This document shows positions 1 to 64,000 of a stretch of 64,000 nt of DNA, piece after piece. The DNA comes from Thioalkalivibrio sp. XN279. GTDB lineage: Bacteria; Pseudomonadota; Gammaproteobacteria; Steroidobacterales; XN24. Below the pieces are notes generated by a model. That model had not been told where the DNA came from. It did not search any database and saw only the letters and a list, made by a program, of their open reading frames with translations. Where the stretch lies: NCBI RefSeq assembly GCF_011089885.1, contig NZ_JAANBD010000006.1, forward strand, positions 62,001-126,000, in the 5' to 3' direction. Numbering within the stretch: the stretch's first letter is position 1; each line of letters starts with the position of its first letter. The translations under genes and the position numbers were made by a program.

Positions 1-800
1 TCGTCCAGCCCCGCCCGGTAGCGAGCCTCGTGGCGCAGAAAACCCGTGTTGTGATCGCCGCCGAACACCAGCATCTGGCTGCGCATGCCGGCCGCGGCAT
101 GCAACGCCTCGGCATGACTGAAGGGGATGATCTCGTCATCGCGGCTGTGCGCGATGAGCACCGGTGCGCTCACCTCGCCAATGAGCCGCTCGACGGGATA
201 CTCGATCCGAGCCAGCCGGCGCACAGGAAGGAACCAGTAGATTTCCGCAGCAAGATCCGGCACGGAGCGGAACGTCGACTCGACGATCAGCGCGCGCGGC
301 GTTTGCTGCACCGCCAGCCAGGTGGCCACTGCGCCCCCGAGCGAACGTCCGAACAGGATGATCCTTTGCGGGTCGACCCCACGGTGATCGACAAGATGCT
401 GCCAGGCGGCGTGCGCGTCCTGGTAAGTCCCTTGCTCGGACGGGCGGCCCGAGCTCAGGCCATAGCCGCGGTAATCGAAAATCAGCACCGACAAGCCGAG
501 GGAATTAAAGATTCGCAGCGACTCCAGCCGGTGGGAGATGTTCCCGGCATTGCCATGGAAGAACAGCACCACGGCGCGCTCCCCGGATGCGGGCAGGAAC
601 CAGCCGTGCAGGGTCTCGCCGTCACTGGTCGCGATCTCCACAGGCTCATACTCGAGCCCCACGGCAGCCGGCGTGGCCGCCATTTCACGAGACGGTATGG
701 AGGGAAGAAAAAGCATGCTTCCCTGCCGCATCCATAGCATGGCGACGAGCAGAGCGTAGCCTGCGACCAGCAGCAACAAGACTGCGGCCAGCCCTTTCAT
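1..800 (-). CDS. alpha/beta hydrolase, membrane-anchored (3' end outside window)
   Basis: Partial gene; its start (ATG at 800) is inside the window and its end runs off the left edge, so no stop codon is visible. The translation begins with a hydrophobic segment (MKGLAAVLLLLVAGYALLV), a likely signal anchor. It continues with HGNAGN (oxyanion region), the nucleophile elbow GRSLGG and a D-D-E-I-I-P stretch typical of the acidic residue region of serine hydrolases of the BEM46/YfhR type. The substrate cannot be told. It lies 7 bases downstream of the polyphosphate glucokinase gene on the same strand and may share its transcript. The family assignment is firm, the exact activity is not. Confidence 0.85.
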   Translation of the reverse strand, partial: MKGLAAVLLLLVAGYALLVAMLWMRQGSMLFLPSIPSREMAATPAAVGLEYEPVEIATSDGETLHGWFLPASGERAVVLFFHGNAGNISHRLESLRIFNSLGLSVLIFDYRGYGLSSGRPSEQGTYQDAHAAWQHLVDHRGVDPQRIILFGRSLGGAVATWLAVQQTPRALIVESTFRSVPDLAAEIYWFLPVRRLARIEYPVERLIGEVSAPVLIAHSRDDEIIPFSHAEALHAAAGMRSQMLVFGGDHNTGFLRHEARYRAGLD

Positions 801-807
801 CCCGCGT

Positions 808-1542
808 TCAGCTCTCCGCGGCGGCCAGCGCGGCGCCCACGATCCCCGCGTCGTTGCCCAGCGCCGCCGGCACCACGCGGGTCTGGCACTTGAGCAGCGG
901 GAGAAACTTGTCGGATTTGCGGCTGACGCCGCCACCGATAATGAACAGGTCCGGCCACACCAACTGTTCGAGCGCGACCAGCACCTGGGAGACGCGCGCA
1001 GCCCACTTGGTCCATGACAGGTGATCATTCTTGCGCGCCTGGGCCGAGGCGCGATGTTCCGCCTCATCGCCACGGATCTCCATGTGGCCGAACTCCGTGT
1101 TCGGCACCAGCCGGCCGTCGAGGAACACGGCGCTGCCGATGCCGGTGCCGAGCGTCAGCATGACCACCGTGCCCTGCACTTCGCGCCCGGCGCCGTAGCG
1201 CATCTCCGCCAGGCCGGCGGCGTCGGCGTCGTTGAGCACGGTGACCGGGGCCCCGAGGGCGACCGAGAACAGGCGCTGGATGTCGCAGCCGACCCACTCG
1301 GGATCGATGTTTGCCGCCGTGTACGCCACGCCGTGCTTGACTACCGCCGGCACGGCCACCCCGACGCGCGCGGCCGGCCCGAAGCGGCGTTGGACCTCGG
1401 CCACCGCGGCGGACACCGCCATCGGCGTGGCGGGCTGCGGCGTGAGCATCTTGTGCCGTTCCGTCACGAGGCTCCCGCTGGCCAGGTCCACGGGCGCGCC
1501 CTTGATGCCGGAGCCGCCCACATCGATGCCGAGAATGCTCAT
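808..1542 (-). CDS. ppgK: polyphosphate glucokinase (ROK family)
   Basis: A 244-residue ROK-family sugar kinase. It carries the N-terminal phosphate-binding motif DVGGSGIKG (residues 7-15), a second phosphate motif LGTGIGS and the ...TEFGHMEI segment typical of polyphosphate/ATP glucokinases. The length matches bacterial PpgK. The predicted reaction is phosphorylation of glucose with inorganic polyphosphate or ATP in the cytoplasm. It follows the helicase gene (10-base gap) and precedes the hydrolase. A glgC gene at the far right end also belongs to glucose/glycogen metabolism, but 60 kb separates them, so no operon link is implied. Confidence 0.88.
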
Positions 1543-1552
1543 AGTGTCGTCC

Positions 1553-3625
1553 TCACCACATATTGCGCATGCGCGCCGCTACGTCGATCACTTCCGCCGG
1601 CCGCGCCGTCGCGCCGGTCCCGGGTTCCGCGCCGCCATGGAAGCGCGCCTCCATGGTCGCCATCATCGCCTCGTCGATGAACCGGCTGCGCGCACCATAC
1701 ACGTGCCGGTCGCCGTGCCGCGGCTGTTGCGGCACCCAGTACTTCAGCGGCGCGACCAGGTGCAGCGCCGACTTCGCGCGCGTCATGGCCACGTACAACA
1801 GCCGCCGCTCTTCCTCGATCAGCGCCGGCTTGCCGGTGGCGAACTCCGAGGGAAAGTTGCCGTCCGCGACGTTGAGAATGTACACCGAGTCCCACTCCTG
1901 GCCCTTGGCGGAGTGGATGGTCGACAGCACCAGGTAGTCCTCGTCCATGAGCGGCGGCCCGGCGAGGTCGCCGGTAGCCTGCGGCGGGTCGAGCGACAGC
2001 TCGGTGAGGAACTGCTCGCGCGTGGCGAATTTCGCCGCGATCTGCTCCAGCGCCTCGAGATCGCCGAGGCGCACCGGCCATTCCTCGTAGATGCGCTCCA
2101 GCTGGGGCCGGTACCACTCGCGCGCGCGTCCGACCTGTGCCTGCCAGTCGCCGGCGCCCGCCCCGGCCTCGGCCAGCAGCGCCACCAGCCCGCCCCAGTA
2201 GGGCGCCGCGGCCGGCGGCGGCGGCCATGATGCCAGCGATTGCGGCGCGAAACCGTGCGATTCCAGCCAGCCGAAGGCTTTCGCCGCCATGGCCGGGCCG
2301 ATGCCCGGCAACAGCTGCAGGCAGCGGAAGGCCGCAATCCGGTTCTTCGGGTTGTCGGCCCAGCGCAGCACGGCGAGGAGATCCTTCACGTGCGCGGCCT
2401 CGAGGAACTTCAGTCCGCCGTATTTCACGAAGGGGATGTTCTGCCGCACGAGTTCCAGTTCGAGCCGGTCACTGTGATGACTGGCGCGGAACAGCACGGC
2501 CTGGTGCCGCAGCAGCTGTCCGGCCTCGCGCGCAGCGAGAATGGCCTTGATGACGTAATCGGCCTGGGCCTCGTCGTCCTGCACCGTAACGTAGAACGGC
2601 TTCTGCGCCGAAGGTCGCGCCGAGCGCAGCGCCTTGCGGAACTGCCGCTCGGCGCCGCGCATCAGGGCATTGGCGGCATCGAGCACCGGCTGCACCGAGC
2701 GGTAGTTCTCCTCCAGCGCGACGACCTCCGCCGGCGGCTCGAACTGGCCGGGGAAACGCAGGATGTTCTCCACCTCGGCTGCGCGGAAGGAATAGATGCT
2801 CTGGGCGTCATCGCCGACTACCGTGAGGCCGCGGCCGTCCGGTTTCAGTCGCAGCAGGATCTCCGCCTGCAGCACGTTGGTGTCCTGGTACTCGTCCACC
2901 AGGACGTGGTCGAAGCGCTCGCCCACCGCCGCCGCCAGCGCCGACGATGCCATCAGGGCGTGCCACCACAACAGCAGGTCGTCGTAGTCCAGCAGGCTGC
3001 CGGCCTGCTTGAGCTCGACATAGCGCCCGAACAGCGTGCGCAGCTCGTCGGCCCATTCCGTGCACCAGGGCCAGTGCGCCTCGAGGCAATCCGCCAGCCC
3101 GGCGCGGGAGTTGACCACGCGCGAGTAGATGGCGAGGCAAGTGTCCTTGCGCGGGAAGCGCCGCCGCCCGTCCGCCAGCCCGAGGTCCTGGCGCGCCACG
3201 TCCATGAGGTCGGCAGCATCACCCCGGTCCAGCACCGAGAACCCGGCGTCCAGCCCCAGGTTGGATGCGTATTCCCTGAGCAGTCGGTTGGCCACGGAAT
3301 GAAAGGTGCCCGCCCAGGGCATTTTCACCAGCTCGCCCCGGCCTTCGTCCGCCAGCGCCTGGCCCACGACCCGCCGGGCGCGCCGCGTCATCTCGCGGGC
3401 GGCGCGGCGGCTGAAGGTGAGCAGCAGGATGCGGGCCGGCGGAACTCCCGCCAGCACCAGGTGTCCGACTCGATGCGCGAGGGTCATGGTTTTGCCGGTC
3501 CCCGCGCCGGCGATCACCAGCAACGGCCCCGCGCCCAGGTCGCGCCCCTCACGCTGCGGCGCAGCATGAGTCACGGCACGGCGCTGGGCCTCGTTGAGGC
3601 CCTCGAGGACGGCGGCAGGGGACAT
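1553..3625 (-). CDS. UvrD/Rep-family ATP-dependent DNA helicase
   Basis: A 690-residue superfamily 1A helicase. Walker A is GAGTGKT (residues 40-46), followed by [13 protein letters not shown] (motif Ia), VDEYQDTN (motif II), [13 protein letters not shown] (motif III), ENYRS (motif IV), a [13 protein letters not shown] motif V and YVAMTRA motif VI. All motifs for ATP hydrolysis and 3'-5' translocation are present. The length is a little under UvrD (about 720), and the C-terminal tail is short, so it may be a Rep/PcrA-like paralogue rather than UvrD itself. It is the first gene of the leftmost minus-strand run and diverges from the M3 peptidase gene. Confidence 0.9.
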
Positions 3626-3665
3626 GGCGCCGACTATAACAGAGGGAAAAACAGCCTCGAGCGGT

Positions 3666-3671
3666 TAGAAT
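3666..3671 (+). promoter_or_regulatory. candidate -10 element for the M3 peptidase gene
   Basis: TAGAAT within CGGTTAGAATG in the divergent gap 3626-3725. The predicted start site lies about 50 bases before the ATG at 3726. No clear -35 is visible. The same 11-base string occurs on the minus strand at the DUF3144 promoter (9894-9899). Confidence 0.35.
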
Positions 3672-3725
3672 GGCCGTTTTTCCGCGCCGGGCGCCAAGAC
3701 CCGGGACCACTTCAGGAGACCACGC

Positions 3726-5876
3726 ATGAGCCGACTTTTCGCGCTTCCCTTCGCTCTCGCCGCAGCCGCCGTGCTCGGCGCCGGCGCCACGCACGTCGTT
3801 GCGGCCGAGCAGCCGGCCGCGGTCGACACGGCCGCCGCCAACCCGTTTTTTGCCGCGAGCACCCTGCCCTACAAGGTGCCGCCGTTCGACCAGATCCGCG
3901 ACGAGCATTACCTGCCGGCTTTCGAGCGCGGCATGGCGGAAGAACTGGCCCAGATCGAGGCCATCGCCAACAACCCGCAGGCGCCGACCTTCGAGAACAC
4001 CATCGTCGCGATGGAGCAGACCGGCGAGGTCCTCGCCCGCGTGTCGCGCGTGTTCTTCAACCTGAACTCGGCCCATACCAACCCGGCCATGCAGGATGTG
4101 CAGAAGACCGTGTCGCCGCAGCTCGCTGCGCACCGCGACGCCATCTTCCTCAACCCCAAGCTGTTCGCGCGCGTAGAGGCACTGCACGCCGAGCGTGACG
4201 AGCTGGGCCTGGACCCCGAGTCACTGCGCCTCCTGGAGCGCTACTACATCGACTTCGTGCGCGCCGGCGCCCGCCTCTCCGAGGAGGACAAGGACAAGCT
4301 GCGCGCGATCAACGCCGAACTCGCCTCGCTGGGCACGACCTTCGCCCAGAACGTGCTGCGCGAGACCCTGGACTCGGCCGTCATCGTGGACACCGCCGCG
4401 GAGCTGGACGGCTTCTCCGACGCGCAGATCCGCGCCGCCGCCGCCGCTGCGACTGCCCGCGGCCACGAGGGCAAGTACCTCATCTCGCTGCAGAACACCT
4501 CCGGCCAGCCGCCCCTCGCGCTGCTCACCAACCGCGCGCTGCGCCAGCGTATCCACGAGGCCTCGGTGAACCGCGGCGCGCGTGACAACGAGCACGATAA
4601 TCGCCCGGTCGTGGCGCGCGTGGCCGCGCTGCGCGCGGAGCACGCCGCACTGCTCGGCTACGACAGCCACGCAGCCTACGTGCTGGAAAACGCCACCGCC
4701 GGCACGCCGGCGGCGGTCAACGCGATGCTCGCCGGCCTGGCCCCGGCCGCGGTCGCCAACGCCCGCAAGGAAGCAGCCGACATCCAGGCGCTGATCGACG
4801 CCCAGGGCGGCGACTTCCAGCTGCAGGCCTGGGACTGGGACTTCTACGCCGAGCAGGTGAAGCAGGCCCGCTACGACCTCGACCCGGCCGAGCTGCGTGC
4901 CTACTTCGAACTCGAGAGCGTGCTCAACAACGGCGTCTTCTATGCCGCCAACAAGGTCTTCGGCCTGACCTTCAAGCCGCGCCCCGACCTGCCGCTGTAC
5001 CACCCCGACGCGCGCGCCTGGGAAGTGTTCGAGGCCGACGGCAAGCCGCTGGGCATCTTCATCGGCGACTTCTATGCCCGCGACTCCAAGCGGGGCGGCG
5101 CCTGGATGAACGCCTACGTGCCGCAGTCGGGCCTGCTGGGCACGATGCCCGTGGTCGCCAACCACCAGAACATCCCCAAGCCGCCCGAGGGCGAGCCCAC
5201 CCTGATGACCTTCGACGAGGTCACCACGATGTTCCACGAGTTCGGCCACGCCCTGCACGGCCTGTTCTCCAACGTCCGCTACCCGCGCTTCTCCGGCACC
5301 AGCGTGCCGCGCGACTTCGTCGAGTTCCCCTCGCAGGTGAACGAGATGTGGGCGGACTGGCCGGAAGTGCTGGCCAACTACGCGCGGCACTACGAGACCG
5401 GCGAACTGCTGCCGAAGGAGATGCTGCAGAAGGCGCTGGAAGCGCAACAGTTCAACGAGGGCTACCGCACCACCGAGTACGTGGCGGCCTCGCTGCTCGA
5501 CCAGGCCTGGCACCAGCGTGCCGCGGGCAAGGTCCCGACCGACACCATAGCGTTTGAAAAGCAGGTGCTGGCCGAGACGGGCATGAACTTCGCGCCGGTG
5601 CCGCCGCGCTATCGCAGCACCTACTTCTCTCACATCATGGGCGGCTACTCCGCCGGCTACTACTCCTACATCTGGAGCGAAGTGCTGGATGCCGACGCCG
5701 TAGCCTGGTTCAAGGAGAATGGCGGCATGAAGCGCGAGAACGGCGAGCACTTCCGCGCCACCCTGCTGTCCCGTGGCGGCAGCAAGGAAGCGATGGACCT
5801 GTATCGTGATTTCGCGGGTCGTGATCCCGAGATTCGCCACCTGCTCGAGCGCCGCGGCCTGACCGCGGGCGAGTGA
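3726..5876 (+). CDS. dcp: M3 family metallopeptidase, Dcp-type peptidyl-dipeptidase
   Basis: A 716-residue zinc peptidase. An N-terminal signal peptide (residues 1-27, with cleavage likely near VVAAEQPA) indicates export. The thimet/Dcp signature HEFGHALHG starts at residue 504, with His504 and His508 as zinc ligands and Glu505 as the catalytic base. A downstream E in the ...VEFPSQVNEMW region is the likely third ligand. Length and domain layout match Dcp, which removes C-terminal dipeptides; oligopeptidase A is the alternative. The start is supported by CAGGAG eight bases before the ATG. The next gene is another exported metallopeptidase, suggesting joint peptide breakdown in the periplasm. 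Confidence 0.9.
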   Translation: MSRLFALPFALAAAAVLGAGATHVVAAEQPAAVDTAAANPFFAASTLPYKVPPFDQIRDEHYLPAFERGMAEELAQIEAIANNPQAPTFENTIVAMEQTGEVLARVSRVFFNLNSAHTNPAMQDVQKTVSPQLAAHRDAIFLNPKLFARVEALHAERDELGLDPESLRLLERYYIDFVRAGARLSEEDKDKLRAINAELASLGTTFAQNVLRETLDSAVIVDTAAELDGFSDAQIRAAAAAATARGHEGKYLISLQNTSGQPPLALLTNRALRQRIHEASVNRGARDNEHDNRPVVARVAALRAEHAALLGYDSHAAYVLENATAGTPAAVNAMLAGLAPAAVANARKEAADIQALIDAQGGDFQLQAWDWDFYAEQVKQARYDLDPAELRAYFELESVLNNGVFYAANKVFGLTFKPRPDLPLYHPDARAWEVFEADGKPLGIFIGDFYARDSKRGGAWMNAYVPQSGLLGTMPVVANHQNIPKPPEGEPTLMTFDEVTTMFHEFGHALHGLFSNVRYPRFSGTSVPRDFVEFPSQVNEMWADWPEVLANYARHYETGELLPKEMLQKALEAQQFNEGYRTTEYVAASLLDQAWHQRAAGKVPTDTIAFEKQVLAETGMNFAPVPPRYRSTYFSHIMGGYSAGYYSYIWSEVLDADAVAWFKENGGMKRENGEHFRATLLSRGGSKEAMDLYRDFAGRDPEIRHLLERRGLTAGE

Positions 5877-5884
5877 TCCCTGCC

Positions 5885-5916
5885 GGACGGGCGTCGCCGC
5901 AAGGCGGCGCCCGTCC
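5885..5916 (+). terminator. strong hairpin after the M3 peptidase gene
   Basis: Fourteen-base arms with one G-T pair and a GCAA loop, eight bases after the stop codon. There is no T-run after it, so it may end transcription weakly or protect the 3' end of the transcript. The rest of the 127-base gap contains further GGCCGG repeats and a GAGAG-type ribosome site before the next ATG. Confidence 0.45.
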
Positions 5917-6003
5917 CGGTTCCGGCCGGCCGGAGGAATCCGGCCGCCATCGGAGCGACGAAACGCCCCGCACAGTCAAATTCTGATCCGAGAGAGTGTT
6001 GCC

Positions 6004-8745
6004 ATGGTTACCAGGCTCAACCGCCTCCTGGCCGTCCTGGCGCTGTCGCTGGCGCTGCCGCTGGCAGCCGGCGCCGCGCCCGCGGTAGACATCCCCTATG
6101 AAGAGTTCACCCTCGACAACGGGCTGCGCGTCATCGTGCACACGGACCGCAAGGCGCCGATCGTGGCGGTGAACATCTGGTACCACGTCGGCTCCAAGAA
6201 CGAGCCCGAGGGTCGCACCGGCTTCGCCCATCTCTTCGAGCACCTCATGTTCCAGGGCTCGGAGAATTACAACGACGAGTACTTCAAGCCTTTCGAGCAG
6301 GTCGGCGCCACCGGCCAGAACGGCACCACCAGCTTCGACCGCACCAATTATTTCCAGAACGTGCCCACCACGGCGCTGGACATGGCGTTGTGGATGGAAT
6401 CGGACCGCATGGGCCATTTCATGGGCGCGATCACGCAGGAACGACTGGACGAGCAGCGCGGCGTGGTGAAGAACGAGAAGCGCCAGCGCGACGGCCAGCC
6501 CTACGGCCAGTCCTGGGACCGGCTGTTCGAGGCCGGCTATCCCGAGGGTCACCCCTATTCATGGATGCCCATCGGCTCCATGGAGGACCTCGACGCCGCC
6601 ACCCTGGACGACGTCAAGGACTGGTTCAGGACCTGGTACGGCCCGAACAACGCGGTGCTGGTGCTGGCCGGCGACATCGACGTGCCGACGGCGCGCGAGA
6701 AGGTCACGCGTTACTTCGGCGACATCCCGGCCGGCCCTCCGCTGACACGTCCCGAGAAGTGGATCGCCGCGCGCACCGAGTCCACGCGCGAGACCATGCA
6801 GGACCGCGTCGCCCAGGCGCGTATCTACCGCACCTGGAACATGGGCAACTACGGCAGCGCCGAGGCCGATCACCTCGCCCTCGCGGCGCAGATCCTCGGC
6901 GGCAGCGCCTCGTCGCGCCTGCAGGCCAGGCTGGTGCACCAGGAACAGCTGGTCTCCGGCGTGTATGCCAGCGCCATGCCGCTGGAGCTGTCCGGCGTAT
7001 TCATGATCGTGGCCACCGCCAAGGACGGCGTCGACCCTGCGCAGGTCGAGGCCATCATCGACGAGGAAGTGGCGAAGTTCCTCGACCAGGGCCCGACCCG
7101 CGCCGAGCTGGCGCAGGCCAAGACCCGCTTCCAGGCGGGCTTCATCCGCGGCGTGGAGCGCGTCGGCGGCTTCGGGGGCAAGTCCGACGTGCTCGCCGGT
7201 TGCGCCGTCTACACCGGCGACCCGGGCTGCTTCCGCGCCAGCGCCGAGCGCATCCAGGCGGCGAGCACCGCCGATGTGCGCGCAGCCGCCCGCGCACGTC
7301 TCGCCCAGGGCGACCACACCCTGACCATCCTGCCCTTCGCGCAGCACGCCGCCGTGAGCAGCGACGTGGACCGCAGCCAGGGCGTACCCGAGGTCACCGA
7401 ATTTCCGCAGGTCAGCTTCCCCGCTTTGCAGCGCGCCACGCTGCAGAACGGCATCGAGGTGGTGCTGGCCGAGCGCCGGGAGATTCCGGTGGTACAGGTG
7501 CAGCTGCAGTTCGACGCCGGCTACGCCGCCGACGTGGGGCGCAAGCTGGGCACTGCCAGCTTCGCAATGAACATGCTCGACCAGGGCGCGGGCAAGCGTG
7601 ACACCCTGGAGCTGGCGGCGGCCATCGAGTCCGAAGGGGCCTTCATCGGCGCGGGCGCCGGACTGGACACCGCCTCGGTGTCGCTGAACGCCCTTAAGGA
7701 TCGCCTCGATCCCTCGCTGGCGCTGTTTGCCGACGTGGCACTGCGGCCGCGCTTCGACGAGGCCGAAATCGAACGCGTGCGCCGCCAGTGGCTGGCCGGT
7801 ATCGCCCAGGAGAAGACCCGTCCGCAGAGCGTCGCGCTGCGCCTGGTGCCGCCGCTGCTGTACGGCGAGGGCCACGCCTACGCGATTCCCTTCAGCGGCA
7901 CAGGCACCGAGGAGGCGATCGCCAGCCTCACGCGGGAAGACCTTGTCGGCTTCCACCGCGACTGGATGCGGCCCGACAACGCGCGTTTCATCGTGGTGGG
8001 CGACATCACCATGGGCGAAATCGTGCCGCTGCTGGAGAAGCACTTCGGTGACTGGGAGGCGCCCGCCGCCCCGCTGCCGCAGAAGAACATCGCCACCGTG
8101 GCACGGCCGGACCGGCCGCGCGTGTTCCTGGTCGACCAGCCGGGCTCGCCCCAGGCCAACATCATCGCCGCGCAGCTGGTGATTTCCTCCGCCGACCCGG
8201 CGTCGCTGGAACTCGACATCGCCAACGGCGTCTTCGGCGGCTCCTTCACCTCGCGCATCAACATGAACCTGCGCGAGGACAAGGGCTGGTCCTACGGCGT
8301 GCGCAGCTCGACCTCCGGCGCCAGGGGCCAGCGGCCCTGGTACATCCTGGCGCCGGTAGAGATCGCGCGCACCGGCGACTCGATCCGCGAACTGATCGCC
8401 GAGCTGGAGGCCTTCACCGGCGAGCGCCCGGCCGAGGCCGACGAGCTGGAGAAGATCCGTGCCAACCGCATCCGCAGCCTGCCCGGGCGGTACGAGACCG
8501 CCTCAGCGGTGCTCGGCGCCCTTAGCAGCATCGAAGCCTACGGCTGGCCCGACGACCAGGTCCTGCGCGAGCAGGAGCGCATCCAGACCATGACGCTGGA
8601 GCAGGTGCGCGAGGCGGCGAAGACACTGGACGTGGACACGCTCACCTGGGTGGTGGTCGGCGACCTGGAGCAGATCGAGCCACAGGTGCGGGCGCTGGAC
8701 CTCGGCGAGGTCACCGTGCTGGATGCCGACGGGCGTCCCCTTTAA
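6004..8745 (+). CDS. M16 family metallopeptidase (two-half pitrilysin type)
   Basis: A 913-residue exported peptidase with a signal peptide (residues 1-24, ending around AAGAAPA). The inverted zinc motif HLFEH is at residues 76-80, and the distal glutamate ligand is in the DEQRGVVKNEKR segment. The second half repeats the M16 fold (from about residue 480) but has no HxxEH, as expected for the inactive half of single-chain pitrilysin-like enzymes. The likely role is degradation of peptides in the periplasm. It sits after the M3 peptidase and overlaps the following methyltransferase gene by 23 bases. Confidence 0.9.
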   Translation: MVTRLNRLLAVLALSLALPLAAGAAPAVDIPYEEFTLDNGLRVIVHTDRKAPIVAVNIWYHVGSKNEPEGRTGFAHLFEHLMFQGSENYNDEYFKPFEQVGATGQNGTTSFDRTNYFQNVPTTALDMALWMESDRMGHFMGAITQERLDEQRGVVKNEKRQRDGQPYGQSWDRLFEAGYPEGHPYSWMPIGSMEDLDAATLDDVKDWFRTWYGPNNAVLVLAGDIDVPTAREKVTRYFGDIPAGPPLTRPEKWIAARTESTRETMQDRVAQARIYRTWNMGNYGSAEADHLALAAQILGGSASSRLQARLVHQEQLVSGVYASAMPLELSGVFMIVATAKDGVDPAQVEAIIDEEVAKFLDQGPTRAELAQAKTRFQAGFIRGVERVGGFGGKSDVLAGCAVYTGDPGCFRASAERIQAASTADVRAAARARLAQGDHTLTILPFAQHAAVSSDVDRSQGVPEVTEFPQVSFPALQRATLQNGIEVVLAERREIPVVQVQLQFDAGYAADVGRKLGTASFAMNMLDQGAGKRDTLELAAAIESEGAFIGAGAGLDTASVSLNALKDRLDPSLALFADVALRPRFDEAEIERVRRQWLAGIAQEKTRPQSVALRLVPPLLYGEGHAYAIPFSGTGTEEAIASLTREDLVGFHRDWMRPDNARFIVVGDITMGEIVPLLEKHFGDWEAPAAPLPQKNIATVARPDRPRVFLVDQPGSPQANIIAAQLVISSADPASLELDIANGVFGGSFTSRINMNLREDKGWSYGVRSSTSGARGQRPWYILAPVEIARTGDSIRELIAELEAFTGERPAEADELEKIRANRIRSLPGRYETASAVLGALSSIEAYGWPDDQVLREQERIQTMTLEQVREAAKTLDVDTLTWVVVGDLEQIEPQVRALDLGEVTVLDADGRPL

Positions 8746-9388
8746 CGGCGACGTCTGCCTGCTGTGCGGCGGCGTCGCCGCGCCGTGGTTCGCTGACGGC
8801 AGCAGGGACTATCTGCGCTGCGGGCACTGTGGCTTCGTCCACGTGCCCGCGGCGCAGCGACTTCCCCTCGAGGCCGAGCGCGCCTACTACCTCACGCACC
8901 GGAACGCCGTGGACGATCCCGGTTACCGCACCTGGCTCTCCCATCTCGCGACCCCCCTGCTGGAACGGCTGCAGCCGCCGGCGTCGGGCCTCGACTTCGG
9001 CTGCGGCCCCGAGCCCGCGCTGGCGGCGATGCTGGCCGAGGCCGGTTTCTCGGTGTCCCTGTACGACCCGCAGTTCGCGCCGGATGCGAGCGTGTTCTCG
9101 CGCGAGTGGGATTTCATCACCGCCACCGAGGTGCTGGAGCATCTGCACCAGCCGGCGACGGAACTCGGGCGCCTGTGGAGCCTGCTGCGCCCGGGCGGCT
9201 GGCTCGCCGTCATGACCCGGCGGGTGCCCGCGCTGGCCGAGTTCGCGCACTGGCATTACCGCCGCGACCCCACGCACATCGGGTTCTTTGCTGAGCAAAG
9301 CTTCGCCTGGCTGGCGGCGCGCTGGCAGGCCGAGCTGGAGTTGCTCGGCGACGACGTGGCGCTGCTGCGCAAGCCCCTGGCCGGGTGA
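8723..9388 (+). CDS. class I SAM-dependent methyltransferase with N-terminal zinc-ribbon-like Cys pairs
   Basis: A 221-residue protein. Residues about 8-40 contain CLLC and CGHC pairs that resemble a small metal-binding ribbon. Then comes a Rossmann-type methyltransferase with the SAM-binding motif LDFGCGPEPAL, an acidic strand-2 end (SLYDP) and a TATEVLEHL motif. The substrate is unknown. The start at 8723 lies inside the end of the M16 gene (23-base overlap in another frame), which points to translational coupling. A later start is possible but would remove the Cys pairs. Confidence 0.82.
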   Translation: MPTGVPFNGDVCLLCGGVAAPWFADGSRDYLRCGHCGFVHVPAAQRLPLEAERAYYLTHRNAVDDPGYRTWLSHLATPLLERLQPPASGLDFGCGPEPALAAMLAEAGFSVSLYDPQFAPDASVFSREWDFITATEVLEHLHQPATELGRLWSLLRPGGWLAVMTRRVPALAEFAHWHYRRDPTHIGFFAEQSFAWLAARWQAELELLGDDVALLRKPLAG

Positions 9389-9393
9389 AATTA

Positions 9394-9410
9394 CCGGCAG
9401 AGGCTGCCGG
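9394..9410. terminator. hairpin between convergent genes
   Basis: CCGGCAG, loop AGG, CTGCCGG: seven perfect pairs in the 31-base gap between convergent genes. No T-run on either strand; possibly a shared weak terminator. Confidence 0.4.
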
Positions 9411-9419
9411 CCGGGATCG

Positions 9420-9860
9420 TCAGCCGTGCTCGAAGATCCGCTCGTAGTCCTGCAGGTTCTCCGCCAGCATGCGGTCGTACTCGCCCTTGAAGAACTTCAT
9501 CGCCGTCGGGCGATCGGTCCGGTACTTGTCCAGGTTGCCCGCATGCGCTGCGACCACGAAGGAGTTGAAACGGGCCGCGGCATAGAGCAGCGCCATGCTG
9601 ACGTGCTCGCGCTTCACGCTTTCCATCTGCTCGTTGGCGAGCGCTATGAACTTGTCGACCACGGCGCGGAACTCGCGGTCGATCTCTTCCTGCTCGCGCT
9701 GGTCCTCCTCCGCCGGCGGCTTCTCCATGCGGAACTTGAGCTGGCCGTGCTGGCCCTGGCCGGCCGCGCCGCCGGGCACGTCGCCCAGCGACTGGTAGCG
9801 ATTCATGATCGCCTTCATCTGCGCGCTCAGCGCATTCTTGTCCTTGTCGTCCTGGCTCAT
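9420..9860 (-). CDS. DUF3144 domain protein
   Basis: A 146-residue soluble protein of unknown function. The C-terminal half (FIALANEQ..., LLYAAARFNSFVVAAHAG, MLAENLQDYERIFEHG) matches what is known of the DUF3144 family. The N-terminal 60 residues are Gln/Glu-rich and probably disordered; most DUF3144 proteins are shorter and lack this part. CCGGAG lies ahead of the ATG, and a TAGAAT hexamer overlaps the stop codon of the upstream oxidoreductase gene, so it probably has its own promoter. Confidence 0.75.
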   Translation of the reverse strand: MSQDDKDKNALSAQMKAIMNRYQSLGDVPGGAAGQGQHGQLKFRMEKPPAEEDQREQEEIDREFRAVVDKFIALANEQMESVKREHVSMALLYAAARFNSFVVAAHAGNLDKYRTDRPTAMKFFKGEYDRMLAENLQDYERIFEHG

Positions 9861-9893
9861 GGCATGGGCTCCGGAAAGATTCTGAATGGACGC

Positions 9894-9899
9894 ATTCTA
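9894..9899 (-). promoter_or_regulatory. candidate -10 element for the DUF3144 gene
   Basis: TAGAAT read on the minus strand within CGGTTAGAATG; its TAG is also the stop codon of the oxidoreductase gene. The predicted transcript start is about 26 bases before the ATG. Confidence 0.35.
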
Positions 9900-11180
9900 A
9901 CCGTGCCGGCCCCTGGCGCGCGAAAGCCTGAGCTCGTCGCGCGCATGCGCCGCCAGCGCGGCGCCGATGCTGATGGACGGGTCCGGCGGCAGCCCGTCGG
10001 CCAGCCGCAGGATCTGGCGGTAATACCAGGCCATCTCGCCCTGCACGTTCATGAACTTCATCAGCATCAGCGGGCTGGCCGGCCCGGCCCAGCGGGACTG
10101 GCCGAAACGCAGCGACGGCGGCGGCGTGGCGGCCTCGACCGTGCCGGCGGCCAGGCGCCCCGGCAGATCCGGGTCGATGCAGACCGGCCGGCCCAGGCCC
10201 ACCACGTCCAGCTCATCCGCGGCCAGCGCTTCGGCCATGGCCGCGCGGGTGCGGAACCCGCCGGTGACCATCATGGGTAGCGGATAGGCGGCGCGGATCT
10301 CGCGCGCGTAGTCGAGGAAGTAGGCCTCGCGCCGGCGGGTGCTGGCGCGCTGCGGCTCGGCCGCGGTCTCGGCCCGGCCCTCGTAACCGAACAGCTTGGG
10401 CTGCTCGTAGGTGCCGCCGGAGACTTCCAGCAGGTCGATCTTCTCCTCCGCCAGCCAGCGCGCCACCTGCACGCAATCCGGCAGGTCGAAGCCGCCCTTC
10501 TGGAAGTCGGCGCTGTTGAGCTTCACCCCCACCGGGAAGTCGTCGCCAACCGCGCGGCGCGTGGCGCGCACGATTTCGAGCAACAGCCGGGCGCGGTTCT
10601 CCAGCGGCCCGCCCCACTCGTCCTCGCGCTTGTTGGTGACCGGTGAGAGGAACTGCGCCAGCAAATAACCATGGGCGGAGTGCACCTGCACGCCGGTGAA
10701 GCCGGTCTCGCGCGCAATGGCGGCGGTGGTGGCGAAGCGCTGGATGACGTCCTGGATCTCCGCGCCGGTGAGCGCGCGCGGGCGCGCGAACAGCCCGAGC
10801 AGGTCCAGGCCCTCGGTCGAGGCCGAGACCGGCTGCGAGGAACTCATCTTCGAGCACTGGCGTCCGGGATGGCTGATCTGCATCCACAAGTGGTTGCCGG
10901 CCGCCGTCCCCGCCTTCGCCCAGGCCGCCAACGCCGCCCAGCCCTGGCGGTCCTCGATGACCACATTGCCCGGCCGCTCCAGCCAGCGCCGGTCCACCAT
11001 CACGTTGCCGGTGATCGAGAGTCCGACGCCGCCGGACGCCCAGCGGCGGTAGAGGCGCGCGTGGCGCTCGTTGGCCTGGTCGTCGGCTGCCGCCAGGCCC
11101 TCGGTCATGGCGGCCTTGGCAATGCGGTTGGGCAGGGTTGCGCCGCACGGCAGGCGCAGGGGATCGGCGAGTTCGGGCAT
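9897..11180 (-). CDS. NADH:flavin oxidoreductase / old yellow enzyme family
   Basis: A 427-residue FMN-dependent TIM-barrel oxidoreductase. Motifs include PNRIAKAAMTEGLA near the N-terminus (FMN phosphate side), QISHPGRQ, a HSAHGYLLAQFLSP segment with the active-site His region, NKREDEWGG and a C-terminal VGLGRP FMN-binding loop. The frame stays open far upstream (to 12797), but family homology begins at MPELADPLRLP, so the ATG at 11180 was chosen. The 2-enoate reductase / OYE-like class is clear; the substrate is not. It diverges from the DUF819 gene. Confidence 0.88.
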   Translation of the reverse strand: MPELADPLRLPCGATLPNRIAKAAMTEGLAAADDQANERHARLYRRWASGGVGLSITGNVMVDRRWLERPGNVVIEDRQGWAALAAWAKAGTAAGNHLWMQISHPGRQCSKMSSSQPVSASTEGLDLLGLFARPRALTGAEIQDVIQRFATTAAIARETGFTGVQVHSAHGYLLAQFLSPVTNKREDEWGGPLENRARLLLEIVRATRRAVGDDFPVGVKLNSADFQKGGFDLPDCVQVARWLAEEKIDLLEVSGGTYEQPKLFGYEGRAETAAEPQRASTRRREAYFLDYAREIRAAYPLPMMVTGGFRTRAAMAEALAADELDVVGLGRPVCIDPDLPGRLAAGTVEAATPPPSLRFGQSRWAGPASPLMLMKFMNVQGEMAWYYRQILRLADGLPPDPSISIGAALAAHARDELRLSRARGRHG

Positions 11181-11247
11181 GGGTTCGGTCTCGTCGCTCG
11201 GGCCGCGGCAGCATACCGCGCCGGGCGCTCCCGTGGCATCGCTCAGG

Positions 11248-11253
11248 TAGAAT
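11248..11253 (+). promoter_or_regulatory. candidate -10 element for the DUF819 gene
   Basis: GGTAGAAT, with the hexamer TAGAAT ending 29 bases before the ATG at 11283. The ribosome site GAGGGGGAAG follows it. Confidence 0.4.
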
Positions 11254-11282
11254 CGCCCGACCACGCGCTCGAGGGGGAAGCG

Positions 11283-12533
11283 ATGTCGGACGGACCACTG
11301 ATCACCAACGACGCCGTCGTGCTCGGGCTGCTGGCCCTGATCCTCGGCGGCGTTTTCTGGACCCAGCAAAGCCGTATCCCCTTCTTCCAGCGCTTCTACA
11401 CCTATGTCCCCGCGCTGCTGTTGTGCTACTTCCTGCCCTCGCTGCTGAACACCTTCGGCATCATCGACGGCAAGGCCTCGAACCTGTACTTCGTCGCCTC
11501 GCGCTACCTGCTGCCCGCCTGCCTGGTCCTGCTGACGCTGTCCATCGACCTGCCGGCCGTGGCGCGCCTCGGCAACAAGGCCGTGATCATGTTCTTCACC
11601 GGGACCTTCGGCATCATCGTCGGCGGCCCGCTGGCGCTGCTGGTGGTCGGCGCGATCTCCCCTGAGACGGTGGGTGGCGACGGCCCGGATGCCGTGTGGC
11701 GCGGCATGACCACCATCGCGGGGAGCTGGATCGGCGGCGGCGCCAACCAGGCGGCGATGAAAGAAGTGTTCGACGTCGGCGACAACCTGTTCGGCCAGAT
11801 GATCGCGGTGGACGTGCTGTGCGCCAGTGTCTGGCTCGCCATCCTGCTGTTCTTCGCCTCGCGGGCGAAGGAGATCGACGCCCGCACCGGCGCCGACACC
11901 ACGGCCATCGAGGACCTCAAGCATCGCATCGAGCTGTACCACGCCCAGCATGCGCGCATCCCGCGCCTCGCCGACCTGATGTTCCTCGCCGCCATCGGTT
12001 TCGGCGTCACCGCCGTGGCGCACCTCGGCGCCGACACCCTTGCACCCTGGATCGCCGCGACGGCGCCGGGACTGGACCGCTTCAGCCTCACCAGCGGCTT
12101 CTTCTGGCTGGTGGTGATCGCCACCACCGGCGGGCTGGTACTGTCCTTCACCCCGGCGCGCAAGCTCGAGGGCGCCGGCGCGTCCACCGTGGGCTCTGCG
12201 TTCCTCTATATCCTCGTCGCCAGCATCGGCATGCAAATGGACATCACCGCCGTGCTGTCCAACCCGGGCCTGTTTGCCGTGGGCATGATCTGGATCGGCT
12301 TCCACGCCGCGCTGCTGTTGATCGTCGGCAAGCTGATCAAGGCGCCGCTGTTCTACCTCGCGGTCGGCAGCCAGGCGAATGTCGGCGGCGCGGCCTCGGC
12401 GCCGGTGGTGGCCTCGGCCTTCCATCCCTCGCTGGCGCCGGTGGGCGTGCTGCTGGCGGTGCTGGGTTATGCCGTCGGCACCTACGGCGCCTGGCTGTGC
12501 GGCCAGATCCTGCGCGTGATCGCGGCCGGGTGA
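11283..12533 (+). CDS. DUF819 family integral membrane protein
   Basis: A 416-residue polytopic membrane protein (about 10-12 hydrophobic segments) resembling the DUF819/YjcL family. The conserved repeat-like glycine segments GSWIGGGANQAAM and SQANVGGAASAPVVASAF lie near the middle and the end, as in transporters with inverted repeats. The substrate is unknown; a carboxylate or ion transporter fold is plausible. The ATG at 11283 was chosen because GAGGGGGAAG precedes it; the frame is open upstream but is antisense to the oxidoreductase there. Confidence 0.8.
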   Translation: MSDGPLITNDAVVLGLLALILGGVFWTQQSRIPFFQRFYTYVPALLLCYFLPSLLNTFGIIDGKASNLYFVASRYLLPACLVLLTLSIDLPAVARLGNKAVIMFFTGTFGIIVGGPLALLVVGAISPETVGGDGPDAVWRGMTTIAGSWIGGGANQAAMKEVFDVGDNLFGQMIAVDVLCASVWLAILLFFASRAKEIDARTGADTTAIEDLKHRIELYHAQHARIPRLADLMFLAAIGFGVTAVAHLGADTLAPWIAATAPGLDRFSLTSGFFWLVVIATTGGLVLSFTPARKLEGAGASTVGSAFLYILVASIGMQMDITAVLSNPGLFAVGMIWIGFHAALLLIVGKLIKAPLFYLAVGSQANVGGAASAPVVASAFHPSLAPVGVLLAVLGYAVGTYGAWLCGQILRVIAAG

Positions 12534-12546
12534 GGACGCCCGGCTG

Positions 12547-13002
12547 ATGCCTGTTTCCGCCGCGGATTGCATCGCCGCGCTGCTGGCCGAGTATGCGCCG
12601 GGGAGCGTGCTGGTGATCGGGGATGCGGTGCCGATGCCGGAGACAGTGGCCGAAGTGACACGCGTGGCGGCCAGCGAGGCGCCGGCGAAACTGGAAGAGC
12701 TCGGGCGCTTCGACTTTGCGCTCGTGTCAGGGCTGCTCGAGACGCTGGAAGCCGCGGACGCCGAGACCGTGCTCGGGCGGCTGAAGAACCTGCACACCAG
12801 CCGCTTCCTGCTGCTGGCCGACCCGGCGCGGGCCTGCCTTGGGCACGACGCCCTGCTGGCGCTGGCGCTGGCCCCGTTCGAACACCTGGCCGACGGCCGT
12901 GTCGCCTGGCGCTACGACCTCGACCGCTACAACCCGGAGCGGCGCTGGAACAACCCCGAGGACTGGGCCAACCCGGAGAACTTCGACCGGTTCCGCTGGT
13001 AG
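12547..13002 (+). CDS. small conserved protein, DUF6231-like
   Basis: A 151-residue cytoplasmic protein of unknown function. It looks like a shortened Rossmann-like fold (VLVIGDAV, FDFALVSGLLE, RFLLLADP) and ends in the characteristic RWNNPEDWANPENFDRFRW-type tail that I associate with the gammaproteobacterial DUF6231 family. That assignment is from memory of the family tail and is tentative. It starts 13 bases after the DUF819 gene and ends 13 bases before the EamA transporter gene, so the three are probably co-transcribed. Confidence 0.68.
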   Translation: MPVSAADCIAALLAEYAPGSVLVIGDAVPMPETVAEVTRVAASEAPAKLEELGRFDFALVSGLLETLEAADAETVLGRLKNLHTSRFLLLADPARACLGHDALLALALAPFEHLADGRVAWRYDLDRYNPERRWNNPEDWANPENFDRFRW

Positions 13003-13015
13003 CGTAACGGGAATC

Positions 13016-13930
13016 ATGAATTCCGAAGCCCTCGCCCACCGGGAACACATCGTGCGCGGCATGCTGGCCGCGCTCGGCGCTTTCTTCATGTTCACGGTGA
13101 TGAACGTGTTCGCCAAGCTGTTGAGCGAAAACCATTCCGTCATAGAGATCGCCTTCTATCGGAACCTGATCGCCAGCCTGCCCTTCCTGTTCATGGTCTT
13201 CGTGCTCGGCCGGCGCGAGATCCTGGTGATTCGCAGCAAGCCGTCGCTGGTCGGGCTGCGCGCGGTGCTCGGCGCGGTCTCGCTGATGACCACTTTCCTC
13301 GCCTTCTCGCTCATGCCGATGGCCGAGACCACGGTGCTGCTGTTCACGGCCTCGCTGTTCCTGCCGGTGCTGGGCGTGTTCGTGCTCGGCGAGAAGGTCG
13401 GCCCCTGGCGCTGGTCCGCAGTGGTGATCGGCTTCGCCGGCGTGGCGGTGATGGCCAGTCCGACGGGTGCGGTCAACATGCTGGGCGTGACGATCGCGCT
13501 GGTCGCCGCGCTGATGCATGCCTCGCTGCAGGTCGTGCTGCGCTACCTCGGCCGCTATGAGAGCCCCGAGACGGTGACGTTCTACTTCATGGTGATCGGC
13601 ACGCTGGTGACCGCCCTGCCGCTGCCCTTCGTCGCCGTGACGCCGACGCTGGACGAGATACCGCTGCTGTTCGGCGTCGGGCTGTCGGGAGCGGCGGCGC
13701 AATGGCTGCTGTCCACGGCCTTCCGCAATGCGCCGGCGGCGGTGGTCACGGTGTTCAACTACAGCGGCATCGTCTGGGCCACGCTGTTCGGCTGGCTGAT
13801 CTGGAACGACTGGCCGTTGCCGCACGTGCTGGCGGGCGCCGCCATCGTGATCGCGTCCAACGCGCTCATCATCTGGCGCGAAAGCCGCCGGCGACCGATC
13901 ACCGGGGCGCGGGTGCGGGCCAAGTTTTAA
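13016..13930 (+). CDS. EamA/DMT-family transporter
   Basis: A 304-residue protein with ten predicted membrane helices in two EamA repeats (about 15-150 and 160-295), the standard size for drug/metabolite transporters of the RhaT/YdcZ-like superfamily. The substrate is unknown. The ATG at 13016 follows the DUF6231-like gene closely; the frame is open further upstream, but that part is the shadow of the neighbour. Confidence 0.85.
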   Translation: MNSEALAHREHIVRGMLAALGAFFMFTVMNVFAKLLSENHSVIEIAFYRNLIASLPFLFMVFVLGRREILVIRSKPSLVGLRAVLGAVSLMTTFLAFSLMPMAETTVLLFTASLFLPVLGVFVLGEKVGPWRWSAVVIGFAGVAVMASPTGAVNMLGVTIALVAALMHASLQVVLRYLGRYESPETVTFYFMVIGTLVTALPLPFVAVTPTLDEIPLLFGVGLSGAAAQWLLSTAFRNAPAAVVTVFNYSGIVWATLFGWLIWNDWPLPHVLAGAAIVIASNALIIWRESRRRPITGARVRAKF

Positions 13931-13947
13931 TCCTACGGAGGGGAGAC

Positions 13948-14448
13948 ATGCGCAGGACTCTCAGACTCTCAACCGCGTTGGCACTGTCTTTGGCGGCGGC
14001 CAATGCGGCCGGCGCAGAGTTGAGGCTGGAAGCCGGGAAGCCCTTGCCATGCTCGGAGATGTGGGTTTTCGATTTGTCGCGCGAGCACTTGCCGGGCACC
14101 TTTCATACGTTCCATTTTTCTTCCAAGGGGAAGGAGTTTGACGAACGCTTTGCCCAAGGCGTCAAGGACGGAGAAGCGGACGTGATGATCGACCTCATTG
14201 CCACTACGCTCGAGAAAGGCGCTCATGATCCGGTCAGCGTCACTCTCGCGGGCGTTCGTGAAGTTCTCGAGCCCATGCTGGAGAGACTTGCCGCCCGCCT
14301 GGAGGAGAAACGCCTGCCCTACCTGAGCTTTCTTTTCGTCGGTCCCAGGGAGCTCGAGCCGAAGGCCCGCGCCCTGATCGTCGACCGCGAAGCGTTGTTT
14401 TGGTACGTCGAGTACGCCGCGCCCGATTGCGGAGCCGAGGGCAACTAA
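13948..14448 (+). CDS. secreted protein of unknown function
   Basis: A 166-residue protein with a clear signal peptide (residues 1-25, ending NAAGA) and a GGAGGGG ribosome site before the ATG. The mature part has two Cys residues (near positions 34 and 160) that could form a disulfide. No known domain was recognised. Its base composition is somewhat lower in GC than the neighbours, with more varied third positions, which may point to recent acquisition or weak expression. It is followed by a small TGGAGC/GCTCCA hairpin (about 14490) before the convergent ABC1 gene. Confidence 0.7.
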   Translation: MRRTLRLSTALALSLAAANAAGAELRLEAGKPLPCSEMWVFDLSREHLPGTFHTFHFSSKGKEFDERFAQGVKDGEADVMIDLIATTLEKGAHDPVSVTLAGVREVLEPMLERLAARLEEKRLPYLSFLFVGPRELEPKARALIVDREALFWYVEYAAPDCGAEGN

Positions 14449-14517
14449 AGCCGCGTCAAAACAGCCTCGGAATCGTGGAGCAGCGCTCCAGATTTGCAGG
14501 GATAAATTGTCGGGGCG

Positions 14518-15879
14518 TTATCCGGGCCCGGGCAACCCCGTCAGCCGCTCGTCGCCGAACAGCGTCATCCCCGGCGCCAGCATGCGGATGTAGCGGTCGA
14601 AATAGAGGAACTGCTTCAATAGCAGGGTGAACTCGCGCGGGAAACGGATGCCGTGGCGACGCCCGACGCGCACCAGGTCCATCAGCGCACGGTTGAGGTC
14701 GTCGTCGTCCGGCGCCTCTGGCGGGTAAACCTCGCCCCAGCCGTCGCCCGGCCGGCTCGCAGCATATCCGCCAACCCCAGCGCCGCCGACCGGTTGCTCC
14801 GCCGCGCCCGGCACCAGGTCCAGGCGGCGGAACAGGTCCTCGAGGTCGGCCGCCAGCGCCGCCGTGTCCACGCCCTCCTTCGTCGCGCCCATCACTGCCA
14901 GCCCCTCGGCCACCACCTTGAAGTCGCCGCGCGGCAGGCCGTCGGCCAGCGCAAACATGGCCTTCCAGGTCTCCTCGCGGATGCGGCCGACGATGCCGAA
15001 GTCGATGAAGCCGATGCGGCCGTCGCGCAGCGCCATGAGGTTGCCGGCGTGCAGGTCGGCGTGAAAGGTCCGACAGTGCATCAGGCTGCCGAACCACGTG
15101 TTCAGCGCGTTCACCAGCAGGCCCTCGGGATCGTCGGTGCAGCGCTTGAGCCCCACCGGGTCGGTGAGCGAGGCGCCGAAGAACCGCTCCATGGTCAGCA
15201 CCCGCGCCGTGCTCAGCTCCGGGTAGACCCGCGGCGCCACGGCCTGCTCGTTCAGCGTGTCGTCGAGGTACTGGCGGAAGGCCTCGATGTTGGCGGCCTC
15301 GCGGATGAAGTCGCACTCCTCGATCATCGAGCCCTGGATCTCCTCCACGATCGCCGCCAGCGAGGCGTGCGCCGCGCCCGGCGTGACTCGTTCGACGACC
15401 TTGGCCACCAGGTGCAGCAGGTTGAGGTCCGTGACAATCACTGTCTGCACGCCCGGCTTGCGCACCTTCAGCACCACGTCCTCGCCGGTCTTCAGCCGCG
15501 CCGCGTGCACCTGGGCGATGGAGGCGGAGGCCAGCGGCTCGGGGTCCACCCATTCGAACTCGGACTCGAGCCTGGCGCCGAGCTCCTCCCTGAGCGCGCG
15601 GCGGATGGTGCGCCAGGGCAATGGACTGGTCTGGTCGAGACAGTGCTGGAACTCCTCCACCCACGCCTCGGGGAACATCGACGGGGAGCTGGCGATGAGC
15701 TGGCCCAGCTTGATGTAGGTCGCGCCGAGCCGCTCGAAAGTCTGGCGCACCAGCTTCGGCGTCGGCGGGCGGTCTCCCAGCAGCCAGCCGATGCCGGTGC
15801 CGGCAAGCACGCGACCGGTCTGCCCGAGGCGCAATGCGCCCTTGACGGTGAGGCCCAGCGCCTCGGTTGCGGCGTTCAT
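14518..15879 (-). CDS. ABC1/AarF (UbiB-type) atypical kinase
   Basis: A 453-residue member of the ABC1/ADCK/UbiB protein-kinase-like family. The diagnostic KxGQ motif is KLGQ (57-60). The alanine-rich nucleotide loop is ASASIAQVHAA, the catalytic segment FHADLHAGN, and the metal-binding motif IDFG. Members act on or support ubiquinone and lipid metabolism as ATPases. It lacks the C-terminal membrane helices typical of UbiB and has an acidic, Gly/Pro-rich insertion late in the protein. A second paralogue is at 50644. It starts 13 bases after the end of the upstream hydrolase gene. Confidence 0.87.
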   Translation of the reverse strand: MNAATEALGLTVKGALRLGQTGRVLAGTGIGWLLGDRPPTPKLVRQTFERLGATYIKLGQLIASSPSMFPEAWVEEFQHCLDQTSPLPWRTIRRALREELGARLESEFEWVDPEPLASASIAQVHAARLKTGEDVVLKVRKPGVQTVIVTDLNLLHLVAKVVERVTPGAAHASLAAIVEEIQGSMIEECDFIREAANIEAFRQYLDDTLNEQAVAPRVYPELSTARVLTMERFFGASLTDPVGLKRCTDDPEGLLVNALNTWFGSLMHCRTFHADLHAGNLMALRDGRIGFIDFGIVGRIREETWKAMFALADGLPRGDFKVVAEGLAVMGATKEGVDTAALAADLEDLFRRLDLVPGAAEQPVGGAGVGGYAASRPGDGWGEVYPPEAPDDDDLNRALMDLVRVGRRHGIRFPREFTLLLKQFLYFDRYIRMLAPGMTLFGDERLTGLPGPG

Positions 15880-15892
15880 TCCCGCATCCTCC

Positions 15893-17296
15893 TCAACGAT
15901 CCCCCAGCAAGCTGCGGCGCAGTGCGCCGTCCACGAAATCCCGCACGCCTTGATGGAAACGGAACCCGAGGTGCGCGCCCGGGTACCAGAGGATCTGCGG
16001 CTCGTCCCAGTGCCGCCACAACATGTCCACCTGGTCGGTCGAAACGAAGCGGTCCGCGAGGGCGCCGAAAATGAAGCGCCGCTCCGGCGGGATGCGCGGC
16101 TGCAGCGCCAGCGGCGAGACCGGGCGCAGCGCCGTGCCGATGCGCTCGGGCGTAATGTCCTCGGCCGCGGCGAGCGCCAGGGCGCGTGCGCTGGCGTGGT
16201 AACAGGTCATGGCGCCGAACTCGGAGGGCGGAATGCCGGCGATGGCGCAGTCAAGGCCGTCCTCGAGCGAGGCCACCAGCGCCGTGGAATAGCCGCCCAG
16301 CGACATGCCGGCGATGCCGATGCGCTCGGCCCCTTCCTCGCGCAGCCAGGCCACCAGGCGACGGATATCCCACGCCGTCTGCGTCAGCGCATGCAGCGTG
16401 TTGGCCACGTCGCCGCTGATGAAACCGGCGCCGCTGACAGCGTTGTTGGCGCGCGGGCCGTGCAGCGGCAGCACGGGAAAGGCCAGGTTCAGGCCGCGGC
16501 GATGCAGCCAGCCCGCGCCCATGGCGCGCAGGTCGAGCCAGGTACGCCCCATGGCCAGCCCGTGCACACAGATCAGCCAGTCGCGGCTGCGGGCGGTGCG
16601 CACGATGCGCACCTCGGCCGTGCGGTTGTTGCGGTAGCCGAGCCAGCGCTCGCGGCCCGGTGCCCCGGGCCGCGGCTCGAATTCGCTGTCGAAGCGCATG
16701 ACCTCGTAGTCGATGCCCGCGGTGCGCGCCGGACCGATCGCGGCGGGACCGATGGGCGGCGGTGTTTCATGGAACGAGGCCGGCGCGTCGAGCCACCCGT
16801 TCGCCCGCAGCCAGTCGAGCGTCTCGTCCAGTTCGCGACCGACGCGCGGCTGGACCGGCTCGCTGTAGACCCCCATCACCGTCGTCAGGCTGCCGAGCAC
16901 CGCCTCGTCCACGGCGATTTCAGCCAGCACCCGCAGGTCGTCCCTGGGCGGCACCTCCTGGCCTTCCGGCACCGCGAGGTCGTCGGCCGCCAGGCGGGCG
17001 GCGGCCAGCGCCGCGAGCGCAGACAGCGCCCCCAGCAACAGCGCGCCGAGCGGCGCAAAAAGGAACATGGCCAGCGCATACAGCACGCCCACCAGGGCGC
17101 CCGCGGCGCCGGTGCGCGGGATCAGCCGGTCGCCGGGGAAGAACATCGTCGCCACCGCGGCGCCAAGCATCAGCGCGCCCGGAACGGCCGCCGCAACCAG
17201 CGCGAAGAATCCGGCGTCGGCACCGTAGCCGAGCCATGCGACCCCCGCGACAGCCAGCAGCCAGGGCTCGAAGCGGCGCGCCATTTCATAGTCCAT
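15893..17296 (-). CDS. membrane protein with C-terminal alpha/beta hydrolase domain
   Basis: A 467-residue protein. The first 110 residues hold several hydrophobic helices; from about 215 on there is an alpha/beta hydrolase domain with ICVHGLAMGR (oxyanion side), the nucleophile elbow GMSLGG, an acidic GALADRFVS region and a late His (GAHLGFRFHQG). A DUF/ABHD18-like serine hydrolase is plausible; the substrate is unknown. The ATG at 17296 was chosen because AAGGAGG lies seven bases upstream; an in-frame extension to 17407 lacks support. It diverges from the small arm-domain gene. Confidence 0.8.
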   Translation of the reverse strand: MDYEMARRFEPWLLAVAGVAWLGYGADAGFFALVAAAVPGALMLGAAVATMFFPGDRLIPRTGAAGALVGVLYALAMFLFAPLGALLLGALSALAALAAARLAADDLAVPEGQEVPPRDDLRVLAEIAVDEAVLGSLTTVMGVYSEPVQPRVGRELDETLDWLRANGWLDAPASFHETPPPIGPAAIGPARTAGIDYEVMRFDSEFEPRPGAPGRERWLGYRNNRTAEVRIVRTARSRDWLICVHGLAMGRTWLDLRAMGAGWLHRRGLNLAFPVLPLHGPRANNAVSGAGFISGDVANTLHALTQTAWDIRRLVAWLREEGAERIGIAGMSLGGYSTALVASLEDGLDCAIAGIPPSEFGAMTCYHASARALALAAAEDITPERIGTALRPVSPLALQPRIPPERRFIFGALADRFVSTDQVDMLWRHWDEPQILWYPGAHLGFRFHQGVRDFVDGALRRSLLGDR

Positions 17297-17339
17297 TTGC
17301 CCGCCTCCTTTGCCTGGGGACGCGAGCGCCCGCGCCTCC

Positions 17340-17375
17340 GCGCAGCGCGCCCGTATATGCCAACATAATAAGCCA
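17340..17375. promoter_or_regulatory. AT-rich divergent promoter region
   Basis: The only AT-rich patch between the divergent genes, with CATAAT at 17364-17369 on the plus strand and TATTAT and TATACG on the minus strand. Either could serve as a -10 element; -35 elements are not obvious. Confidence 0.3.
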
Positions 17376-17405
17376 CCCGGGCAGCCGCAGCGGACCGCAG
17401 CGATC

Positions 17406-17792
17406 ATGAGACTCAGCGACGACCATTTCCGCGATCTTCCTCCGCAACCGCGGCGTTACGACACGCCGGTGGAAGAGGGCCTGGTGTTCTCGGTGTTCCC
17501 CAATGGCACCAAGTGCTGGGTGCTCGTCTATACCGTGGCCGGGTTCGCGCGGCGGCGCACCCTCGGACTGTTCCCCGAGATGAAGCTCGACCGTGCCCGG
17601 GAAGCCGCGGCCGAGGCACAGCGCATCCTGGCGGCGGAGTCCGAGCTGGCGCGCTACGGCGAGTCCACTGCCGCCTCGGGACGACGCAGCTGGCTGGCGA
17701 CGCTGGTGCAGGGGCGTCCCTACCTGGCCGTCGCCCTGGGCATGGGCTTCGCCGCCGCCCTCGGCTTGCTGGTGGTCTGGCTGTTCGGCTGA
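17406..17792 (+). CDS. integrase-type arm DNA-binding domain (DUF4102-like) fused to a C-terminal membrane helix
   Basis: A 128-residue protein. Residues about 20-85 resemble the N-terminal arm-binding domain of phage-type tyrosine integrases: a YDT...GLVFSVFPNGTKCW beta segment, RRRTLGLFPEMKL, then an alanine-rich helix AREAAAEAQRIL. No catalytic integrase domain follows. Instead there is a linker and one hydrophobic helix (about 107-127, ending LLVVWLFG). It may be a domesticated integrase fragment used as a membrane-tethered DNA-binding protein. The domain call comes from pattern recognition; the fusion is seen directly. Confidence 0.7.
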   Translation: MRLSDDHFRDLPPQPRRYDTPVEEGLVFSVFPNGTKCWVLVYTVAGFARRRTLGLFPEMKLDRAREAAAEAQRILAAESELARYGESTAASGRRSWLATLVQGRPYLAVALGMGFAAALGLLVVWLFG

Positions 17793-17804
17793 ACGACGCC
17801 CCGG

Positions 17805-18617
17805 CTACCAGGGAATCTTCTCACCGTTCCACGCGAAGAAGCCGCCGTTCTCGCTGCTGCCGAGTCCGTCGATCACGCGCAGCAGCTGCTCCGCGGCGCG
17901 TTCCGGGCTGAAGAGCCTGTCCTCGGGCACGCTGCCGCGGAACGGCTGCGACAGGCCGGTGCGCGTGGTGCCGGGATGCAGGGCGACGCAGACGATGCCG
18001 CGGGCGCGCCGCGCCAGCTCGATCGAGAGCGTTTTCATGAACATGTTCTGCGCCGCCTTGGCGCCGCGATAAGCGTACCAGCCACCGAGACGGTTGTCCG
18101 AGATGCTGCCGACTCGCGCCGAGAGACTGGCGAACACAGCGCGCTCGCGACGCGGGAGCAGGGGCTCGAAATACCTCGCCAGCAGCAGGGGGCCGGCGCC
18201 GTTCACGGCGAAGGATTGCAACAACCAGTCCGCCCTTACCTCGGCCAGGCGGCGCTCGGGTTGCATGCCTTCGGGTTCATGCAGGACGCCGACGCAGTTG
18301 ATCACCATGTCGAGCGGCTCGGCCTCCATGGCGACGATCCGGGCCGCCCCGGCCAGCCGTCCCTCGTCGGTCACGTCGAGGCCGAGCGGGCGGATGCGCC
18401 CGTCGGCTCCTGCCATGGCGGCGAGCTCGGCGGCCGCGGAGGGGTTGCGACACCCGGCCCAGACCCGGCGCACGCCGACTTCTGCGGCCAGCCGCTGCAC
18501 GAACGCGAGTCCGAGCCCGCGACTGGCGCCGGTAACCAGTGCGGTGACCGGGCGCTGGAATCTCGACAGGACGGACTCCCCGTCGTGGTTTCTGGCTGGC
18601 GGCTGGTTGGGCGGCAT
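17805..18617 (-). CDS. short-chain dehydrogenase/reductase
   Basis: A 270-residue SDR with the cofactor motif TGASRGLG (about 29-36), an NCVG motif (NNAG equivalent), a catalytic Ser region (FASLSARVGS) and the YxxxK pair in WYAYRGAKAA. It resembles the C-factor/CsgA-like SDR group. The substrate is unknown. The open frame extends to 18761, but that stretch runs through an intrinsic terminator; the ATG at 18617 starts about 28 residues before the Rossmann motif and is preferred. No strong ribosome site is seen. Confidence 0.85.
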   Translation of the reverse strand: MPPNQPPARNHDGESVLSRFQRPVTALVTGASRGLGLAFVQRLAAEVGVRRVWAGCRNPSAAAELAAMAGADGRIRPLGLDVTDEGRLAGAARIVAMEAEPLDMVINCVGVLHEPEGMQPERRLAEVRADWLLQSFAVNGAGPLLLARYFEPLLPRRERAVFASLSARVGSISDNRLGGWYAYRGAKAAQNMFMKTLSIELARRARGIVCVALHPGTTRTGLSQPFRGSVPEDRLFSPERAAEQLLRVIDGLGSSENGGFFAWNGEKIPW

Positions 18618-18700
18618 GGGCAGGGGATTCAATCGCTGGGGTTGCCCTGGTATTCGCGAGCGGGCCCGGGACGGATGCCCTGCACGCCGGCGCGGGCATG

Positions 18701-18730
18701 TAAAAAAGCGCCCGGCACGAGGCCGGGCGA
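18701..18730 (-). terminator. intrinsic terminator facing the SDR gene
   Basis: On the minus strand: an 8-bp GC stem (18709-18716 with 18722-18729), a five-base loop and then a run of six T. It is a textbook intrinsic terminator, yet no minus-strand gene lies upstream of it; the neighbour at 18853 is on the plus strand. It must end either a small RNA made from 18740-18850 or an attenuated leader of the SDR gene. Confidence 0.7.
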
Positions 18731-18852
18731 ACTTCAGCAAGACCAACTCCGCCGGGACCATGCGAGCCGCAGCGTGAGAAAGATCGGCCGGGGCGTTACG
18801 CTAGCGGGCAATCGTTACCAGCGGGTGACACCATGAGTCCCAGGAACAGGCC

Positions 18853-21441
18853 ATGACTGCAGCCGATTCGCGCCGTCGCTTTCGCCCCGGGCCGGGCGCA
18901 TGGCACAACCTCATGCGCGTAGCGTGGATCGGTCTTGCGCTGCTTGCAGCCGCGCCGGCCGCGGCGCAACTCCTGCCGGGGCGGAGTGCTGCCGCCGCGG
19001 AAGAGCAGGATCCAGCCCCGTCCGAGGCGGCGCCGGCCGCCGCCGCTTTCGCCATCGAGCAGTTGCCGGCCGAGCTGGACCGCTCGCGCGCCCTGGTGCG
19101 GCGAACGCTGGAAACCGCGCGTCCGCGCCCTGATGTGGAGCAAATCCGCCGGCAAACGGATGCGATGGCGGCACGCATCGCGGCAGTGGACACGCTCCAG
19201 CCGGAGACGCTGCGTAGCGCACGCGACCTGCGCAGCCTGGAGGCGGAACTCGCACAGGTCACCGCGATGCGCAGGACGATCGGTGACTGGCAATCGAGAC
19301 TCAGCCGTCGCAGCGGCCAGCTGGCCGGCGCCGCCGCCGAGATCGCCAGGCACCAGGAATCGTGGCGTCTCACGCAGCAGTCGTTCAACGCCGAGGCGGT
19401 GCCGGGCGAAGTGCTGCGCAGTATCGAGGAAGTGCTGAACAGCCTCGAGGGGGCGCGGACGTCCGTCTCCCGGCAGCAGGAGTCGGTCCTGGCGCTGCAA
19501 GCCAAGTTCAGCGGCTGGGTGTCGCTGCTGGACGAACGGCTGGTGGCGATCCAGGAACGCTTCGACCAGGCACGCAGCGCGCTGTTCCATGCCGAGCTGC
19601 CGCCGATCTGGGGGGTCGGGTTCAGCATGCCGGACTTCGCCGCTTCACGCGATGCCTGGCTCGCCGAGTGGCGCTCGGCGCAGCAATACATCTACGCCAA
19701 CAGCGGCGCTGTCTGGGCGCACATCGGCATGCTGGTGTTCCTGCTCGCCGGGTTCTGGCTGCTGGCGGGCAAATTGCGCAGATGGGTGGAACAGAAGCCG
19801 CAGATTGCGCAGGACCTGGTGGTTTTCCAACACCCCCTGGCTTCCGCGCTGCTGCTGACCATCCTGGCGGCGCCGTGGTTCTATCCGGATGCGCCGCAGG
19901 CGCTCGACGAGGCCCTGGGCCTGGTGCTGCTGCTGCCGCTGCTGCGAGTCATGCAGCTGGTGGTGACACCCTCCCTGCGGCAACCGGTGTATGCCGTTGC
20001 GGCGCTTTACCTGCTGGTTCGCATGAGCAGCCTGCTGAGTCCCGGGCTGGAGTTCCAGCGCTACGCCCTGCTGCTCCTCGCTGCGGCGAGCGCGATGGTG
20101 GTATTCCGGGTGTTCAGGCCTTCGGGCCCCGGGGGCCGCCTCGATGCCGGGCGGTGGTGGAGCACCGCGCGGCTGGCAGCACGATTAAGCATGCTGCTCC
20201 TGGCGGCGGCAATCATTGCCAATGTTGGCGGCCTCGTCGCGCTGTCCGGGCTGCTGACCAACGGGGTCATTGTCAGCGCCTTCATCGCCATCGTCCTGTT
20301 TGCGGGCGTGGTCGTGGCCCGCTCGATGTTCGTGGCCCTGTTCCAGACGCGCGCGCTGCAGCGGTTCAACATGGTCCGCTGGCACGCGGCCACCCTGGAA
20401 CGCTGGATCATGCGCATCCTGCCGCTGGCGGCGCTGGTGGGCTGGATCACCGCAGTCGCCCGCGTCTTCCGTGTCGATTCCACCCTCGGCAGCTGGCTGG
20501 ACGCCCTGCTCCACAGCTCCGCTCGCATCGGCACCATCGAGATCTCCCTGGCAGACGTTCTCAGTTTCGGCATCGCGATCTGGGTCGGTCTGCTGTTGTC
20601 GCGCTTCGTCCGCTTCATGCTCGAGATCGACGTGTTCCCGCGCATCACGCTGCCGCGCGGCGTCGCCGCCACGATCCTGATGCTGGTCAACTACACCGTG
20701 ATCGGCATCGCCGTCGTGATGGCGGTGGCCGCTGCGGGGATCCAGCTGGATCGCCTCGCCATCATCGTCGGCGCGCTGTCGGTGGGCATCGGCTTCGGCC
20801 TCACGAACGTGATCAACAACTTCGTCTCCGGGCTGATCCTCGCCTTCGAGCGACCGGTGCAATCGGGCGACACGGTGGAATTCGGCACCATGTTCGGCAA
20901 GGTTTCGCGCATCGGTGTCCGTTCCAGCACGGTGCGCACCTTCGACGGCGCCGAGGTGATCGTGCCCAATGCCAACCTGATCTCCAACGAGGTGACGAAC
21001 TGGACGTTGTCGGACATGCGCCGGCGTATCGAGATCCTCGTCGGCGTGGCCTACGGCACGGACCCGCACAAGGTGCTGGAACTGCTGCTCAAGGTGGCGC
21101 GGAGCGACGAGCGGATCCTGGCGGATCCCGAGCCGACAGTGCTGTTCCTCGGCTTCGGCGACAGCTCGCTGGATTTCTCGTTGCGCGCGTGGACCGACGA
21201 CTTCAACGAATACCTCATCATCAAGAGCGACCTGACGCTGGCCGTGCACGACGCCATCTACGCTGCGGGTATAGAGATCCCCTTCCCGCAACGCGATCTT
21301 CACCTGCGCTCCATCGACCCCGCAGCCGTCGCGCGCATCGGCCCCGTGGAAAAGGCCCCGGTCGGCGCAGATGGGAACGGCGGCGAACAGCAGGCCGCGG
21401 ATGCCGCGACGCAGCAAGAAAGTCCGCCCAAGCCGGGCTGA
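18853..21441 (+). CDS. MscK/KefA-like mechanosensitive channel with large periplasmic domain
   Basis: An 862-residue protein. A signal peptide-like segment (about 20-37) is followed by a coiled-coil-rich periplasmic region (about 60-260; DUF3772-like). Then come some ten membrane helices and a C-terminal MscS domain. The pore-lining helix and beta-domain entry are in the VGIGFGLTNVINNFVSG region (about 640-660), followed by the FERPVQSGDTVEFG beta domain and a PNANLISNEVTNW loop. This is the MscK/YbdG/YbiO-type architecture. It opens under membrane tension to release solutes during osmotic downshock. The tail is disordered and Gln/Ala-rich. Confidence 0.9.
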   Translation: MTAADSRRRFRPGPGAWHNLMRVAWIGLALLAAAPAAAQLLPGRSAAAAEEQDPAPSEAAPAAAAFAIEQLPAELDRSRALVRRTLETARPRPDVEQIRRQTDAMAARIAAVDTLQPETLRSARDLRSLEAELAQVTAMRRTIGDWQSRLSRRSGQLAGAAAEIARHQESWRLTQQSFNAEAVPGEVLRSIEEVLNSLEGARTSVSRQQESVLALQAKFSGWVSLLDERLVAIQERFDQARSALFHAELPPIWGVGFSMPDFAASRDAWLAEWRSAQQYIYANSGAVWAHIGMLVFLLAGFWLLAGKLRRWVEQKPQIAQDLVVFQHPLASALLLTILAAPWFYPDAPQALDEALGLVLLLPLLRVMQLVVTPSLRQPVYAVAALYLLVRMSSLLSPGLEFQRYALLLLAAASAMVVFRVFRPSGPGGRLDAGRWWSTARLAARLSMLLLAAAIIANVGGLVALSGLLTNGVIVSAFIAIVLFAGVVVARSMFVALFQTRALQRFNMVRWHAATLERWIMRILPLAALVGWITAVARVFRVDSTLGSWLDALLHSSARIGTIEISLADVLSFGIAIWVGLLLSRFVRFMLEIDVFPRITLPRGVAATILMLVNYTVIGIAVVMAVAAAGIQLDRLAIIVGALSVGIGFGLTNVINNFVSGLILAFERPVQSGDTVEFGTMFGKVSRIGVRSSTVRTFDGAEVIVPNANLISNEVTNWTLSDMRRRIEILVGVAYGTDPHKVLELLLKVARSDERILADPEPTVLFLGFGDSSLDFSLRAWTDDFNEYLIIKSDLTLAVHDAIYAAGIEIPFPQRDLHLRSIDPAAVARIGPVEKAPVGADGNGGEQQAADAATQQESPPKPG

Positions 21442-21463
21442 AGCGCGGTCGCCGCGCGGCGCT

Positions 21464-21491
21464 TTGCGTGCCGCGCCGGCTGTCGTATGCT
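21464..21491 (+). promoter_or_regulatory. candidate promoter of the RRM gene
   Basis: TTGCGT (21464-21469) and TATGCT (21486-21491) are 16 bases apart, placing the transcript start about 50 bases before the ATG at 21549. Confidence 0.35.
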
Positions 21492-21548
21492 TTGGCCGTG
21501 CCGTCGCTTGACGGCTGGTATCCGTGAAGTCCCTGAGAGCCTGTTGAG

Positions 21549-21812
21549 ATGAAGTCAATCTACGTGGGCAACCTGCCCTTCTCCGCCACTGAAGACGAAG
21601 TGCGCGGCCTCTTTTCTCCCTTTGGCGAAGTGGAATCGGTGAAGATCATCACCGACCGCGAGACCGGGCGGCCGCGCGGCTTTGCCTTCGTCGACATGGC
21701 CGACGATGGAGCCGACAACGCCATCAAGGCCCTGGAGGGCCACCAGATGGGTGGTCGTGCGCTGAAGATCAACGAGGCTCGTCCGCGGGCGCCTCGGGCC
21801 CCGCGGTTCTGA
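21549..21812 (+). CDS. RRM-domain RNA-binding protein
   Basis: An 87-residue single RNA-recognition-motif protein of the cyanobacterial/proteobacterial Rbp type. RNP2 is IYVGNL (4-9) and RNP1 is RGFAFVDM (43-50), both with the aromatic residues needed for RNA stacking. A short basic tail (ARPRAPRAPRF) replaces the Gly-rich tail of some family members. Family members bind RNA and are often cold-induced, which is knowledge of the family rather than something shown here. It is a single-gene unit with its own putative promoter and terminator. Confidence 0.92.
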   Translation: MKSIYVGNLPFSATEDEVRGLFSPFGEVESVKIITDRETGRPRGFAFVDMADDGADNAIKALEGHQMGGRALKINEARPRAPRAPRF

Positions 21813-21857
21813 TCGGGCGGAAGCTCGCAAGGGCTTCCGGCTCCGGCCCTCATGCTG

Positions 21858-21892
21858 CCACCGCCGCACACGCCGGCGGCCAGTTTCTTTTA
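21858..21892 (+). terminator. terminator after the RRM gene
   Basis: CCGCCG/CGGCGG stem (21861-21866 with 21874-21879), a seven-base loop and then TTTCTTTT. A smaller GGAAGC/GCTTCC hairpin lies upstream of it, just after the stop codon. Confidence 0.55.
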
Positions 21893-21921
21893 GCTCTCGC
21901 TGCCGGTGGAATCCCGTCCTG

Positions 21922-22725
21922 TCATGGCCGGGGGCTCGGAGCCAGCGCAGCAAAATCGAACAATCCGGTATCCATCAACTGCGAGGGCGCGACGTTGCCC
22001 AGCGCCGCGGCGATCGACTCGATGCGGCGCGGGTGCGCCCGCTCCCACTCCGCCAGCATCGCCTTGATCTCCTTGCGCTGCAGCGTTTCCTGGCTGCCGC
22101 ACAAGTTGCAGGGGATGATCGGGAATTCCTTCGCCGTTGCGTAGCGCGCCAGCTCGCGCTCGCGGCAATAGGCGAGCGGCCGGATCACCACGTTGCGCCC
22201 GTCGTCGCTCTTCAGCTTGGGCGGCATCGCCTTGAGCGTACCGCCGAAGAACAGGTTCAGGAACAGCGTCTCGATGATGTCGTCGAGATGGTGTCCGAGC
22301 GCGATCTTGGTGAAGCCGTTCTCCGCAGCGAAGGTGTACAGCGCGCCGCGCCGCAGGCGGGAGCACAGTCCGCAGGTGGTCTTGCCCTCGGGGATCACCC
22401 GCTTCACCACGCTGTAAGTGTCCTGTTCCAGGATGTGGAACGGAACGCCCAGGGCCGTCAGGTAATCCGGCAGCACGTGGGCCGGGAAACCGGGCTGCTT
22501 CTGGTCGAGATTGACGGCCACCAGCTCGAAAGACACCGGCGCGGCGCGCTGCAGCGCCAGCAGCAGGCTGAGCATGGCGTAGCTGTCCTTGCCGCCGGAC
22601 AGGCACACCATGACGCGATCGCCGTCGACGATCATGCCGTAGTCCTCGATCGCCTTGCCGACCTGGGTACGCAGCCGCGACTCCAGGCGACGGGCGGTGG
22701 CGGAGATCTCGGGCAAAGCGCTCAT
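21922..22725 (-). CDS. ttcA: tRNA 2-thiocytidine(32) synthetase TtcA
   Basis: A 267-residue PP-loop ATPase that thiolates C32 of certain tRNAs. The PP-loop is SGGKDS (43-48). The two CxxC pairs (CGLC and CNLC) that hold the Fe-S cluster are present, as are LGHHLDD and the FLNLFFGG segment. The ATG at 22725 is preceded by AGGAGG; the longer open frame upstream has no homology. It is a monocistronic gene diverging from the metal-transport operon. Confidence 0.95.
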
Positions 22726-22789
22726 GGGGCCTCCTGTGCAGGGCGCGCATTGTAACGGATACGCGGCACCCGGCAGCCGGGCACGGGGG

Positions 22790-22795
22790 TAGAAT
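22790..22795 (+). promoter_or_regulatory. candidate -10 element, leaderless start of the metal-transport operon
   Basis: GGGGTAGAAT with the hexamer ending only six bases before the ATG at 22802, so transcription would begin at or next to the start codon. No Zur-type palindrome was recognised. Confidence 0.35.
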
Positions 22796-22801
22796 AGCGG
22801 G

Positions 22802-23710
22802 ATGCCTGCCAAGCCCCTGTTCCTGCTCTGCGTCCTGCTGCTCGTGTCCGGCCCCGCCGCGGCGCAATCCTCGCCCTTGCAGATCGTGGTCAGCGTCCTG
22901 CCGCAGCAATACCTGGTCGAGCGGATTGCCGGGGACCGGGTCGAGGTGCTGACGCTGGTGCAGCCGGGCGACAACGAGGCCACCTACTCGCCCGGGCCGG
23001 CCACCCTGGCCGCGCTGGACGCGGCCCGGCTGTGGTTCACTCTCGGCGTGCATTTCGAGCAGGTGTGGCTGGAGCGAATCACCCGCGACCGCCCGGCGCT
23101 GGAGGTGGTCTCGCTGGCGGCGGGGCTGCCGCTGCGCGCGGTGGAGGCGAGCTGGACGGCCGGGCGCCCCGAGCACGGCGAAACCCACGACCACGACCAT
23201 GCCGGCCTGCCCGACCCGCACACCTGGACCGACCCACGCCTCGCCGCGCGCATGGCCGTGCGCATCGCCGAGACCCTGGCGCGGCTCGATCCGGACGGGG
23301 CGGACTTGTTCCATGCGCGCGTCGAGGCGCTGCGCTCCGAGCTGCTCGAGTTGCACGAGGAGATTGCCGCGCGGTTGGCGCCGGTGCAGGGCGAAGCATT
23401 CATCGTGTTCCATCCTTCCTGGGGTTACTTCGCCGACGCCTACGGGCTGCGCCAGCTGCCCATCGAGATCGGCGGCCGCGAGCCCGGCCCGCGCGGTCTG
23501 GCGGAGCTCATCACGCGGGGCCGCGAGGCTGATGCCCGGGTCGTCTTCGTGCAGCAGCAGTTCAGCCAGCGCAGCGCCCGCGCCGTGGCCGAGGCCATCG
23601 GCGCCGAGGTGGTCGAGGCCGACCCGCTGGCGCTCGACTACATCGACAACCTGCGTGCCGTGTCCCGGCGCATGCTCGAGGCGCTGTCGCCCGAGGGCGC
23701 CGCGCCATGA
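22802..23710 (+). CDS. znuA: metal ABC transporter, periplasmic binding protein (ZnuA-like)
   Basis: A 302-residue cluster A-I solute-binding protein with a signal peptide (1-21, ending GPAAAQ). The motifs are [13 protein letters not shown] at the start and a short His/Asp-rich loop ([10 protein letters not shown], about 125-134). Metal-ligand candidates also lie in PDPHTWTDP and [14 protein letters not shown]. The length and loop fit zinc transporters, but the loop is shorter than in many ZnuA proteins, so manganese cannot be excluded. It overlaps the ATPase gene by four bases. Confidence 0.88.
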
Positions 23711-24486
23711 CCGTCGCGCTGTCCTTCAGCAAGGTCAGCTTCGCCTTCGGCGACGGCCCCGACGTGGTGCAGGACGTGGACCTGGAGATCGGCGAGCACG
23801 AGGTCATCGGCCTCATCGGTCCCAACGGCGGCGGCAAGAGCACGCTGCTGAAGCTCGCCGCCGGCCTGCTGAAACCGCGCCAGGGACAGGTGCGCGTGTT
23901 CGGCCGCCCGCCACACGAGGCGCGCGACGAGATCGGATACGTACCGCAGTTCGCGCACTTCGCGCGCGACTTTCCCATCACCGTGGCGCAATCCGTGCTG
24001 CTCGGGCGCATCGGCAGCGGCTTCGGGCTGCGCTGGAGTCCGGCGGACCGGGCGGCCGCCACCCGCGCCATCGAGGAGACCGAGCTGGGCGCCCTCGCCG
24101 AACGGCCGATCCGCGCCCTGTCCGGCGGCGAGTTGCAGCGGGTGCTGATCGCGCGCGCTCTTGCGGCCGAGCCGCGCCTGCTGCTGCTGGACGAGCCGAC
24201 CTCCAACCTCGACCAGCGCGCCGAGGAAGACATGTTCACCCTGCTGGGACGGCTCAGCGACCGCATGGCGATCGTGCTGGTCTCCCACGACGTCGGCTTC
24301 GTCACGGACTTCGTGCATCGCGTCGCCTGCATCAGCCGCACCCTCATCTGCCACGGCACCTCCGAGTTGAGCGGGGAGGTGATCAACGAGCTCTACGGCC
24401 ATCCCGTGCGCGCCGTGCAACACGAGCACGGCCACGAACACGGTCATGGGCACGCCCAGGCCCACCCACGCCCGGACGTGAAGTGA
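23707..24486 (+). CDS. znuC: metal ABC transporter, ATP-binding protein (ZnuC-like)
   Basis: A 259-residue ABC ATPase. Walker A is GPNGGGKST, the signature LSGGELQR, Walker B LLLLDEPTS and the switch His is in LVSHD. The C-terminus is an unusual tail rich in His and Gly (about 239-256), which could bind or buffer the transported metal. The start overlaps znuA and the stop overlaps the ATG of the permease gene (ATGA), as in a tightly coupled znuACB-type operon. Confidence 0.9.
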   Translation: MTVALSFSKVSFAFGDGPDVVQDVDLEIGEHEVIGLIGPNGGGKSTLLKLAAGLLKPRQGQVRVFGRPPHEARDEIGYVPQFAHFARDFPITVAQSVLLGRIGSGFGLRWSPADRAAATRAIEETELGALAERPIRALSGGELQRVLIARALAAEPRLLLLDEPTSNLDQRAEEDMFTLLGRLSDRMAIVLVSHDVGFVTDFVHRVACISRTLICHGTSELSGEVINELYGHPVRAVQHEHGHEHGHGHAQAHPRPDVK

Positions 24487-25298
24487 TGGAGTTCTTCACT
24501 GCCCTGCTGGAGCACGACTTCCTGCAGCGCGCGCTGGCCGGCGGCCTGCTCGCCGTGATCGGCTGCGGCATCGTCGGCAGCTACGTGGTGGTGCAGCGGA
24601 TCAGCCTGCTGGCGGGCGCCATTGCCCACGCCGTGCTGGGCGGCATGGGCATCGCCTGGTACTTCGGCGCCCAGCCGATCATCGGCGCGCTGATCGCGGC
24701 GGTCATCGCCGCCCTGGTCATCGGCTGGGTGAAGCTGCGCTTTGCCGAGCGCGAGGACACCGCCATCTCCGCCATCTGGGCGCTGGGCATGGCGGTCGGC
24801 ATCCTCTTCATCGCGCGCACGCCGGGCTACAGCGTCGACCTCATGGGCTACCTGTTCGGTAACCTGCTGATGATGTCGAGCAGCGACATCAAGCTCATCC
24901 TCGCACTGGACCTCGTGATTATCGGTCTGGTCGGGCTGTTCTACCGCCAGTTCCTCGCCGTGTGCTTCGACCCCGAGTTCGCGCGCGTGCGCGGGCTGCA
25001 TGTCGAGCGTTACTACCTGCTGCTGCTGGTGCTGGTGGCGCTCACCGTGGTGATGCTGATCCAGGTGGTGGGCCTGATCCTGGTGATCGCGCTGATGACC
25101 CTGCCGGCGGCCATCGCGGGGCGCTTCATCCATTCCCTGGCCGGCATGATGGGGCTGGCGGTGCTGCTCGGCATGGCTTTCACGGCCGGCGGGCTGGCGC
25201 TGTCCTACGCCCCCGACCTGCCCTCCGGGCCGGTTATCATCGTGCTCGCCGGCTTGAGCTACCTGGTCGCCGCCTTCCTACGCCGCGGCGCCCGCTGA
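24486..25298 (+). CDS. znuB: metal ABC transporter, permease (ZnuB-like)
   Basis: A 270-residue membrane protein with about eight hydrophobic helices and the ABC-3 family segments LLAGAIAHAVLGG and VVGLILVIALMTLPAA. It completes the importer with the two genes upstream. The ATG at 24486 shares its first base with the stop of the ATPase gene. The open frame is much longer upstream, but that part is a shadow of the ATPase and binding protein genes. Confidence 0.9.
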   Translation: MEFFTALLEHDFLQRALAGGLLAVIGCGIVGSYVVVQRISLLAGAIAHAVLGGMGIAWYFGAQPIIGALIAAVIAALVIGWVKLRFAEREDTAISAIWALGMAVGILFIARTPGYSVDLMGYLFGNLLMMSSSDIKLILALDLVIIGLVGLFYRQFLAVCFDPEFARVRGLHVERYYLLLLVLVALTVVMLIQVVGLILVIALMTLPAAIAGRFIHSLAGMMGLAVLLGMAFTAGGLALSYAPDLPSGPVIIVLAGLSYLVAAFLRRGAR

Positions 25299-25317
25299 AC
25301 CCGAACGGAGCCTGACC

Positions 25318-25572
25318 ATGATCGATCCCAAGCTCGTCGCCATCCTGCGCTGCCCGGTGAGCCGCGAGGCGCTCAGCATCCTGCCGAAAGACCGCCTGCG
25401 CCAGCTGAACGCCGCCATCGAGGCCGGCGAGCTCGCGCACGCCGACGGCCGCAAGGTCGAGGCGCCGCTGGAGGAAGGTCTGGAAACGGCAGACGGCGCC
25501 CGCGTCTACCCGGTGCGCGACGGCATCCCCATCATGCTGGCCGACGAGGCGATCACGCGGCCGCAGGCCTGA
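25318..25572 (+). CDS. Trm112-family small protein lacking the zinc-ribbon cysteines
   Basis: An 84-residue protein resembling Trm112/UPF0434 (YcaR): LVAILRCPVSREAL at the N-terminus and DGIPIMLADEA at the C-terminus. Only one Cys remains, so the zinc site of classical members is absent. It is longer in the middle than YcaR (about 60 residues). The function in bacteria is poorly known; some relatives support methyltransferases. It lies 19 bases after znuB and may ride on that transcript. Confidence 0.8.
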   Translation: MIDPKLVAILRCPVSREALSILPKDRLRQLNAAIEAGELAHADGRKVEAPLEEGLETADGARVYPVRDGIPIMLADEAITRPQA

Positions 25573-25616
25573 CTTCGCCCGGGCGGGGGGCGGCCGACAC
25601 CGCCCGCGGCAGGGAC

Positions 25617-25622
25617 TACACT
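25617..25622 (+). promoter_or_regulatory. candidate -10 element of the potassium-uptake genes
   Basis: TACACT ending nine bases before the ATG at 25632; the predicted leader is only a few bases. Confidence 0.3.
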
Positions 25623-25631
25623 TAGGCCGCC

Positions 25632-27014
25632 ATGCAACGCCATTTCGTGAAGTTCGCGGGCACGCTGGCGGCCTACCCGGCGCACACCCTGTTCGCCTGG
25701 TACGGGGCGCTGATGCTGGCCGGCACGCTGTTGCTCCTGTTGCCTGCATGCCGCGCGGCCGGCGCAGACCCGTTCACCTTCACCGAGGCGTTGTTCACCG
25801 CCACCAGCGCCGCATCGGTGACCGGCCTGATGGTCATTTCCACCGAGACCCAGCTCAGCTTCACCGGCCAGGCCGTGGTGCTGGGCCTCATCCAGCTCGG
25901 CGGGCTCGGCGTCATGTCCATCGGCACGCTGCTGTTCGTCAGCATCACCGGGCGCCAGCCGGTGCGCTTCCACGTGCTGACGAAGGAAACGCTGGGCGCG
26001 CCGCTGGGCGCCGACATCAGCCGGCTGATCCTCATGGTGATTGCCGTGACGCTCGTGATGGAGGCCGTCGGTACCGTGGCCCTGTTCCTTGCACGACTCG
26101 GCGACGGGCCGATGACGGAAGTCCTGTGGTGGGCCGTGTTCCATGCCGTCTCGGGTTTCTGCAACGCCGGGATTTCACTGCAGGACGCCAGCCTGGCGCC
26201 GTGGTCGGGCGACCCGGCGGTGATTCTCACCATGGCCGCGCTGATCGTCGCGGGCGGCCTCGGCTTCCCGGTGCTGCTGGACCTGCTGCACCTGCGCCGT
26301 GAAGCGCAGGACCGGCGCAGCCTGCGCTTCCACACCCAGCTGGTGCTCGTCGTCTCTGCGGTGCTGGTCGTCGGCGGGGCCCTGTTCCTGTGGGGGGTGG
26401 AGCGCAACGGCGCCTTTGCCGGCATGTCGGCCGGCGAGACCGCGCTCGCCGCCCTGTTCCAGAGCGTGACGGCGCGCACCGCGGGTTTCTCCACCCTGCC
26501 GATGGAGGCGTTGGCCTATCCGTCCCTGTTTGCGCTGCTGCTGCTGATGTTCGTCGGCGGCGGCGCCTGCTCCACCGCCGGCGGCATCAAGGTGTCCACC
26601 TTTGGCGTGCTGACGCTGCAGGGGCTGGCCCTGGCGCGGCACAAGTGGCAGGCCGCTGCGTTCGGCCGCCGCGTGCCGGACCGCATGATCGGCGCGGCGA
26701 TGGCCGTGCTCTCCGTCTACACGCTGGTACTGCTGGCCGGCCTGATGCTGCTGCTGATCCTGGAGTCACACAACCTGGCGCACTCCGGCGGCGGCGGGCA
26801 TTTCATGGACCTGATGTTCGAGGCCACCTCGGCGCTGGGCACGGTCGGGCTGTCGACCGGCATCACTGCCGAGCTCGGCGAGGGCTCGCGCATCGTGCTG
26901 GTGCTCATGATGCTGCTCGGGCGCGTGGGCCCGCTGGCCATGGCGTCCATGTTGCTGCAGCGGCCGCAGGGGCCGAAAATCCGTTATCCGGAAAGCGAGG
27001 TGATCGTTGGCTGA
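25632..27014 (+). CDS. TrkH/KtrB-family potassium transporter subunit
   Basis: A 460-residue membrane protein with the four-fold M1-P-M2 repeat of TrkH/KtrB/HKT proteins. The selectivity-loop segments carry the key glycines: SAASVTGLMV, VSGFCNAGI, TARTAGFSTLP and SALGTVGLSTG. Its size fits KtrB better than TrkH (about 480 with an extra N-terminal pair of helices). It takes up K+ coupled to an ion gradient and works with the RCK protein encoded next; the genes overlap by eight bases. Confidence 0.9.
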   Translation: MQRHFVKFAGTLAAYPAHTLFAWYGALMLAGTLLLLLPACRAAGADPFTFTEALFTATSAASVTGLMVISTETQLSFTGQAVVLGLIQLGGLGVMSIGTLLFVSITGRQPVRFHVLTKETLGAPLGADISRLILMVIAVTLVMEAVGTVALFLARLGDGPMTEVLWWAVFHAVSGFCNAGISLQDASLAPWSGDPAVILTMAALIVAGGLGFPVLLDLLHLRREAQDRRSLRFHTQLVLVVSAVLVVGGALFLWGVERNGAFAGMSAGETALAALFQSVTARTAGFSTLPMEALAYPSLFALLLLMFVGGGACSTAGGIKVSTFGVLTLQGLALARHKWQAAAFGRRVPDRMIGAAMAVLSVYTLVLLAGLMLLLILESHNLAHSGGGGHFMDLMFEATSALGTVGLSTGITAELGEGSRIVLVLMMLLGRVGPLAMASMLLQRPQGPKIRYPESEVIVG

Positions 27015-27417
27015 GAAACATTCCAGGTTCGTCGTCATCGGGTTGGGGCGCTTCGGCTCCGCCCTGGCAAAACGGCTGGCGAAGAACGGGCACCGGGTCA
27101 CCGGCGTGGACGTCGACGAGGAGGCAGTGCAGGCCGTCGAGGACTGCCTCGCCAACGCGCTGGTCGCCGACGGCGCCGACGAGGAGGTGCTGAAAACGCT
27201 GGACCTGCCCAACGCCGCGGCGGTATTCATCTCGCTGGGCGACCATGCCAATCGCAGCATCGTCGCCACCATGTTTGCGCTGGAGCTCGGTGCGCAGCGC
27301 GTGATGGTGAAGGGCATCGACGCGCTGCACGCCAAGATCCTGCGCAAGCTGGGCAAGGTGGAGGTGTTCTTCGCCGAGGAAGCCATGGCGCGCTACATCG
27401 CCGACCACGTCGTCTGA
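27007..27417 (+). CDS. KtrA/TrkA-type RCK_N protein without RCK_C domain
   Basis: A 136-residue Rossmann-fold regulator with the nucleotide motif GLGRFG (about 12-17), an acidic strand-2 end (VDVDEE) and a final helix AMARYIADHVV. It is a complete RCK_N domain, but the protein stops where the RCK_C domain (about 80 more residues) normally begins; only 85 bases separate it from the next gene. The start codon is TTG, overlapping the transporter stop. It gates the transporter encoded upstream by binding ADP/ATP or NAD(H); loss of RCK_C would remove the second ligand site. Confidence 0.85.
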   Translation: MAEKHSRFVVIGLGRFGSALAKRLAKNGHRVTGVDVDEEAVQAVEDCLANALVADGADEEVLKTLDLPNAAAVFISLGDHANRSIVATMFALELGAQRVMVKGIDALHAKILRKLGKVEVFFAEEAMARYIADHVV

Positions 27418-27476
27418 ATCTCGTTCAGCACCGACCCAACTGGCAGCCCGTCCGCCCGGGCAGTACCCTTGTGGGC

Positions 27477-27482
27477 TATTCT
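27477..27482 (+). promoter_or_regulatory. candidate -10 element of the GNAT-nitrilase gene
   Basis: TATTCT, 20 bases before the GTG at 27503. Confidence 0.3.
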
Positions 27483-27502
27483 GCGACAAGAGCAACCACC
27501 GC

Positions 27503-29167
27503 GTGAGCGAAGAATCCGGCATGAAGATCGAACTCGGGCATCTCAAGCTCGAGGACTACCAGGAACTGCGCAAGGCGATGGAAGAGGCCTACGCCGGCAT
27601 CGGCGGGGACTACTGGCCGCACGAGGCCATCGCCCGCCTGCTGGACCTGTTCCCGGAAGGCCAGCTGTGCGTGAAGGTGAACGGCAAGGTCGTGGCCTCG
27701 GCGCTCTCGCTCATCATCGATTATGAAGAGTTCGGTGATCGCCACACCTTTCGCGACGTCACCGGCAACTACAGCTTCAACACCCACGATCCCGAGGGTG
27801 ACGTGCTCTACGGGATCGAGGTCTTCGTGCACCCGGAATACCGTGGCATGCGCCTGGCGCGGCGGCTGTACGACGCTCGCAAGGAGCTGTGCGAGAACCT
27901 CAACCTGCGCGCCATCATGGCCGGCGGCCGCATCCCGAACTACGAGAAATACGCCGAGCGCATGACGCCGCGCGAGTACATCGAACAGGTCCACCTGAAG
28001 AACATCTATGACCCGACCCTGACCTTCCAGCTCTCCAACGGTTTCCACGTCAAGAAGCTGCTGCGCAACTACCTGGCGCGCGACACCCAGTCGCTCGGTT
28101 ACGCCACCCTGCTGGAATGGAACAACATTTATTACGAGGAGAAGCCGAAGCTCATCAACCGTCCGCGCAGCGTGGTGCGCGTCGGCCTGGTGCAATGGCA
28201 GATGCGGCTGTTCAAGGACCGCGAGGCGCTGATGGACCAGGTGGAGTTCTTCGTCGACGCCATCTCCGCCTACAAGGCGGACTTCATCCTCTTCCCGGAA
28301 TTCTTCAACGCGCCCTTGATGGCGGAGTACAACAACCTCGACGAGCCCAAGGCCATCCGCGAGGTCTCCAGGCACACCGACTGGATCCGCCAGCGCTTCC
28401 TCGAGCTGGCCGTGTCCTACAACATCAACATCATCGCCGGCAGCATGCCGCTGGTGGAGCACGAGCGGCTCTACAACGTCAGCTTCCTGCTGCGCCGGGA
28501 CGGTACCTGGGACCAGTCGCGCAAGATCCACCCCACGCCGGACGAGATTTCCATCTGGGGCATGTCGGGCTGGGATCGGGTCCCGGTGTTCGACACCGAC
28601 TGCGGGCGCATCGGCATCCTCATCTGCTACGACTCGGAGTTTCCCGAGCTGGCGCGGATCTGTGCCGAGCAGAACATGCATATCCTGTTCGTGCCTTTCC
28701 TCACCGACACGCAGAGCGCCTACATGCGCGTGCGTCTGTGCTCCCAGGCGCGCGCAGTGGAGAACGAGTGCTACGTGGCCATCGCCGGCTCGGTCGGCAA
28801 CCTGCCCCAGGTCCACAACATGGACGTGCAATACGGGCAGTCGGCGATCTTCACGCCCGCCGACTTCGCCTTCCCCACCAACTCCATCAAGGCCGAGGCC
28901 ACGCCGAACACGGAGATGACCATCATCGCCGACCTCGACATGGACCTGCTCAAGGAGTTGCACGAGATCGGCAGCGTCACCAACCTCAAGGACCGGCGCA
29001 AGGACCTGTACGAGATCGTCCTCAAGGCGCCGCTGGCGGACAGCGACCTGGAGGCCGAGCGGCGCCGCGAAGAGCTAGCGCAAATCGTTTCCGACCAGGA
29101 CGAGGCCGACGAACAGGCTGCAGTGGATGCCGCCGAGGCGCTGAAAGCGGCCTCGCACGAGGACTGA
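27503..29167 (+). CDS. GNAT acetyltransferase / carbon-nitrogen hydrolase fusion
   Basis: A 554-residue two-domain enzyme. Residues about 8-210 form a GNAT fold with the acetyl-CoA loop in VHPEYRGMRLARRLY. Residues about 225-515 form a nitrilase-superfamily domain with the catalytic triad Glu266 (FPEFF), Lys341 (RKIHP) and Cys375 (LICYDSE). The C-terminal 50 residues are acidic and helical. This fusion is known in many bacteria but its substrates are not well defined. The GTG at 27503 or the ATG at 27521 could be the start; neither has a strong ribosome site. Confidence 0.9.
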   Translation: MSEESGMKIELGHLKLEDYQELRKAMEEAYAGIGGDYWPHEAIARLLDLFPEGQLCVKVNGKVVASALSLIIDYEEFGDRHTFRDVTGNYSFNTHDPEGDVLYGIEVFVHPEYRGMRLARRLYDARKELCENLNLRAIMAGGRIPNYEKYAERMTPREYIEQVHLKNIYDPTLTFQLSNGFHVKKLLRNYLARDTQSLGYATLLEWNNIYYEEKPKLINRPRSVVRVGLVQWQMRLFKDREALMDQVEFFVDAISAYKADFILFPEFFNAPLMAEYNNLDEPKAIREVSRHTDWIRQRFLELAVSYNINIIAGSMPLVEHERLYNVSFLLRRDGTWDQSRKIHPTPDEISIWGMSGWDRVPVFDTDCGRIGILICYDSEFPELARICAEQNMHILFVPFLTDTQSAYMRVRLCSQARAVENECYVAIAGSVGNLPQVHNMDVQYGQSAIFTPADFAFPTNSIKAEATPNTEMTIIADLDMDLLKELHEIGSVTNLKDRRKDLYEIVLKAPLADSDLEAERRREELAQIVSDQDEADEQAAVDAAEALKAASHED

Positions 29168-29173
29168 AGGGGC

Positions 29174-29359
29174 GTGCTCGAGACCTGCACTATCGATTGC
29201 CCTTACTGCGGGGAAGCGATCGAGATCCTGGTCGACTGCTCAGTGGCAGAGCAGTCCTACGTCGAGGACTGCATGGTGTGCTGCCAGCCCATCCTGCTGC
29301 ATGTCGCAGTTGCGCCCGACGGGGAACCCAGCGTGGCTGCCGAGCCGGAGAACGGCTAG
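29174..29359 (+). CDS. CPXCG-motif cysteine-rich protein
   Basis: A 61-residue protein with CPYCG (9-13) and a second CMVC pair (33-36), the usual zinc-knuckle arrangement of the family. The function is unknown. It begins with GTG six bases after the GNAT-nitrilase gene and overlaps the end of the convergent L,D-transpeptidase gene by four bases. Confidence 0.82.
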   Translation: MLETCTIDCPYCGEAIEILVDCSVAEQSYVEDCMVCCQPILLHVAVAPDGEPSVAAEPENG

Positions 29360-31035
29360 TCCGCCAGCCGCGCGCCAGGGAAAGGCGCGTCGAGCGCCGC
29401 CAGAACCGCCGGGTCCCGCTCGTAAACGTCACTGGCGAAATGGATCCGGCCGTCTTCCGGAACGGCCGTCCCGTACAGGGTCAGCACGGGAATCGGCCGC
29501 GGCAGGGCAATCGTCACCGTCTTCCCGCTGCTTAGCGCCGCGTCCATGCGCTGCTGCTCCACCTCGTTCCCGTCCAGCAGGATCGTTGCCAGCTCGAGCG
29601 GGCGCTGGATGCGAATGCAGCCCGAGCTGAAACTGCGCTCGGCGCGCGAGAACAACTCGCGCTCCGGCGTGTCGTGCATGTACACCTGGTGGGGGTTCGG
29701 GTACATGAACTTCACCCTCCCCAGGGCGTTGTTCGGCCCGGGCGCCTGGCGGATGAAATAAGGCGGACGCGTGCCGGACACGCGCTGCCAGTCCACGGTC
29801 CAGGGGTCGATGATCTGCCCGCCGAAGTCCAGCACCTGCATGTTGCGGCGCTCGAGCACGCCCGGGTCACGGCGGATCTGCGGCAACAGGTCCTCCCGGA
29901 AAATGGTCGGCGGCACGGTCCAGGTCGGGTTCACCTCCAAGTGCGTCATGGTGGCGCGAAAGATCGGCGTCTGGCGGTAAGGCCGCCCGACCACCGCACG
30001 CGTGGTCCAGAGCAGTTCATGGCCCTCGCGCAGCAGCACGCGAAAGCGGGCGATGTTGACCAGCAGGAATCGCTCGTCGAGATCGCGAAAAACCCAGCGT
30101 GCGCGCTCCAGGTTCACCCGCAGCTGGTCGATGCGCGCCTCCACCGGGACGTTCATGGCCGCGCGCGTGCGTTTCCCCACCACGCCGTCGACCTGCAGCT
30201 CGTGGCGCAGCTGGAACAGGCGGACGGCAGCCTCGAGCTCCGCGTCGAACAGGAAAGGGTCCGCGGGCGTGGACACCACGGCCAGGTCGCCGCTGGCAGC
30301 GAGGCGCGCGCGCAGCTCCGGTACCTGCGGCGAGGTCATGCCCGGGCGGAGCGTCTCTCCCGGGGAGACCGGCGGCCAGCCGCCCAGGGCAGCCAGTTCA
30401 CGATAGTGCGCGAGATGGTGCATGAGTCCGCGGTAGTAATCGCTGTCAGGAGCCTGGGCCGCCAGGGCGGACCCCGGGTGCGCGGCCCCGAGCACCTGCT
30501 CGAGCAGCGCGACACGCTGCAAGTCATTGAGCCTGTTATTGAAGTTCCAGCTGGCGTGGAACTTTTCGGGATCCACCTTGCCGAACCGGAGGTGCGCCGC
30601 CAGGCGCGCAACGGCAGCGGTGGCGAGCAGGTCCAGCTGGACGTGATCGACACGGCCAAGGGAAGCCCCGCGCAGGGCCTCGAGGGCTTCGAGGTGGTAA
30701 TCCTCCGGGCTCAGGCCGTGCTCGAAGCTGGCGCGAATGGCCTCGAGCAGTGCATCCAGCCTGGGGCCGGAATCCCATGCCGGGCGATAGTCCCGGCGCT
30801 GGTAAAAAACGCCAAGCAGTTCAAGGTCCGAGAGCGGCTGCCCGGCGATCATGGGTTCTGCGGCCAGGTCCACCAGCGCGGCGCGCAGCTCGATCGAGGG
30901 GCTGGGCGGCGCCACAAAAGCTTGCGCTACCGACCCCATGCCGGGGTAAATTAGCGCCCCCAACGCCACCGCGATGGCGCGAAGACTGATTATGCCGACC
31001 AGGGCCAGCGGAGTCGGTGACGGAGACAGAGCCAT
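29356..31035 (-). CDS. ldtD: L,D-transpeptidase, YcbB/LdtD type
   Basis: A 559-residue exported murein cross-linking enzyme. It has an N-terminal hydrophobic segment (about 8-34), a scaffold region, a peptidoglycan-binding domain (FQLRHELQVDGVVGKRTRAAMN) and a YkuD catalytic domain with YMHDTPE and SSGCIRIQ (Cys about 473). This matches LdtD, which makes 3-3 cross-links. The ATG at 31035 was chosen; the frame is open to 31077, but that would lie deep in the opposite gene. Its start codon overlaps the start of the divergent MepK-like gene. Confidence 0.9.
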   Translation of the reverse strand: MALSPSPTPLALVGIISLRAIAVALGALIYPGMGSVAQAFVAPPSPSIELRAALVDLAAEPMIAGQPLSDLELLGVFYQRRDYRPAWDSGPRLDALLEAIRASFEHGLSPEDYHLEALEALRGASLGRVDHVQLDLLATAAVARLAAHLRFGKVDPEKFHASWNFNNRLNDLQRVALLEQVLGAAHPGSALAAQAPDSDYYRGLMHHLAHYRELAALGGWPPVSPGETLRPGMTSPQVPELRARLAASGDLAVVSTPADPFLFDAELEAAVRLFQLRHELQVDGVVGKRTRAAMNVPVEARIDQLRVNLERARWVFRDLDERFLLVNIARFRVLLREGHELLWTTRAVVGRPYRQTPIFRATMTHLEVNPTWTVPPTIFREDLLPQIRRDPGVLERRNMQVLDFGGQIIDPWTVDWQRVSGTRPPYFIRQAPGPNNALGRVKFMYPNPHQVYMHDTPERELFSRAERSFSSGCIRIQRPLELATILLDGNEVEQQRMDAALSSGKTVTIALPRPIPVLTLYGTAVPEDGRIHFASDVYERDPAVLAALDAPFPGARLAD

Positions 31036-31594
31036 GTGTGAACAGTGTGATGACATCCTGGGCGGCCACGGGCACACGCGCCGTCGCCTCGTGTTCGGAG
31101 GCGCAGCCGCCGGTGCGCTGTTGCTGGCCCCGGCAGCGGCACTGGCCGCACGGCCGCGCGCTCTTGAGCTCTATCATACGCACACGGGCGAGAAGCTTCG
31201 CGTCACCTACGCCGAGGGCAATCACCACCTGCCCGACGCGCTGGAGGAGATCAGTCGTTTCCTGCGCGATTTCCGCAGCGGGGAGGCGCATCCCATCGAT
31301 CCTGGCGTGCTCGACATCCTGCACCGTGTGCAGGAGCTGACCGGCGGCCGCGGTCCGTACGAGATCATCTCGGCCTACCGCTCGCCGCAAACCAACCAGA
31401 TGCTCAGGAACAACAGCAGCGGCGTGGCGCAGCGCAGCCTGCACATGGAAGGCAAGGCCATCGACGTGCGCCTGCGCGGCGTCGACACCCGCCAGCTGCG
31501 CGAAGCGGCGCTCGGGCTGCAGGCAGGGGGCGTGGGCTACTACCGCGACTCCGACTTCGTGCACGTCGACACGGGCCGCGTCCGCTACTGGTAG
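31034..31594 (+). CDS. MepK/YcbK-like murein endopeptidase (DUF882, M15 fold)
   Basis: A 186-residue protein with a twin-arginine signal (RRRLVFGG from residue 16, then a hydrophobic stretch to about 39) and a DUF882/peptidase M15A domain. The zinc-site residues His137 and Asp144 (SLHMEGKAIDVR) and His177 (FVHVDTGRVRYW) are present. MepK of E. coli cleaves 3-3 cross-links in murein, the bonds made by the enzyme encoded head-to-head with it. The ATG at 31034 was preferred to the upstream frame start at 30974 because the Tat signal then sits near the N-terminus. Confidence 0.87.
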   Translation: MCEQCDDILGGHGHTRRRLVFGGAAAGALLLAPAAALAARPRALELYHTHTGEKLRVTYAEGNHHLPDALEEISRFLRDFRSGEAHPIDPGVLDILHRVQELTGGRGPYEIISAYRSPQTNQMLRNNSSGVAQRSLHMEGKAIDVRLRGVDTRQLREAALGLQAGGVGYYRDSDFVHVDTGRVRYW

Positions 31595-31615
31595 CCGCAC
31601 CTCGCGGCGCAGCGC

Positions 31616-32236
31616 TCAGGCCGCCAGCAGGCGGTCGATCTCAGTCCGGGCCTGCGCCTGCTGCGCAGCCGCCGTGGCGGCATCGATGGCCTGGCCCTCG
31701 GCGTGGACGAAGTGGATGTCGTCCAGGCCCATGAAGCGGAAGAAGCTGTCGATCTGCGCCTCCTGCAGGTCCTCACCGGTGGTATTCCCGGCGCCCTGCC
31801 GGTAGAAACCGCCGCGCGCGGTCACCGCCACCACCATCTTCCCGGATAGCAGCCCCTCCTGGCCGTTGGGACCATAGCGAAAGGTGCGGCCCGGGCGACT
31901 CACGAGGTCGAACCAGGCCTTGAGCCCCGAGGTCACGGAGAAGTTGTACATGGGGGCGCCGACGAGCACGACGTCCGCGGCCTCGAGCTCCTCCAGCAAG
32001 CGGTCGGACAGCGCCGCCGCAGCCTGCTGGCGCGCATCCCGGGCTGCTTCGATCACGGCTGCCGCCTCCAGCGTGAAGGCATCCGGATGCGGCGGGGGCG
32101 ACAGGCCGAGATCGCGCCGGACCACGATGCCCGCGGGCACGCGCTCGCACCAGCGCTGCACGAAGTACGCGCTCAGGCTGCGAGTGACGCTTTCTTCCAG
32201 CCGCGGGCTGGAATCGATGTGCAACAAGGTGGGCAA
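31616..32236 (-). CDS. azoR: FMN-dependent NADH-azoreductase, AzoR type
   Basis: A 206-residue flavodoxin-fold quinone/azo reductase. Motifs are HIDSSPR (FMN phosphate loop), APMYNFSVTSGLKAWFD and VTARGGFY, in the same order as E. coli AzoR. The chosen start is TTG at 32236 because homology starts directly there (PTLLHIDSS) and the length then equals the family norm; the open frame to 32476 encodes no recognisable sequence. It probably detoxifies quinones in the cytoplasm with NADH. It diverges from the NSS transporter gene. Confidence 0.86.
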   Translation of the reverse strand: MPTLLHIDSSPRLEESVTRSLSAYFVQRWCERVPAGIVVRRDLGLSPPPHPDAFTLEAAAVIEAARDARQQAAAALSDRLLEELEAADVVLVGAPMYNFSVTSGLKAWFDLVSRPGRTFRYGPNGQEGLLSGKMVVAVTARGGFYRQGAGNTTGEDLQEAQIDSFFRFMGLDDIHFVHAEGQAIDAATAAAQQAQARTEIDRLLAA

Positions 32237-32384
32237 TGGAGGCTCACGAAACAGGCCGGGCGGGGCCGGCAGGGCACTAGGGTAAATCCTCGGGCGCGAC
32301 GATGCAGCCCCGTATTCGCTATTATCCGGCGCTTGGAGCCGGCGCCAGACCGGCCGCAGGCCCGGGGAGCGAGGGGAGAAGGTG

Positions 32385-33761
32385 ATGCAACAGGGGAACG
32401 GCGGACCGCATGAGAACTGGTCATCGCGGCTGGTGTTCCTCATGGCGGCCGTCGGGGCGGCCGTCGGCCTGGGCAACCTGTGGAAGTTTCCCTACACCGC
32501 CGGCGTCAACGGCGGGGCCGCCTTCGTGCTGGTCTACCTGGTGGCAGTGGCCGCGGTCGCCGTGCCGGTGGTCATCGCCGAGCTGATGATCGGCCGGCGC
32601 GGCCGCATGAGCCCGCCCAACAGCTTCCTCGCCCTGGCGCGCGAGGCCGGCGCCAGTCCCGGCTGGCGCTTCGTCGGCTGGATGAACCTGCTCGCCGTAT
32701 TTCTCATCCTGTCCTTCTACAGCGTCATCGCCGGCTGGGCGCTGGCTTATGTGCCGAAGCTCGCGCTGGGGCATTTTCGTGGCGCCTCAACGGACCAGGT
32801 CGCGGCGGAGTTCTCCGCACTGCTCGGCTCGCCCGGCACGCTGGCGCTGCTGCACGGCCTGTTCATGGCGCTGACGGTGAGCATCGTGGCCGTGGGCCTG
32901 AAACGCGGCATCGAGCGCGCCGTGCGCTTTCTCATGCCGGCACTGCTGCTGATGCTGATCGCGCTGGTGCTGTACGCGGCGATCGAGGGCGACATGGCGC
33001 AAACCGTGCGCTTCCTGTTCCAGGCGGACTTCTCCAAGATCAACTCGGGCGTCGTATTGCAGGCCATCGGCCAGGCATTTTTCTCGGTCAGCGTCGCCAT
33101 GGGGCTTCTGATCACTTATGGCGCCTACCTCGACCGGGAGACGCGGCTCGGTTCCTCCGCCATCTACATCGCTGGGGCAGATACCTTCGTCGCCCTGATG
33201 TCCGGCCTGGCCATTTTCCCCCTGGTGTTCGCCAATGCCCTCGATCCCGCCGAGGGCCCGGGCCTGATCTTCGTCACCCTGCCGATCGCCTTCGGCCAGA
33301 TGCCGGCCGGCGCCTTGTTCGGGGCCCTGTTCTTCCTGCTGGTGCTGGTCTCTGCGCTGACCTCTTCCATCGCCATCCTCGAGCCCATGGTGTCCTGGGC
33401 CGAAGAGCATGCCTGGCTGAAGCGCGGCCCGGCCGCCATAGCCGCCGGCGCGCTGGCCTGGGTGGTCGGCCTGGCCACCGTGTTCTCATTCAACCTCTGG
33501 GCCGGATGGTTCCCTCTGGGCCGCTTCGAACGCTTCCGCGAGTCCACGGTGTTCGACCTGATCGACTACTTCACTTCCAACCTGCTGCTGCCGCTCGGCG
33601 GCGTGCTGATCGCGGTGTTCGTCGGCTGGGTGTTGTCTGCCGAGACCACGCGCCAGGAAGTGGGTGTGCACGAAGGCTGGGGCTTTCGCGCCTGGCGCTT
33701 CGCGCTGCGTTACATCGCGCCGCTCGGCGTCGGCTGGGTGCTGTTCGCCAGCCTGGCCTGA
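32385..33761 (+). CDS. sodium-dependent transporter, NSS/SNF family
   Basis: A 458-residue Na+ symporter of the LeuT fold. The N-terminal signature is WSSRLVFLMAAVGAAVGLGN followed by LWKFPY with the unwound TM1 segment; about 11-12 helices follow. Na+ site residues in TM1 and the SALTSSIA segment of TM8 are present. Substrates are usually amino acids; the exact one is unknown. GAGGGGAGAAGG supports the ATG at 32385 (a GTG three bases earlier is equally in frame). The 148-base divergent gap before it contains TATTAT at 32320-32325, a possible -10. Confidence 0.88.
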   Translation: MQQGNGGPHENWSSRLVFLMAAVGAAVGLGNLWKFPYTAGVNGGAAFVLVYLVAVAAVAVPVVIAELMIGRRGRMSPPNSFLALAREAGASPGWRFVGWMNLLAVFLILSFYSVIAGWALAYVPKLALGHFRGASTDQVAAEFSALLGSPGTLALLHGLFMALTVSIVAVGLKRGIERAVRFLMPALLLMLIALVLYAAIEGDMAQTVRFLFQADFSKINSGVVLQAIGQAFFSVSVAMGLLITYGAYLDRETRLGSSAIYIAGADTFVALMSGLAIFPLVFANALDPAEGPGLIFVTLPIAFGQMPAGALFGALFFLLVLVSALTSSIAILEPMVSWAEEHAWLKRGPAAIAAGALAWVVGLATVFSFNLWAGWFPLGRFERFRESTVFDLIDYFTSNLLLPLGGVLIAVFVGWVLSAETTRQEVGVHEGWGFRAWRFALRYIAPLGVGWVLFASLA

Positions 33762-33884
33762 TCGAAAACACTTCTCGCGGCGTCCCTGCGCCACTCGCGC
33801 GACTGGCAAGCCGGGAAATATGAACTATTCTTCGGATACTGCGTATTGCCGGTCCGGCGCTTCTTCGTAAAACTGGGCGCAGTA

Positions 33885-33907
33885 AAGATATATTTCATAT
33901 GCGTGAA
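33885..33907 (+). promoter_or_regulatory. candidate NsrR-like operator before nrfHA
   Basis: The left half AAGATATATTT differs at two of 11 positions from the NsrR half-site consensus AAGATGCATTT as I know it from enterics. One central base follows, and the right half ATATGCGTGAA matches 6 of 11. It lies in the only AT-rich part of the 148-base gap and ends two bases before the ATG of nrfH. It could equally contain the -10 of the promoter. No FNR-type TTGAT-N4-ATCAA was found. Confidence 0.3.
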
Positions 33908-33909
33908 TT

Positions 33910-34401
33910 ATGAGCGTGCCTCCCCCCGCCGCTTCCTCCAAGACTTCCGGATTCCGCGTTCTTGCCTTCGCCACCGCAATCGCCATCGGCGTGCTGGGCG
34001 GGCTCGGCGTATTCACCCTCGGCTACGGCGACGGCCTGTCGTACCTGACCAAGGATCCGACGGCCTGCGCCAATTGCCACATCATGCAGGATCACTTCGA
34101 TTCCTGGGTGCAATCGAGCCACCACGACGTGGCGGCTTGCGGCGACTGCCACCTGCCGCACGACTTCGTCGGCAAGTGGTTCACCAAGGCCGACAACGGG
34201 TTCTTCCATGCGCTGGCGTTCACCACCGGTGACTTCCACGAACCCATCCAGATCAAGGCACGCAACCGGCGCGTAACCCAGAACGCGTGTCTCTCCTGCC
34301 ACGGCGAACTGGTCAACGCCCTGCTCCCGGCAGAGCACGGCGGCGACATGCAGCTGTGCGTGCATTGCCATAGCGACGTCGGCCATGCGGGCCGGCGCTA
34401 G
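33910..34401 (+). CDS. nrfH: NapC/NirT-family tetraheme cytochrome c, NrfH
   Basis: A 163-residue quinol dehydrogenase subunit. One membrane anchor helix (about 18-40) is followed by four CxxCH heme sites at residues 53-57, 77-81, 127-131 and 150-154. The size and heme number match NrfH, which passes electrons from menaquinol to NrfA in the periplasm. The ribosome site is weak. The next gene starts 16 bases downstream and encodes NrfA. Confidence 0.93.
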   Translation: MSVPPPAASSKTSGFRVLAFATAIAIGVLGGLGVFTLGYGDGLSYLTKDPTACANCHIMQDHFDSWVQSSHHDVAACGDCHLPHDFVGKWFTKADNGFFHALAFTTGDFHEPIQIKARNRRVTQNACLSCHGELVNALLPAEHGGDMQLCVHCHSDVGHAGRR

Positions 34402-34417
34402 ACACACCTTGAGGTCC

Positions 34418-36100
34418 ATGATGATGAAGACAGCACCCGGGAACAGCCGCCGACCGAGCCATGGAACGGCGGACACTCAACGCGGGAACACCCTGTTGCT
34501 CGGCCTTGTGTTCGTGGTCGCGATCGTCGCCACGATCCTGGTGACCTATGTGCTGGTCACGATGTTCAGCCACAAGCAGGACGCGCGCCAGCCTTTCGTG
34601 CGCGTGACCGAGGTCAGCGAGATCAGCACGGACCCGGAGCCCTGGGGCCAGAACTGGCCGCGCCAGTTCGACGGCTGGAAGTCGACCGCAGGCGACGAGT
34701 TCTACGGCGGCAGCAGCGCCCTGCCCGAAAGCAAGCTCGACCACCAGCCCTGGCTCAAGCGCCTCTATGCCGGCTATGCCTTCAGCATCGATTACCGCGA
34801 GGCGCGCGGCCATGCCTACATGCTTTACGACCAGGGCGTGACCGAGCGCGTCACGCAGAAGCCGCAGGCCGGCGCCTGCCTGCATTGCCATGCTTCGACC
34901 ACGGTGCTGTATCGCCGCGTCGGACTCGAGGCGATGGGCGAGGAAGTGACCGAAGAGAAGCTGGCGGCAGACTTCAACATGCCCGCGGTGATCCGCGGCT
35001 TCGAGGAACTGAGCCGGAAGCCCTACCAGGAAGTGCTGGCGATGCTCTACGCCACGCCTGACGGCACGCCGGGCGAAAACGAGCCGGTGTTCCCCATGGC
35101 CCCGACGGGCGGCTTCACCGGCGAATATGCCGGCCAGCAATTGCCGGAAGGCCACGAGATGATCGGCGAGGCGCATCCCGTGACCTGCATCGACTGCCAC
35201 GACCCGGAGACCATGTCGATCCGCATCACTCGTCCCGGCTTCATGCAGGGCATCGCGGACCTCGCCGCGGGCGACGGCGATGCGTCCCACCTGCCGAGCG
35301 TGGAGAAGTGGCGCGCGGGCAGCCGTGCCGAGCCCTACGACCCGAACAAGCTGGCGACGCGCCAGGAGATGCGCTCCTTCACCTGCGGGCAGTGCCACGT
35401 GGAGTACTACTGCGCCAACAAGGACACGCTGACTTTCCCCTGGGGGGAGGGCCTGGCGGTCGAGGACCTCGAGCAGGTCTGGAGCGAGAAGGTATTCCCG
35501 GACGGCACGCCGTTCTTCGACTACAAGCACGGCGAAACCGGCGCGCCCGCCTTCAAGGCGCAGCACCCGGAGTTCGAGCTGTGGAGCCAGGGCATCCATG
35601 CCCGCAGCGGCGTGAGCTGCGCGGACTGCCACATGCCTTATGAGCGCGAGGGCGCCATGAAGGTCAGCAACCACAACGTGCGCAGCCCGATGGAAAACAT
35701 CAATGGCGCCTGCCAGACCTGCCACAACGTCAGCGAGGACGAACTGCGCAACCGCGTAGAGACCATCCAGGCGCGCACCGTGTCCCTGACCAACCGCGCC
35801 GGCGAGGCGGTGACCGAGATGCTCGACGCCATCATGGAGGCCAAGGCCGCCGGCGCCACCGACGCCGACCTGGAGGAAGTCTTCGACCTGCAGCGCAAGG
35901 CCATGTGGCGGCTGGACTACATCAGCAGCGAGAACTCGAAGGGCTTCCATGCCGACCAGGAGGCAGCCCGGATCCTGGCGGAGTCGATGGACTTCAGCCG
36001 CCAGGCCCAGGCCGCCGCGCTGCGCTGGCGCGCGCCCGAGGCGCCCAGCACCGAGGACCTGCCCACCGAGCCGGTGCAGGGCGTGACGCCGGGAGAATAG
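34418..36100 (+). CDS. nrfA: ammonia-forming cytochrome c nitrite reductase NrfA (CxxCH variant)
   Basis: A 560-residue pentaheme reductase making ammonium from nitrite with six electrons. Heme sites are CLHCH (154-158), CIDCH, CGQCH, CADCH and CQTCH. The active-site and calcium-site residues of the family are present (CGQCHVEYY, KAQHPE, the His in QGIHARSGV). The catalytic heme site is CxxCH instead of the CxxCK of E. coli. The N-terminus has a membrane helix (about 26-48) that probably stays as an anchor. Any of three consecutive ATG codons from 34418 could be the start; GAGG lies just upstream. Confidence 0.93.
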   Translation: MMMKTAPGNSRRPSHGTADTQRGNTLLLGLVFVVAIVATILVTYVLVTMFSHKQDARQPFVRVTEVSEISTDPEPWGQNWPRQFDGWKSTAGDEFYGGSSALPESKLDHQPWLKRLYAGYAFSIDYREARGHAYMLYDQGVTERVTQKPQAGACLHCHASTTVLYRRVGLEAMGEEVTEEKLAADFNMPAVIRGFEELSRKPYQEVLAMLYATPDGTPGENEPVFPMAPTGGFTGEYAGQQLPEGHEMIGEAHPVTCIDCHDPETMSIRITRPGFMQGIADLAAGDGDASHLPSVEKWRAGSRAEPYDPNKLATRQEMRSFTCGQCHVEYYCANKDTLTFPWGEGLAVEDLEQVWSEKVFPDGTPFFDYKHGETGAPAFKAQHPEFELWSQGIHARSGVSCADCHMPYEREGAMKVSNHNVRSPMENINGACQTCHNVSEDELRNRVETIQARTVSLTNRAGEAVTEMLDAIMEAKAAGATDADLEEVFDLQRKAMWRLDYISSENSKGFHADQEAARILAESMDFSRQAQAAALRWRAPEAPSTEDLPTEPVQGVTPGE

Positions 36101-36107
36101 TCGGGTG

Positions 36108-36113
36108 TAATCT
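36108..36113 (+). promoter_or_regulatory. candidate -10 element of the lipoprotein gene
   Basis: TAATCT within GTGTAATCTGCGC, eight bases after the nrfA stop codon; the predicted transcript start is about 14 bases before the ATG at 36134. Confidence 0.35.
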
Positions 36114-36133
36114 GCGCTTTTGGGGAGCGCGCC

Positions 36134-36844
36134 ATGCGGGCCAGGCTGTTACATGGAAGGATGACCCGGCGCGCTGCCCCTGCGGTGCTGCTCCTGCTGG
36201 CGGGCGCCGCCACGCTCTCCGGCTGCGCCCAGCCCGTCAAGGTGCAGGGCGAGTGGCAGGAAGGAGTGCCCCGCGACCAGTCCTTCGAGCGGGTGCTCGT
36301 GGTCGGGGTCAGCCCGGATTACAACCAGCGCTGCGCCTTCGAAGGCTTCGTCGCCAACCAGGTGCGCAGCGAGGCCACGACCGTATTCACCAGCTGCCGA
36401 GTGCTCTCCAGCAAGGAGCCGCTGACGCGCGAGAATGTCGAACGCGCGATCGCTGAGCGCAACGCGGATGCCGTGCTTGCCACCTTCCTGATCGCCGCCG
36501 AGGTCGAAGCCAGTGAAGGCGGCAGCAGCGAAACCCGCGGCGACGGCTACTACAAGCCCACGGGCTTTGATTACGAAACCGGCTACTACGGCGGCTATGG
36601 CGCCTACCGCAGCTACGGCGTCTATGGCGTGCCGGTCGTTTACGGCGAATTCCGCACCGCGCCCCCGATCACCACCGTGCAGGGCTCGGTGGAGATCGCC
36701 AGCAGGTTGTACGAGACGGCCGGCGCCACCCTGGTCTACGAACTGGTCACGACCGCGCACGACCTGGAATCGCGCGCCGGCGGGCTCGCCGAGGTGTCCG
36801 GAGCGATCGCAGACCGCCTGCGCAAGGACGGCCTGGTCCGCTAG
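36134..36844 (+). CDS. lipoprotein of unknown function
   Basis: A 236-residue protein with a lipoprotein signal; the lipobox LSGC puts the lipidated Cys at about residue 31. The region around 145-165 is Gly/Tyr-rich (GYYGGYGAYRSYGVYG). The remainder has an alpha/beta look (RVLVVGVSPD, ADAVLATFLIA) resembling the DUF4136-like group of small lipoproteins, a weak resemblance. The ATG at 36134 has GGGGAG in front of it. It lies 33 bases after nrfA, but the -10-like sequence between them suggests separate transcription. Confidence 0.72.
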   Translation: MRARLLHGRMTRRAAPAVLLLLAGAATLSGCAQPVKVQGEWQEGVPRDQSFERVLVVGVSPDYNQRCAFEGFVANQVRSEATTVFTSCRVLSSKEPLTRENVERAIAERNADAVLATFLIAAEVEASEGGSSETRGDGYYKPTGFDYETGYYGGYGAYRSYGVYGVPVVYGEFRTAPPITTVQGSVEIASRLYETAGATLVYELVTTAHDLESRAGGLAEVSGAIADRLRKDGLVR

Positions 36845-36871
36845 GCCGAAGTCACCCTCGGCACGCTTGCC

Positions 36872-37513
36872 TCAGCCCGGGCAGGACACCCCGGTGCCAC
36901 CCAGCCCGCAATAGCCACCCGGGTTCTTCGCGAGGTACTGCTGGTGGTAGTCCTCGGCGAAATAAAACGCCGGCGCGGAACGGATCTCGGTGGTGATGGC
37001 GCCGCGTCCCGCCGCTGCCAGCGCCTCCTGGTAGGCCGCCGCGGACGCTACGGCCAGCGCCTGCTGGCTTTCACCATGGGTGTAGATCGCCGAGCGGTAC
37101 TGGGTGCCCACGTCGCCGCCCTGGCGCATGCCCTGCGTCGGGTCGTGCACCTCCCAGAACACCTTCAGCAGCTCCGCGTAGCTGGTTTCGCGGGGATCGA
37201 ACACCACGCGCACCACCTCGGCGTGGCCGGTCCGACCCGAGCACACTTCCTCGTAGGTGGGGTTCGGCGTGAAGCCGCCGGCATAGCCCACCGCGGTGAC
37301 CCAGGCGCCGGGGGCCTGCCAGAAGCGGCGCTCGGCGCCCCAGAAGCAGCCCAGCGCGAATTCCGCCACCTCCATCCCGGGCGGATAAGGCGGCTGCATC
37401 GGGCGGCCGTTGACGAAATGGCTCGCCGGTACGGGCAGCGGCTCGGCGCGGCCGGGCAGCGCCTCCTCGGGCGTGATCATGCGGGTCTTTTTTTCCAGCA
37501 GGGCGGAGAGCAC
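36872..37513 (-). CDS. msrA: peptide-methionine (S)-S-oxide reductase MsrA
   Basis: A 213-residue MsrA with the catalytic GCFWGAE motif (Cys56), YAGG, the substrate loop HPT-equivalent [20 protein letters not shown] and a C-terminal resolving Cys pair ([12 protein letters not shown]). It repairs oxidised methionine using thioredoxin. No signal peptide is evident, so it acts in the cytoplasm. The GTG at 37513 has GAGGAG nine bases upstream; an ATG at 37480 is a possible alternative. Confidence 0.93.
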
Positions 37514-37581
37514 GTGCGGTAGCTCCTCGAGGCGTAGATGAACCGTCAGACAAGATTTTCGCCGCGGGGTTGCAGCGGGAT

Positions 37582-38580
37582 TCAGTACCCGCCACGCACC
37601 TCGTAGCGGGCGCGCGCCTCGGCGAGACGGTCGGACACCAGGCGCGCCAGGGGTTCCGGGGCCAGGACCTCGACGTCCGGGCCGTACTTCAGGATATCCA
37701 TCACCAGTTCGCGCGGATCGCTGTACGGGACCTTGAGCAGGTAGGAACCGTCCAGCTGGAACTGCCCTTCCTGTTCCGGGTGCCAGCTCTCGCGCGCCAC
37801 CCAGCGGGCGCGGTCCGGCGTGAACTGCAGCACCGCGGTCTCGGTACGCGCCCCGGAAAAAATGCCGAAGCCGGAGCCGAGGTGACGGTCGAGCCGTGCC
37901 TCCGAGATCTCGCGCGCGCTGCGCTCCAGCATCTCGGCGTCCACGATGGCGTCGGCCGAGAACGTGCGCAGCGCCTGCCGCTCATGACACCAGGCGTCCA
38001 GGTACCAGTTGTCCCGATAGTGCACCAGCCGCTGCGGCGAGAGGGTGCGCTCAGTGGTCTCATCGCGCACCCGGCTGTAGTGGCGGATGCGCAGGCGCTT
38101 GCGGGAGAGCACCGCCGAGGCCAGGACCTGGAAGCACTCCGGCTCCACCGGACGGCTGCCGACCTCGAGGACGCGGATGCGATGCCCCACGTCCTCGGCC
38201 GAATGCTCGCCGACCTCGATGAGGCGCCGGATACGGTCCCGCAAGGGCCGCACGTGGGGCCCGAGCAAGCCGGGCTGCAGCCCGTCGAGCAGCTGCTCCA
38301 TCGCCAGCAGGGCATAGATCTCGCCGGCATTCAGCCACAGGCCGGGCAGCTCGTAGTTCTGGTGTTCCCCGTCGTCGGCGGCGAGACGGTAGCCACCGGC
38401 CTCGGCGTCCCAGAGGATCGGGGCGTCCATGCGATCGCGCAGGTATTCGAGGTCGCGCTTGAAGGTCGCACGCGACACCTGCAGCGCCTCGAGAAAGGCG
38501 TCGCGCGACACCACCCGCCGCTCCTTGAGCAGGCGGATGATCTTGTGGAAGCGCTCGGAACGATCCATGGCCCCGTGCAT
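37582..38580 (-). CDS. WYL-domain transcriptional regulator
   Basis: A 332-residue regulator with an N-terminal HTH_11-type winged helix (about 8-60; [25 protein letters not shown]), a central WYL domain ([16 protein letters not shown] about 185-200) and a C-terminal WCX extension. Such proteins sense nucleic acid or nucleotide ligands and control stress or defence genes. Its ligand and targets are unknown. The ATG at 38580 or 38568 could be the start. A perfect inverted repeat overlaps this region, suggesting autoregulation. It diverges from the 38663 gene. Confidence 0.88.
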
Positions 38581-38595
38581 CAGCCGTTTGATGCA
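38576..38595. promoter_or_regulatory. inverted repeat, candidate operator of the WYL regulator
   Basis: TGCATCA, six-base spacer, TGATGCA: perfect 7-base arms spanning the start codon of the regulator gene and the beginning of its upstream gap, 67 bases from the divergent gene. Position and symmetry fit binding by a dimer. Confidence 0.5.
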
Positions 38596-38662
38596 TCATA
38601 GCCGGGCCCGGCCGGTAACGGGTACCGTGCACTGCAGCGGAACGCCACGTGGAGGAGAGAAC

Positions 38663-39049
38663 ATGCCTGACAAGAAGAGCGCGAAGAAGGCGACCAGCAA
38701 CAAGCCCCTGGAAGTCACCGTCAGCATCAACGCAGCCGGCGCCGTGCAGGTGACACCGGACTGCCTGACGGTCCAGGAAAGCGACCAGCGCATCCGCTGG
38801 AAGCTCGATGCGGAATCACGGCAGAAGTGGCGCCTGGTGGGCACCTGCTGGTGCGGCGACGGCACGCCCCCGGCGGACGAGTTCCATGACTGGCTGCACG
38901 AAAAAGACCGCATCCTGGTCACGGACCGCAACCAGACTGAGGGCTCGTGGCAATACGGCCTGCTGTACAAGCTCAAGAAGGCCAAGAAGGGCGAGCCGCC
39001 GCGGGTCTTCGACCCGGTGATCAGGAACGAGCCGCCGCACATGCGCTGA
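38663..39049 (+). CDS. conserved hypothetical protein
   Basis: A 128-residue soluble protein with a strong GGAGGAGAG ribosome site. The N-terminal 15 residues are Lys-rich; then comes a beta-rich region (LEVTVSINAAGAVQVTPDCL) and a CWC motif near residue 64-66. No known family was recognised. It diverges from the WYL regulator and could be one of its targets. The open frame extends upstream to 38429, but that part is antisense to the regulator. Confidence 0.68.
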   Translation: MPDKKSAKKATSNKPLEVTVSINAAGAVQVTPDCLTVQESDQRIRWKLDAESRQKWRLVGTCWCGDGTPPADEFHDWLHEKDRILVTDRNQTEGSWQYGLLYKLKKAKKGEPPRVFDPVIRNEPPHMR

Positions 39050-39118
39050 GCGTTCCGGTAATGTTCCGCGACTTTGCCGGGTCTCATGACACGTACGACC
39101 CGACAGTCCGGAGACAAG

Positions 39119-41269
39119 ATGAAAGCTAACGGCAGGAGTTACTGGCGCTGGATCGCAGCGGGGCTGATTGCGGCCGTGCTCATCGTGCTGTGGGCCTCCG
39201 GCGCGGGCGACGCGCTCACCCTGGAGCGACTCAAGGCGCAACAGGTCGCCCTGCAGGACTGGACCGAGGCGCGACCGCTGGTGGCTTCGCTGGCGTTCGG
39301 CCTGCTCTACATCGCCGTGGTGGCGCTGTCGATCCCCGGAGCCGCGGTGATGACCCTGGCCGGCGGCGCCGTGTTCGGCTTCCTGCACGGCCTGGTGCTG
39401 GTCTCGTTCGCCAGCACCCTCGGCGCCACGCTGGCGTTCCTGGTCGCCCGCTTCCTGCTGCGCGCACCGCTGCGCCGGCGCTATGGCAAGCGGCTCGAGG
39501 CCATCGACGCGGGCATTCACCGCGACGGCGCCTTCTACCTGTTCACGCTGCGCCTGGTGCCGCTGTTTCCCTTTTTCATGATCAACCTGCTCGCGGGACT
39601 GACCGGCCTGCGCACCTGGACTTTTTTCTGGGTCAGCCAGGTCGGCATGCTTCCGGGCACCGCGGTCTATGTTTACGCCGGCACGCAGCTGGCGCGCATC
39701 GAGTCCCCGGGCGACGTGTTCTCGCCCGGGCTGGTCGCCGCCTTCGCCCTCATCGGCGTCATGCCGCTGCTGACGCGGTGGCTCGCGCGCTGGCTGCAGG
39801 GACGCCGCGTCTATCGCGGCCACCGCCGCCCGCGACGCTTCGATTACAACCTGGCCGTGATCGGCGCCGGCTCCGCGGGGCTGGTGACGGCCTACATCGC
39901 TGCGGCCGTCAAGGCGAAGGTCGCGCTGATCGAGAAGCACCGCATGGGCGGCGACTGCCTGAACACCGGCTGCGTGCCCTCCAAGGCGCTGATCCGCTCG
40001 GCGCGCCTGGTCGCGGACGCCCGGGATGCACGGCACTACGGCATCGACAAGGCCGAAGTGCAATTCGATTTCGCCCGCGTCATGGACCGGGTGCAGGACG
40101 TGGTGCGCCAGGTCGAGCCGCACGACTCCGTGGAGCGCTACACCGGACTCGGTGTCGACGTGGTGCAGGGCACGGGCCGGTTGGTGTCGCCGTGGGAGAT
40201 CGAGGTCGACGGCCGGCGCATCTCGGCGCGCAACATCGTCATCGCCACCGGGGCGCGCCCGCTGGTGCCGGCGCTGCCGGGCCTCGACCAGGTGGACTAC
40301 CTCACCAGCGACACCGTCTGGGCGTTACGCGAGTTACCGCAGCGCCTGGTGGTGCTCGGCGGCGGGCCCATCGGCGCGGAGCTGGCGCAATGCTTCCAGC
40401 GCTTCGGCAGCGAGGTGACCATCGTCGAGATGGCGCCGCGCCTGCTGCCGCGCGAGGACGAGGACGCCGCGCAGCTGCTCGCCACGGCCCTGCAGGCCGA
40501 GGGGCTCAAGCTGGCGACGGGTCACCGCGCGGTGCGCGTGGAGACGGCGAACGGGGCGCATCAACTGCTTTGCGAGCATGACGGCCGCGAAGTCGCCCTG
40601 CCCTTCGACCGCCTGCTCATCGCGCTGGGCCGGCGGCCGAACACCGAGGGCTTCGGCCTCGAGGCGCTGGGTGTGACGCTGGGCGAGCGCAACACCGTCG
40701 CCGTCGACCGCCTGTTGCGCAGCAATTTCCCCAACATCTACGCCTGTGGCGACGTCGCCGGCCCCTACCAGTTCACGCACGTGGCGTCGCACCAGGCGTG
40801 GTATGCGGCGGTCAACGCCCTCCTGTCGCCCTTCTGGTCCTTCCGTGCCGACTACCGCGTGATTCCCTGGGCCACCTTCACCGACCCCGAGGTGGCGCGC
40901 GTCGGGCTCTCGGAAGACGAGGCCAGGGCGCAGGGCGTGGCGCACGAGGTCACGCGTTACGACATCGGCGACCTGGACCGGGCCATCGCGGACGGCACGG
41001 CCCGGGGTTTCGTGAAGGTGCTGACGCCCCCCGGCAAGGACAAGATTCTCGGCGCCACCATTGTCGGCCCGGAGGCGGGCAACCTGGTCGCGGAGTTCGT
41101 CCTCGCCATGAAGCACGGGCTCGGTCTCAACAAGCTGCTCGGCACCATCCATATCTATCCGACCCTGATGGAAGCCAACAAGTACGCTGCCGGGGCGTGG
41201 AAACGCGCGCACGCGCCCGCCGCTGCATTGCGCTTCGCCGCGCGTTTCTTCGCATGGCGGCGCGGCTGA
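39119..41269 (+). CDS. VTT membrane domain fused to mercuric reductase-like pyridine nucleotide-disulfide oxidoreductase
   Basis: A 716-residue fusion. Residues about 8-225 form a VTT/TVP38 (DedA-like) membrane domain with the GAAVMTLAGGAVFG and FMINLLAGLTG segments. From about 240 on there is a complete class I flavoprotein disulfide reductase. It carries FAD motif VIGAGSAG, the redox pair Cys280/Cys285 (GGDCLNTGCVPSK), the NAD(P) motif VLGGGPIGAE, the YACGDVAG FAD loop and an interface with HIYPT. The C-terminal metal-binding Cys pair of MerA is absent. The enzyme would act at the membrane; its substrate is unknown. It overlaps the next gene by 16 bases. Confidence 0.9.
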   Translation: MKANGRSYWRWIAAGLIAAVLIVLWASGAGDALTLERLKAQQVALQDWTEARPLVASLAFGLLYIAVVALSIPGAAVMTLAGGAVFGFLHGLVLVSFASTLGATLAFLVARFLLRAPLRRRYGKRLEAIDAGIHRDGAFYLFTLRLVPLFPFFMINLLAGLTGLRTWTFFWVSQVGMLPGTAVYVYAGTQLARIESPGDVFSPGLVAAFALIGVMPLLTRWLARWLQGRRVYRGHRRPRRFDYNLAVIGAGSAGLVTAYIAAAVKAKVALIEKHRMGGDCLNTGCVPSKALIRSARLVADARDARHYGIDKAEVQFDFARVMDRVQDVVRQVEPHDSVERYTGLGVDVVQGTGRLVSPWEIEVDGRRISARNIVIATGARPLVPALPGLDQVDYLTSDTVWALRELPQRLVVLGGGPIGAELAQCFQRFGSEVTIVEMAPRLLPREDEDAAQLLATALQAEGLKLATGHRAVRVETANGAHQLLCEHDGREVALPFDRLLIALGRRPNTEGFGLEALGVTLGERNTVAVDRLLRSNFPNIYACGDVAGPYQFTHVASHQAWYAAVNALLSPFWSFRADYRVIPWATFTDPEVARVGLSEDEARAQGVAHEVTRYDIGDLDRAIADGTARGFVKVLTPPGKDKILGATIVGPEAGNLVAEFVLAMKHGLGLNKLLGTIHIYPTLMEANKYAAGAWKRAHAPAAALRFAARFFAWRRG

Positions 41270-41955
41270 AGCTGTCCGTCATCGTCCCGGTCGGTCCCGG
41301 CGACCGAGCCTGGACGGGACTGCTGCGCGACCTCGCGGCGCTCGCGGCCGACGCGGAAATCATCCTCGTGGCGCCCACCGGCGCTGTGCCGCCCGGCTTC
41401 GACGCACGAGCCTACGGCCTGCGCGTTCCGGCGCGCTGGCTCGAGGCGCCGGCCGGCCGGGCGCGCCAGCAGAATGCGGGGGCCGCGGCTGCGGCCGGCG
41501 GCGTACTCTGGTTCCTGCACGCTGATTCCCGCCTGCCGGCGCGCACCCTCGACGCGGCACTCGGTTTCGCGCGCGACGACGCGCTGGGCTACTTCCGCCT
41601 GCACTATCTCGACGACGGTCCGTGGGCCGCCCGGCTCAATGGCTTCGGCGCCGGCGTGCGCAGCCGCTGGGCGGGGCTGCCCTTCGGCGACCAGGGCTTC
41701 ATCCTGTCGCGCAGCACCTTTGTGCGCCTGGGCGGCTTCGACGAGTCATTGCCTGCCGGCGAGGACCATGCGCTGGTATGGACGGCGCGCGTCGCGGGGA
41801 TTGCGCTGGTGGACCTGGGCCAGCCTGTCCACAGCAGCGCGCGCCGCTACCGCGAGCAGGGCTGGCTGCGCACCACCCTGCGGCATGCCGGGCTGACGCT
41901 GTCCCAGGCCCGGCGCTTCCGCGCCATGGCCGTGCGCAAGCATGCTGGACGATGA
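41254..41955 (+). CDS. TIGR04283-type glycosyltransferase family 2
   Basis: A 233-residue GT-A glycosyltransferase. The N-terminus is LSVIVPVGPGD, the nucleotide-binding DxD-equivalent is in LHADSRLP, and GDQGFILSR carries the acceptor-side acidic residues. It matches the group labelled arsenosugar biosynthesis glycosyltransferase in TIGRFAM. No arsenic genes are nearby, so that name should be read as a family label only. It is coupled to both neighbours (16-base overlap upstream, ATGA overlap downstream). Confidence 0.82.
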   Translation: MAARLKLSVIVPVGPGDRAWTGLLRDLAALAADAEIILVAPTGAVPPGFDARAYGLRVPARWLEAPAGRARQQNAGAAAAAGGVLWFLHADSRLPARTLDAALGFARDDALGYFRLHYLDDGPWAARLNGFGAGVRSRWAGLPFGDQGFILSRSTFVRLGGFDESLPAGEDHALVWTARVAGIALVDLGQPVHSSARRYREQGWLRTTLRHAGLTLSQARRFRAMAVRKHAGR

Positions 41956-42614
41956 GCGTCGGCGCCGCCATTTTCGTCAAGACGCCCGGACTGTCGCCGC
42001 TCAAGACGCGGCTGGCGGCGGCCATCGGCACGGCGGCCGCCACCGCGTGGTACCGCGCGGCCGCGGCAGCCACGGGCGCCGTGACCCAGCGCGTCGCGAC
42101 GCTCGCCCCGTACTGGGCCGTGGCCGAGGATCCGGCGGCGAGCGGCAGCGCCTGGCCCGGGCTGCCGCTGCTGGCGCAGGGCGCGGGTGATCTCGGCGCA
42201 CGCATGGGCCGCGTACACACGATGCTGGTCGAGCGCCACGGCGCCGGCCTGCTGCTCGGCGCCGACACGCCGCAACTCGATCCGGCCGTGCTGGCCCGCG
42301 CCGCCGCATGGCTCGACGATCCCGCGCCGCACCTCGTCATGGGCCCGGCACGCGACGGCGGCTTCTGGCTCATCGGCGCCAATCGTCTCCTCGACGAGAC
42401 GGCATGGACCGAAGCCCCTTGCGGCACCGCCGAGACGGCGGCCGGGTTTCGCGCCGCCATGGCGGGCGCCGGCGCATGGCTGGAACTCCCCCCCCTGACC
42501 GACGTCGACGAGCGTGCGGACCTGGCGCCGATGCTGGCGGAACTGGCGCAACTGGCGGCGCCGCTGCCGGCGCAGCAGCTGCTTGCCGATGCCTCGCGCG
42601 CCTACATCGGTTAG
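41952..42614 (+). CDS. TIGR04282/DUF2064 nucleotidyltransferase-like glycosyltransferase
   Basis: A 220-residue GT-A-like protein. The N-terminus AAIFVKTPGLSPLKTRLA is the nucleotide-binding loop; LLLGADTPQLDP and VMGPARDGGFWLIG are the family hallmarks. It belongs to the DUF2064 group that accompanies TIGR04283 proteins. The product is unknown. It overlaps the previous gene by four bases (ATGA), making a three-gene unit with the membrane flavoprotein. Confidence 0.82.
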   Translation: MSVGAAIFVKTPGLSPLKTRLAAAIGTAAATAWYRAAAAATGAVTQRVATLAPYWAVAEDPAASGSAWPGLPLLAQGAGDLGARMGRVHTMLVERHGAGLLLGADTPQLDPAVLARAAAWLDDPAPHLVMGPARDGGFWLIGANRLLDETAWTEAPCGTAETAAGFRAAMAGAGAWLELPPLTDVDERADLAPMLAELAQLAAPLPAQQLLADASRAYIG

Positions 42615-42667
42615 TCTTCCAGGTTGCACGCACCGAAGCAGTCACCCGGAACAAGAAGGAGCGCGGG

Positions 42668-42916
42668 ATGGCAAAGACCCAACGCAAGGCCGGCCTCGAC
42701 ATCGTGGTCAAGGTGACCGACAGCGAAGAAAACCTGCGCGGCCGCTTTCTGATCTCCGCCGGCAGCCTGTACTACTTCCGCAAGAGCGCGCGCGAGCCGT
42801 CCCGGCGCTACTCCTGGCGCCAGCTGATCGAGATGATCGAGGAGCACGAGGCCGCGCGCGGCGCGGCGAAAAAGGCCGGCGCCCGGCGCGCCGTCTCGCG
42901 CAAAGGCAAGGCCTGA
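42668..42916 (+). CDS. small basic protein of unknown function
   Basis: An 82-residue, Lys/Arg-rich protein with AGAAGGAG ahead of its ATG. The core (RGRFLISAGSLYYFRKSAREPSR in pieces) looks like a small beta-hairpin followed by a helix (LIEMIEEHEAARGAAKKAG). No family was recognised; nucleic acid binding is a guess from its charge. It lies 53 bases after the DUF2064 gene and converges on the sensor kinase gene. Confidence 0.6.
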   Translation: MAKTQRKAGLDIVVKVTDSEENLRGRFLISAGSLYYFRKSAREPSRRYSWRQLIEMIEEHEAARGAAKKAGARRAVSRKGKA

Positions 42917-42935
42917 GGCGAGTGCCCGGCCGCCC

Positions 42936-44297
42936 TCAGGCGCCGGGCAGCCGCAGGCTGATGGCGGCTCCGCCGAGGTCGGAGCGCTCCACCGAGATCT
43001 CGCCGCCGTAAGCCTTGACCAGTTCGCGCGCCACGGCGAGCCCGATGCCCTGCCCGGGGTGGCTCTCGTCCAGGCGGGCGCCGCGGGTGAGCGCTTCTTC
43101 CGCGCGCTCCGGCGCCATGCCGGGCCCGTCGTCCTCCACCCGCAGCCGGATCGATCCCGGCGCGCCCGCATGGCCGCTCACGCGCACCCGGGTGCGGCCG
43201 TATTTCCAGGCGTTGTCGAGCAGGTTGCCGAGGATTTCCTGCAGGTCGCCTTCCTCGCCGCGGAAGCGCAAGCCTTCCGGCACATCGATGTCGCAGCGGG
43301 TGACGCGCTCCCGGTAAACCTTGTCGAGAATCGCGGCGAGGTCTCGCACCACCGGCGCGACCGGCACCGGTGCGAGCCCCACCCGCCCGGCGCTGCCGGC
43401 GGCCGCCGCGCGGCGCAACTGCCAGCCGATGATGCGATCCATGCGCTCGAGTTCCGTTCGCACGGCATCCACCTCGCCACCGGCGGCAGCGCCGTGTGCC
43501 GGCAGCAGCGTCCGCACCGCGGCCAGCGGCGTCTTCAGGCTGTGCGCCAGGTTGCCCAGGCTTTCCTGGTAGCGTCGCTGGCGCTCCCGCTCGTGGCGCA
43601 GCAGCGTGTTCAGGTTGTCCGCGACACCGCTGAGCTCCTCCGGCCAGCCGGCCGAGAGCTGGTCGCGTTGTGCCGTCTCCATTTCATGGATTTCCTGCTC
43701 GATGCGCCCAAGAGGACGCATCACGCGGCGTAATACGAATGCCAGCAGCGCCAGGGTTGCGGCGGCCAGGGCACCGAACCAGCTCACCAGGCCGAAACGG
43801 AACGCGCGGCGTTGCGCCAGCCAGGTCTCGAGGCCCTGGGCCACGACGAAGCGATAGGACTCGGTGTGCCCGTCGTCGAACTCCCACTCGATCACCAGGC
43901 TGCTCAGCGCCAGGCCGGGCCCGTCCGGCTGCGCCTGCACCCAGCCATCGCGCGCGCCGGGCGCGCCGGCCGGCGGCAGCTCCAGCTCCAGGCCGAGCGC
44001 CGAGGGCGAGCGCCACACCGGCTGCCCGGCCCCGTCGCGGATCTCGGCATAGAGCCCGGAGCCCGGCCGCAACATGCGCCCATCGGGGGGCTCCGGCAAC
44101 ACCAGGCCCGGCCCGTCCGGCGCCGGCTCGGCCACGGCAATCATCGCCAGCAGCTGGGCCTCGAGCACCTGGTCGCGCGCCCTGGTCAGGCTCGCGTCCA
44201 GGCTCCATTCCAGCACGACCACCGTGGCACCGAAAAAAACCAGCAGGGCCACGGCCAGGCTCAACAGCACACGCGAGCGCAGCGAGTTCCTGGTCAC
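42936..44297 (-). CDS. PhoQ-like sensor histidine kinase
   Basis: A 453-residue membrane kinase with TM helices at about 9-30 and 168-188. A periplasmic sensor lies between them. Then come HAMP, the phosphoacceptor in NLAHSLKTPLA (His252, the PhoQ-like HSLKTP form), and an ATPase domain with the N box NLLDNAWKYG and G box DDGPGM. The start codon is GTG, seven bases after the response regulator gene. Its signal is unknown; PhoQ relatives sense divalent cations, acid pH or cationic peptides. Confidence 0.9.
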   Translation of the reverse strand: MTRNSLRSRVLLSLAVALLVFFGATVVVLEWSLDASLTRARDQVLEAQLLAMIAVAEPAPDGPGLVLPEPPDGRMLRPGSGLYAEIRDGAGQPVWRSPSALGLELELPPAGAPGARDGWVQAQPDGPGLALSSLVIEWEFDDGHTESYRFVVAQGLETWLAQRRAFRFGLVSWFGALAAATLALLAFVLRRVMRPLGRIEQEIHEMETAQRDQLSAGWPEELSGVADNLNTLLRHERERQRRYQESLGNLAHSLKTPLAAVRTLLPAHGAAAGGEVDAVRTELERMDRIIGWQLRRAAAAGSAGRVGLAPVPVAPVVRDLAAILDKVYRERVTRCDIDVPEGLRFRGEEGDLQEILGNLLDNAWKYGRTRVRVSGHAGAPGSIRLRVEDDGPGMAPERAEEALTRGARLDESHPGQGIGLAVARELVKAYGGEISVERSDLGGAAISLRLPGA

Positions 44298-44304
44298 GCC
44301 GCCG

Positions 44305-44991
44305 TCAATCCCCGCTCACCGGTTTGAGGGCAAAGCGGTAACCGCGCCCGCGCAGCGTCTCGATCGGCTTCAGCGTGCCGTCCGGGTCGAGCTTGCGGCG
44401 CAGGCGGCCGACGAACACTTCGACCGTGTTGCTGTCGCGATCGTAGTCCTGTTCATACAGGCGATCGATGAGCTCGGCGCGGGACACCACCTGCCCGGCG
44501 CGCAGCACCAGGCATTCCAGCAGTCGGTACTCGAAGCTGGTGAGCTCGACCGGCTCGCCGGCACGTTCCACGCGCTGCGCGCCCGGCTCGAACCTGATGA
44601 CGCCGAAATCCAGCACCGGCTGCGACCATCCCGCGGCCCGCCGTACCAGCGCCTCCAGGCGCGCCAGCAGCTCCTCGGTATGGAACGGCTTGACCATGTA
44701 GTCGTCGGCGCCCGCCTTCAGGCCGGCCACCTTGTCCTGCCAGCGGTCGCGCGCCGTCAGGATCAGGACCGGCAGGTCGCGGCCGTGCCCGCGCAGCGCG
44801 GTGATGAGGTCCATCCCGGACATCTGCGGCAGGCCCAGGTCCACCACCGCCACGTCGGGCGACATCTCTTCGGCAAAGTACAGCCCCTCGCGCCCGTCCG
44901 CCGCCTCGTCGACCTGCCAGCCCGCCGCGCGCAGGGCCGCGGCCAGGCCATGGCGCAGGGTTTCGTCGTCCTCGACCAGCAGTGCACGCAT
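44305..44991 (-). CDS. PhoP-like OmpR-family response regulator
   Basis: A 228-residue regulator. The receiver domain carries the acidic pocket (EDD 7-9), phosphorylation site Asp51 (VVDLGLP), the Thr in LTARD and Lys in MVKPF. The C-terminal winged helix has the DNA-recognition region DRDSNTVEVFVGRLRRKL. It controls gene expression with the kinase encoded directly downstream. Its own operon, including the PepSY gene, is a likely target. Confidence 0.92.
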   Translation of the reverse strand: MRALLVEDDETLRHGLAAALRAAGWQVDEAADGREGLYFAEEMSPDVAVVDLGLPQMSGMDLITALRGHGRDLPVLILTARDRWQDKVAGLKAGADDYMVKPFHTEELLARLEALVRRAAGWSQPVLDFGVIRFEPGAQRVERAGEPVELTSFEYRLLECLVLRAGQVVSRAELIDRLYEQDYDRDSNTVEVFVGRLRRKLDPDGTLKPIETLRGRGYRFALKPVSGD

Positions 44992-45028
44992 CTCTTTCCT
45001 CCGCCATCACGCCCTGCGGCGCGGGGAA

Positions 45029-45355
45029 TCAGTACATCCGCCCGGTCTCGGCATCGACGTGCATGGTGCGCACGCGGCCGTCTTCGGTGAGCACGCGGAT
45101 GCGGTGCACGGCGCGGCCCTTGTCGCGCTTGGTCTCCGCGCGCAAGACCTGCCCGCCGGTGCGTTCCTGCACCATCCGGGTGGCTTCGGCCAGGCTGACC
45201 TTCTCCGCGGCCTGCGCCATGCGCAGCACCTGCGGAGACGAGGTCACCGCGGGCGCGGCCCCGCTGCCCAGGGGCGCGAGAGCGCAAAAAAGCGCCACCG
45301 CCAGGCCGGCGAGTCGGTGGCCGTGGCGGCGGCGCGTGCTGGTGGGCTGGTACAT
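45029..45355 (-). CDS. PepSY-domain periplasmic protein
   Basis: A 108-residue protein with a signal peptide (residues 1-33) and one PepSY domain (VSLAEATRMVQERTGGQVLRAETKR in part, DGRVRTMHVDAETGRMY). It is the first gene of an operon with the PhoPQ-like pair, a common arrangement in which a PepSY protein feeds information to the kinase. The ATG at 45355 was chosen; a GTG at 45400 would lengthen the N-terminus before the signal peptide. Confidence 0.82.
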   Translation of the reverse strand: MYQPTSTRRRHGHRLAGLAVALFCALAPLGSGAAPAVTSSPQVLRMAQAAEKVSLAEATRMVQERTGGQVLRAETKRDKGRAVHRIRVLTEDGRVRTMHVDAETGRMY

Positions 45356-45424
45356 GGGCGGCTCACTTCCTGTCTGTGCTGTGCACAAGGGTGAAATCAC
45401 CGCCCCGCGAATGCAAGGACCTGC

Positions 45425-46015
45425 TTAGCGCCGGCCCGTCGGCACCACGCTCACGCGCACCGGGATACGATTGCCCGGCGGCGACGCCATCGTGGTCATG
45501 TACTCGCGACCGGCGTAGACGTAGGTCACGCGGTAGCCCTCGATGCGCTCTTCCTCATGGTAGGACACGCGGGTTTCACAGCGCTCCACCGTGACCGGAC
45601 GACGCTCGTACGAGCTGCCGCGCCGGTAACCATCGTCTCGCGCCGCCTCGGTGGCAATGGAGGCGCCGACCAGCGCGCCCACGGCGGTCATGGCGTCGCG
45701 GCCGCTGCCGCTGCCGAACTGGCGGCCGATGACACCGCCGATGATCCCGCCGGCGATGGTCGGCACGGGGGAGTCCACACGGCCGCCGCGATAATAGTCG
45801 TCATGGCGCCGGATGGTCTGGTACTCGGTTTCCTGCCAGCACTCGCGCGCCGGGGTCTCGATGCGGACCTGGCGCACGATCGGGGTGACGTCCACGACGC
45901 GGGCGTACTCGACGCCGCCGGAGCGGACTCTCGGATCGGCCGTGGCGGTACCGGCCACCGCAAGCATCAATCCCGCCAGCGCCAGCTTCAGCTTCAGGTT
46001 CGTTTTCATGGCCAT
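45425..46015 (-). CDS. glycine-zipper 2TM-domain envelope protein
   Basis: A 196-residue exported protein. The signal peptide (1-26, ending ATADP) is followed by a beta-rich part, and a glycine-zipper segment IAGGIIGGVIGRQFGSGSG (about 87-105), then VGALVGASIATEA. This is the Rick_17kDa/glycine-zipper 2TM family found in outer-membrane-associated proteins of gammaproteobacteria. Two Cys residues may form a disulfide. The role is unknown, possibly envelope integrity. Confidence 0.82.
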   Translation of the reverse strand: MAMKTNLKLKLALAGLMLAVAGTATADPRVRSGGVEYARVVDVTPIVRQVRIETPARECWQETEYQTIRRHDDYYRGGRVDSPVPTIAGGIIGGVIGRQFGSGSGRDAMTAVGALVGASIATEAARDDGYRRGSSYERRPVTVERCETRVSYHEEERIEGYRVTYVYAGREYMTTMASPPGNRIPVRVSVVPTGRR

Positions 46016-46082
46016 GCTCCTCGCCTTGGTAGTCGTGTCTGCCGTCGCCCTCGCGGGGTGGTCCGGCAGCCTCGAGTACAGG

Positions 46083-48344
46083 CTAGGCGGGGACGGCTGA
46101 ACCGAAGCTGAACGAGAACAAGCTGGCGATGCCGCCGTCGGGCGCGGCCTGCAGCGCCTCGTAGCGCACGCGCTCCTGCGCCAGTGCCGCGTCCATCAAC
46201 CCTGTGAGGCGTTCCAACTCGGCAGCGTCGACATGGCCGGCGAAGAGCCAGCTGATCACCGGCAGCGGCACCCGCCAGCCCTGCTCGATGGCCGCGGCCA
46301 TGGCCGTCTCCAGGTTGCCGCCCTCCCCCGCGAGGTGTCCCAGGTAGCTCTCGATCAGCAGCATCACCGGGTTCTGGAAACCCTGGCCGCGCAAGGTCTG
46401 GATCATCGTCCTGAGTCGCGCACCCGTCTCGACCGCCTCGTCACGCCGGCCCTGGCTGTTCAACGCCATGACCAGGGCGATGCACGGCGTCATCTCGGAG
46501 AAGTGGCAATCCGGCACCTCTTCCGGCCCGATGCCCAGGATGTCGCGCACGCGGCGCTCGGCGGCCTCGGGCTCACCAGCGGATATTTCGAACAAGGCCA
46601 GGTCGCCGAGCGCCTCCAGGTTGCTTATCTGCCGTCGCTCGACTTCCTCCCGGTACACGGCCAGGCCCGCCTCCAGTCCCTGCTCCGCGATCGCACGTCG
46701 CGCGCGGTGTCCCGCCAGCGCGATCCCGAGCTCCTCGCCGCCGCGGCGTTCCAGCGCGTCCGCCAGCAGGCGGCCGGCGGCGTCGGCCTGGCCGAGCATC
46801 TCGAGTGCAAAAGCTTCCTGGCTCACCGCGCCCAGGTATTCCGGGTTCAGGCGCCGCACGCGACCGAAGGCCACGGCGCCGTCGGCGACCCGGCCCTCCT
46901 GCATGGCCACGGTGCCGATGGCGAACCACGTCATGAACCATTCCGGCGCCACCTCGCGCAACTCGCCGAGGTAGCGCTCGATATCCGCTTGTTCCCCGCC
47001 CTGCAAAGACCACATCACCTGGCGATACACGATCACCGGCGACAAGGGGTCGACGGCGTAGGCGCGCTGCAGGGCGCTGCGGGCGGCCACCAGGTCCGGC
47101 AGCAGGGTGCCGCTGAGCCACAGGTGCGCGAAAGCGTTGTTGGGGTTGATCTCCACCGCGCGCTCCAGTGCGGCCCGCGCCTCGCTATTGCGCTCTTTCG
47201 CATCCGGCCCCTGGCTGAGCAGCAGGCCCTTCACCGCCCAGGCCTCGTCGCTGTTGGGATCGATCTCGAGCGCCCGCTCCAGCGCCCGGTTGGCCAGCGG
47301 TCCGGTCTCCTCCAGGCTGCGGTAGTTGTAGTTGTCCAGCAGGGCATACACCATCGCGATGCCGGCGTAGGGCGGCGCGTAGTCCGGGTCGACCAGCACC
47401 GCCTGCTGGAATTCCTCCAGTGCCCGGCGCAGCCCTTCCGGCGTGCGCAGCCGGGCGTGGAACTGGCCGCGCAGGAACAGGTTGTAGGCCTCGACATCGC
47501 CCTTGGCGCTCTGGCTGATGACCGCCTCGTCCCCCGGCAGCAGGGTACGGCGCAGTGCCCGCACCACCTCGGTGGCGATGTCGTCCTGGATGGCGAAGAT
47601 GTCGTCGAGCTGGCGGTCGTAAGTGTCCGACCAGAGGTGATAGCCGGTGCGGGAATCGATCAGCTGCGCCGTCACCCGCACGCGGTCGCCCTGGCGCCGC
47701 ACGCTGCCCTCGAGGATGTTCGCCACGCCCAGCCGCTCACCGATCGCGCGCAGGTCCTGGTTCTGGCCCTTGAAGGCAAAGGAGGAGGTGCGCCCGGCAA
47801 CACGGAAATTGTCGATGCGGGCCAGCACATTCAGGACTTCCTCCGACAGGCCCTCGGAAAAATACTCGTTGGCCAGGTCCTGCGACATGTTGACGAAGGG
47901 CAGCACGGCGATGGAAAGGTCCTGCGTGCCAGCCGGCGGGGGCGGCGGCGGCGGCGACACGGCGGGCGTAGCCGCCCGCTCCGCCGAGGGCGCGGCATGG
48001 TTCCCGAACATGTTCCAGGACAGCAGGGCGATGGCCAGCAGCAGCAGCACGATGGTGGCGATATTGAGCTTGCGCGCCGCCTCGGCAGATGCGCGGCCAT
48101 CGTCCGGCAGGTCGCGGTCGCGCTTGATGCCCTCCGGCGTGATCTCGAACGCCCAGGACAACACCAGCGCGAACGGAAAGCCCAGCGCCAGCACGATGGC
48201 GAGCAAGCGCAACGAACCCTCGGGCGCCTCGATGATGCCGAGCAGGACGTCGGCCACCTGCAACACGAGCCAGGCGCCGGCGCCGTAGAACAGGGCGATG
48301 CGGATGACGTTGCGGCGCTTCAGCTCGGCGAAGAAAGAACTCAT
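46083..48344 (-). CDS. membrane TPR protein with TolB-like (FlgO/adenylate cyclase-associated) domain
   Basis: A 753-residue protein. The N-terminus (SSFFAELKRRNVIRIALFYGAGAWLV in parts) and two early membrane helices are those usually found in winged-helix or adenylate-cyclase-like TPR proteins. A third helix at about 108-126 is followed by a Pro-rich linker, a TolB-like domain (SIAVLPFVNMSQDLANEYFSEG...), then many TPR repeats to the end. No cyclase or DNA-binding domain is present. It is probably an inner-membrane scaffold or sensor. The ATG at 48344 was chosen at the conserved N-terminus. Confidence 0.82.
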   Translation of the reverse strand: MSSFFAELKRRNVIRIALFYGAGAWLVLQVADVLLGIIEAPEGSLRLLAIVLALGFPFALVLSWAFEITPEGIKRDRDLPDDGRASAEAARKLNIATIVLLLLAIALLSWNMFGNHAAPSAERAATPAVSPPPPPPPAGTQDLSIAVLPFVNMSQDLANEYFSEGLSEEVLNVLARIDNFRVAGRTSSFAFKGQNQDLRAIGERLGVANILEGSVRRQGDRVRVTAQLIDSRTGYHLWSDTYDRQLDDIFAIQDDIATEVVRALRRTLLPGDEAVISQSAKGDVEAYNLFLRGQFHARLRTPEGLRRALEEFQQAVLVDPDYAPPYAGIAMVYALLDNYNYRSLEETGPLANRALERALEIDPNSDEAWAVKGLLLSQGPDAKERNSEARAALERAVEINPNNAFAHLWLSGTLLPDLVAARSALQRAYAVDPLSPVIVYRQVMWSLQGGEQADIERYLGELREVAPEWFMTWFAIGTVAMQEGRVADGAVAFGRVRRLNPEYLGAVSQEAFALEMLGQADAAGRLLADALERRGGEELGIALAGHRARRAIAEQGLEAGLAVYREEVERRQISNLEALGDLALFEISAGEPEAAERRVRDILGIGPEEVPDCHFSEMTPCIALVMALNSQGRRDEAVETGARLRTMIQTLRGQGFQNPVMLLIESYLGHLAGEGGNLETAMAAAIEQGWRVPLPVISWLFAGHVDAAELERLTGLMDAALAQERVRYEALQAAPDGGIASLFSFSFGSAVPA

Positions 48345-48454
48345 GTCTCGACCCCGGATCCGCTTGCGGCCTGTCACTCCGTCGAATTTCCGCACAAGCG
48401 TACAGGCGTCACCGGCCCAACGCCAACGCGGCCGTGAACGGTTGCGGCGCCTTG

Positions 48455-48463
48455 TGGTATAGA
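48455..48463 (+). promoter_or_regulatory. candidate extended -10 element of the DUF2189 gene
   Basis: TGGTATAGA (extended -10 form TG-N-TATAGA) in the divergent gap 48345-48493; the transcript would begin about 24 bases before the GTG at 48494, leaving AGGGAGG as the ribosome site. Confidence 0.4.
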
Positions 48464-48493
48464 AGACGCGGCAAGAGGGAGGTTGGTTGCACC

Positions 48494-49282
48494 GTGAATC
48501 GGGAAGATCCGCCGGCAGATGACGGTGCTGCGGCACGGCCTTTCGTCGCGCCCTGCCGCGACATCGCGCCGGGCGCCCCGCTGCGCTGGCTGGCGGCCGG
48601 CTGGCGCGACATGCGCGCAGCGCCGGGACAGAGCCTGGGCTGGGGACTGATCGTGCTCGCCTTGTCCTGGGCCGTCAGCCTGCTCGCCCTGTGGCTCGGC
48701 AGCTGGGTGATGATGCTGTCGCTGCTGTCGGGTTTCGTGTTCATCGGCCCGTTGCTCGCCATCGCGCTCTACACCATCAGCTGGCAGCTGGAGCTCGGCC
48801 GCGTCCCGACCTTCGACCTCAGCGTCCGCACCGCGCGCGATCGCCTCGGCGACAGCATGGTGTTCGCCCTGGTGCTGCTGGTGATTTTTCTCGTCTGGGC
48901 ACGCGCCGGCTCCATGGTGCACGTGTTCTTCCCCATCGAGTCCCGCCCCGAGATGATCCAGCTGGTCCGCTTCCTCGCCATCGGCTCCGCGGTCGGCTCC
49001 ATCTTTGCCGCGATCGCATTCGCCGCCAGCGCCTTCTCCCTGCCCATGCTGGTCGACCGCGAGGTGGACACCATCACGGCCGTGATCAGCAGCGCCAACG
49101 CCGCCCTGCGCAACAAGCCGGCCATGGCGGTCTGGCTGGGGCTGATCGTGGTGCTCACCGGCATCGGCTTCGCCACCGCCTTCGTCGGGCTGCTCGTGCT
49201 GTTTCCCCTGCTCGGCCATGCCACCTGGCATGCCTATCGTGAGACCATCGACGCCTCGGCCTGGCCGCAGCACGACAACTGA
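48494..49282 (+). CDS. DUF2189-family membrane protein
   Basis: A 262-residue protein with six predicted membrane helices. The N-terminal segment with RWLAAGWRDMRAAPGQSLGWG and the glycine-rich SLLSGFVFIGPLLAIALY are DUF2189 features. The function is unknown; relatives often sit near cytochrome oxidase genes, but none is seen here. The start is GTG with AGGGAGG upstream. It ends nine bases before the GTPase gene. Confidence 0.82.
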   Translation: MNREDPPADDGAAARPFVAPCRDIAPGAPLRWLAAGWRDMRAAPGQSLGWGLIVLALSWAVSLLALWLGSWVMMLSLLSGFVFIGPLLAIALYTISWQLELGRVPTFDLSVRTARDRLGDSMVFALVLLVIFLVWARAGSMVHVFFPIESRPEMIQLVRFLAIGSAVGSIFAAIAFAASAFSLPMLVDREVDTITAVISSANAALRNKPAMAVWLGLIVVLTGIGFATAFVGLLVLFPLLGHATWHAYRETIDASAWPQHDN

Positions 49283-49291
49283 GTCCACCGG

Positions 49292-50326
49292 ATGCCCACC
49301 AACGTCTCGCCGGAGTACAAGAAGGCGGAGGAAGCCTATCGCCAGGCGCGCGAGCCGAAGGATCGGCTCGATTGCCTGAAACAGATGCTCTCGACCATCC
49401 CCAAGCACAAGGGCACGGAGCACCTGCAGGCGGACATCAAGAGTCGCATCAAGGACCTCACCGAGGAACTCGCCGGCCCGAAGAAGGGCGGCAAGCGCAG
49501 CGGCCCGGCGCTTGCCATTCGACCCGAGGGCGCCGCCCAGCTCGCCCTGCTCGGGCCGCCCAACAGCGGCAAGTCGGCGTTGCACCTGAGGCTCACCGGC
49601 TCGCGTGCGCAATCCGGACCCGGACCGTTCATCACCCAGTTCCCGGAGCCGGGCATGCTGCCCTTCGAGGACGTCGCGTTCCAGCTGCTCGACCTCCCGT
49701 CCATGTCGCCGGAGCACAGCCCGCCGTGGATCGCCTCCAGCCTGCAGAGCTGCGACGCCGCGCTGCTGGTGGTGGACCTGGCCGACCCGGCCTGCGTGGA
49801 GAACGTGCAGTTCATCCTCGACACCCTGGAAGGCAAAAAGGTCAGCCTCGTTGCCGACTGGCCCGCGCTGGAATCCGGCGCAGACGAGGGCCCGGGCGAG
49901 AGCGACACGCTCGACGACCCCTTCCGCATCGAACTGCCGACCCTGCTGGTGGCGAACAAGAGCGACCTGCTGCCAGACCCGGAAGAGGTTGCGGTGCTCG
50001 AAGAGCTGCTGGACGTGCACTACCCGACGCTGCGCGTCTCGGCCGAGACCGGGCAGGGGCTGGGCGAGCTGGCGCCCTGGTTGTTCAAGGCCCTCGGCGT
50101 GGTCCGCGTCTACACCAAGGCGCCGGGCAAGGACGTCGAGCGCGACCGCCCGTTCACGGTACGCCAGGGCGACACGGTCCTCGACGTCGCCCGGCTGGTG
50201 CACAAGGACATCGCCGAGGGTTTCCGCTTCGCGCGCATGTGGGGCGCGGCGGTGTTCGACGGCCAGCAGGTCGGGGCGGAGCAGCCCGTCAGCGACGGCG
50301 ACGTCGTCGAACTTCACTCCCGCTGA
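49292..50326 (+). CDS. DRG-type GTP-binding protein with TGS domain
   Basis: A 344-residue GTPase. A helical N-terminal region (1-65; PKHKGTEHLQADIKSRIKDL) precedes a GTPase domain with G1 GPPNSGKS, G3 LLDLPS and G4 ANKSD. A TGS domain at about 270-344 follows (DRPFTVRQGDTVLDVARLVH). The order and the PKHKGTE helix are those of DRG proteins, best known in eukaryotes and archaea, rather than of Obg. It may act on ribosomes or RNA. It ends just ahead of the 317-base gap. Confidence 0.87.
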   Translation: MPTNVSPEYKKAEEAYRQAREPKDRLDCLKQMLSTIPKHKGTEHLQADIKSRIKDLTEELAGPKKGGKRSGPALAIRPEGAAQLALLGPPNSGKSALHLRLTGSRAQSGPGPFITQFPEPGMLPFEDVAFQLLDLPSMSPEHSPPWIASSLQSCDAALLVVDLADPACVENVQFILDTLEGKKVSLVADWPALESGADEGPGESDTLDDPFRIELPTLLVANKSDLLPDPEEVAVLEELLDVHYPTLRVSAETGQGLGELAPWLFKALGVVRVYTKAPGKDVERDRPFTVRQGDTVLDVARLVHKDIAEGFRFARMWGAAVFDGQQVGAEQPVSDGDVVELHSR

Positions 50327-50494
50327 CCCGACCGCAGGGCCGGACCGTTGCTCCGTCCCCGACCACACCGGGACCCGGTGCTGCGCCAGTCACGGGTCTT
50401 CCCGCCGCGGCGCGCCGCCAAGGTCCCAGCGCGGCATGTCTTCCCGGTGTCGGCCGGGTCCGCCGTCGCCCTGGCCACGAAGGCAACCCGGCAG

Positions 50495-50571
50495 CGGGGT
50501 CGGGACGTGCAAGGCGCACTGAGTGAGATAAAGATTTCCGAACGAAGGGCGCCTTGCACGGCCCGGCCCCG
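50495..50571. repeat. long inverted repeat between the GTPase and ABC1 kinase genes
   Basis: Arms of 23 bases (50495-50517 and 50549-50571) pair at 22 positions if one G-T pair is counted. The inner 11 bases GTGCAAGGCGC are perfect. The 31-base loop is AT-rich (TGAGTGAGATAAAG...). It is in the middle of the only gap over 300 bases; the rest of 50327-50643 holds no credible gene. It could be a REP/MITE-like element, an RNA structure or a weak terminator of the GTPase transcript (no T-run). Confidence 0.75.
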
Positions 50572-50630
50572 CGGTCAGGTCTTCAAGGCAAGGGTCCCGG
50601 TGCGGTCGGGATGTGGGCGACGGCGCGTGG

Positions 50631-50636
50631 TAATCT
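50631..50636 (+). promoter_or_regulatory. candidate -10 element, leaderless start of the ABC1 kinase gene
   Basis: GGTAATCT, with the hexamer TAATCT ending seven bases before the GTG at 50644, so the transcript would start at the initiation codon itself. Confidence 0.35.
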
Positions 50637-50643
50637 GCCGCCC

Positions 50644-51981
50644 GTGACCGACAAGCCCAAGACCCCGCCCCGCCGCCGCCAGTCGCGCGTCCCCGTGACC
50701 CGGACCGGGCGCCTGTTCCGCATGGGCCTGACGGCCGGGACCATGGCGGTCGGCGGCCTGGCGGAAGGCCTGCGCCGGGCGACGGGCGGCGCCTCGGACA
50801 AGGCGGCCTCGGCGCTCTTGTCGGGCGCGAATGCGACCCGGCTGGCGAAACGCCTGGCGCATATGCGCGGCGCGGCGATGAAACTGGGCCAGCTGCTGTC
50901 GATGGAAAGCAGCCACGTGCTGCCGCCGGAATTTGCCGAGGCGCTGTCGGTGCTCCGGGCGTCCGCCGACATCATGCCGCAGACCCAGGTGAAGCGGCTG
51001 CTGGGGCGGGAGTACGGCAAGGGCTGGGAGGCGCGCTTCGAGCATTTCGAGTTCGAGCCGGCGGCTTCGGCCTCGATCGGGCAGGTGCACCGCGCGCGAA
51101 CCGCGAAGGGCAGGGACATCGCGCTGAAGATCCAGTATCCCGGCGTCGCCAAGAGCATCGACAGCGACGTGGACAACCTGGCCATGTTCCTCAACATGGC
51201 GCGCGTGTTGCCGCGCGAACTGGACGTGTCCGACATCGTGGAGGAAGCCAAGAAGCAGCTGCGCCAGGAGGCCGACTACCTCACGGAAGCCGCGAACCTG
51301 GAGCGCTACGGCAAGCTGCTGGCCGACGACGATCGCTTCGTCATTCCGCGGGTGCACCGTGAACTGAGCACGCAGCGCATTCTCGCCATGGACTGGGTCG
51401 AGGGCGAATCGCTGGACCAGCTGGTGCACGACGTCGTGCCGCAGGATGTCCGCAACCACATCGCGGAAGCGATCCAGGACCTCACTTTCAAAGAGCTCTA
51501 CGTGTTCCGTTTCATGCAGACGGACCCGAACTTCGCCAACTACCTGTACCGTCATGAGGACGGCAAGATCGTGCTGCTGGATCTCGGCGCTGCGGTGGAG
51601 TTTCCGCCGCCGTTCGTCGATCGCTACCGTCGCATCACGCGCGCTATCCTTGACGACGACCGTGCCGGCGTGGAGCGGCATGCGGCGGAAATCGGCTACC
51701 TGCGCGAAAGCGATTCGGAGCGCCACAAACAGCTCGTGGTGGACCTCATCATGATGGTGTGCGAGCCGCTGACGACAGAGGGCGCCTACGACTTCGGCGC
51801 CTCGAACCTGCCCTCGCGCGCCGCGGCCGCGGGGCTGGACATCGTGTTCCGCTCCCGCGAGTACCGCAACCCGCCGGCTGAGACCGCGGTGCTGCACCGC
51901 AAGCTCGGCGGCAGCTTCCTGCTGTGCCAGCGCCTCCAGGCGCGCATCGCCATGCGCGAGTACCTGCTGGAAAAAATCTGA
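50644..51981 (+). CDS. ABC1/AarF (ADCK-type) atypical kinase
   Basis: A 445-residue member of the ABC1/UbiB/COQ8 family. The KxGQ motif is KLGQ (within GAAMKLGQLLS), and the alanine-rich loop is AASASIGQVHRA. The catalytic segment is QTDPNFANYLY, and the metal motif reads LLDLGA, with Leu in place of the usual Phe of DFG. This DPNFAN/DLG form is seen in COQ8-like members. It presumably supports quinone or lipid metabolism. The start GTG at 50644 follows a -10-like hexamer; the upstream frame overlaps the inverted repeat and is not used. Confidence 0.87.
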   Translation: MTDKPKTPPRRRQSRVPVTRTGRLFRMGLTAGTMAVGGLAEGLRRATGGASDKAASALLSGANATRLAKRLAHMRGAAMKLGQLLSMESSHVLPPEFAEALSVLRASADIMPQTQVKRLLGREYGKGWEARFEHFEFEPAASASIGQVHRARTAKGRDIALKIQYPGVAKSIDSDVDNLAMFLNMARVLPRELDVSDIVEEAKKQLRQEADYLTEAANLERYGKLLADDDRFVIPRVHRELSTQRILAMDWVEGESLDQLVHDVVPQDVRNHIAEAIQDLTFKELYVFRFMQTDPNFANYLYRHEDGKIVLLDLGAAVEFPPPFVDRYRRITRAILDDDRAGVERHAAEIGYLRESDSERHKQLVVDLIMMVCEPLTTEGAYDFGASNLPSRAAAAGLDIVFRSREYRNPPAETAVLHRKLGGSFLLCQRLQARIAMREYLLEKI

Positions 51982-52025
51982 GACCGCCGCGCACCCGGCG
52001 CGGGATGCCAAGCCGCGGGCTCGTC

Positions 52026-52031
52026 TATACT
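52026..52031 (+). promoter_or_regulatory. candidate -10 element of the NhaC gene
   Basis: TATACT, 32 bases before the TTG at 52064, in an 82-base gap. Confidence 0.4.
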
Positions 52032-52063
52032 GCGCCTTCGCAACGAACCACGGGGACACCGGC

Positions 52064-53566
52064 TTGAGGGAACACAGCGCCCATCCCGGCGCGGCCGTGC
52101 GGCTGCCCAGCATGCTCCAGTCGCTGACGCCGATCGCGGTCCTCGTGGTGCTGCTGACCCTGTCGATCATCCTCTTCGGCGCAGACTCCTCGCAGGGCGC
52201 GAACCAGGTGGCGCTGACTTTTTCCGCCGCCGTGGCCGCCATGATTGCCATCTTCAACGGCGAACGCTGGACGGAAATCCTCGCGGCGATCGTCAACGGC
52301 ATCTCGACCGCCATGGGCGCGCTGCTGATCCTGTTCGCCATCGGCGCCATGATCGGCACCTGGAGCATGTCGGGCACCGTTCCGGCCATGATCTACTACG
52401 GCAGCTTGCTGCTCTCGCCGACGGTGTTCTATCCCACGGCCTGCCTGATCTGCGCCCTGGTCTCAGTGTCCATCGGCTCCAGCTGGACCACCGCCGGCAC
52501 CATCGGCATCGGGCTGATGGGCGTCTCGCAGGGCCTGGGACTGGCGCCCGAGATCACCGCCGGTGCCGTCATCTCCGGCGCCTATTTCGGCGACAAGATG
52601 TCGCCGCTCTCCGACACCACCAACCTGGCGCCGGCCGTGGCGGGCACCGAGCTGTTCACCCATATCCGGCACATGATGTACACGACCGGGCCCTCTTTCC
52701 TCATTGCCCTGGCCGGCTTCGCCGTCGTCAGCGTGGCGGGTGGCGGCCCGAGCGCCGAGGTCTCGCTCGGTGAGATCTCGAGCGCGCTGGAAGCCAACTT
52801 TGATCTCGGCTGGTGGACGCTGCTGCCGCTCGCGGCGGTGCTCGGACTGGCTGCAGCACGCTTCCATGCATTGCCGGTGATCCTCTTCGGCGCGCTCCTT
52901 GGCGCCGTGTTCGCGGTGGTATTCCAGCCCGGCCTGGTGGCGGCCTACGGTGGCGCCGAGGAGATCGGCTTCGGCCTGGCGCTGCTCAAGGGCGCCTGGA
53001 TGGCGCTGATGGACGGCTACGCCGCCACCACGGGCAACGCGGTGGTCGATGACCTGCTGTCGCGCGGGGGCATGAGCAGCGTGCTCACCACCATCTGGCT
53101 GATCATATCCGCACTGACCTTCGGCGCCGTGCTGGAACACGCGGGAATGCTGCAGCGGATCATCCAGGGCGTCATTCGCGCCGCGAAAAGCACCGGCGCC
53201 CTCATCACCTCGGTGCTCCTGACGTCCATCGGCACCAACATCGTGACCGGCGACCAGTACATCGCCATCGTCCTGCCGGGCCGCATGTTTCGCGCCGAGT
53301 TCCGGCGCCGGCGTCTCAAGGCCCGCAACCTCTCGCGCACCATCGAGGATGCAGGCACGCTGACTTCACCCCTCATCCCGTGGAACACCTGCGGCGCCTA
53401 CATGGCCACGACGCTGGGCGTGGCCACGCTGGCCTACCTGCCGTGGGCCTTTCTCAACCTGGTAAACCCGTTCGTGGCGGCACTGCTCGCGTTTCGCGGC
53501 ATCACCATCGACACGGTGCCCGAAGGCGAAGAAATGCCAGAGGTGGACAGCGCCACGCGCGCCTAG
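52064..53566 (+). CDS. nhaC: NhaC-family Na+/H+ antiporter
   Basis: A 500-residue protein with about 11-12 membrane helices. The family signatures are ISGAYFGDKMSPLSDTTNLA, TAGTIGIGLMG and TGDQYIAIVLPGRMF. It exports Na+ in exchange for protons; some members carry lactate or other substrates. The frame begins with TTG at 52064; the first ATG is at 52112, which would still keep all helices. It is a single gene on the plus strand and converges with the phosphatase gene. Confidence 0.9.
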   Translation: MREHSAHPGAAVRLPSMLQSLTPIAVLVVLLTLSIILFGADSSQGANQVALTFSAAVAAMIAIFNGERWTEILAAIVNGISTAMGALLILFAIGAMIGTWSMSGTVPAMIYYGSLLLSPTVFYPTACLICALVSVSIGSSWTTAGTIGIGLMGVSQGLGLAPEITAGAVISGAYFGDKMSPLSDTTNLAPAVAGTELFTHIRHMMYTTGPSFLIALAGFAVVSVAGGGPSAEVSLGEISSALEANFDLGWWTLLPLAAVLGLAAARFHALPVILFGALLGAVFAVVFQPGLVAAYGGAEEIGFGLALLKGAWMALMDGYAATTGNAVVDDLLSRGGMSSVLTTIWLIISALTFGAVLEHAGMLQRIIQGVIRAAKSTGALITSVLLTSIGTNIVTGDQYIAIVLPGRMFRAEFRRRRLKARNLSRTIEDAGTLTSPLIPWNTCGAYMATTLGVATLAYLPWAFLNLVNPFVAALLAFRGITIDTVPEGEEMPEVDSATRA

Positions 53567-53611
53567 CGGGAAGAGCAGGCGGAACCCGCCATGAGCCCCG
53601 GGACAAGCGGC

Positions 53612-54175
53612 TCAGGAAGCTTGCGAGTGCAGTTGCCGGATGCCCAGCCTGGGCTCCCAATTTTCCACCCACTCCAGGTACGCCGCGTTGGTCGGCGTGC
53701 CGCGGAAAGTCTGCGACTTGCCCATGGCCATGAAGCGGCGCGAAAGCTCATCGAGGGCGCGCTCGGGATCCAGCCCGCGCTCCACCAGCCAGCAGCCCAT
53801 CACCATCCCCGTACGCTCCACGCCGTCGGAGCAATGGACGTAGACACGGACGCCGCGCTCGATGCCTTCGTGGATGACGCGCAGGATGTCGACCACCTGC
53901 TCGGCCCGCTCCGGCACCTGCTCCAGCGGCAGGGGCTTGTGCACATGCTCGGCGATGATGCCGCGATCGCTGCAGATGCGGTCCAGCATGGGACGATAGG
54001 GGCGGGCGACGTCGCCGCGTCCGCTGAGATCCACGAACAGGCGGACCCCTGCGTCCAGCAGGCGCGAAATCCGGCGCCTCAACAACGCCTCTTCCCAGTG
54101 GCCCGGATGCTCTCCCGCCAACAGTACGCCGGGCTCGACCCAGTAACTCTCGCTTATCGGCTGTATGTTGCTCAT
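53612..54175 (-). CDS. dual-specificity/tyrosine protein phosphatase
   Basis: A 187-residue phosphatase with the Cys-based signature HCSDGVERTG (114-123; Cys115 nucleophile, Arg121) and the general-acid loop candidate DLSGRGD near 49-55. It resembles small dual-specificity phosphatases. The AGGAGG site supports the ATG at 54175. Targets are unknown. A 101-base gap separates it from rlmJ, so it may have its own promoter. Confidence 0.87.
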   Translation of the reverse strand: MSNIQPISESYWVEPGVLLAGEHPGHWEEALLRRRISRLLDAGVRLFVDLSGRGDVARPYRPMLDRICSDRGIIAEHVHKPLPLEQVPERAEQVVDILRVIHEGIERGVRVYVHCSDGVERTGMVMGCWLVERGLDPERALDELSRRFMAMGKSQTFRGTPTNAAYLEWVENWEPRLGIRQLHSQAS

Positions 54176-54276
54176 TGGGCACTCCTCCTGAGATTCGGAG
54201 ACTAGCAACCCCGGAGGCCAGTGCGGCGTGACGCAGTTCGCGAATCTGCGGGCGCTTTGTCAGCACGCCCACGCGG

Positions 54277-55128
54277 TCATGCCGGCGGCCGTAACCACTC
54301 CAGGCGCGGCGGCGGCGCGCCGGGCTGTCGCAGGGCGCCCCACGTCTCCTCGAGCAGTGCCCGCAGGTCGTCTGCCACGCCCCACGGCGGCGCGACCAGC
54401 AGCATGCCGCTGCCGTTCAGGCTGCCCGGGTTGTCGTCGGGACGCACCGCGACCTCGGCGCGCAGGACGCCGCCCGGGCCGAGCTCGGCGCGGTCGAGCG
54501 CACGCTCGAACGGCCGCAGCGCGCGACGATCTTTCACCGGGTACCACGCGGCCAGCACGCCCACGGGCCAGCGTTGCCGCGCCAGCACCAGCCCCGCGAC
54601 GACTCGTTCCAGGTCGTCCGGCGCCTCGTAGGGAGGATCGATCAACAGCAGGCCGCGCTTCGGGGTGGGCGGCAGAAGCGCGCCGAGAGCCTCCCACCCG
54701 TCCCGGCAATGCACGGCGACGCGAGCGTCGCCGCGAAACAGCCGGCGCAGCCCAGCGGCCTCATCCGGGACCAGTTCGCTGAGGACCAGCCGGTCCTGCG
54801 CGCCCAGCAGCCTGGCCGCGACCAGCGGTGAGCCGGGGTAGATCCTGATGCCCTGCTCGTTGCCGGGCAGGCCGCGCACCAGGTCGAGGTAGGTCGCCAG
54901 GGCCGGCGACGCGGGCTGCAGCCGCGCCAGGCGCAGTATGCCGTCGGCCGCCTCGCCGGAGCGGCGCGCCTCCGGCCCGTCGAGCCAGAACGCTCCCGCC
55001 CCGGCGTGCGTCTCCACGTAGCTCAGCGGCTTGGGGCGCAGCTGCAAGCGCCGCAGCAATGCGCACAGCACCGCATGCTTCAGCACGTCGGCGAAGTTAC
55101 CGGCATGAAAGGCGTGCCGGTAATTCAT
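54277..55128 (-). CDS. rlmJ: 23S rRNA (adenine(2030)-N6)-methyltransferase RlmJ
   Basis: A 283-residue methyltransferase. The N-terminus MNYRHAFHAGNFADVLKH is nearly diagnostic for RlmJ; YVETHAGAG is the SAM site and the catalytic motif is DPPYE. It methylates A2030 of 23S rRNA in the cytoplasm. It overlaps the upstream membrane protein gene by four bases (ATGA), so it is translated from the same transcript. Confidence 0.94.
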   Translation of the reverse strand: MNYRHAFHAGNFADVLKHAVLCALLRRLQLRPKPLSYVETHAGAGAFWLDGPEARRSGEAADGILRLARLQPASPALATYLDLVRGLPGNEQGIRIYPGSPLVAARLLGAQDRLVLSELVPDEAAGLRRLFRGDARVAVHCRDGWEALGALLPPTPKRGLLLIDPPYEAPDDLERVVAGLVLARQRWPVGVLAAWYPVKDRRALRPFERALDRAELGPGGVLRAEVAVRPDDNPGSLNGSGMLLVAPPWGVADDLRALLEETWGALRQPGAPPPRLEWLRPPA

Positions 55129-56147
55129 TCCTCGGCGATGCGGATCCGGTGGACGTAGAGCCGGAACGGAGGCGCGGGCTCGGCCAGGAACAGCCCGAGC
55201 CGCCGGACCGCATCACGCCTGAATTCGCGCCCGGACGGCACCGACAGGAGCGCGTCGAGCGGGATGTAGAAGTCGTTGGCCCCCGGGGTCACGCGCAGCA
55301 GGTATTCGGCCCGCTCCTCCGGCGGCAACAGGCGCGAGCTGTCCTCGAGGCGCAAGTTGACGCGGACCGGATGGGCTGCTGTCGAGTACACGTTGAGCAC
55401 CAGCACCGAGAACCCGCTCCAGTCCTTGAACGGCTCGTGCACCATGACGCCGGAACCGGGCGTGCCGTCCGGCAGCAGCAGCGCAACGCGCCTGCCGGCG
55501 CGCCGCGGCCACTCGTCGGGCCCTTTGCCGACGAACAGCTCGGCGTCGTGCATCTCGATGAATGGCTCCTGCCAGGTGCTGGCCAGGTCCACCACGACGG
55601 GGAAAGCGCCGGCGCGCCCGGCGTAGGAGGCCAGCACCGGCCCGAGCGGATTGAGCGCGCCGGCCACCAGCAATGCCCCCAGGACGCCGATGGAACGCCG
55701 CGGCCAGCCACGCAGCCAGGTGTGCTCCCGCTTCAGCCCGCGGTCGAGCGCAGCGCTCAGGGCGAGAAAACCGAAAGCGCCGAGGAAACTGTATACGCCG
55801 CGCACGGGGAACTCGGGATCCGTGCCGGTGACGATCTCGTAGCCGAAAACGAGCGCCAGCACCGACAGCACCGCCACGGCGTAATAGAGGGATCGCTTGC
55901 GAATCCAGCGGCGGCCGATGAGCGCCGTCATTTCCAGGATGATCAGGGCGGCAAAGCCGAAAAAGAATATGTGCCGCAGGTCGCGCAGCGTTTCCTCGAG
56001 CAGGCCGCGCGGCTTGGCCAGGCCGAACAACGCCAGCAGGAACAGGACGATGGCGCCGTACAGCACCATGAGGCGGGCGCCCGGCCCGCGACGGCTGCCG
56101 CGCACGGGCTCGTGATCAGGTACTTGCGGCGGATCCGCGGGATTCAA
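55125..56147 (-). CDS. VanZ-like membrane protein with C-terminal carbohydrate-binding-like domain (copy B)
   Basis: A 340-residue protein. The N-terminal half has about five membrane helices, and the C-terminal half (about 185-340) is a beta-rich domain with WSGFSVLVLNVYS, VRVNLRLEDSS and NDFYIPLD segments, like a galactose-binding or CBM11-type jelly roll. It is a paralogue of the next gene upstream, with the same layout. The function is unknown. It overlaps rlmJ by four bases. Confidence 0.7.
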   Translation of the reverse strand: MNPADPPQVPDHEPVRGSRRGPGARLMVLYGAIVLFLLALFGLAKPRGLLEETLRDLRHIFFFGFAALIILEMTALIGRRWIRKRSLYYAVAVLSVLALVFGYEIVTGTDPEFPVRGVYSFLGAFGFLALSAALDRGLKREHTWLRGWPRRSIGVLGALLVAGALNPLGPVLASYAGRAGAFPVVVDLASTWQEPFIEMHDAELFVGKGPDEWPRRAGRRVALLLPDGTPGSGVMVHEPFKDWSGFSVLVLNVYSTAAHPVRVNLRLEDSSRLLPPEERAEYLLRVTPGANDFYIPLDALLSVPSGREFRRDAVRRLGLFLAEPAPPFRLYVHRIRIAEE

Positions 56148-56188
56148 GGTCGCAGCCTCGGGTGCTTCGGCATCGGTTGGCGCCTACC

Positions 56189-57229
56189 CTAATCCGAGCC
56201 GGGGGCATCGGCAATCCTGTTCGGCTCGCCCTCCAGCCACACCGGGCCGAAGTACAGCGCGAACGGCTCTCCGGGACGGCGACTGAAGAGGATGAACTGG
56301 CTGATGTCGGCGAGGTCGAGGCGCCGCGCTCTCGGCCCGTCAGCAACGGTGTGCAGCGGTATGGAAAAATCGTTCAGGCCGGGCACCACGATGAAACTGC
56401 CGTTGAAGCGGTCGGCGTGATCGCGCTCGCGGTGGGTGTCGTCCACCCGCAGCACGATCTCCACGGGTTGCTCGAGCTCGGACCAGACCTGGAAACGCAG
56501 CGTCGCGTAGGCCGACCAGTCCGGCCATGGCTCGCGCACCGTCACGCCGGGCCACGGCGCGTCGAGAAAGGTGAGGCGGCTCACCTCCCGGCCGGCCATT
56601 TCGTCCCAGCCGTCCGGCGCCCGCACGCTCTCGAGCTCGGACCGCCCGAGGCTGAGGAAAGGCCTCTGCCAGGATGCAGTGAAGTCAGCCAGCAGGGGGA
56701 AAGCGGCGGCACGCTGTGCGTAGTGCCAGGCCACCCCCAACACCGGCGCCAGGGCCAGCGCCAGGGTCAGCGCCGCCGCGACCAGCACCATGCGGGCGGC
56801 GGTCGGTCCGTCCTTGCCGAGCCGCTGCCACAACCCCGGATGCACCGCCGCGGCAATGGCCAGGAAGCAGACCGCCCCGAGGAGGTTCTTCCCGGCGTCG
56901 CCGACATTGGCGTCGCGGCCAGGCTGGAATACCTGGAAGGCCTCGGCCGCGAGGCTCAGGATCGCCGTCGCCAGCAGCGCGATGAGGAAGTCGGGAGGCG
57001 TCGCAACCGCGCTGCCGCGCCGCGCGCGCACGATACGCAACATCAGCAGGCCTGCGACGCCGAACAAGGGCACGTGGCCGATCTCGAACAGCGTACGCCA
57101 GCCGTAGGCGTCCCCCGGCGGCCGCACCAGCGCCAGGAACAGCATCAGGGCGACGATGCCGAGCGCCGGCAGCGCCTGGTGGCGCCAGTCTCGCAACGGC
57201 CTCGGTGGCATGTCGGCGTCCTCGTCCAT
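56189..57229 (-). CDS. VanZ-like membrane protein with C-terminal carbohydrate-binding-like domain (copy A)
   Basis: A 346-residue protein. A VanZ-like helical part (RTLFEIGHVPLFGVAG, AEAFQVFQPGRDANVGDAGKNLLG) covers about 10-160. A beta-rich C-terminal domain (YATLRFQVWSEL, VEIVLRVDDTH, NDFSIPLHTV) follows. The second half aligns with that of copy B (LRFQV/VLVLN, NDF-IPL). VanZ relatives in teicoplanin clusters confer glycopeptide tolerance by an unknown means. The ATG at 57229 was chosen; the frame is open to 57322 without support. It is the first gene of the run through copy B and rlmJ. Confidence 0.72.
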   Translation of the reverse strand: MDEDADMPPRPLRDWRHQALPALGIVALMLFLALVRPPGDAYGWRTLFEIGHVPLFGVAGLLMLRIVRARRGSAVATPPDFLIALLATAILSLAAEAFQVFQPGRDANVGDAGKNLLGAVCFLAIAAAVHPGLWQRLGKDGPTAARMVLVAAALTLALALAPVLGVAWHYAQRAAAFPLLADFTASWQRPFLSLGRSELESVRAPDGWDEMAGREVSRLTFLDAPWPGVTVREPWPDWSAYATLRFQVWSELEQPVEIVLRVDDTHRERDHADRFNGSFIVVPGLNDFSIPLHTVADGPRARRLDLADISQFILFSRRPGEPFALYFGPVWLEGEPNRIADAPGSD

Positions 57230-57281
57230 GTCCCGATTCTGCCGGGGAGCGCCGCCTTTTCGCCAGCCGGCGAATTTCTGA

Positions 57282-57287
57282 TTGACG
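57282..57287 (+). promoter_or_regulatory. candidate -35 element of the amidoligase cassette
   Basis: TTGACG in the divergent gap 57230-57341, 60 bases before the GTG at 57342. A -10 is not clear (GAGATT lies at 18-base spacing). Confidence 0.25.
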
Positions 57288-57341
57288 CGGGACGGTAAAA
57301 GGCGCGAGATTGCGCCCACCACGCATGACCTCTCTGCAGCC

Positions 57342-58064
57342 GTGAGCCCGCACCCCTACCTCGACATCCGCATGCTGCCGCAGCCCGACGACATCAGCTG
57401 CGGCCCCACCTGCCTGCAGGCGGTTTACCGCTATCTCGGGCGGCGCATGGAGCTCGGGCAGCTCATCTCCGAGGTGCCCGGCCTGCCCGAGGGCGGCACC
57501 CTGGCGGTGTCGCTGGGCAATCATGCGCTGCGCCTGGGCTACCGCGCACGCCTCTACAGCTACCACCTGAAGATCTTCGATCCCTCCTGGCGCGGGCTGG
57601 ACGCGGCGGCGCTGGTCGGCAAGCTGGAGGCGCAGCTGCAGCACAAGCACGGCAAGAAATTCCAGGAGGCGAGTCGCGCCTACATCCGCTTTCTCCAGCT
57701 CGGCGGCGAGATCGCCTTCGACGACCTGCGCCCGCGCCTGCTCGACCACGCCTTCGACGCCGGGCTGCCGGTCCTGACCGGGCTCAGCGCCACCTATCTC
57801 TATGACAGCTGCCGCGAGTACACCAACCGCCACAACCGCGCGGTGTACGACGACCTGCGCGGCGAGCCCACGGGCCATTTCGTGGTGCTGTGCGGGCGCG
57901 AGGGCCGCAAGGTGCGCGTGGCCGACCCGTTCATCGGCAACCCGCTGGCAGAAGAGAGCCATTACTACGACGTCGGCGTGGACCGGTTGATCCGGGCCAT
58001 CCTGCTCGGCGTCATGACCTACGACGCCAACCTGCTGGTACTGGCTGAGGAGACCCTGCCTTGA
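57342..58064 (+). CDS. C39-like papain-fold peptidase
   Basis: A 240-residue cysteine peptidase-like protein. The catalytic Cys is in DDISCGPTCL (residue 20), and His and Asp lie in GHFVVLCGREG...VRVADPF (about 185-202), the C39 order. It has no transporter domain, no signal peptide and no double-Gly substrate nearby. The GTG at 57342 begins the homologous part; a TTG at 57282 is the alternative. Its stop overlaps the start of the ATP-grasp gene, so it is the first of four coupled genes. It may trim the product of the two ligases or load a peptide carrier. Confidence 0.8.
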   Translation: MSPHPYLDIRMLPQPDDISCGPTCLQAVYRYLGRRMELGQLISEVPGLPEGGTLAVSLGNHALRLGYRARLYSYHLKIFDPSWRGLDAAALVGKLEAQLQHKHGKKFQEASRAYIRFLQLGGEIAFDDLRPRLLDHAFDAGLPVLTGLSATYLYDSCREYTNRHNRAVYDDLRGEPTGHFVVLCGREGRKVRVADPFIGNPLAEESHYYDVGVDRLIRAILLGVMTYDANLLVLAEETLP

Positions 58065-59533
58065 AGCGCCTGATCGTGGTGGACAACCCGGCCGAGTGGC
58101 CCCTGTCGCGCGGCGAGGACGGCGAGGTGATTTCCGTCGCCAGCTATCTCGATCCTGCCGAGCCCTGGCCGGGACGGGGCGTGCGGGTGTTCAACCTGGC
58201 GCGTTCCTACGGTTACCAGACACGCGGCTATTACGTGTCGTTGCTGGCCGAGGCGCGCGGACACCGGGTCATCCCGGACGTGCGCACCATCCAGGACCTG
58301 AACGCGCCCGGCTTCGTGCGCTTCATTCCCACCGACGTGGAAGAGCTGGTGCAGAAGAGCCTGGCGCGCATCAAGTCCGACGACTTCGTGCTGTCGATTT
58401 ATTTCGGCGAGAACCTCGCGGCCCAGCACCAGGCCCTGGCGCGCGCGCTGTTCCGGCTCTTCCCCGCGCCGTTCCTGCGCGCCAAGTTCGGGCGTGGCCA
58501 GAAGTGGAACCTGCGCGGCGTGCGGGCGCTGTCGCTGGACGAGATCCCGCCGCAGCACCTCGAGTTCATGCACCAGGCGGCGCAACGCTATTTCAGCCGC
58601 AAGCGCTACCCGCCGGAACGCAGCGACCGTTCCCGCTACGACCTGGCGATCCTGGTGAACCCGGAGGAACGCGACGCCCCGTCGGACAGGCAGGCCTTGC
58701 AGCGCTTCGTCCAGGCCGCGCGCCGGCAGGGTTTCGGCGTCGAGTTCATCGGGCGCGACGACTATCCCCGGCTGGCCGAGTTCGACGCGTTGTTCATCCG
58801 CGAGACGACGTCGGTGAACCACCACACCTGGCGTTTCTCCAGGCGCGCCCAGGCCGAGGGCCTGGCGGTGATCGACGACCCGGACTCCATCCTGCGCTGC
58901 GCCAACAAGGTGTATCTCGCCGAGGTGCTCAAGGGCGCCAGGATCCCGATCCCGCGCACGGAAATCATCCAGCGCGGCCAGCGCCGCCCGGCGCTGGAGC
59001 GCCTCGGCCTGCCCTGCGTGCTCAAGGTCCCGGATTCCGCCTTCTCGCACGGCGTCGCCAAGGCGCACACCGAAGCGGAATACCTGGAGCTGACCGACCG
59101 CATGCTGGAAGCCTCCGACCTGGTGATCGGCCAGGAATTCGTCCCCACCGGGTTCGACTGGCGCGTCGGCGTGCTCGAGGGCGAGCCCCTGTTCGTCTGC
59201 AAGTACTTCATGGCACGCGGCCACTGGCAGATCTACAACTGGGCCAGCCGGCACCGCAGCGACTTTTCCGGCCAGTACGAAACGCTGGCCGTTGCGGACG
59301 CGCCGCCGCTGATCGTGCAGACGGCCGTGCGCGCCGCGCGTCTCATGGGACAGGGGCTGTACGGCGTCGACCTCAAGGAGGTCGACGGCAAGCCGCTGGT
59401 GATCGAGATCAACGACAACCCGAGCGTGGACGCCGGCGTGGAAGACAAGGTGCTCGGGCAGGCGCTGTACGACGCCGTCATCGCCGCGCTGCGGCGACGC
59501 GTCGACGCGCGCCGGGAGGGAGAGCGGAAGTGA
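58061..59533 (+). CDS. RimK-like ATP-grasp ligase with RLAN N-terminal domain
   Basis: A 490-residue ligase. The N-terminal RLAN-type domain (about 1-200; LARSYGYQTRGYYVSLLAEARGH in parts) precedes a RimK-type ATP-grasp domain. The ATP-grasp residues are in CVLKVPD and GQEFVPTGFDWR, and the metal site is VIEINDNPS. ATP-grasp ligases make amide bonds between a carboxylate and an amine, often amino-acid tails on peptides. The start is TTG, overlapping the peptidase stop; the stop overlaps the GTG of the GCS2 gene. As I recall, RLAN proteins are usually encoded next to GCS2-type ligases, as here. Confidence 0.87.
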   Translation: MKRLIVVDNPAEWPLSRGEDGEVISVASYLDPAEPWPGRGVRVFNLARSYGYQTRGYYVSLLAEARGHRVIPDVRTIQDLNAPGFVRFIPTDVEELVQKSLARIKSDDFVLSIYFGENLAAQHQALARALFRLFPAPFLRAKFGRGQKWNLRGVRALSLDEIPPQHLEFMHQAAQRYFSRKRYPPERSDRSRYDLAILVNPEERDAPSDRQALQRFVQAARRQGFGVEFIGRDDYPRLAEFDALFIRETTSVNHHTWRFSRRAQAEGLAVIDDPDSILRCANKVYLAEVLKGARIPIPRTEIIQRGQRRPALERLGLPCVLKVPDSAFSHGVAKAHTEAEYLELTDRMLEASDLVIGQEFVPTGFDWRVGVLEGEPLFVCKYFMARGHWQIYNWASRHRSDFSGQYETLAVADAPPLIVQTAVRAARLMGQGLYGVDLKEVDGKPLVIEINDNPSVDAGVEDKVLGQALYDAVIAALRRRVDARREGERK

Positions 59534-60765
59534 ATGCGCGCCGCCGCTGGGGCCTGTTCGAGGTCTTCGGCATCGAGATGGAGTACATGATCGTCGACCG
59601 CGACACGCTCGCAGTGCGGCCGCTGGCCGACCTGCTGCTGCGTGACGCGGCCGGGACCGGCGCCTGGGCGGAGGACGTGGAACGCGGCGCCATCGGCTGG
59701 TCCAACGAAATCGTCTCGCACCTGGTGGAACTCAAGACCAACGGGCCGGCTGCATCGCTGGCGGGCCTGGACGAGGCTTTTCACGCCGACGTGCTCGAGG
59801 CCAACCGGCTGCTCGCCCCCCATAACGCGATGCTGCTCGGCACCGGCGCCCATCCCTGGATGGACCCGTCCACCGAGACGCGCATCTGGCCGCACGGCGG
59901 CGCCGAGATCTACGCCACTTACGACCGCATCTTCGGCTGCCAGGGCCACGGCTGGTCGAACCTGCAAAGCACCCATCTCAACCTGCCCTTCGCCGACGAC
60001 GAGCAGTTCGGCCGGCTGCATGCCGCCATCCGCCTCGCGCTGCCTCTGATCCCGGCCCTCGCGGCCAGCTCGCCGTTCCTCGACGGGCGCTTTACCGGCT
60101 ACCTGGACGCGCGCCTGGAGACCTACCGCCACAACCAGGCCCGCATCCCGTCCATCACCGGTCGCGTGATCCCCGAGCGCCTGTTCACCGAGCGCGACTA
60201 CCGCGGCCTGTTCGAGCGCATCGCCAGCGACATCCGGCCGCACGACCCGGACGGCGTGCTGGACCCGCTGTTCCTCAACTCGCGCGGCGCCATCGCGCGC
60301 TTCGACCGCAACGCCATCGAGATCCGGGTGATCGACATCCAGGAGTGCCCGGCGGCCGACCTGGCCGTGATCGGCGCCGTGGTGGCGCTGCTGCGCCAGC
60401 TCACGGCGGAGTCGACTGCGCCGCTCGAGGCGCAACAGGCATGGCCGGAGGACCTGCTGGCGGACATCCTGCTGGCGGTAGCGAAAGACGGCGACCAGGC
60501 ACGTATCGTGGACGGCGACTACCTGCGCATGTTCGGCCTGCGCGAGCGCGCCATGACCGCCGGCGAAGCATGGCGGCGCATCTGTGAACGCGCGCGCGAC
60601 GACTTCGCCCCGGATGCGCGCCGCACGCTGGGTCGCATCCTCGCCGAGGGCCCGCTGGCGCGCCGCCTGCTGCGGAGCACCGGCACGACGCCCGACCGCG
60701 CCGTGCTGCAGGAGGCCTGCCGGACGCTGGCCGGCTGCCTGGCGGGCAACCGCCTCTACCCGTGA
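59530..60765 (+). CDS. GCS2-type carboxylate-amine ligase (glutamate-cysteine ligase family)
   Basis: A 411-residue ligase of the glutamate-cysteine ligase 2 family. The motifs are FGIEMEYMIVD at the start (metal-binding Glu), SNEIVSHLVELKTN, STHLNLPF, a central LETYRHNQARIPS and the C-terminal FDRNAIEIRVIDIQE. It should join the gamma-carboxylate of glutamate, or a similar acid, to an amine. The start is GTG in a GTGA overlap; the longer frame upstream is a shadow of the ATP-grasp gene. Confidence 0.87.
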   Translation: MNARRRWGLFEVFGIEMEYMIVDRDTLAVRPLADLLLRDAAGTGAWAEDVERGAIGWSNEIVSHLVELKTNGPAASLAGLDEAFHADVLEANRLLAPHNAMLLGTGAHPWMDPSTETRIWPHGGAEIYATYDRIFGCQGHGWSNLQSTHLNLPFADDEQFGRLHAAIRLALPLIPALAASSPFLDGRFTGYLDARLETYRHNQARIPSITGRVIPERLFTERDYRGLFERIASDIRPHDPDGVLDPLFLNSRGAIARFDRNAIEIRVIDIQECPAADLAVIGAVVALLRQLTAESTAPLEAQQAWPEDLLADILLAVAKDGDQARIVDGDYLRMFGLRERAMTAGEAWRRICERARDDFAPDARRTLGRILAEGPLARRLLRSTGTTPDRAVLQEACRTLAGCLAGNRLYP

Positions 60766-61454
60766 CCGCCACGCCCACGGTGCACACGCGCTGGCTGTTC
60801 ACCTGCGAGCATGGCGGGCATGACATCCCGGCGGAGCTGCAGCATGCCTTCAGCGATGCGGCCGAGGAGCTGGCCTCCCATCGCGGCTGGGACAGCGGCG
60901 CCCTGCAGGCCTTCGAGACGCTCGCCGCGGCGCACGCCGACGCGGCGTTCTGCGCCACCACCAGCCGGCTTCTGGTCGACCTGAACCGCTCCCTGCACCA
61001 TCCGCAGGTGTTTTCCCGCCGCGTCCGGGGACTGTCCCCGGCGACGCGCGCCGACATCGCGGCGCGCTGGTGGCAGCCCTGGCGGGCGTCCGTGGTCGCC
61101 ACCATCGAGAAGTGGCTGGCGGAGGGCGCACAGGTGCGGCATGTCTCGGTGCACAGCTTCACGCCGGTGCTGGGCGTGGAAGTGCGCAACGCCGACATCG
61201 GCCTGCTGTACGACCCGGCACGCAGCGCGGAGGCCCGCTTCAGCCGCGCGTGGCAGCTCCGCCTGCGCGCCTGCGGCTGGCGCGTGCGCCGCAACTATCC
61301 ATACCGCGGGGCAGCCGACGGCCACACCACGGCTTTGCGCAGGCGCTTCGGGAAGGATTACCTCGGCGTGGAGCTGGAGCTCAACCAGGCGCTGTTCCCG
61401 CAGCGCGAAGCCGCGCTGCTCGGGGACCTGGTCGAGACGCTGCCGCGCGACTGA
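60762..61454 (+). CDS. N-formylglutamate amidohydrolase-like enzyme
   Basis: A 230-residue zinc amidohydrolase. The metal site is CEHGG (15-19), with VDLNRS, VHSFTP and DGHTTALRRRF following in the family order (FGase/HutG-like). HutG itself is not likely since no histidine-degradation genes are present. Here it is the fourth gene of an overlapping cassette, so it probably removes a formyl or acyl group, or hydrolyses a gamma-glutamyl amide, from the ligase product. The start GTG overlaps the previous stop (GTGA). Confidence 0.87.
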   Translation: MTATPTVHTRWLFTCEHGGHDIPAELQHAFSDAAEELASHRGWDSGALQAFETLAAAHADAAFCATTSRLLVDLNRSLHHPQVFSRRVRGLSPATRADIAARWWQPWRASVVATIEKWLAEGAQVRHVSVHSFTPVLGVEVRNADIGLLYDPARSAEARFSRAWQLRLRACGWRVRRNYPYRGAADGHTTALRRRFGKDYLGVELELNQALFPQREAALLGDLVETLPRD

Positions 61455-61472
61455 CGCGGCACGATCCACGCT

Positions 61473-61898
61473 TCAGCCGGATAGCACGATCCAGCCGGCG
61501 AGGTGCAGCCACAACAGCCACATCAGCGCAGTGGAGAACAAATACAGGTTGAAGCGCCGCATGACACGGTTGGGGCCCAGGTGCTCGCGCATGTGCAGCG
61601 CACGCAACACCACGAAGCCCCAGGCCAGTGCGACGGCGACCACGTTCGCCACTCCCAGCGCCAGGTGCGCCAGGCAGGCGGCATGGAACAACAACGGGAT
61701 CTCGAAATGATTGGCGAAGTGCCGCGTCGAGACCGACACCTCGGGCGACATCGGCACCTCGCCACGACCGGAAAAATCGTCCAGTCGCATGGCCTTGCTG
61801 CGCACCGCCGCCTGGCGGCGCCGCCCCATCACGCCCCACGCCACGGCCGTCAACAAGGCCATGCCGAGCATGGGCCAGAACATCAGCGCGTCGGACAT
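61473..61898 (-). CDS. MAPEG-family membrane protein
   Basis: A 141-residue four-helix membrane protein with the MAPEG signature region (NHFEIPLLFHAACLA, LRALHMREHLGPNRVMRRF in parts), including the Arg/Asn residues that bind glutathione in eukaryotic members. Bacterial members are little studied. The ATG at 61898 was chosen by homology. It ends 18 bases after the amidohydrolase gene on the opposite strand. Confidence 0.82.
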   Translation of the reverse strand: MSDALMFWPMLGMALLTAVAWGVMGRRRQAAVRSKAMRLDDFSGRGEVPMSPEVSVSTRHFANHFEIPLLFHAACLAHLALGVANVVAVALAWGFVVLRALHMREHLGPNRVMRRFNLYLFSTALMWLLWLHLAGWIVLSG

Positions 61899-61908
61899 GC
61901 CGTATTCC

Positions 61909-62736
61909 CTAGAGATGCTCGTCGAGAAAAGCCAGCGTGCGCCGCCAGGCGTCCGCCGCGGCTTCCGGCTGGTAGCGCGTGCCGGAGGGATTGGCGAAGG
62001 CGTGGTCGGCATCGTCGTAGATGACGATCTCGTGCGTCTTGCCGAGCGCCTGCAGCGCCATTTCGAACTCGCGTACCGACTCCACCGGGATGCCGCGGTC
62101 CTGCCCGCCGAAGATGCCGAGGATCGGCATCCGCAGCGGGGCCAGTTCCGCCGGCTCGGTGACCAGGCGGCCGTAATAGATCACCGCGGCGTCCAGTTCC
62201 TCGGGCATCTGCAGCGCCAGGCGCAACGACATGGCGCCGCCCAGGCACCAGCCGATGCTGCCGACCTGCGCCACGCCGCCCTCGTCCTCCAGCCAGCGCA
62301 GCGCGGCGCCCAGGTGCCGCTCGGCGCGATCCTCGTCGCCCATCAGCGCCTGCATCAGCGTGCGCGCCTCGCCCGGCTCGCCGGCCACCTCGCCCTCATA
62401 CAGATCCACCGCCAGCGCCAGGTAGCCTTCGGCTGCCAGGCGGTTGCTCATCTCGCGGATATTTTCGTTCAGTCCCCACCACTCGTGGATCACCACCAGG
62501 CCGGCACGCGGGGTGCCCGCGGGTCGCGCCAGGTAGCCGCGGCCTGGACCGTAATCCACCTCTGCGCCGACCACGCCCGCGGCCGCCTCGCCGCCGGCCG
62601 CGCCCGCCACGGGCTGGTCGCCGGCATGCTCGCGCGCCATGGCCTCGACATAGCCTGCGCCGCGTTCGACCGGCTCAGCAGCCGGCAAGGCCTGGCACGC
62701 CGCGACCAGGGCCAGCAGCAACAACATCTTCCGCAT
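61909..62736 (-). CDS. dienelactone hydrolase family protein, exported
   Basis: A 275-residue alpha/beta hydrolase with a signal peptide (1-19). Motifs are IHEWWGLNENIR, the Cys nucleophile in GWCLGGAMS, and a D-H pair in DDADHAF. This Cys-nucleophile form is that of dienelactone hydrolase. The substrate in the periplasm is unknown. It is coupled to glgC by a TGATG overlap and has GGAGG before its ATG. Confidence 0.88.
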   Translation of the reverse strand: MRKMLLLLALVAACQALPAAEPVERGAGYVEAMAREHAGDQPVAGAAGGEAAAGVVGAEVDYGPGRGYLARPAGTPRAGLVVIHEWWGLNENIREMSNRLAAEGYLALAVDLYEGEVAGEPGEARTLMQALMGDEDRAERHLGAALRWLEDEGGVAQVGSIGWCLGGAMSLRLALQMPEELDAAVIYYGRLVTEPAELAPLRMPILGIFGGQDRGIPVESVREFEMALQALGKTHEIVIYDDADHAFANPSGTRYQPEAAADAWRRTLAFLDEHL

Positions 62737-63992
62737 CACAAGGCCTCCAGCATGTCGCGAGTCACCAGCACGACGCCCTCGCGCGTGACGAAGAACCGGC
62801 GCCGGTCCGCTTCCGGATCGACACCGATACTCATGCCGTCGGGGATGGTGGCGTCCTCGTCGACAATGGTCTTGACGATGCGGCAACCGCGCCCGATCTC
62901 GACATTCGGCAGGATGATCGACCGCTCCACCGCCGAGTGTTCGGCCACCCGCACGTTGCTGAACAACACCGAGTCGCGCACCAGTGCGCCCGAGATGATG
63001 CAGCCGCCGGAGACCATGGAGTTCAGCGCGCGGCCCTGGCGCTGGGCGTCGTCGAGGATGAACTTGGCCGGCGGCAGCTGCGCCTGGTAGGTCCAGATCG
63101 GCCATTCCTGGTCGTACAGGTTGAGCTCGGGCGCCACGTAGGTGAGCTCCATGTTGGCCTCGTAGAAGGCGTCGACGTTGCCGACGTCGCGCCAGTACAT
63201 CTGCACCTTGGTCTCCGCGTCCTGGAACACGTAGGCATGCACCTTGTCGCCGGCATCGATGGCGCCGGGAACGATGTTGCGTCCGAAGTCGTGCGCGGAC
63301 TCCTCGTCCTTGGCGTCGGCGCACAGCATGCGCTCCAGGTAATCGGCGTTGAACACGTAGATGCCCATGGACGCCAGGGCGATGCCCTCGCGGCCCGGGA
63401 TGGGCTCCGGATGCAGCGGCTTCTCGACGAAGCGCGTGATGCGGTTGTTCTCGTCGATGGTGACGATGCCGAACTCGCGCGCGCGCTCCACCGGCACCTC
63501 GACCGTGCCCACCGTGACGTCGGCGCCGCTCTCGGCATGCTCGGCCAGCATCAGGCCGTAGTCCATCTTGTAGATGTGGTCGCCAGCGAGCACGAGGACG
63601 AATTCGGGCTCCTGGCGCCGCAGGTAGTCCAGGTTCTGGAACACCGCGTCGGCGGTGCCCTTGTACCAGGAGGCATCGATCTGCTGCTGCGCCGGCAGGA
63701 TCTCTACGAACTCGTTGAACTCGCCCCTGAAGTAACCCCAGGCGCGCTGCAGGTGGACGATGAGGTCGTGTGCCTTGTACTGCGTCAGCACGGCGATGCG
63801 CCGGATCCCGGAGTTGACGCAGTTGGACAGTGGGAAGTCGATGATGCGGTACTTGCCGCCGAAGGGCGTGGCAGGCTTGGCGCGTGAAAGGGTCAGGGCC
63901 TTCAGGCGCGAGCCGCGTCCACCGGCCAGGATCAGCGCCACGGTATCGCGAGTCAGGCTGCTGACATAGCGTCCGGGTCTTCCCGTCTTCAT
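62736..63992 (-). CDS. glgC: glucose-1-phosphate adenylyltransferase GlgC
   Basis: A 418-residue enzyme that makes ADP-glucose for glycogen synthesis. The nucleotide motif is ILAGGRGSRL (about 21-30), followed by KPATPFGGKYRIIDFPLSN in parts, WYKGTADAV, LAGDHIYKMDY and the left-handed helix domain with GRGCRIVKTIVDE. Both catalytic Lys/Asp residues are visible and the length is standard. Start at 63992, eight bases from the window end. No glgA or glgB is in the window; they may lie beyond the edge. Confidence 0.95.
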   Translation of the reverse strand: MKTGRPGRYVSSLTRDTVALILAGGRGSRLKALTLSRAKPATPFGGKYRIIDFPLSNCVNSGIRRIAVLTQYKAHDLIVHLQRAWGYFRGEFNEFVEILPAQQQIDASWYKGTADAVFQNLDYLRRQEPEFVLVLAGDHIYKMDYGLMLAEHAESGADVTVGTVEVPVERAREFGIVTIDENNRITRFVEKPLHPEPIPGREGIALASMGIYVFNADYLERMLCADAKDEESAHDFGRNIVPGAIDAGDKVHAYVFQDAETKVQMYWRDVGNVDAFYEANMELTYVAPELNLYDQEWPIWTYQAQLPPAKFILDDAQRQGRALNSMVSGGCIISGALVRDSVLFSNVRVAEHSAVERSIILPNVEIGRGCRIVKTIVDEDATIPDGMSIGVDPEADRRRFFVTREGVVLVTRDMLEAL

Positions 63993-64000
63993 GACATCCC

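Follow-up and report, generated by a model that had tools for sequence, protein, structure and literature searches.

Cofactors, osmolytes, storage polymers and protein tails are among the products of amide ligases of the sort discussed here. In glutathionylspermidine synthetase/amidase, an ATP-grasp ligase acts downstream of a gamma-glutamyl ligase together with a papain-like cysteine amidase, which breaks the new bond again, and the NAGGN trio, which consists of an asparagine-synthase-like enzyme, a GNAT-ATP-grasp protein (TIGR03103) and an M42 peptidase, unites ligases with a hydrolase around a small peptide derived from glutamine. LysX and ArgX, which use the LysW carrier protein, act on protein C-termini, as does RimK, which acts on ribosomal protein S6. 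Neighbourhoods of RLAN, GCS2 and papain-like genes had reportedly been noted by Iyer et al. in 2009, who are also said to have described the RLAN systems that are referred to here as type A, with GCS2 and M20 peptidases among the neighbours. The Pfam entry PF14401 presumably describes type A as well and mentions GCS2, papain-like and M20 peptidase neighbours. The cassette analysed here belongs to an already noted, uncharacterised kind of RLAN/GCS2/papain neighbourhood.

The cassette was found in a stretch of 64,000 nucleotides from Thioalkalivibrio sp. XN279 (contig NZ_JAANBD010000006.1; hereafter, the window), in which four consecutive ORFs occupy positions 57342-61454 of the plus strand and each overlaps the next by 4 nt, as read from the sequence (TTGA at 58061-58064, GTGA at 59530-59533 and GTGA at 60762-60765). 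They encode a C39-type papain-like cysteine hydrolase of 240 aa (57342-58064), an RLAN protein with a RimK/LysX-like ATP-grasp ligase part (58061-59533), a GCS2-type carboxylate-amine ligase of 411 aa (59530-60765) and an N-formylglutamate-amidohydrolase-like (FGase) amidase of 230 aa (60762-61454). The original prediction had named four overlapping genes of these families, which was borne out by the Pfam matches and the junctions; as it had also stated, no carrier, thioester enzyme or regulator gene lies within the cassette. The gene on the 5' side is divergent, with a gap of about 110 nt measured to its candidate start, and the gene on the 3' side is convergent with a gap of 18 nt. With the in-frame TTG at 57282 as its start, the C39 gene would gain 20 codons, but the GTG at 57342 is the likelier start, judging by the sequence, because the TTG sits within a promoter-like TTGACG. 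A possible promoter or leader (TTGAC and GGCGC-GAGATN-GCGCC, 57282-57316, plus strand) was recognised by eye in the window and, 5' of the corresponding gene, in one congener (L175). The window also has an ORF of 6 codons across the C39 start, which was rejected, as it was not kept in a congener. The dN/dS values of 0.08-0.43 for the cassette against three relatives (dS up to 1.2 for the most distant) indicate purifying selection on its genes.

The expected active-site motifs of the four families were conserved in 59-88 aligned rows. The C39 protein matches Peptidase_C39 (PF03412, 29.5 bits against a cut-off of 22, E 7.3e-7) and, as a profile, the C39 domains of ComA/PCAT (best 3.3e-6); Cys20, His179 and Asp195 are conserved together with Q14, and the motifs QP..CGPT, GHFV and ADP were present in 59 aligned rows. 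The RLAN domain spans residues 27-172 (PF14401, 150.6 bits against 25, E 3.3e-44) and is followed by an ATP-grasp part at about residues 193-483 (RimK, PF08443, 23.8 bits against 21, E 3.9e-5), whose predicted model (residues 190-488) matches LysX, ArgX and RimK with Z 25-26. The GCS2 protein (PF04107, 108.1 bits against 21, E 6.8e-31) retains the GhExE motif as G14-I-E16-M-E18, and its predicted model resembles YbdK (1r8g_B; Z 38.0, rmsd 2.8, 349 aligned residues) and the plant GCL (Z 33). On curated NCBIfam models, however, it reaches 56.1 against 176.4 (TIGR02050, YbdK) and 44.5 against 249.05 (TIGR02048, GCL equivalog), and by these scores it is a subfamily distant from both. The ATP-grasp ligase likewise falls below the curated RimK models, with 54.6 against 143.4 (TIGR00768) and 23.3 against 331 (NF007764, equivalog). 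As both ligases score under the cut-offs of every curated NCBIfam model that they match, their substrates are not readable from annotation, and for the same reason glutamate as the GCS2 substrate is only what we infer. The FGase protein (PF05013, 98.2 bits against 28.9, E 1e-27; profile match to 2odf, Atu2144, 1.4e-31) conserves CEH, H127/H131 and E204/E206 and is presumed to be a metal-dependent amidase; neither the HutG N-formylglutamate deformylase nor any other NCBIfam model matched it at E 0.001. Profile searches of the PDB with GCS2, C39 and FGase revealed no functionally known enzyme closer than those cited.

Judged by co-occurrence, gene order and spread, the cassette behaves as a single unit. 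Among 321 genomes of the window's class, the cassette-type C39 was found in 15 and the GCS2 in 16; all 15 C39 genomes are among the 16 GCS2 genomes, and RLAN, which is present in 70 genomes overall, occurs in all 16, the window's genome included. Thus, the homologues do co-occur. Locus synteny was compared by blastn, tblastx being uninformative at high G+C. The RLAN/GCS2 pairing, which the original prediction had named as recurrent, was confirmed, with GCS2 following RLAN in 78/78 named loci having both, and the order proved to be conserved further, as C39 lies immediately 5' of RLAN in all 45 named loci that have it and FGase lies within 600 nt 3' of GCS2 in 59 of the 63 having both. Of the 80 best named loci, 36 had the complete set, and these come from six named phyla (Bacteroidota, Fibrobacterota, Omnitrophota, Pseudomonadota, Verrucomicrobiota and Myxococcota). 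The RLAN proteins of these 80 loci, which were selected as best matches, share 46-68% identity over their length across several phyla, which suggests a fixed substrate. Of the 80 named loci, 35 (26 from Flavobacteriaceae) lack C39 and 16 lack FGase, three of the latter being on contigs that end in or just after GCS2, and one genome (G272) has RLAN and GCS2 only; neither hydrolase is therefore constant at the locus. In genome G172, the cassette is split over two contigs, C39-RLAN and GCS2-FGase, which suggests two ligase-plus-hydrolase modules and fits them better than one linear build-then-trim route. A reading as phage or plasmid cargo was rejected: phages gave no match, and of eight matches in viral contigs six cover only the ATP-grasp part, one is a fragment of a contig and one spans the full query at 43%. 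RLAN matched 11 plasmid records (seven from Azospirillum) and the cassette GCS2 matched a single one, from Legionella adelaidensis.

RLAN systems were found to be of two kinds, the cassette type and type A, which has a GNAT-DUF3335 partner. In both, the RLAN-ATP-grasp ligase has a papain-like partner nearby; in type A, a DUF3335-type ORF was found near RLAN in 40/42 loci (same strand and no more than 200 nt away in 30), and this DUF3335 is related to the cassette C39 (hhalign 96.9%, E 1.4e-10). The two kinds differ in that the papain-like domain of type A is fused to GNAT, whereas neither GNAT nor DUF3335 matched the cassette C39 protein even at E 1, and in that neither cassette-type GCS2 nor FGase turned up in the stretches retrieved for type A. 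An amidase-type peptidase is also present at some type A loci, DUF2817 in one example checked and M20 in another. Moreover, type A RLAN proteins form a separate group in the tree and score 476-623 bits on the cassette profile compared to 656-794. Glutathionylspermidine synthetase/amidase shares with the cassette the pairing of an ATP-grasp ligase with a papain-like amidase but is one fused protein of other families, whose domains gave no match in the four cassette proteins at E 0.001. The NAGGN trio also unites ligases with a hydrolase, but its enzymes are different; the window's genome carries it on another contig (TIGR03103, 902 bits; neighbours judged by eye), and NCBIfam revealed no TIGR03103 gene in the cassette. 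A GCS2-fold ligase with an FGase-family amidase nearby, as in the cassette but without RLAN or C39, was seen at 4/9 YbdK loci, that of the window's genome included. The pairing is not a rule, since no FGase was seen at the other five or annotated on three plasmids. The YbdK of the window's genome is about 25% identical to the cassette GCS2 over 193 residues. An osmolyte link was rejected. Ectoine synthase was more frequent in RLAN genomes (18/70 compared to 27/251 others, p 0.003; E 0.001 matches, kinship ignored), as was NAGGN synthase (7/70 compared to 4/251, p 0.003; above cut-off, kinship ignored), but the ectoine signal stems from RLAN genomes without the cassette (18/54). Among the 16 cassette genomes, none had ectoine synthase and two had NAGGN (p 0.10, non-significant); the RLAN-wide enrichment is no evidence for the cassette.

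We give a probability of roughly 0.5 to the reading that the cassette is a self-contained cytoplasmic system for the synthesis and breakdown of a small non-ribosomal, probably glutamate-containing and probably gamma-glutamyl, peptide or amide. This reading is supported because two ATP-dependent amide-forming folds adjoin two amide-cleaving families, and because the papain-like RLAN partner recurs in type A. Using Mg-ATP, GCS2 would convert the gamma-carboxylate of glutamate, or of a near analogue, to an acyl phosphate and join it to an amine. The RLAN-ATP-grasp ligase would activate a second carboxylate likewise and, like RimK, LysX and ArgX, attach another amine or amino acid. Hydrolysis of an N-acyl-glutamate-type amide would fall to the FGase-like enzyme and hydrolysis, or transfer, of the bond formed by RLAN to the C39-like enzyme, so that each ligase would have its own hydrolase (C39 for RLAN, FGase for GCS2) and the two pairs together would set the pool. 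For an ATP-grasp ligase whose bond is cleaved by a papain-like partner, glutathionylspermidine synthetase/amidase is a precedent. The substrates, the reaction order, the directions of the hydrolases and the product are what we infer; no product of the cassette was found in the literature.

The genes around the cassette bear on the competing explanations. Around 95 cassette loci and the window, 4,225 small ORFs (20-110 aa, no further than 2 kb away and less than half inside cassette genes) formed 506 families, of which 47 carried two or more phylum labels; many of these 47 are trivial, as the window, genomes without a name and Pseudomonadota were labelled separately and a single contig accounts for both L043 and L177. 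Among the small ORFs listed, none stood out as a candidate carrier or precursor, in agreement with the original prediction. The sole three-label family among those listed (10 ORFs, 9 loci) is antisense to, or just 5' of, the C39 start, and a leader or precursor peptide was rejected. The Bacteroidota families that include locus L155 are antisense to a gene for a fusion of GNAT with a carbon-nitrogen hydrolase. Most neighbours look lineage-specific (a TonB receptor, a Tyr-phosphatase-like ORF and an MFS protein, one example each scanned), and a conserved fifth gene was rejected with this fusion as the one exception. No conserved transporter or sensor that would point to a small-molecule role was found by the cassette.

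A reversible protein-tail modification, in which the RLAN-ATP-grasp ligase extends a protein C-terminus or side chain, GCS2 caps it and the hydrolases remove the tail, seems rather unlikely to us, even though LysX, ArgX and RimK are the closest folds to the ATP-grasp domain. LysX and ArgX, which are among the folds nearest to that domain (Z 26), have the LysW carrier, but none was seen at the cassette. To our knowledge, the RimK-RimB system has no GCS2. In the Pseudomonas rim locus, according to PMC12239564, an ATP-grasp amino-acid ligase works on RpsF together with a peptidase that reverses it, and this ligase-and-protease logic resembles the cassette. RimB, however, is a retropepsin-like aspartic enzyme, unlike the cassette hydrolases, and no such domain was found in the four cassette proteins at E 0.001. 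PafA/Dop, fold kin of the GCS2 model, add and remove a protein tag with a GCS2-related fold (PMC2588565), which would also suit a tail. Against it stand the RimK equivalog score of 23.3 compared to 331 and the observation that none of the small proteins seen at the locus is a conserved substrate candidate.

Salvage or catabolism, in which GCS2 would gamma-glutamylate an amine so as to protect or target it, later enzymes would process it and the hydrolases would free glutamate, as in polyamine or alkylamine breakdown, is improbable. FGase relatives act in histidine catabolism, which would suit such a route, and in G172 GCS2-FGase lies directly 3' of an arginase/agmatinase-family gene with 6 nt between the ORFs. 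This neighbour, however, was seen in that genome only. The GNAT-amidase fusion, whose highest-scoring NCBIfam match is to N-carbamoylputrescine amidase (48-77 bits, below the cut-off of 410), also points this way; it adjoins 6 of the 95 cassettes in two phyla, namely five in Bacteroidota (four upstream, one downstream) and one in a genome of the window's class (G086), where 11 nt separate it from the C39 gene downstream, and was absent from the window's cassette and from 45 other RLAN loci. Against salvage, the 20 neighbours scanned included no oxidases, dehydrogenases or transporters common to lineages, and a route of this type would not be expected to need two ligases. A low-molecular-weight thiol or glutathione-like tripeptide, with GCS2 making gamma-Glu-Cys or an analogue and the ATP-grasp ligase adding the third residue, is a very improbable product. 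Glutathione synthesis does pair GCS2-type and ATP-grasp (GshB) folds, as the cassette does, and the GCS2 model resembles the plant GCL. The GCL equivalog score of 44.5 bits compared to 249 does not favour it, the ATP-grasp domain is nearest to LysX/RimK and D-Ala ligases among the structures listed, and two hydrolases would be left unexplained. A RiPP or carrier-borne natural product, with C39 cleaving a double-glycine leader and the ligases modifying the core, is scarcely credible: the catalytic motif is present in the window's C39 protein, C39 enzymes elsewhere cut such leaders and ATP-grasp ligases form graspetides (PMC8939145), but the C39 gene stands alone without an ABC transporter domain (Pfam) and the three-label small-ORF family is antisense to its start.

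Returning to the synthesis and breakdown of a small peptide or amide, we tentatively consider a broader picture possible, in which a new, widely shared small molecule is made by a four-gene unit passing between phyla, with interchangeable N-caps (gamma-glutamyl by GCS2, acetyl by GNAT) on a common RLAN-plus-papain core. Such a molecule may be a gamma-glutamyl-capped di- or tripeptide or a glutathionylspermidine-like peptide-polyamine conjugate, and may serve as an osmolyte, redox buffer, nitrogen reserve or signal. Cultured carriers exist (Pontibacter, Nafulsella and Natronoflexus) and the four carrier-free genes can be co-expressed in E. coli, which makes the function directly testable. A compact unit that is complete in six phyla points to a widespread, unrecognised metabolite or modification.

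Positions 57342-61454 of the window are occupied by four genes on the + strand, each junction being a 4-base overlap, which confirmed the arrangement that had been proposed from the sequence. All four proteins had Pfam matches over the curated cut-offs, in order: Peptidase_C39 (29.5 bits; C39, a stand-alone papain-like hydrolase), RLAN plus a RimK-like ATP-grasp (150.6 and 23.8 bits), GCS2 (108 bits; a carboxylate-amine ligase) and an N-formylglutamate-amidohydrolase-like enzyme (98 bits; FGase). An NCBIfam search assigned none of the four to a named enzyme; the RimK-family, LysX, YbdK and GCL models remained below cut-off against the cassette ligases, and C39 and FGase had no matches at E 0.001. 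Because the 5′ neighbour, with a weak VanZ-like match under cut-off, is divergent and the 3′ neighbour, MAPEG, is convergent, the four genes stand alone. On the − strand 5′ of the cassette (55125-57322) lie two adjacent genes that are alike in layout (340 and 377 aa) and are possibly paralogues; one is weakly VanZ-like, and neither has a clear Pfam family. A hairpin-like GGCGC-GAGATT-GCGCC at 57301-57316, 3′ of a TTGACG, is retained with one change upstream of C39 in a congener.

Compared with three relatives, dN/dS was 0.08-0.28 for C39, 0.08-0.23 for RLAN, 0.19-0.31 for GCS2 and 0.25-0.43 for FGase. In alignments that excluded rows with stops or shorter than 75% of the query, the papain-like Cys20/His179/Asp195 of C39 (59 rows), E449-x-N451 of the ATP-grasp (88 rows), GhExE of the GS fold in GCS2 (76 rows) and the CEH and H..H of the amidase in FGase (65 rows) were kept. 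Judging by family membership, these residues would be expected to be catalytic.

The original prediction described the RLAN/GCS2 pairing as recurrent, and this was borne out together with a conserved gene order. A scan of 84,980 species, one genome per species, gave at least 577 RLAN relatives, of which the best 80 were kept, a set skewed towards close relatives and with many Pontibacter loci. By tblastn, GCS2 was present at 78 of the 80 loci, FGase at 64 and C39 at 45, and 36 had the whole set. In all 78 loci with GCS2, this gene came after RLAN, at most 400 nt away and in the same orientation; C39 was directly 5′ of RLAN in 45/45, and FGase started no more than 600 nt from GCS2 in 59/63, the other four being Fibrobacter loci with one extra ORF between the two genes. 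This inserted ORF (L058, L060, L061 and L063) encodes 434-499 aa and is Tyr-phosphatase-like in the one scanned (L058). The complete loci belong to Bacteroidota (20), Fibrobacterota (8), Omnitrophota (3), Pseudomonadota (2), Verrucomicrobiota (1), Myxococcota (1) and one genome without a phylum name. Flavobacteriaceae account for 26 of the 35 loci without C39, and FGase was missing in 16/80, although three of these contigs stop in or just past GCS2. Four Marinilabiliaceae-type loci (L068, L070, L074 and L101) have members of one gene family 3′ of the cassette; the member scanned, from L068, encodes a TonB-dependent receptor. Six IMG/VR viral contigs (L191-L196) carry RimK-like ATP-grasp matches that lack the RLAN part and are 35-39% identical to the cassette ligase.

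A count without that bias was obtained from an even sample of 321 genomes of the class to which the window belongs, including the window's genome. RLAN was present in 70, cassette-type GCS2 in 16 (E 1e-30) and cassette-type C39 in 15 (E 1e-15); the homologues co-occur, as the original prediction required, with all 15 C39 genomes inside the 16 GCS2 genomes and all 16 inside the 70 (Fisher p 7e-25 and 6e-12, kinship ignored, the 16 genomes spanning 14 genera). The sole GCS2 genome without C39 (G272) has RLAN-GCS2 only, with no FGase within 14 kb. In another genome (G172), C39-RLAN and GCS2-FGase lie on different contigs, neither near contig ends, and their retention though unlinked is strong evidence of a shared function. 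A second cassette-type C39 in G344 (L188:4369-5747, − strand) stands alone and adjoins an ankyrin-repeat ORF.

With regard to the inheritance of the cassette, the window's family clustered in the RLAN tree with five Bacteroidota sequences, apart from the remaining cassette-bearing genomes in its class (support 81, weak). By blastn, the sequence that flanks the cassette in the window is also present in two congeners, and the match to one contig from another genus of the family (L177/L043) was confined to 57359-61329. The tree grouping and this cassette-only match suggest that the cassette moves as a unit.

Two kinds of RLAN system could be distinguished. Two listings gave 82 RLAN places, the window's own being in both; of the other 80, 60 were fetched, and cassette partners were found in 18 and none within the stretch in 42. 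In 40 of these 42 there was a GNAT-DUF3335-type ORF, a GNAT fused to a papain-like domain (type A), which was on the same strand within 200 nt in 30, on the same strand but farther in two and on the opposite strand in eight; three of the 40 were short, and Pfam confirmed the domains in the three checked. None was found in the remaining 98 loci searched. On a profile made from cassette RLANs, proteins from cassette loci scored 656-794 bits and the others 476-623, two ranges without overlap, a separation that the make-up of the profile favours. A quick tree of 93 of 140 rows (SH-aLRT only; one named locus kept for each genus; 12 random rows without a local GCS2, L164 among them, removed) separated 61 cassette RLANs and two others from 30 type-A RLANs with a support of 100. 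The two others were L086, where FGase is retained, and L119, on a short contig with 575 nt beyond RLAN. The papain-like type-A partner and C39 have related profiles (hhalign 96.9%, E 1.4e-10, 160 columns).

The 2009 amidoligase survey by Iyer and colleagues reportedly linked RLAN-ATP-grasp with a GNAT-papain fusion in neighbourhoods that include GCS2 and M20 peptidases, and the Pfam text for RLAN is said to give the same link and neighbours. In the passages covered, DUF3335 proteins are frequently fused to GNAT (PMC10318531), other GCS2-like families have papain-fold or amidotransferase partners and peptide metabolites are favoured where a small tag ORF is absent (PMC2588565), and the cassette is not named (PMC4431377 and PMC2922099). 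No study of it was recognised in the full-text literature, as covered by titles and abstract starts, with most subscription papers outside the scope. A Legionella adelaidensis plasmid record names a RimK family protein, a glutamate-cysteine ligase family protein and an N-formylglutamate amidohydrolase; the cassette genes have therefore been annotated but not explained.

Ligases of the GCS2 and ATP-grasp types convert a carboxylate into an acyl phosphate, which is then joined to an amine, and the FGase and C39 families cleave amides. The predicted GCS2 model (pLDDT 92) was closest to YbdK (Z 38, rmsd 2.8, 349 residues), then plant GCL (Z 33), followed by other GCS enzymes and PafA/Dop. In the RLAN protein model (pLDDT 84 over the whole length), the ATP-grasp part matched LysX, ArgX and RimK (Z 25-26, 260-270 residues). 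YbdK, of a distant GCS2 subfamily, had an FGase within about 1.5 kb in 4/9 loci, two of the other five reaching a contig edge, and none beside it on three annotated plasmids. The window's genome has a second GCS2-fold gene of the YbdK type (518 bits; contig C28, L185:4476-6474, − strand), which adjoins another FGase-family gene, this being one of the four pairs. From the recurring papain partner of RLAN and the GCS2-FGase pairing, the cassette is read as two modules in which a ligase is paired with a hydrolase and which would jointly produce and recycle a single small peptide or amide. The likeliest guess from the modelled fold is that GCS2 would add gamma-glutamate. Glutathionylspermidine synthetase/amidase, in which a papain-like amidase reverses the bond made by an ATP-grasp ligase, is a precedent for such a pair. 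The window's genome also appears to have the NAGGN osmolyte trio (contig C25, L186:3397-8246, + strand), with TIGR03103 at 902 bits beside asparagine-synthase-like and M42-like ORFs judged by eye.

As for the substrate, an arginase/agmatinase-family gene lies 6 nt before the GCS2-FGase half in G172 (L187:6820-8835, − strand), and a 294-aa protein without a Pfam match also precedes this half; the arrangement is a possible, weak hint of a guanidino or amine substrate. A fusion of GNAT with a carbon-nitrogen hydrolase adjoins 6/95 cassettes across two phyla, in Bacteroidota (L097, L106, L107, L108 and L083) and one genome of the window's class (L155:6342-7898, − strand, 11 nt 5′ of C39). Its best NCBIfam model was N-carbamoylputrescine amidase, far under cut-off; it is a possible accessory fifth enzyme and a weak pointer to the substrate. 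Considering these two neighbours, amine or polyamine conjugation is worth considering as the chemistry of the cassette. The original interpretation, an operon that builds a gamma-glutamyl or amino-acid conjugate deprotected or trimmed by the two hydrolases, is plausible, its product being putative. The cassette is within a predicted, uncharacterised class of systems, to which this analysis adds the strict co-occurrence of its genes, their occurrence as a unit across phyla, the existence of two kinds of RLAN system and the evidence for modules.
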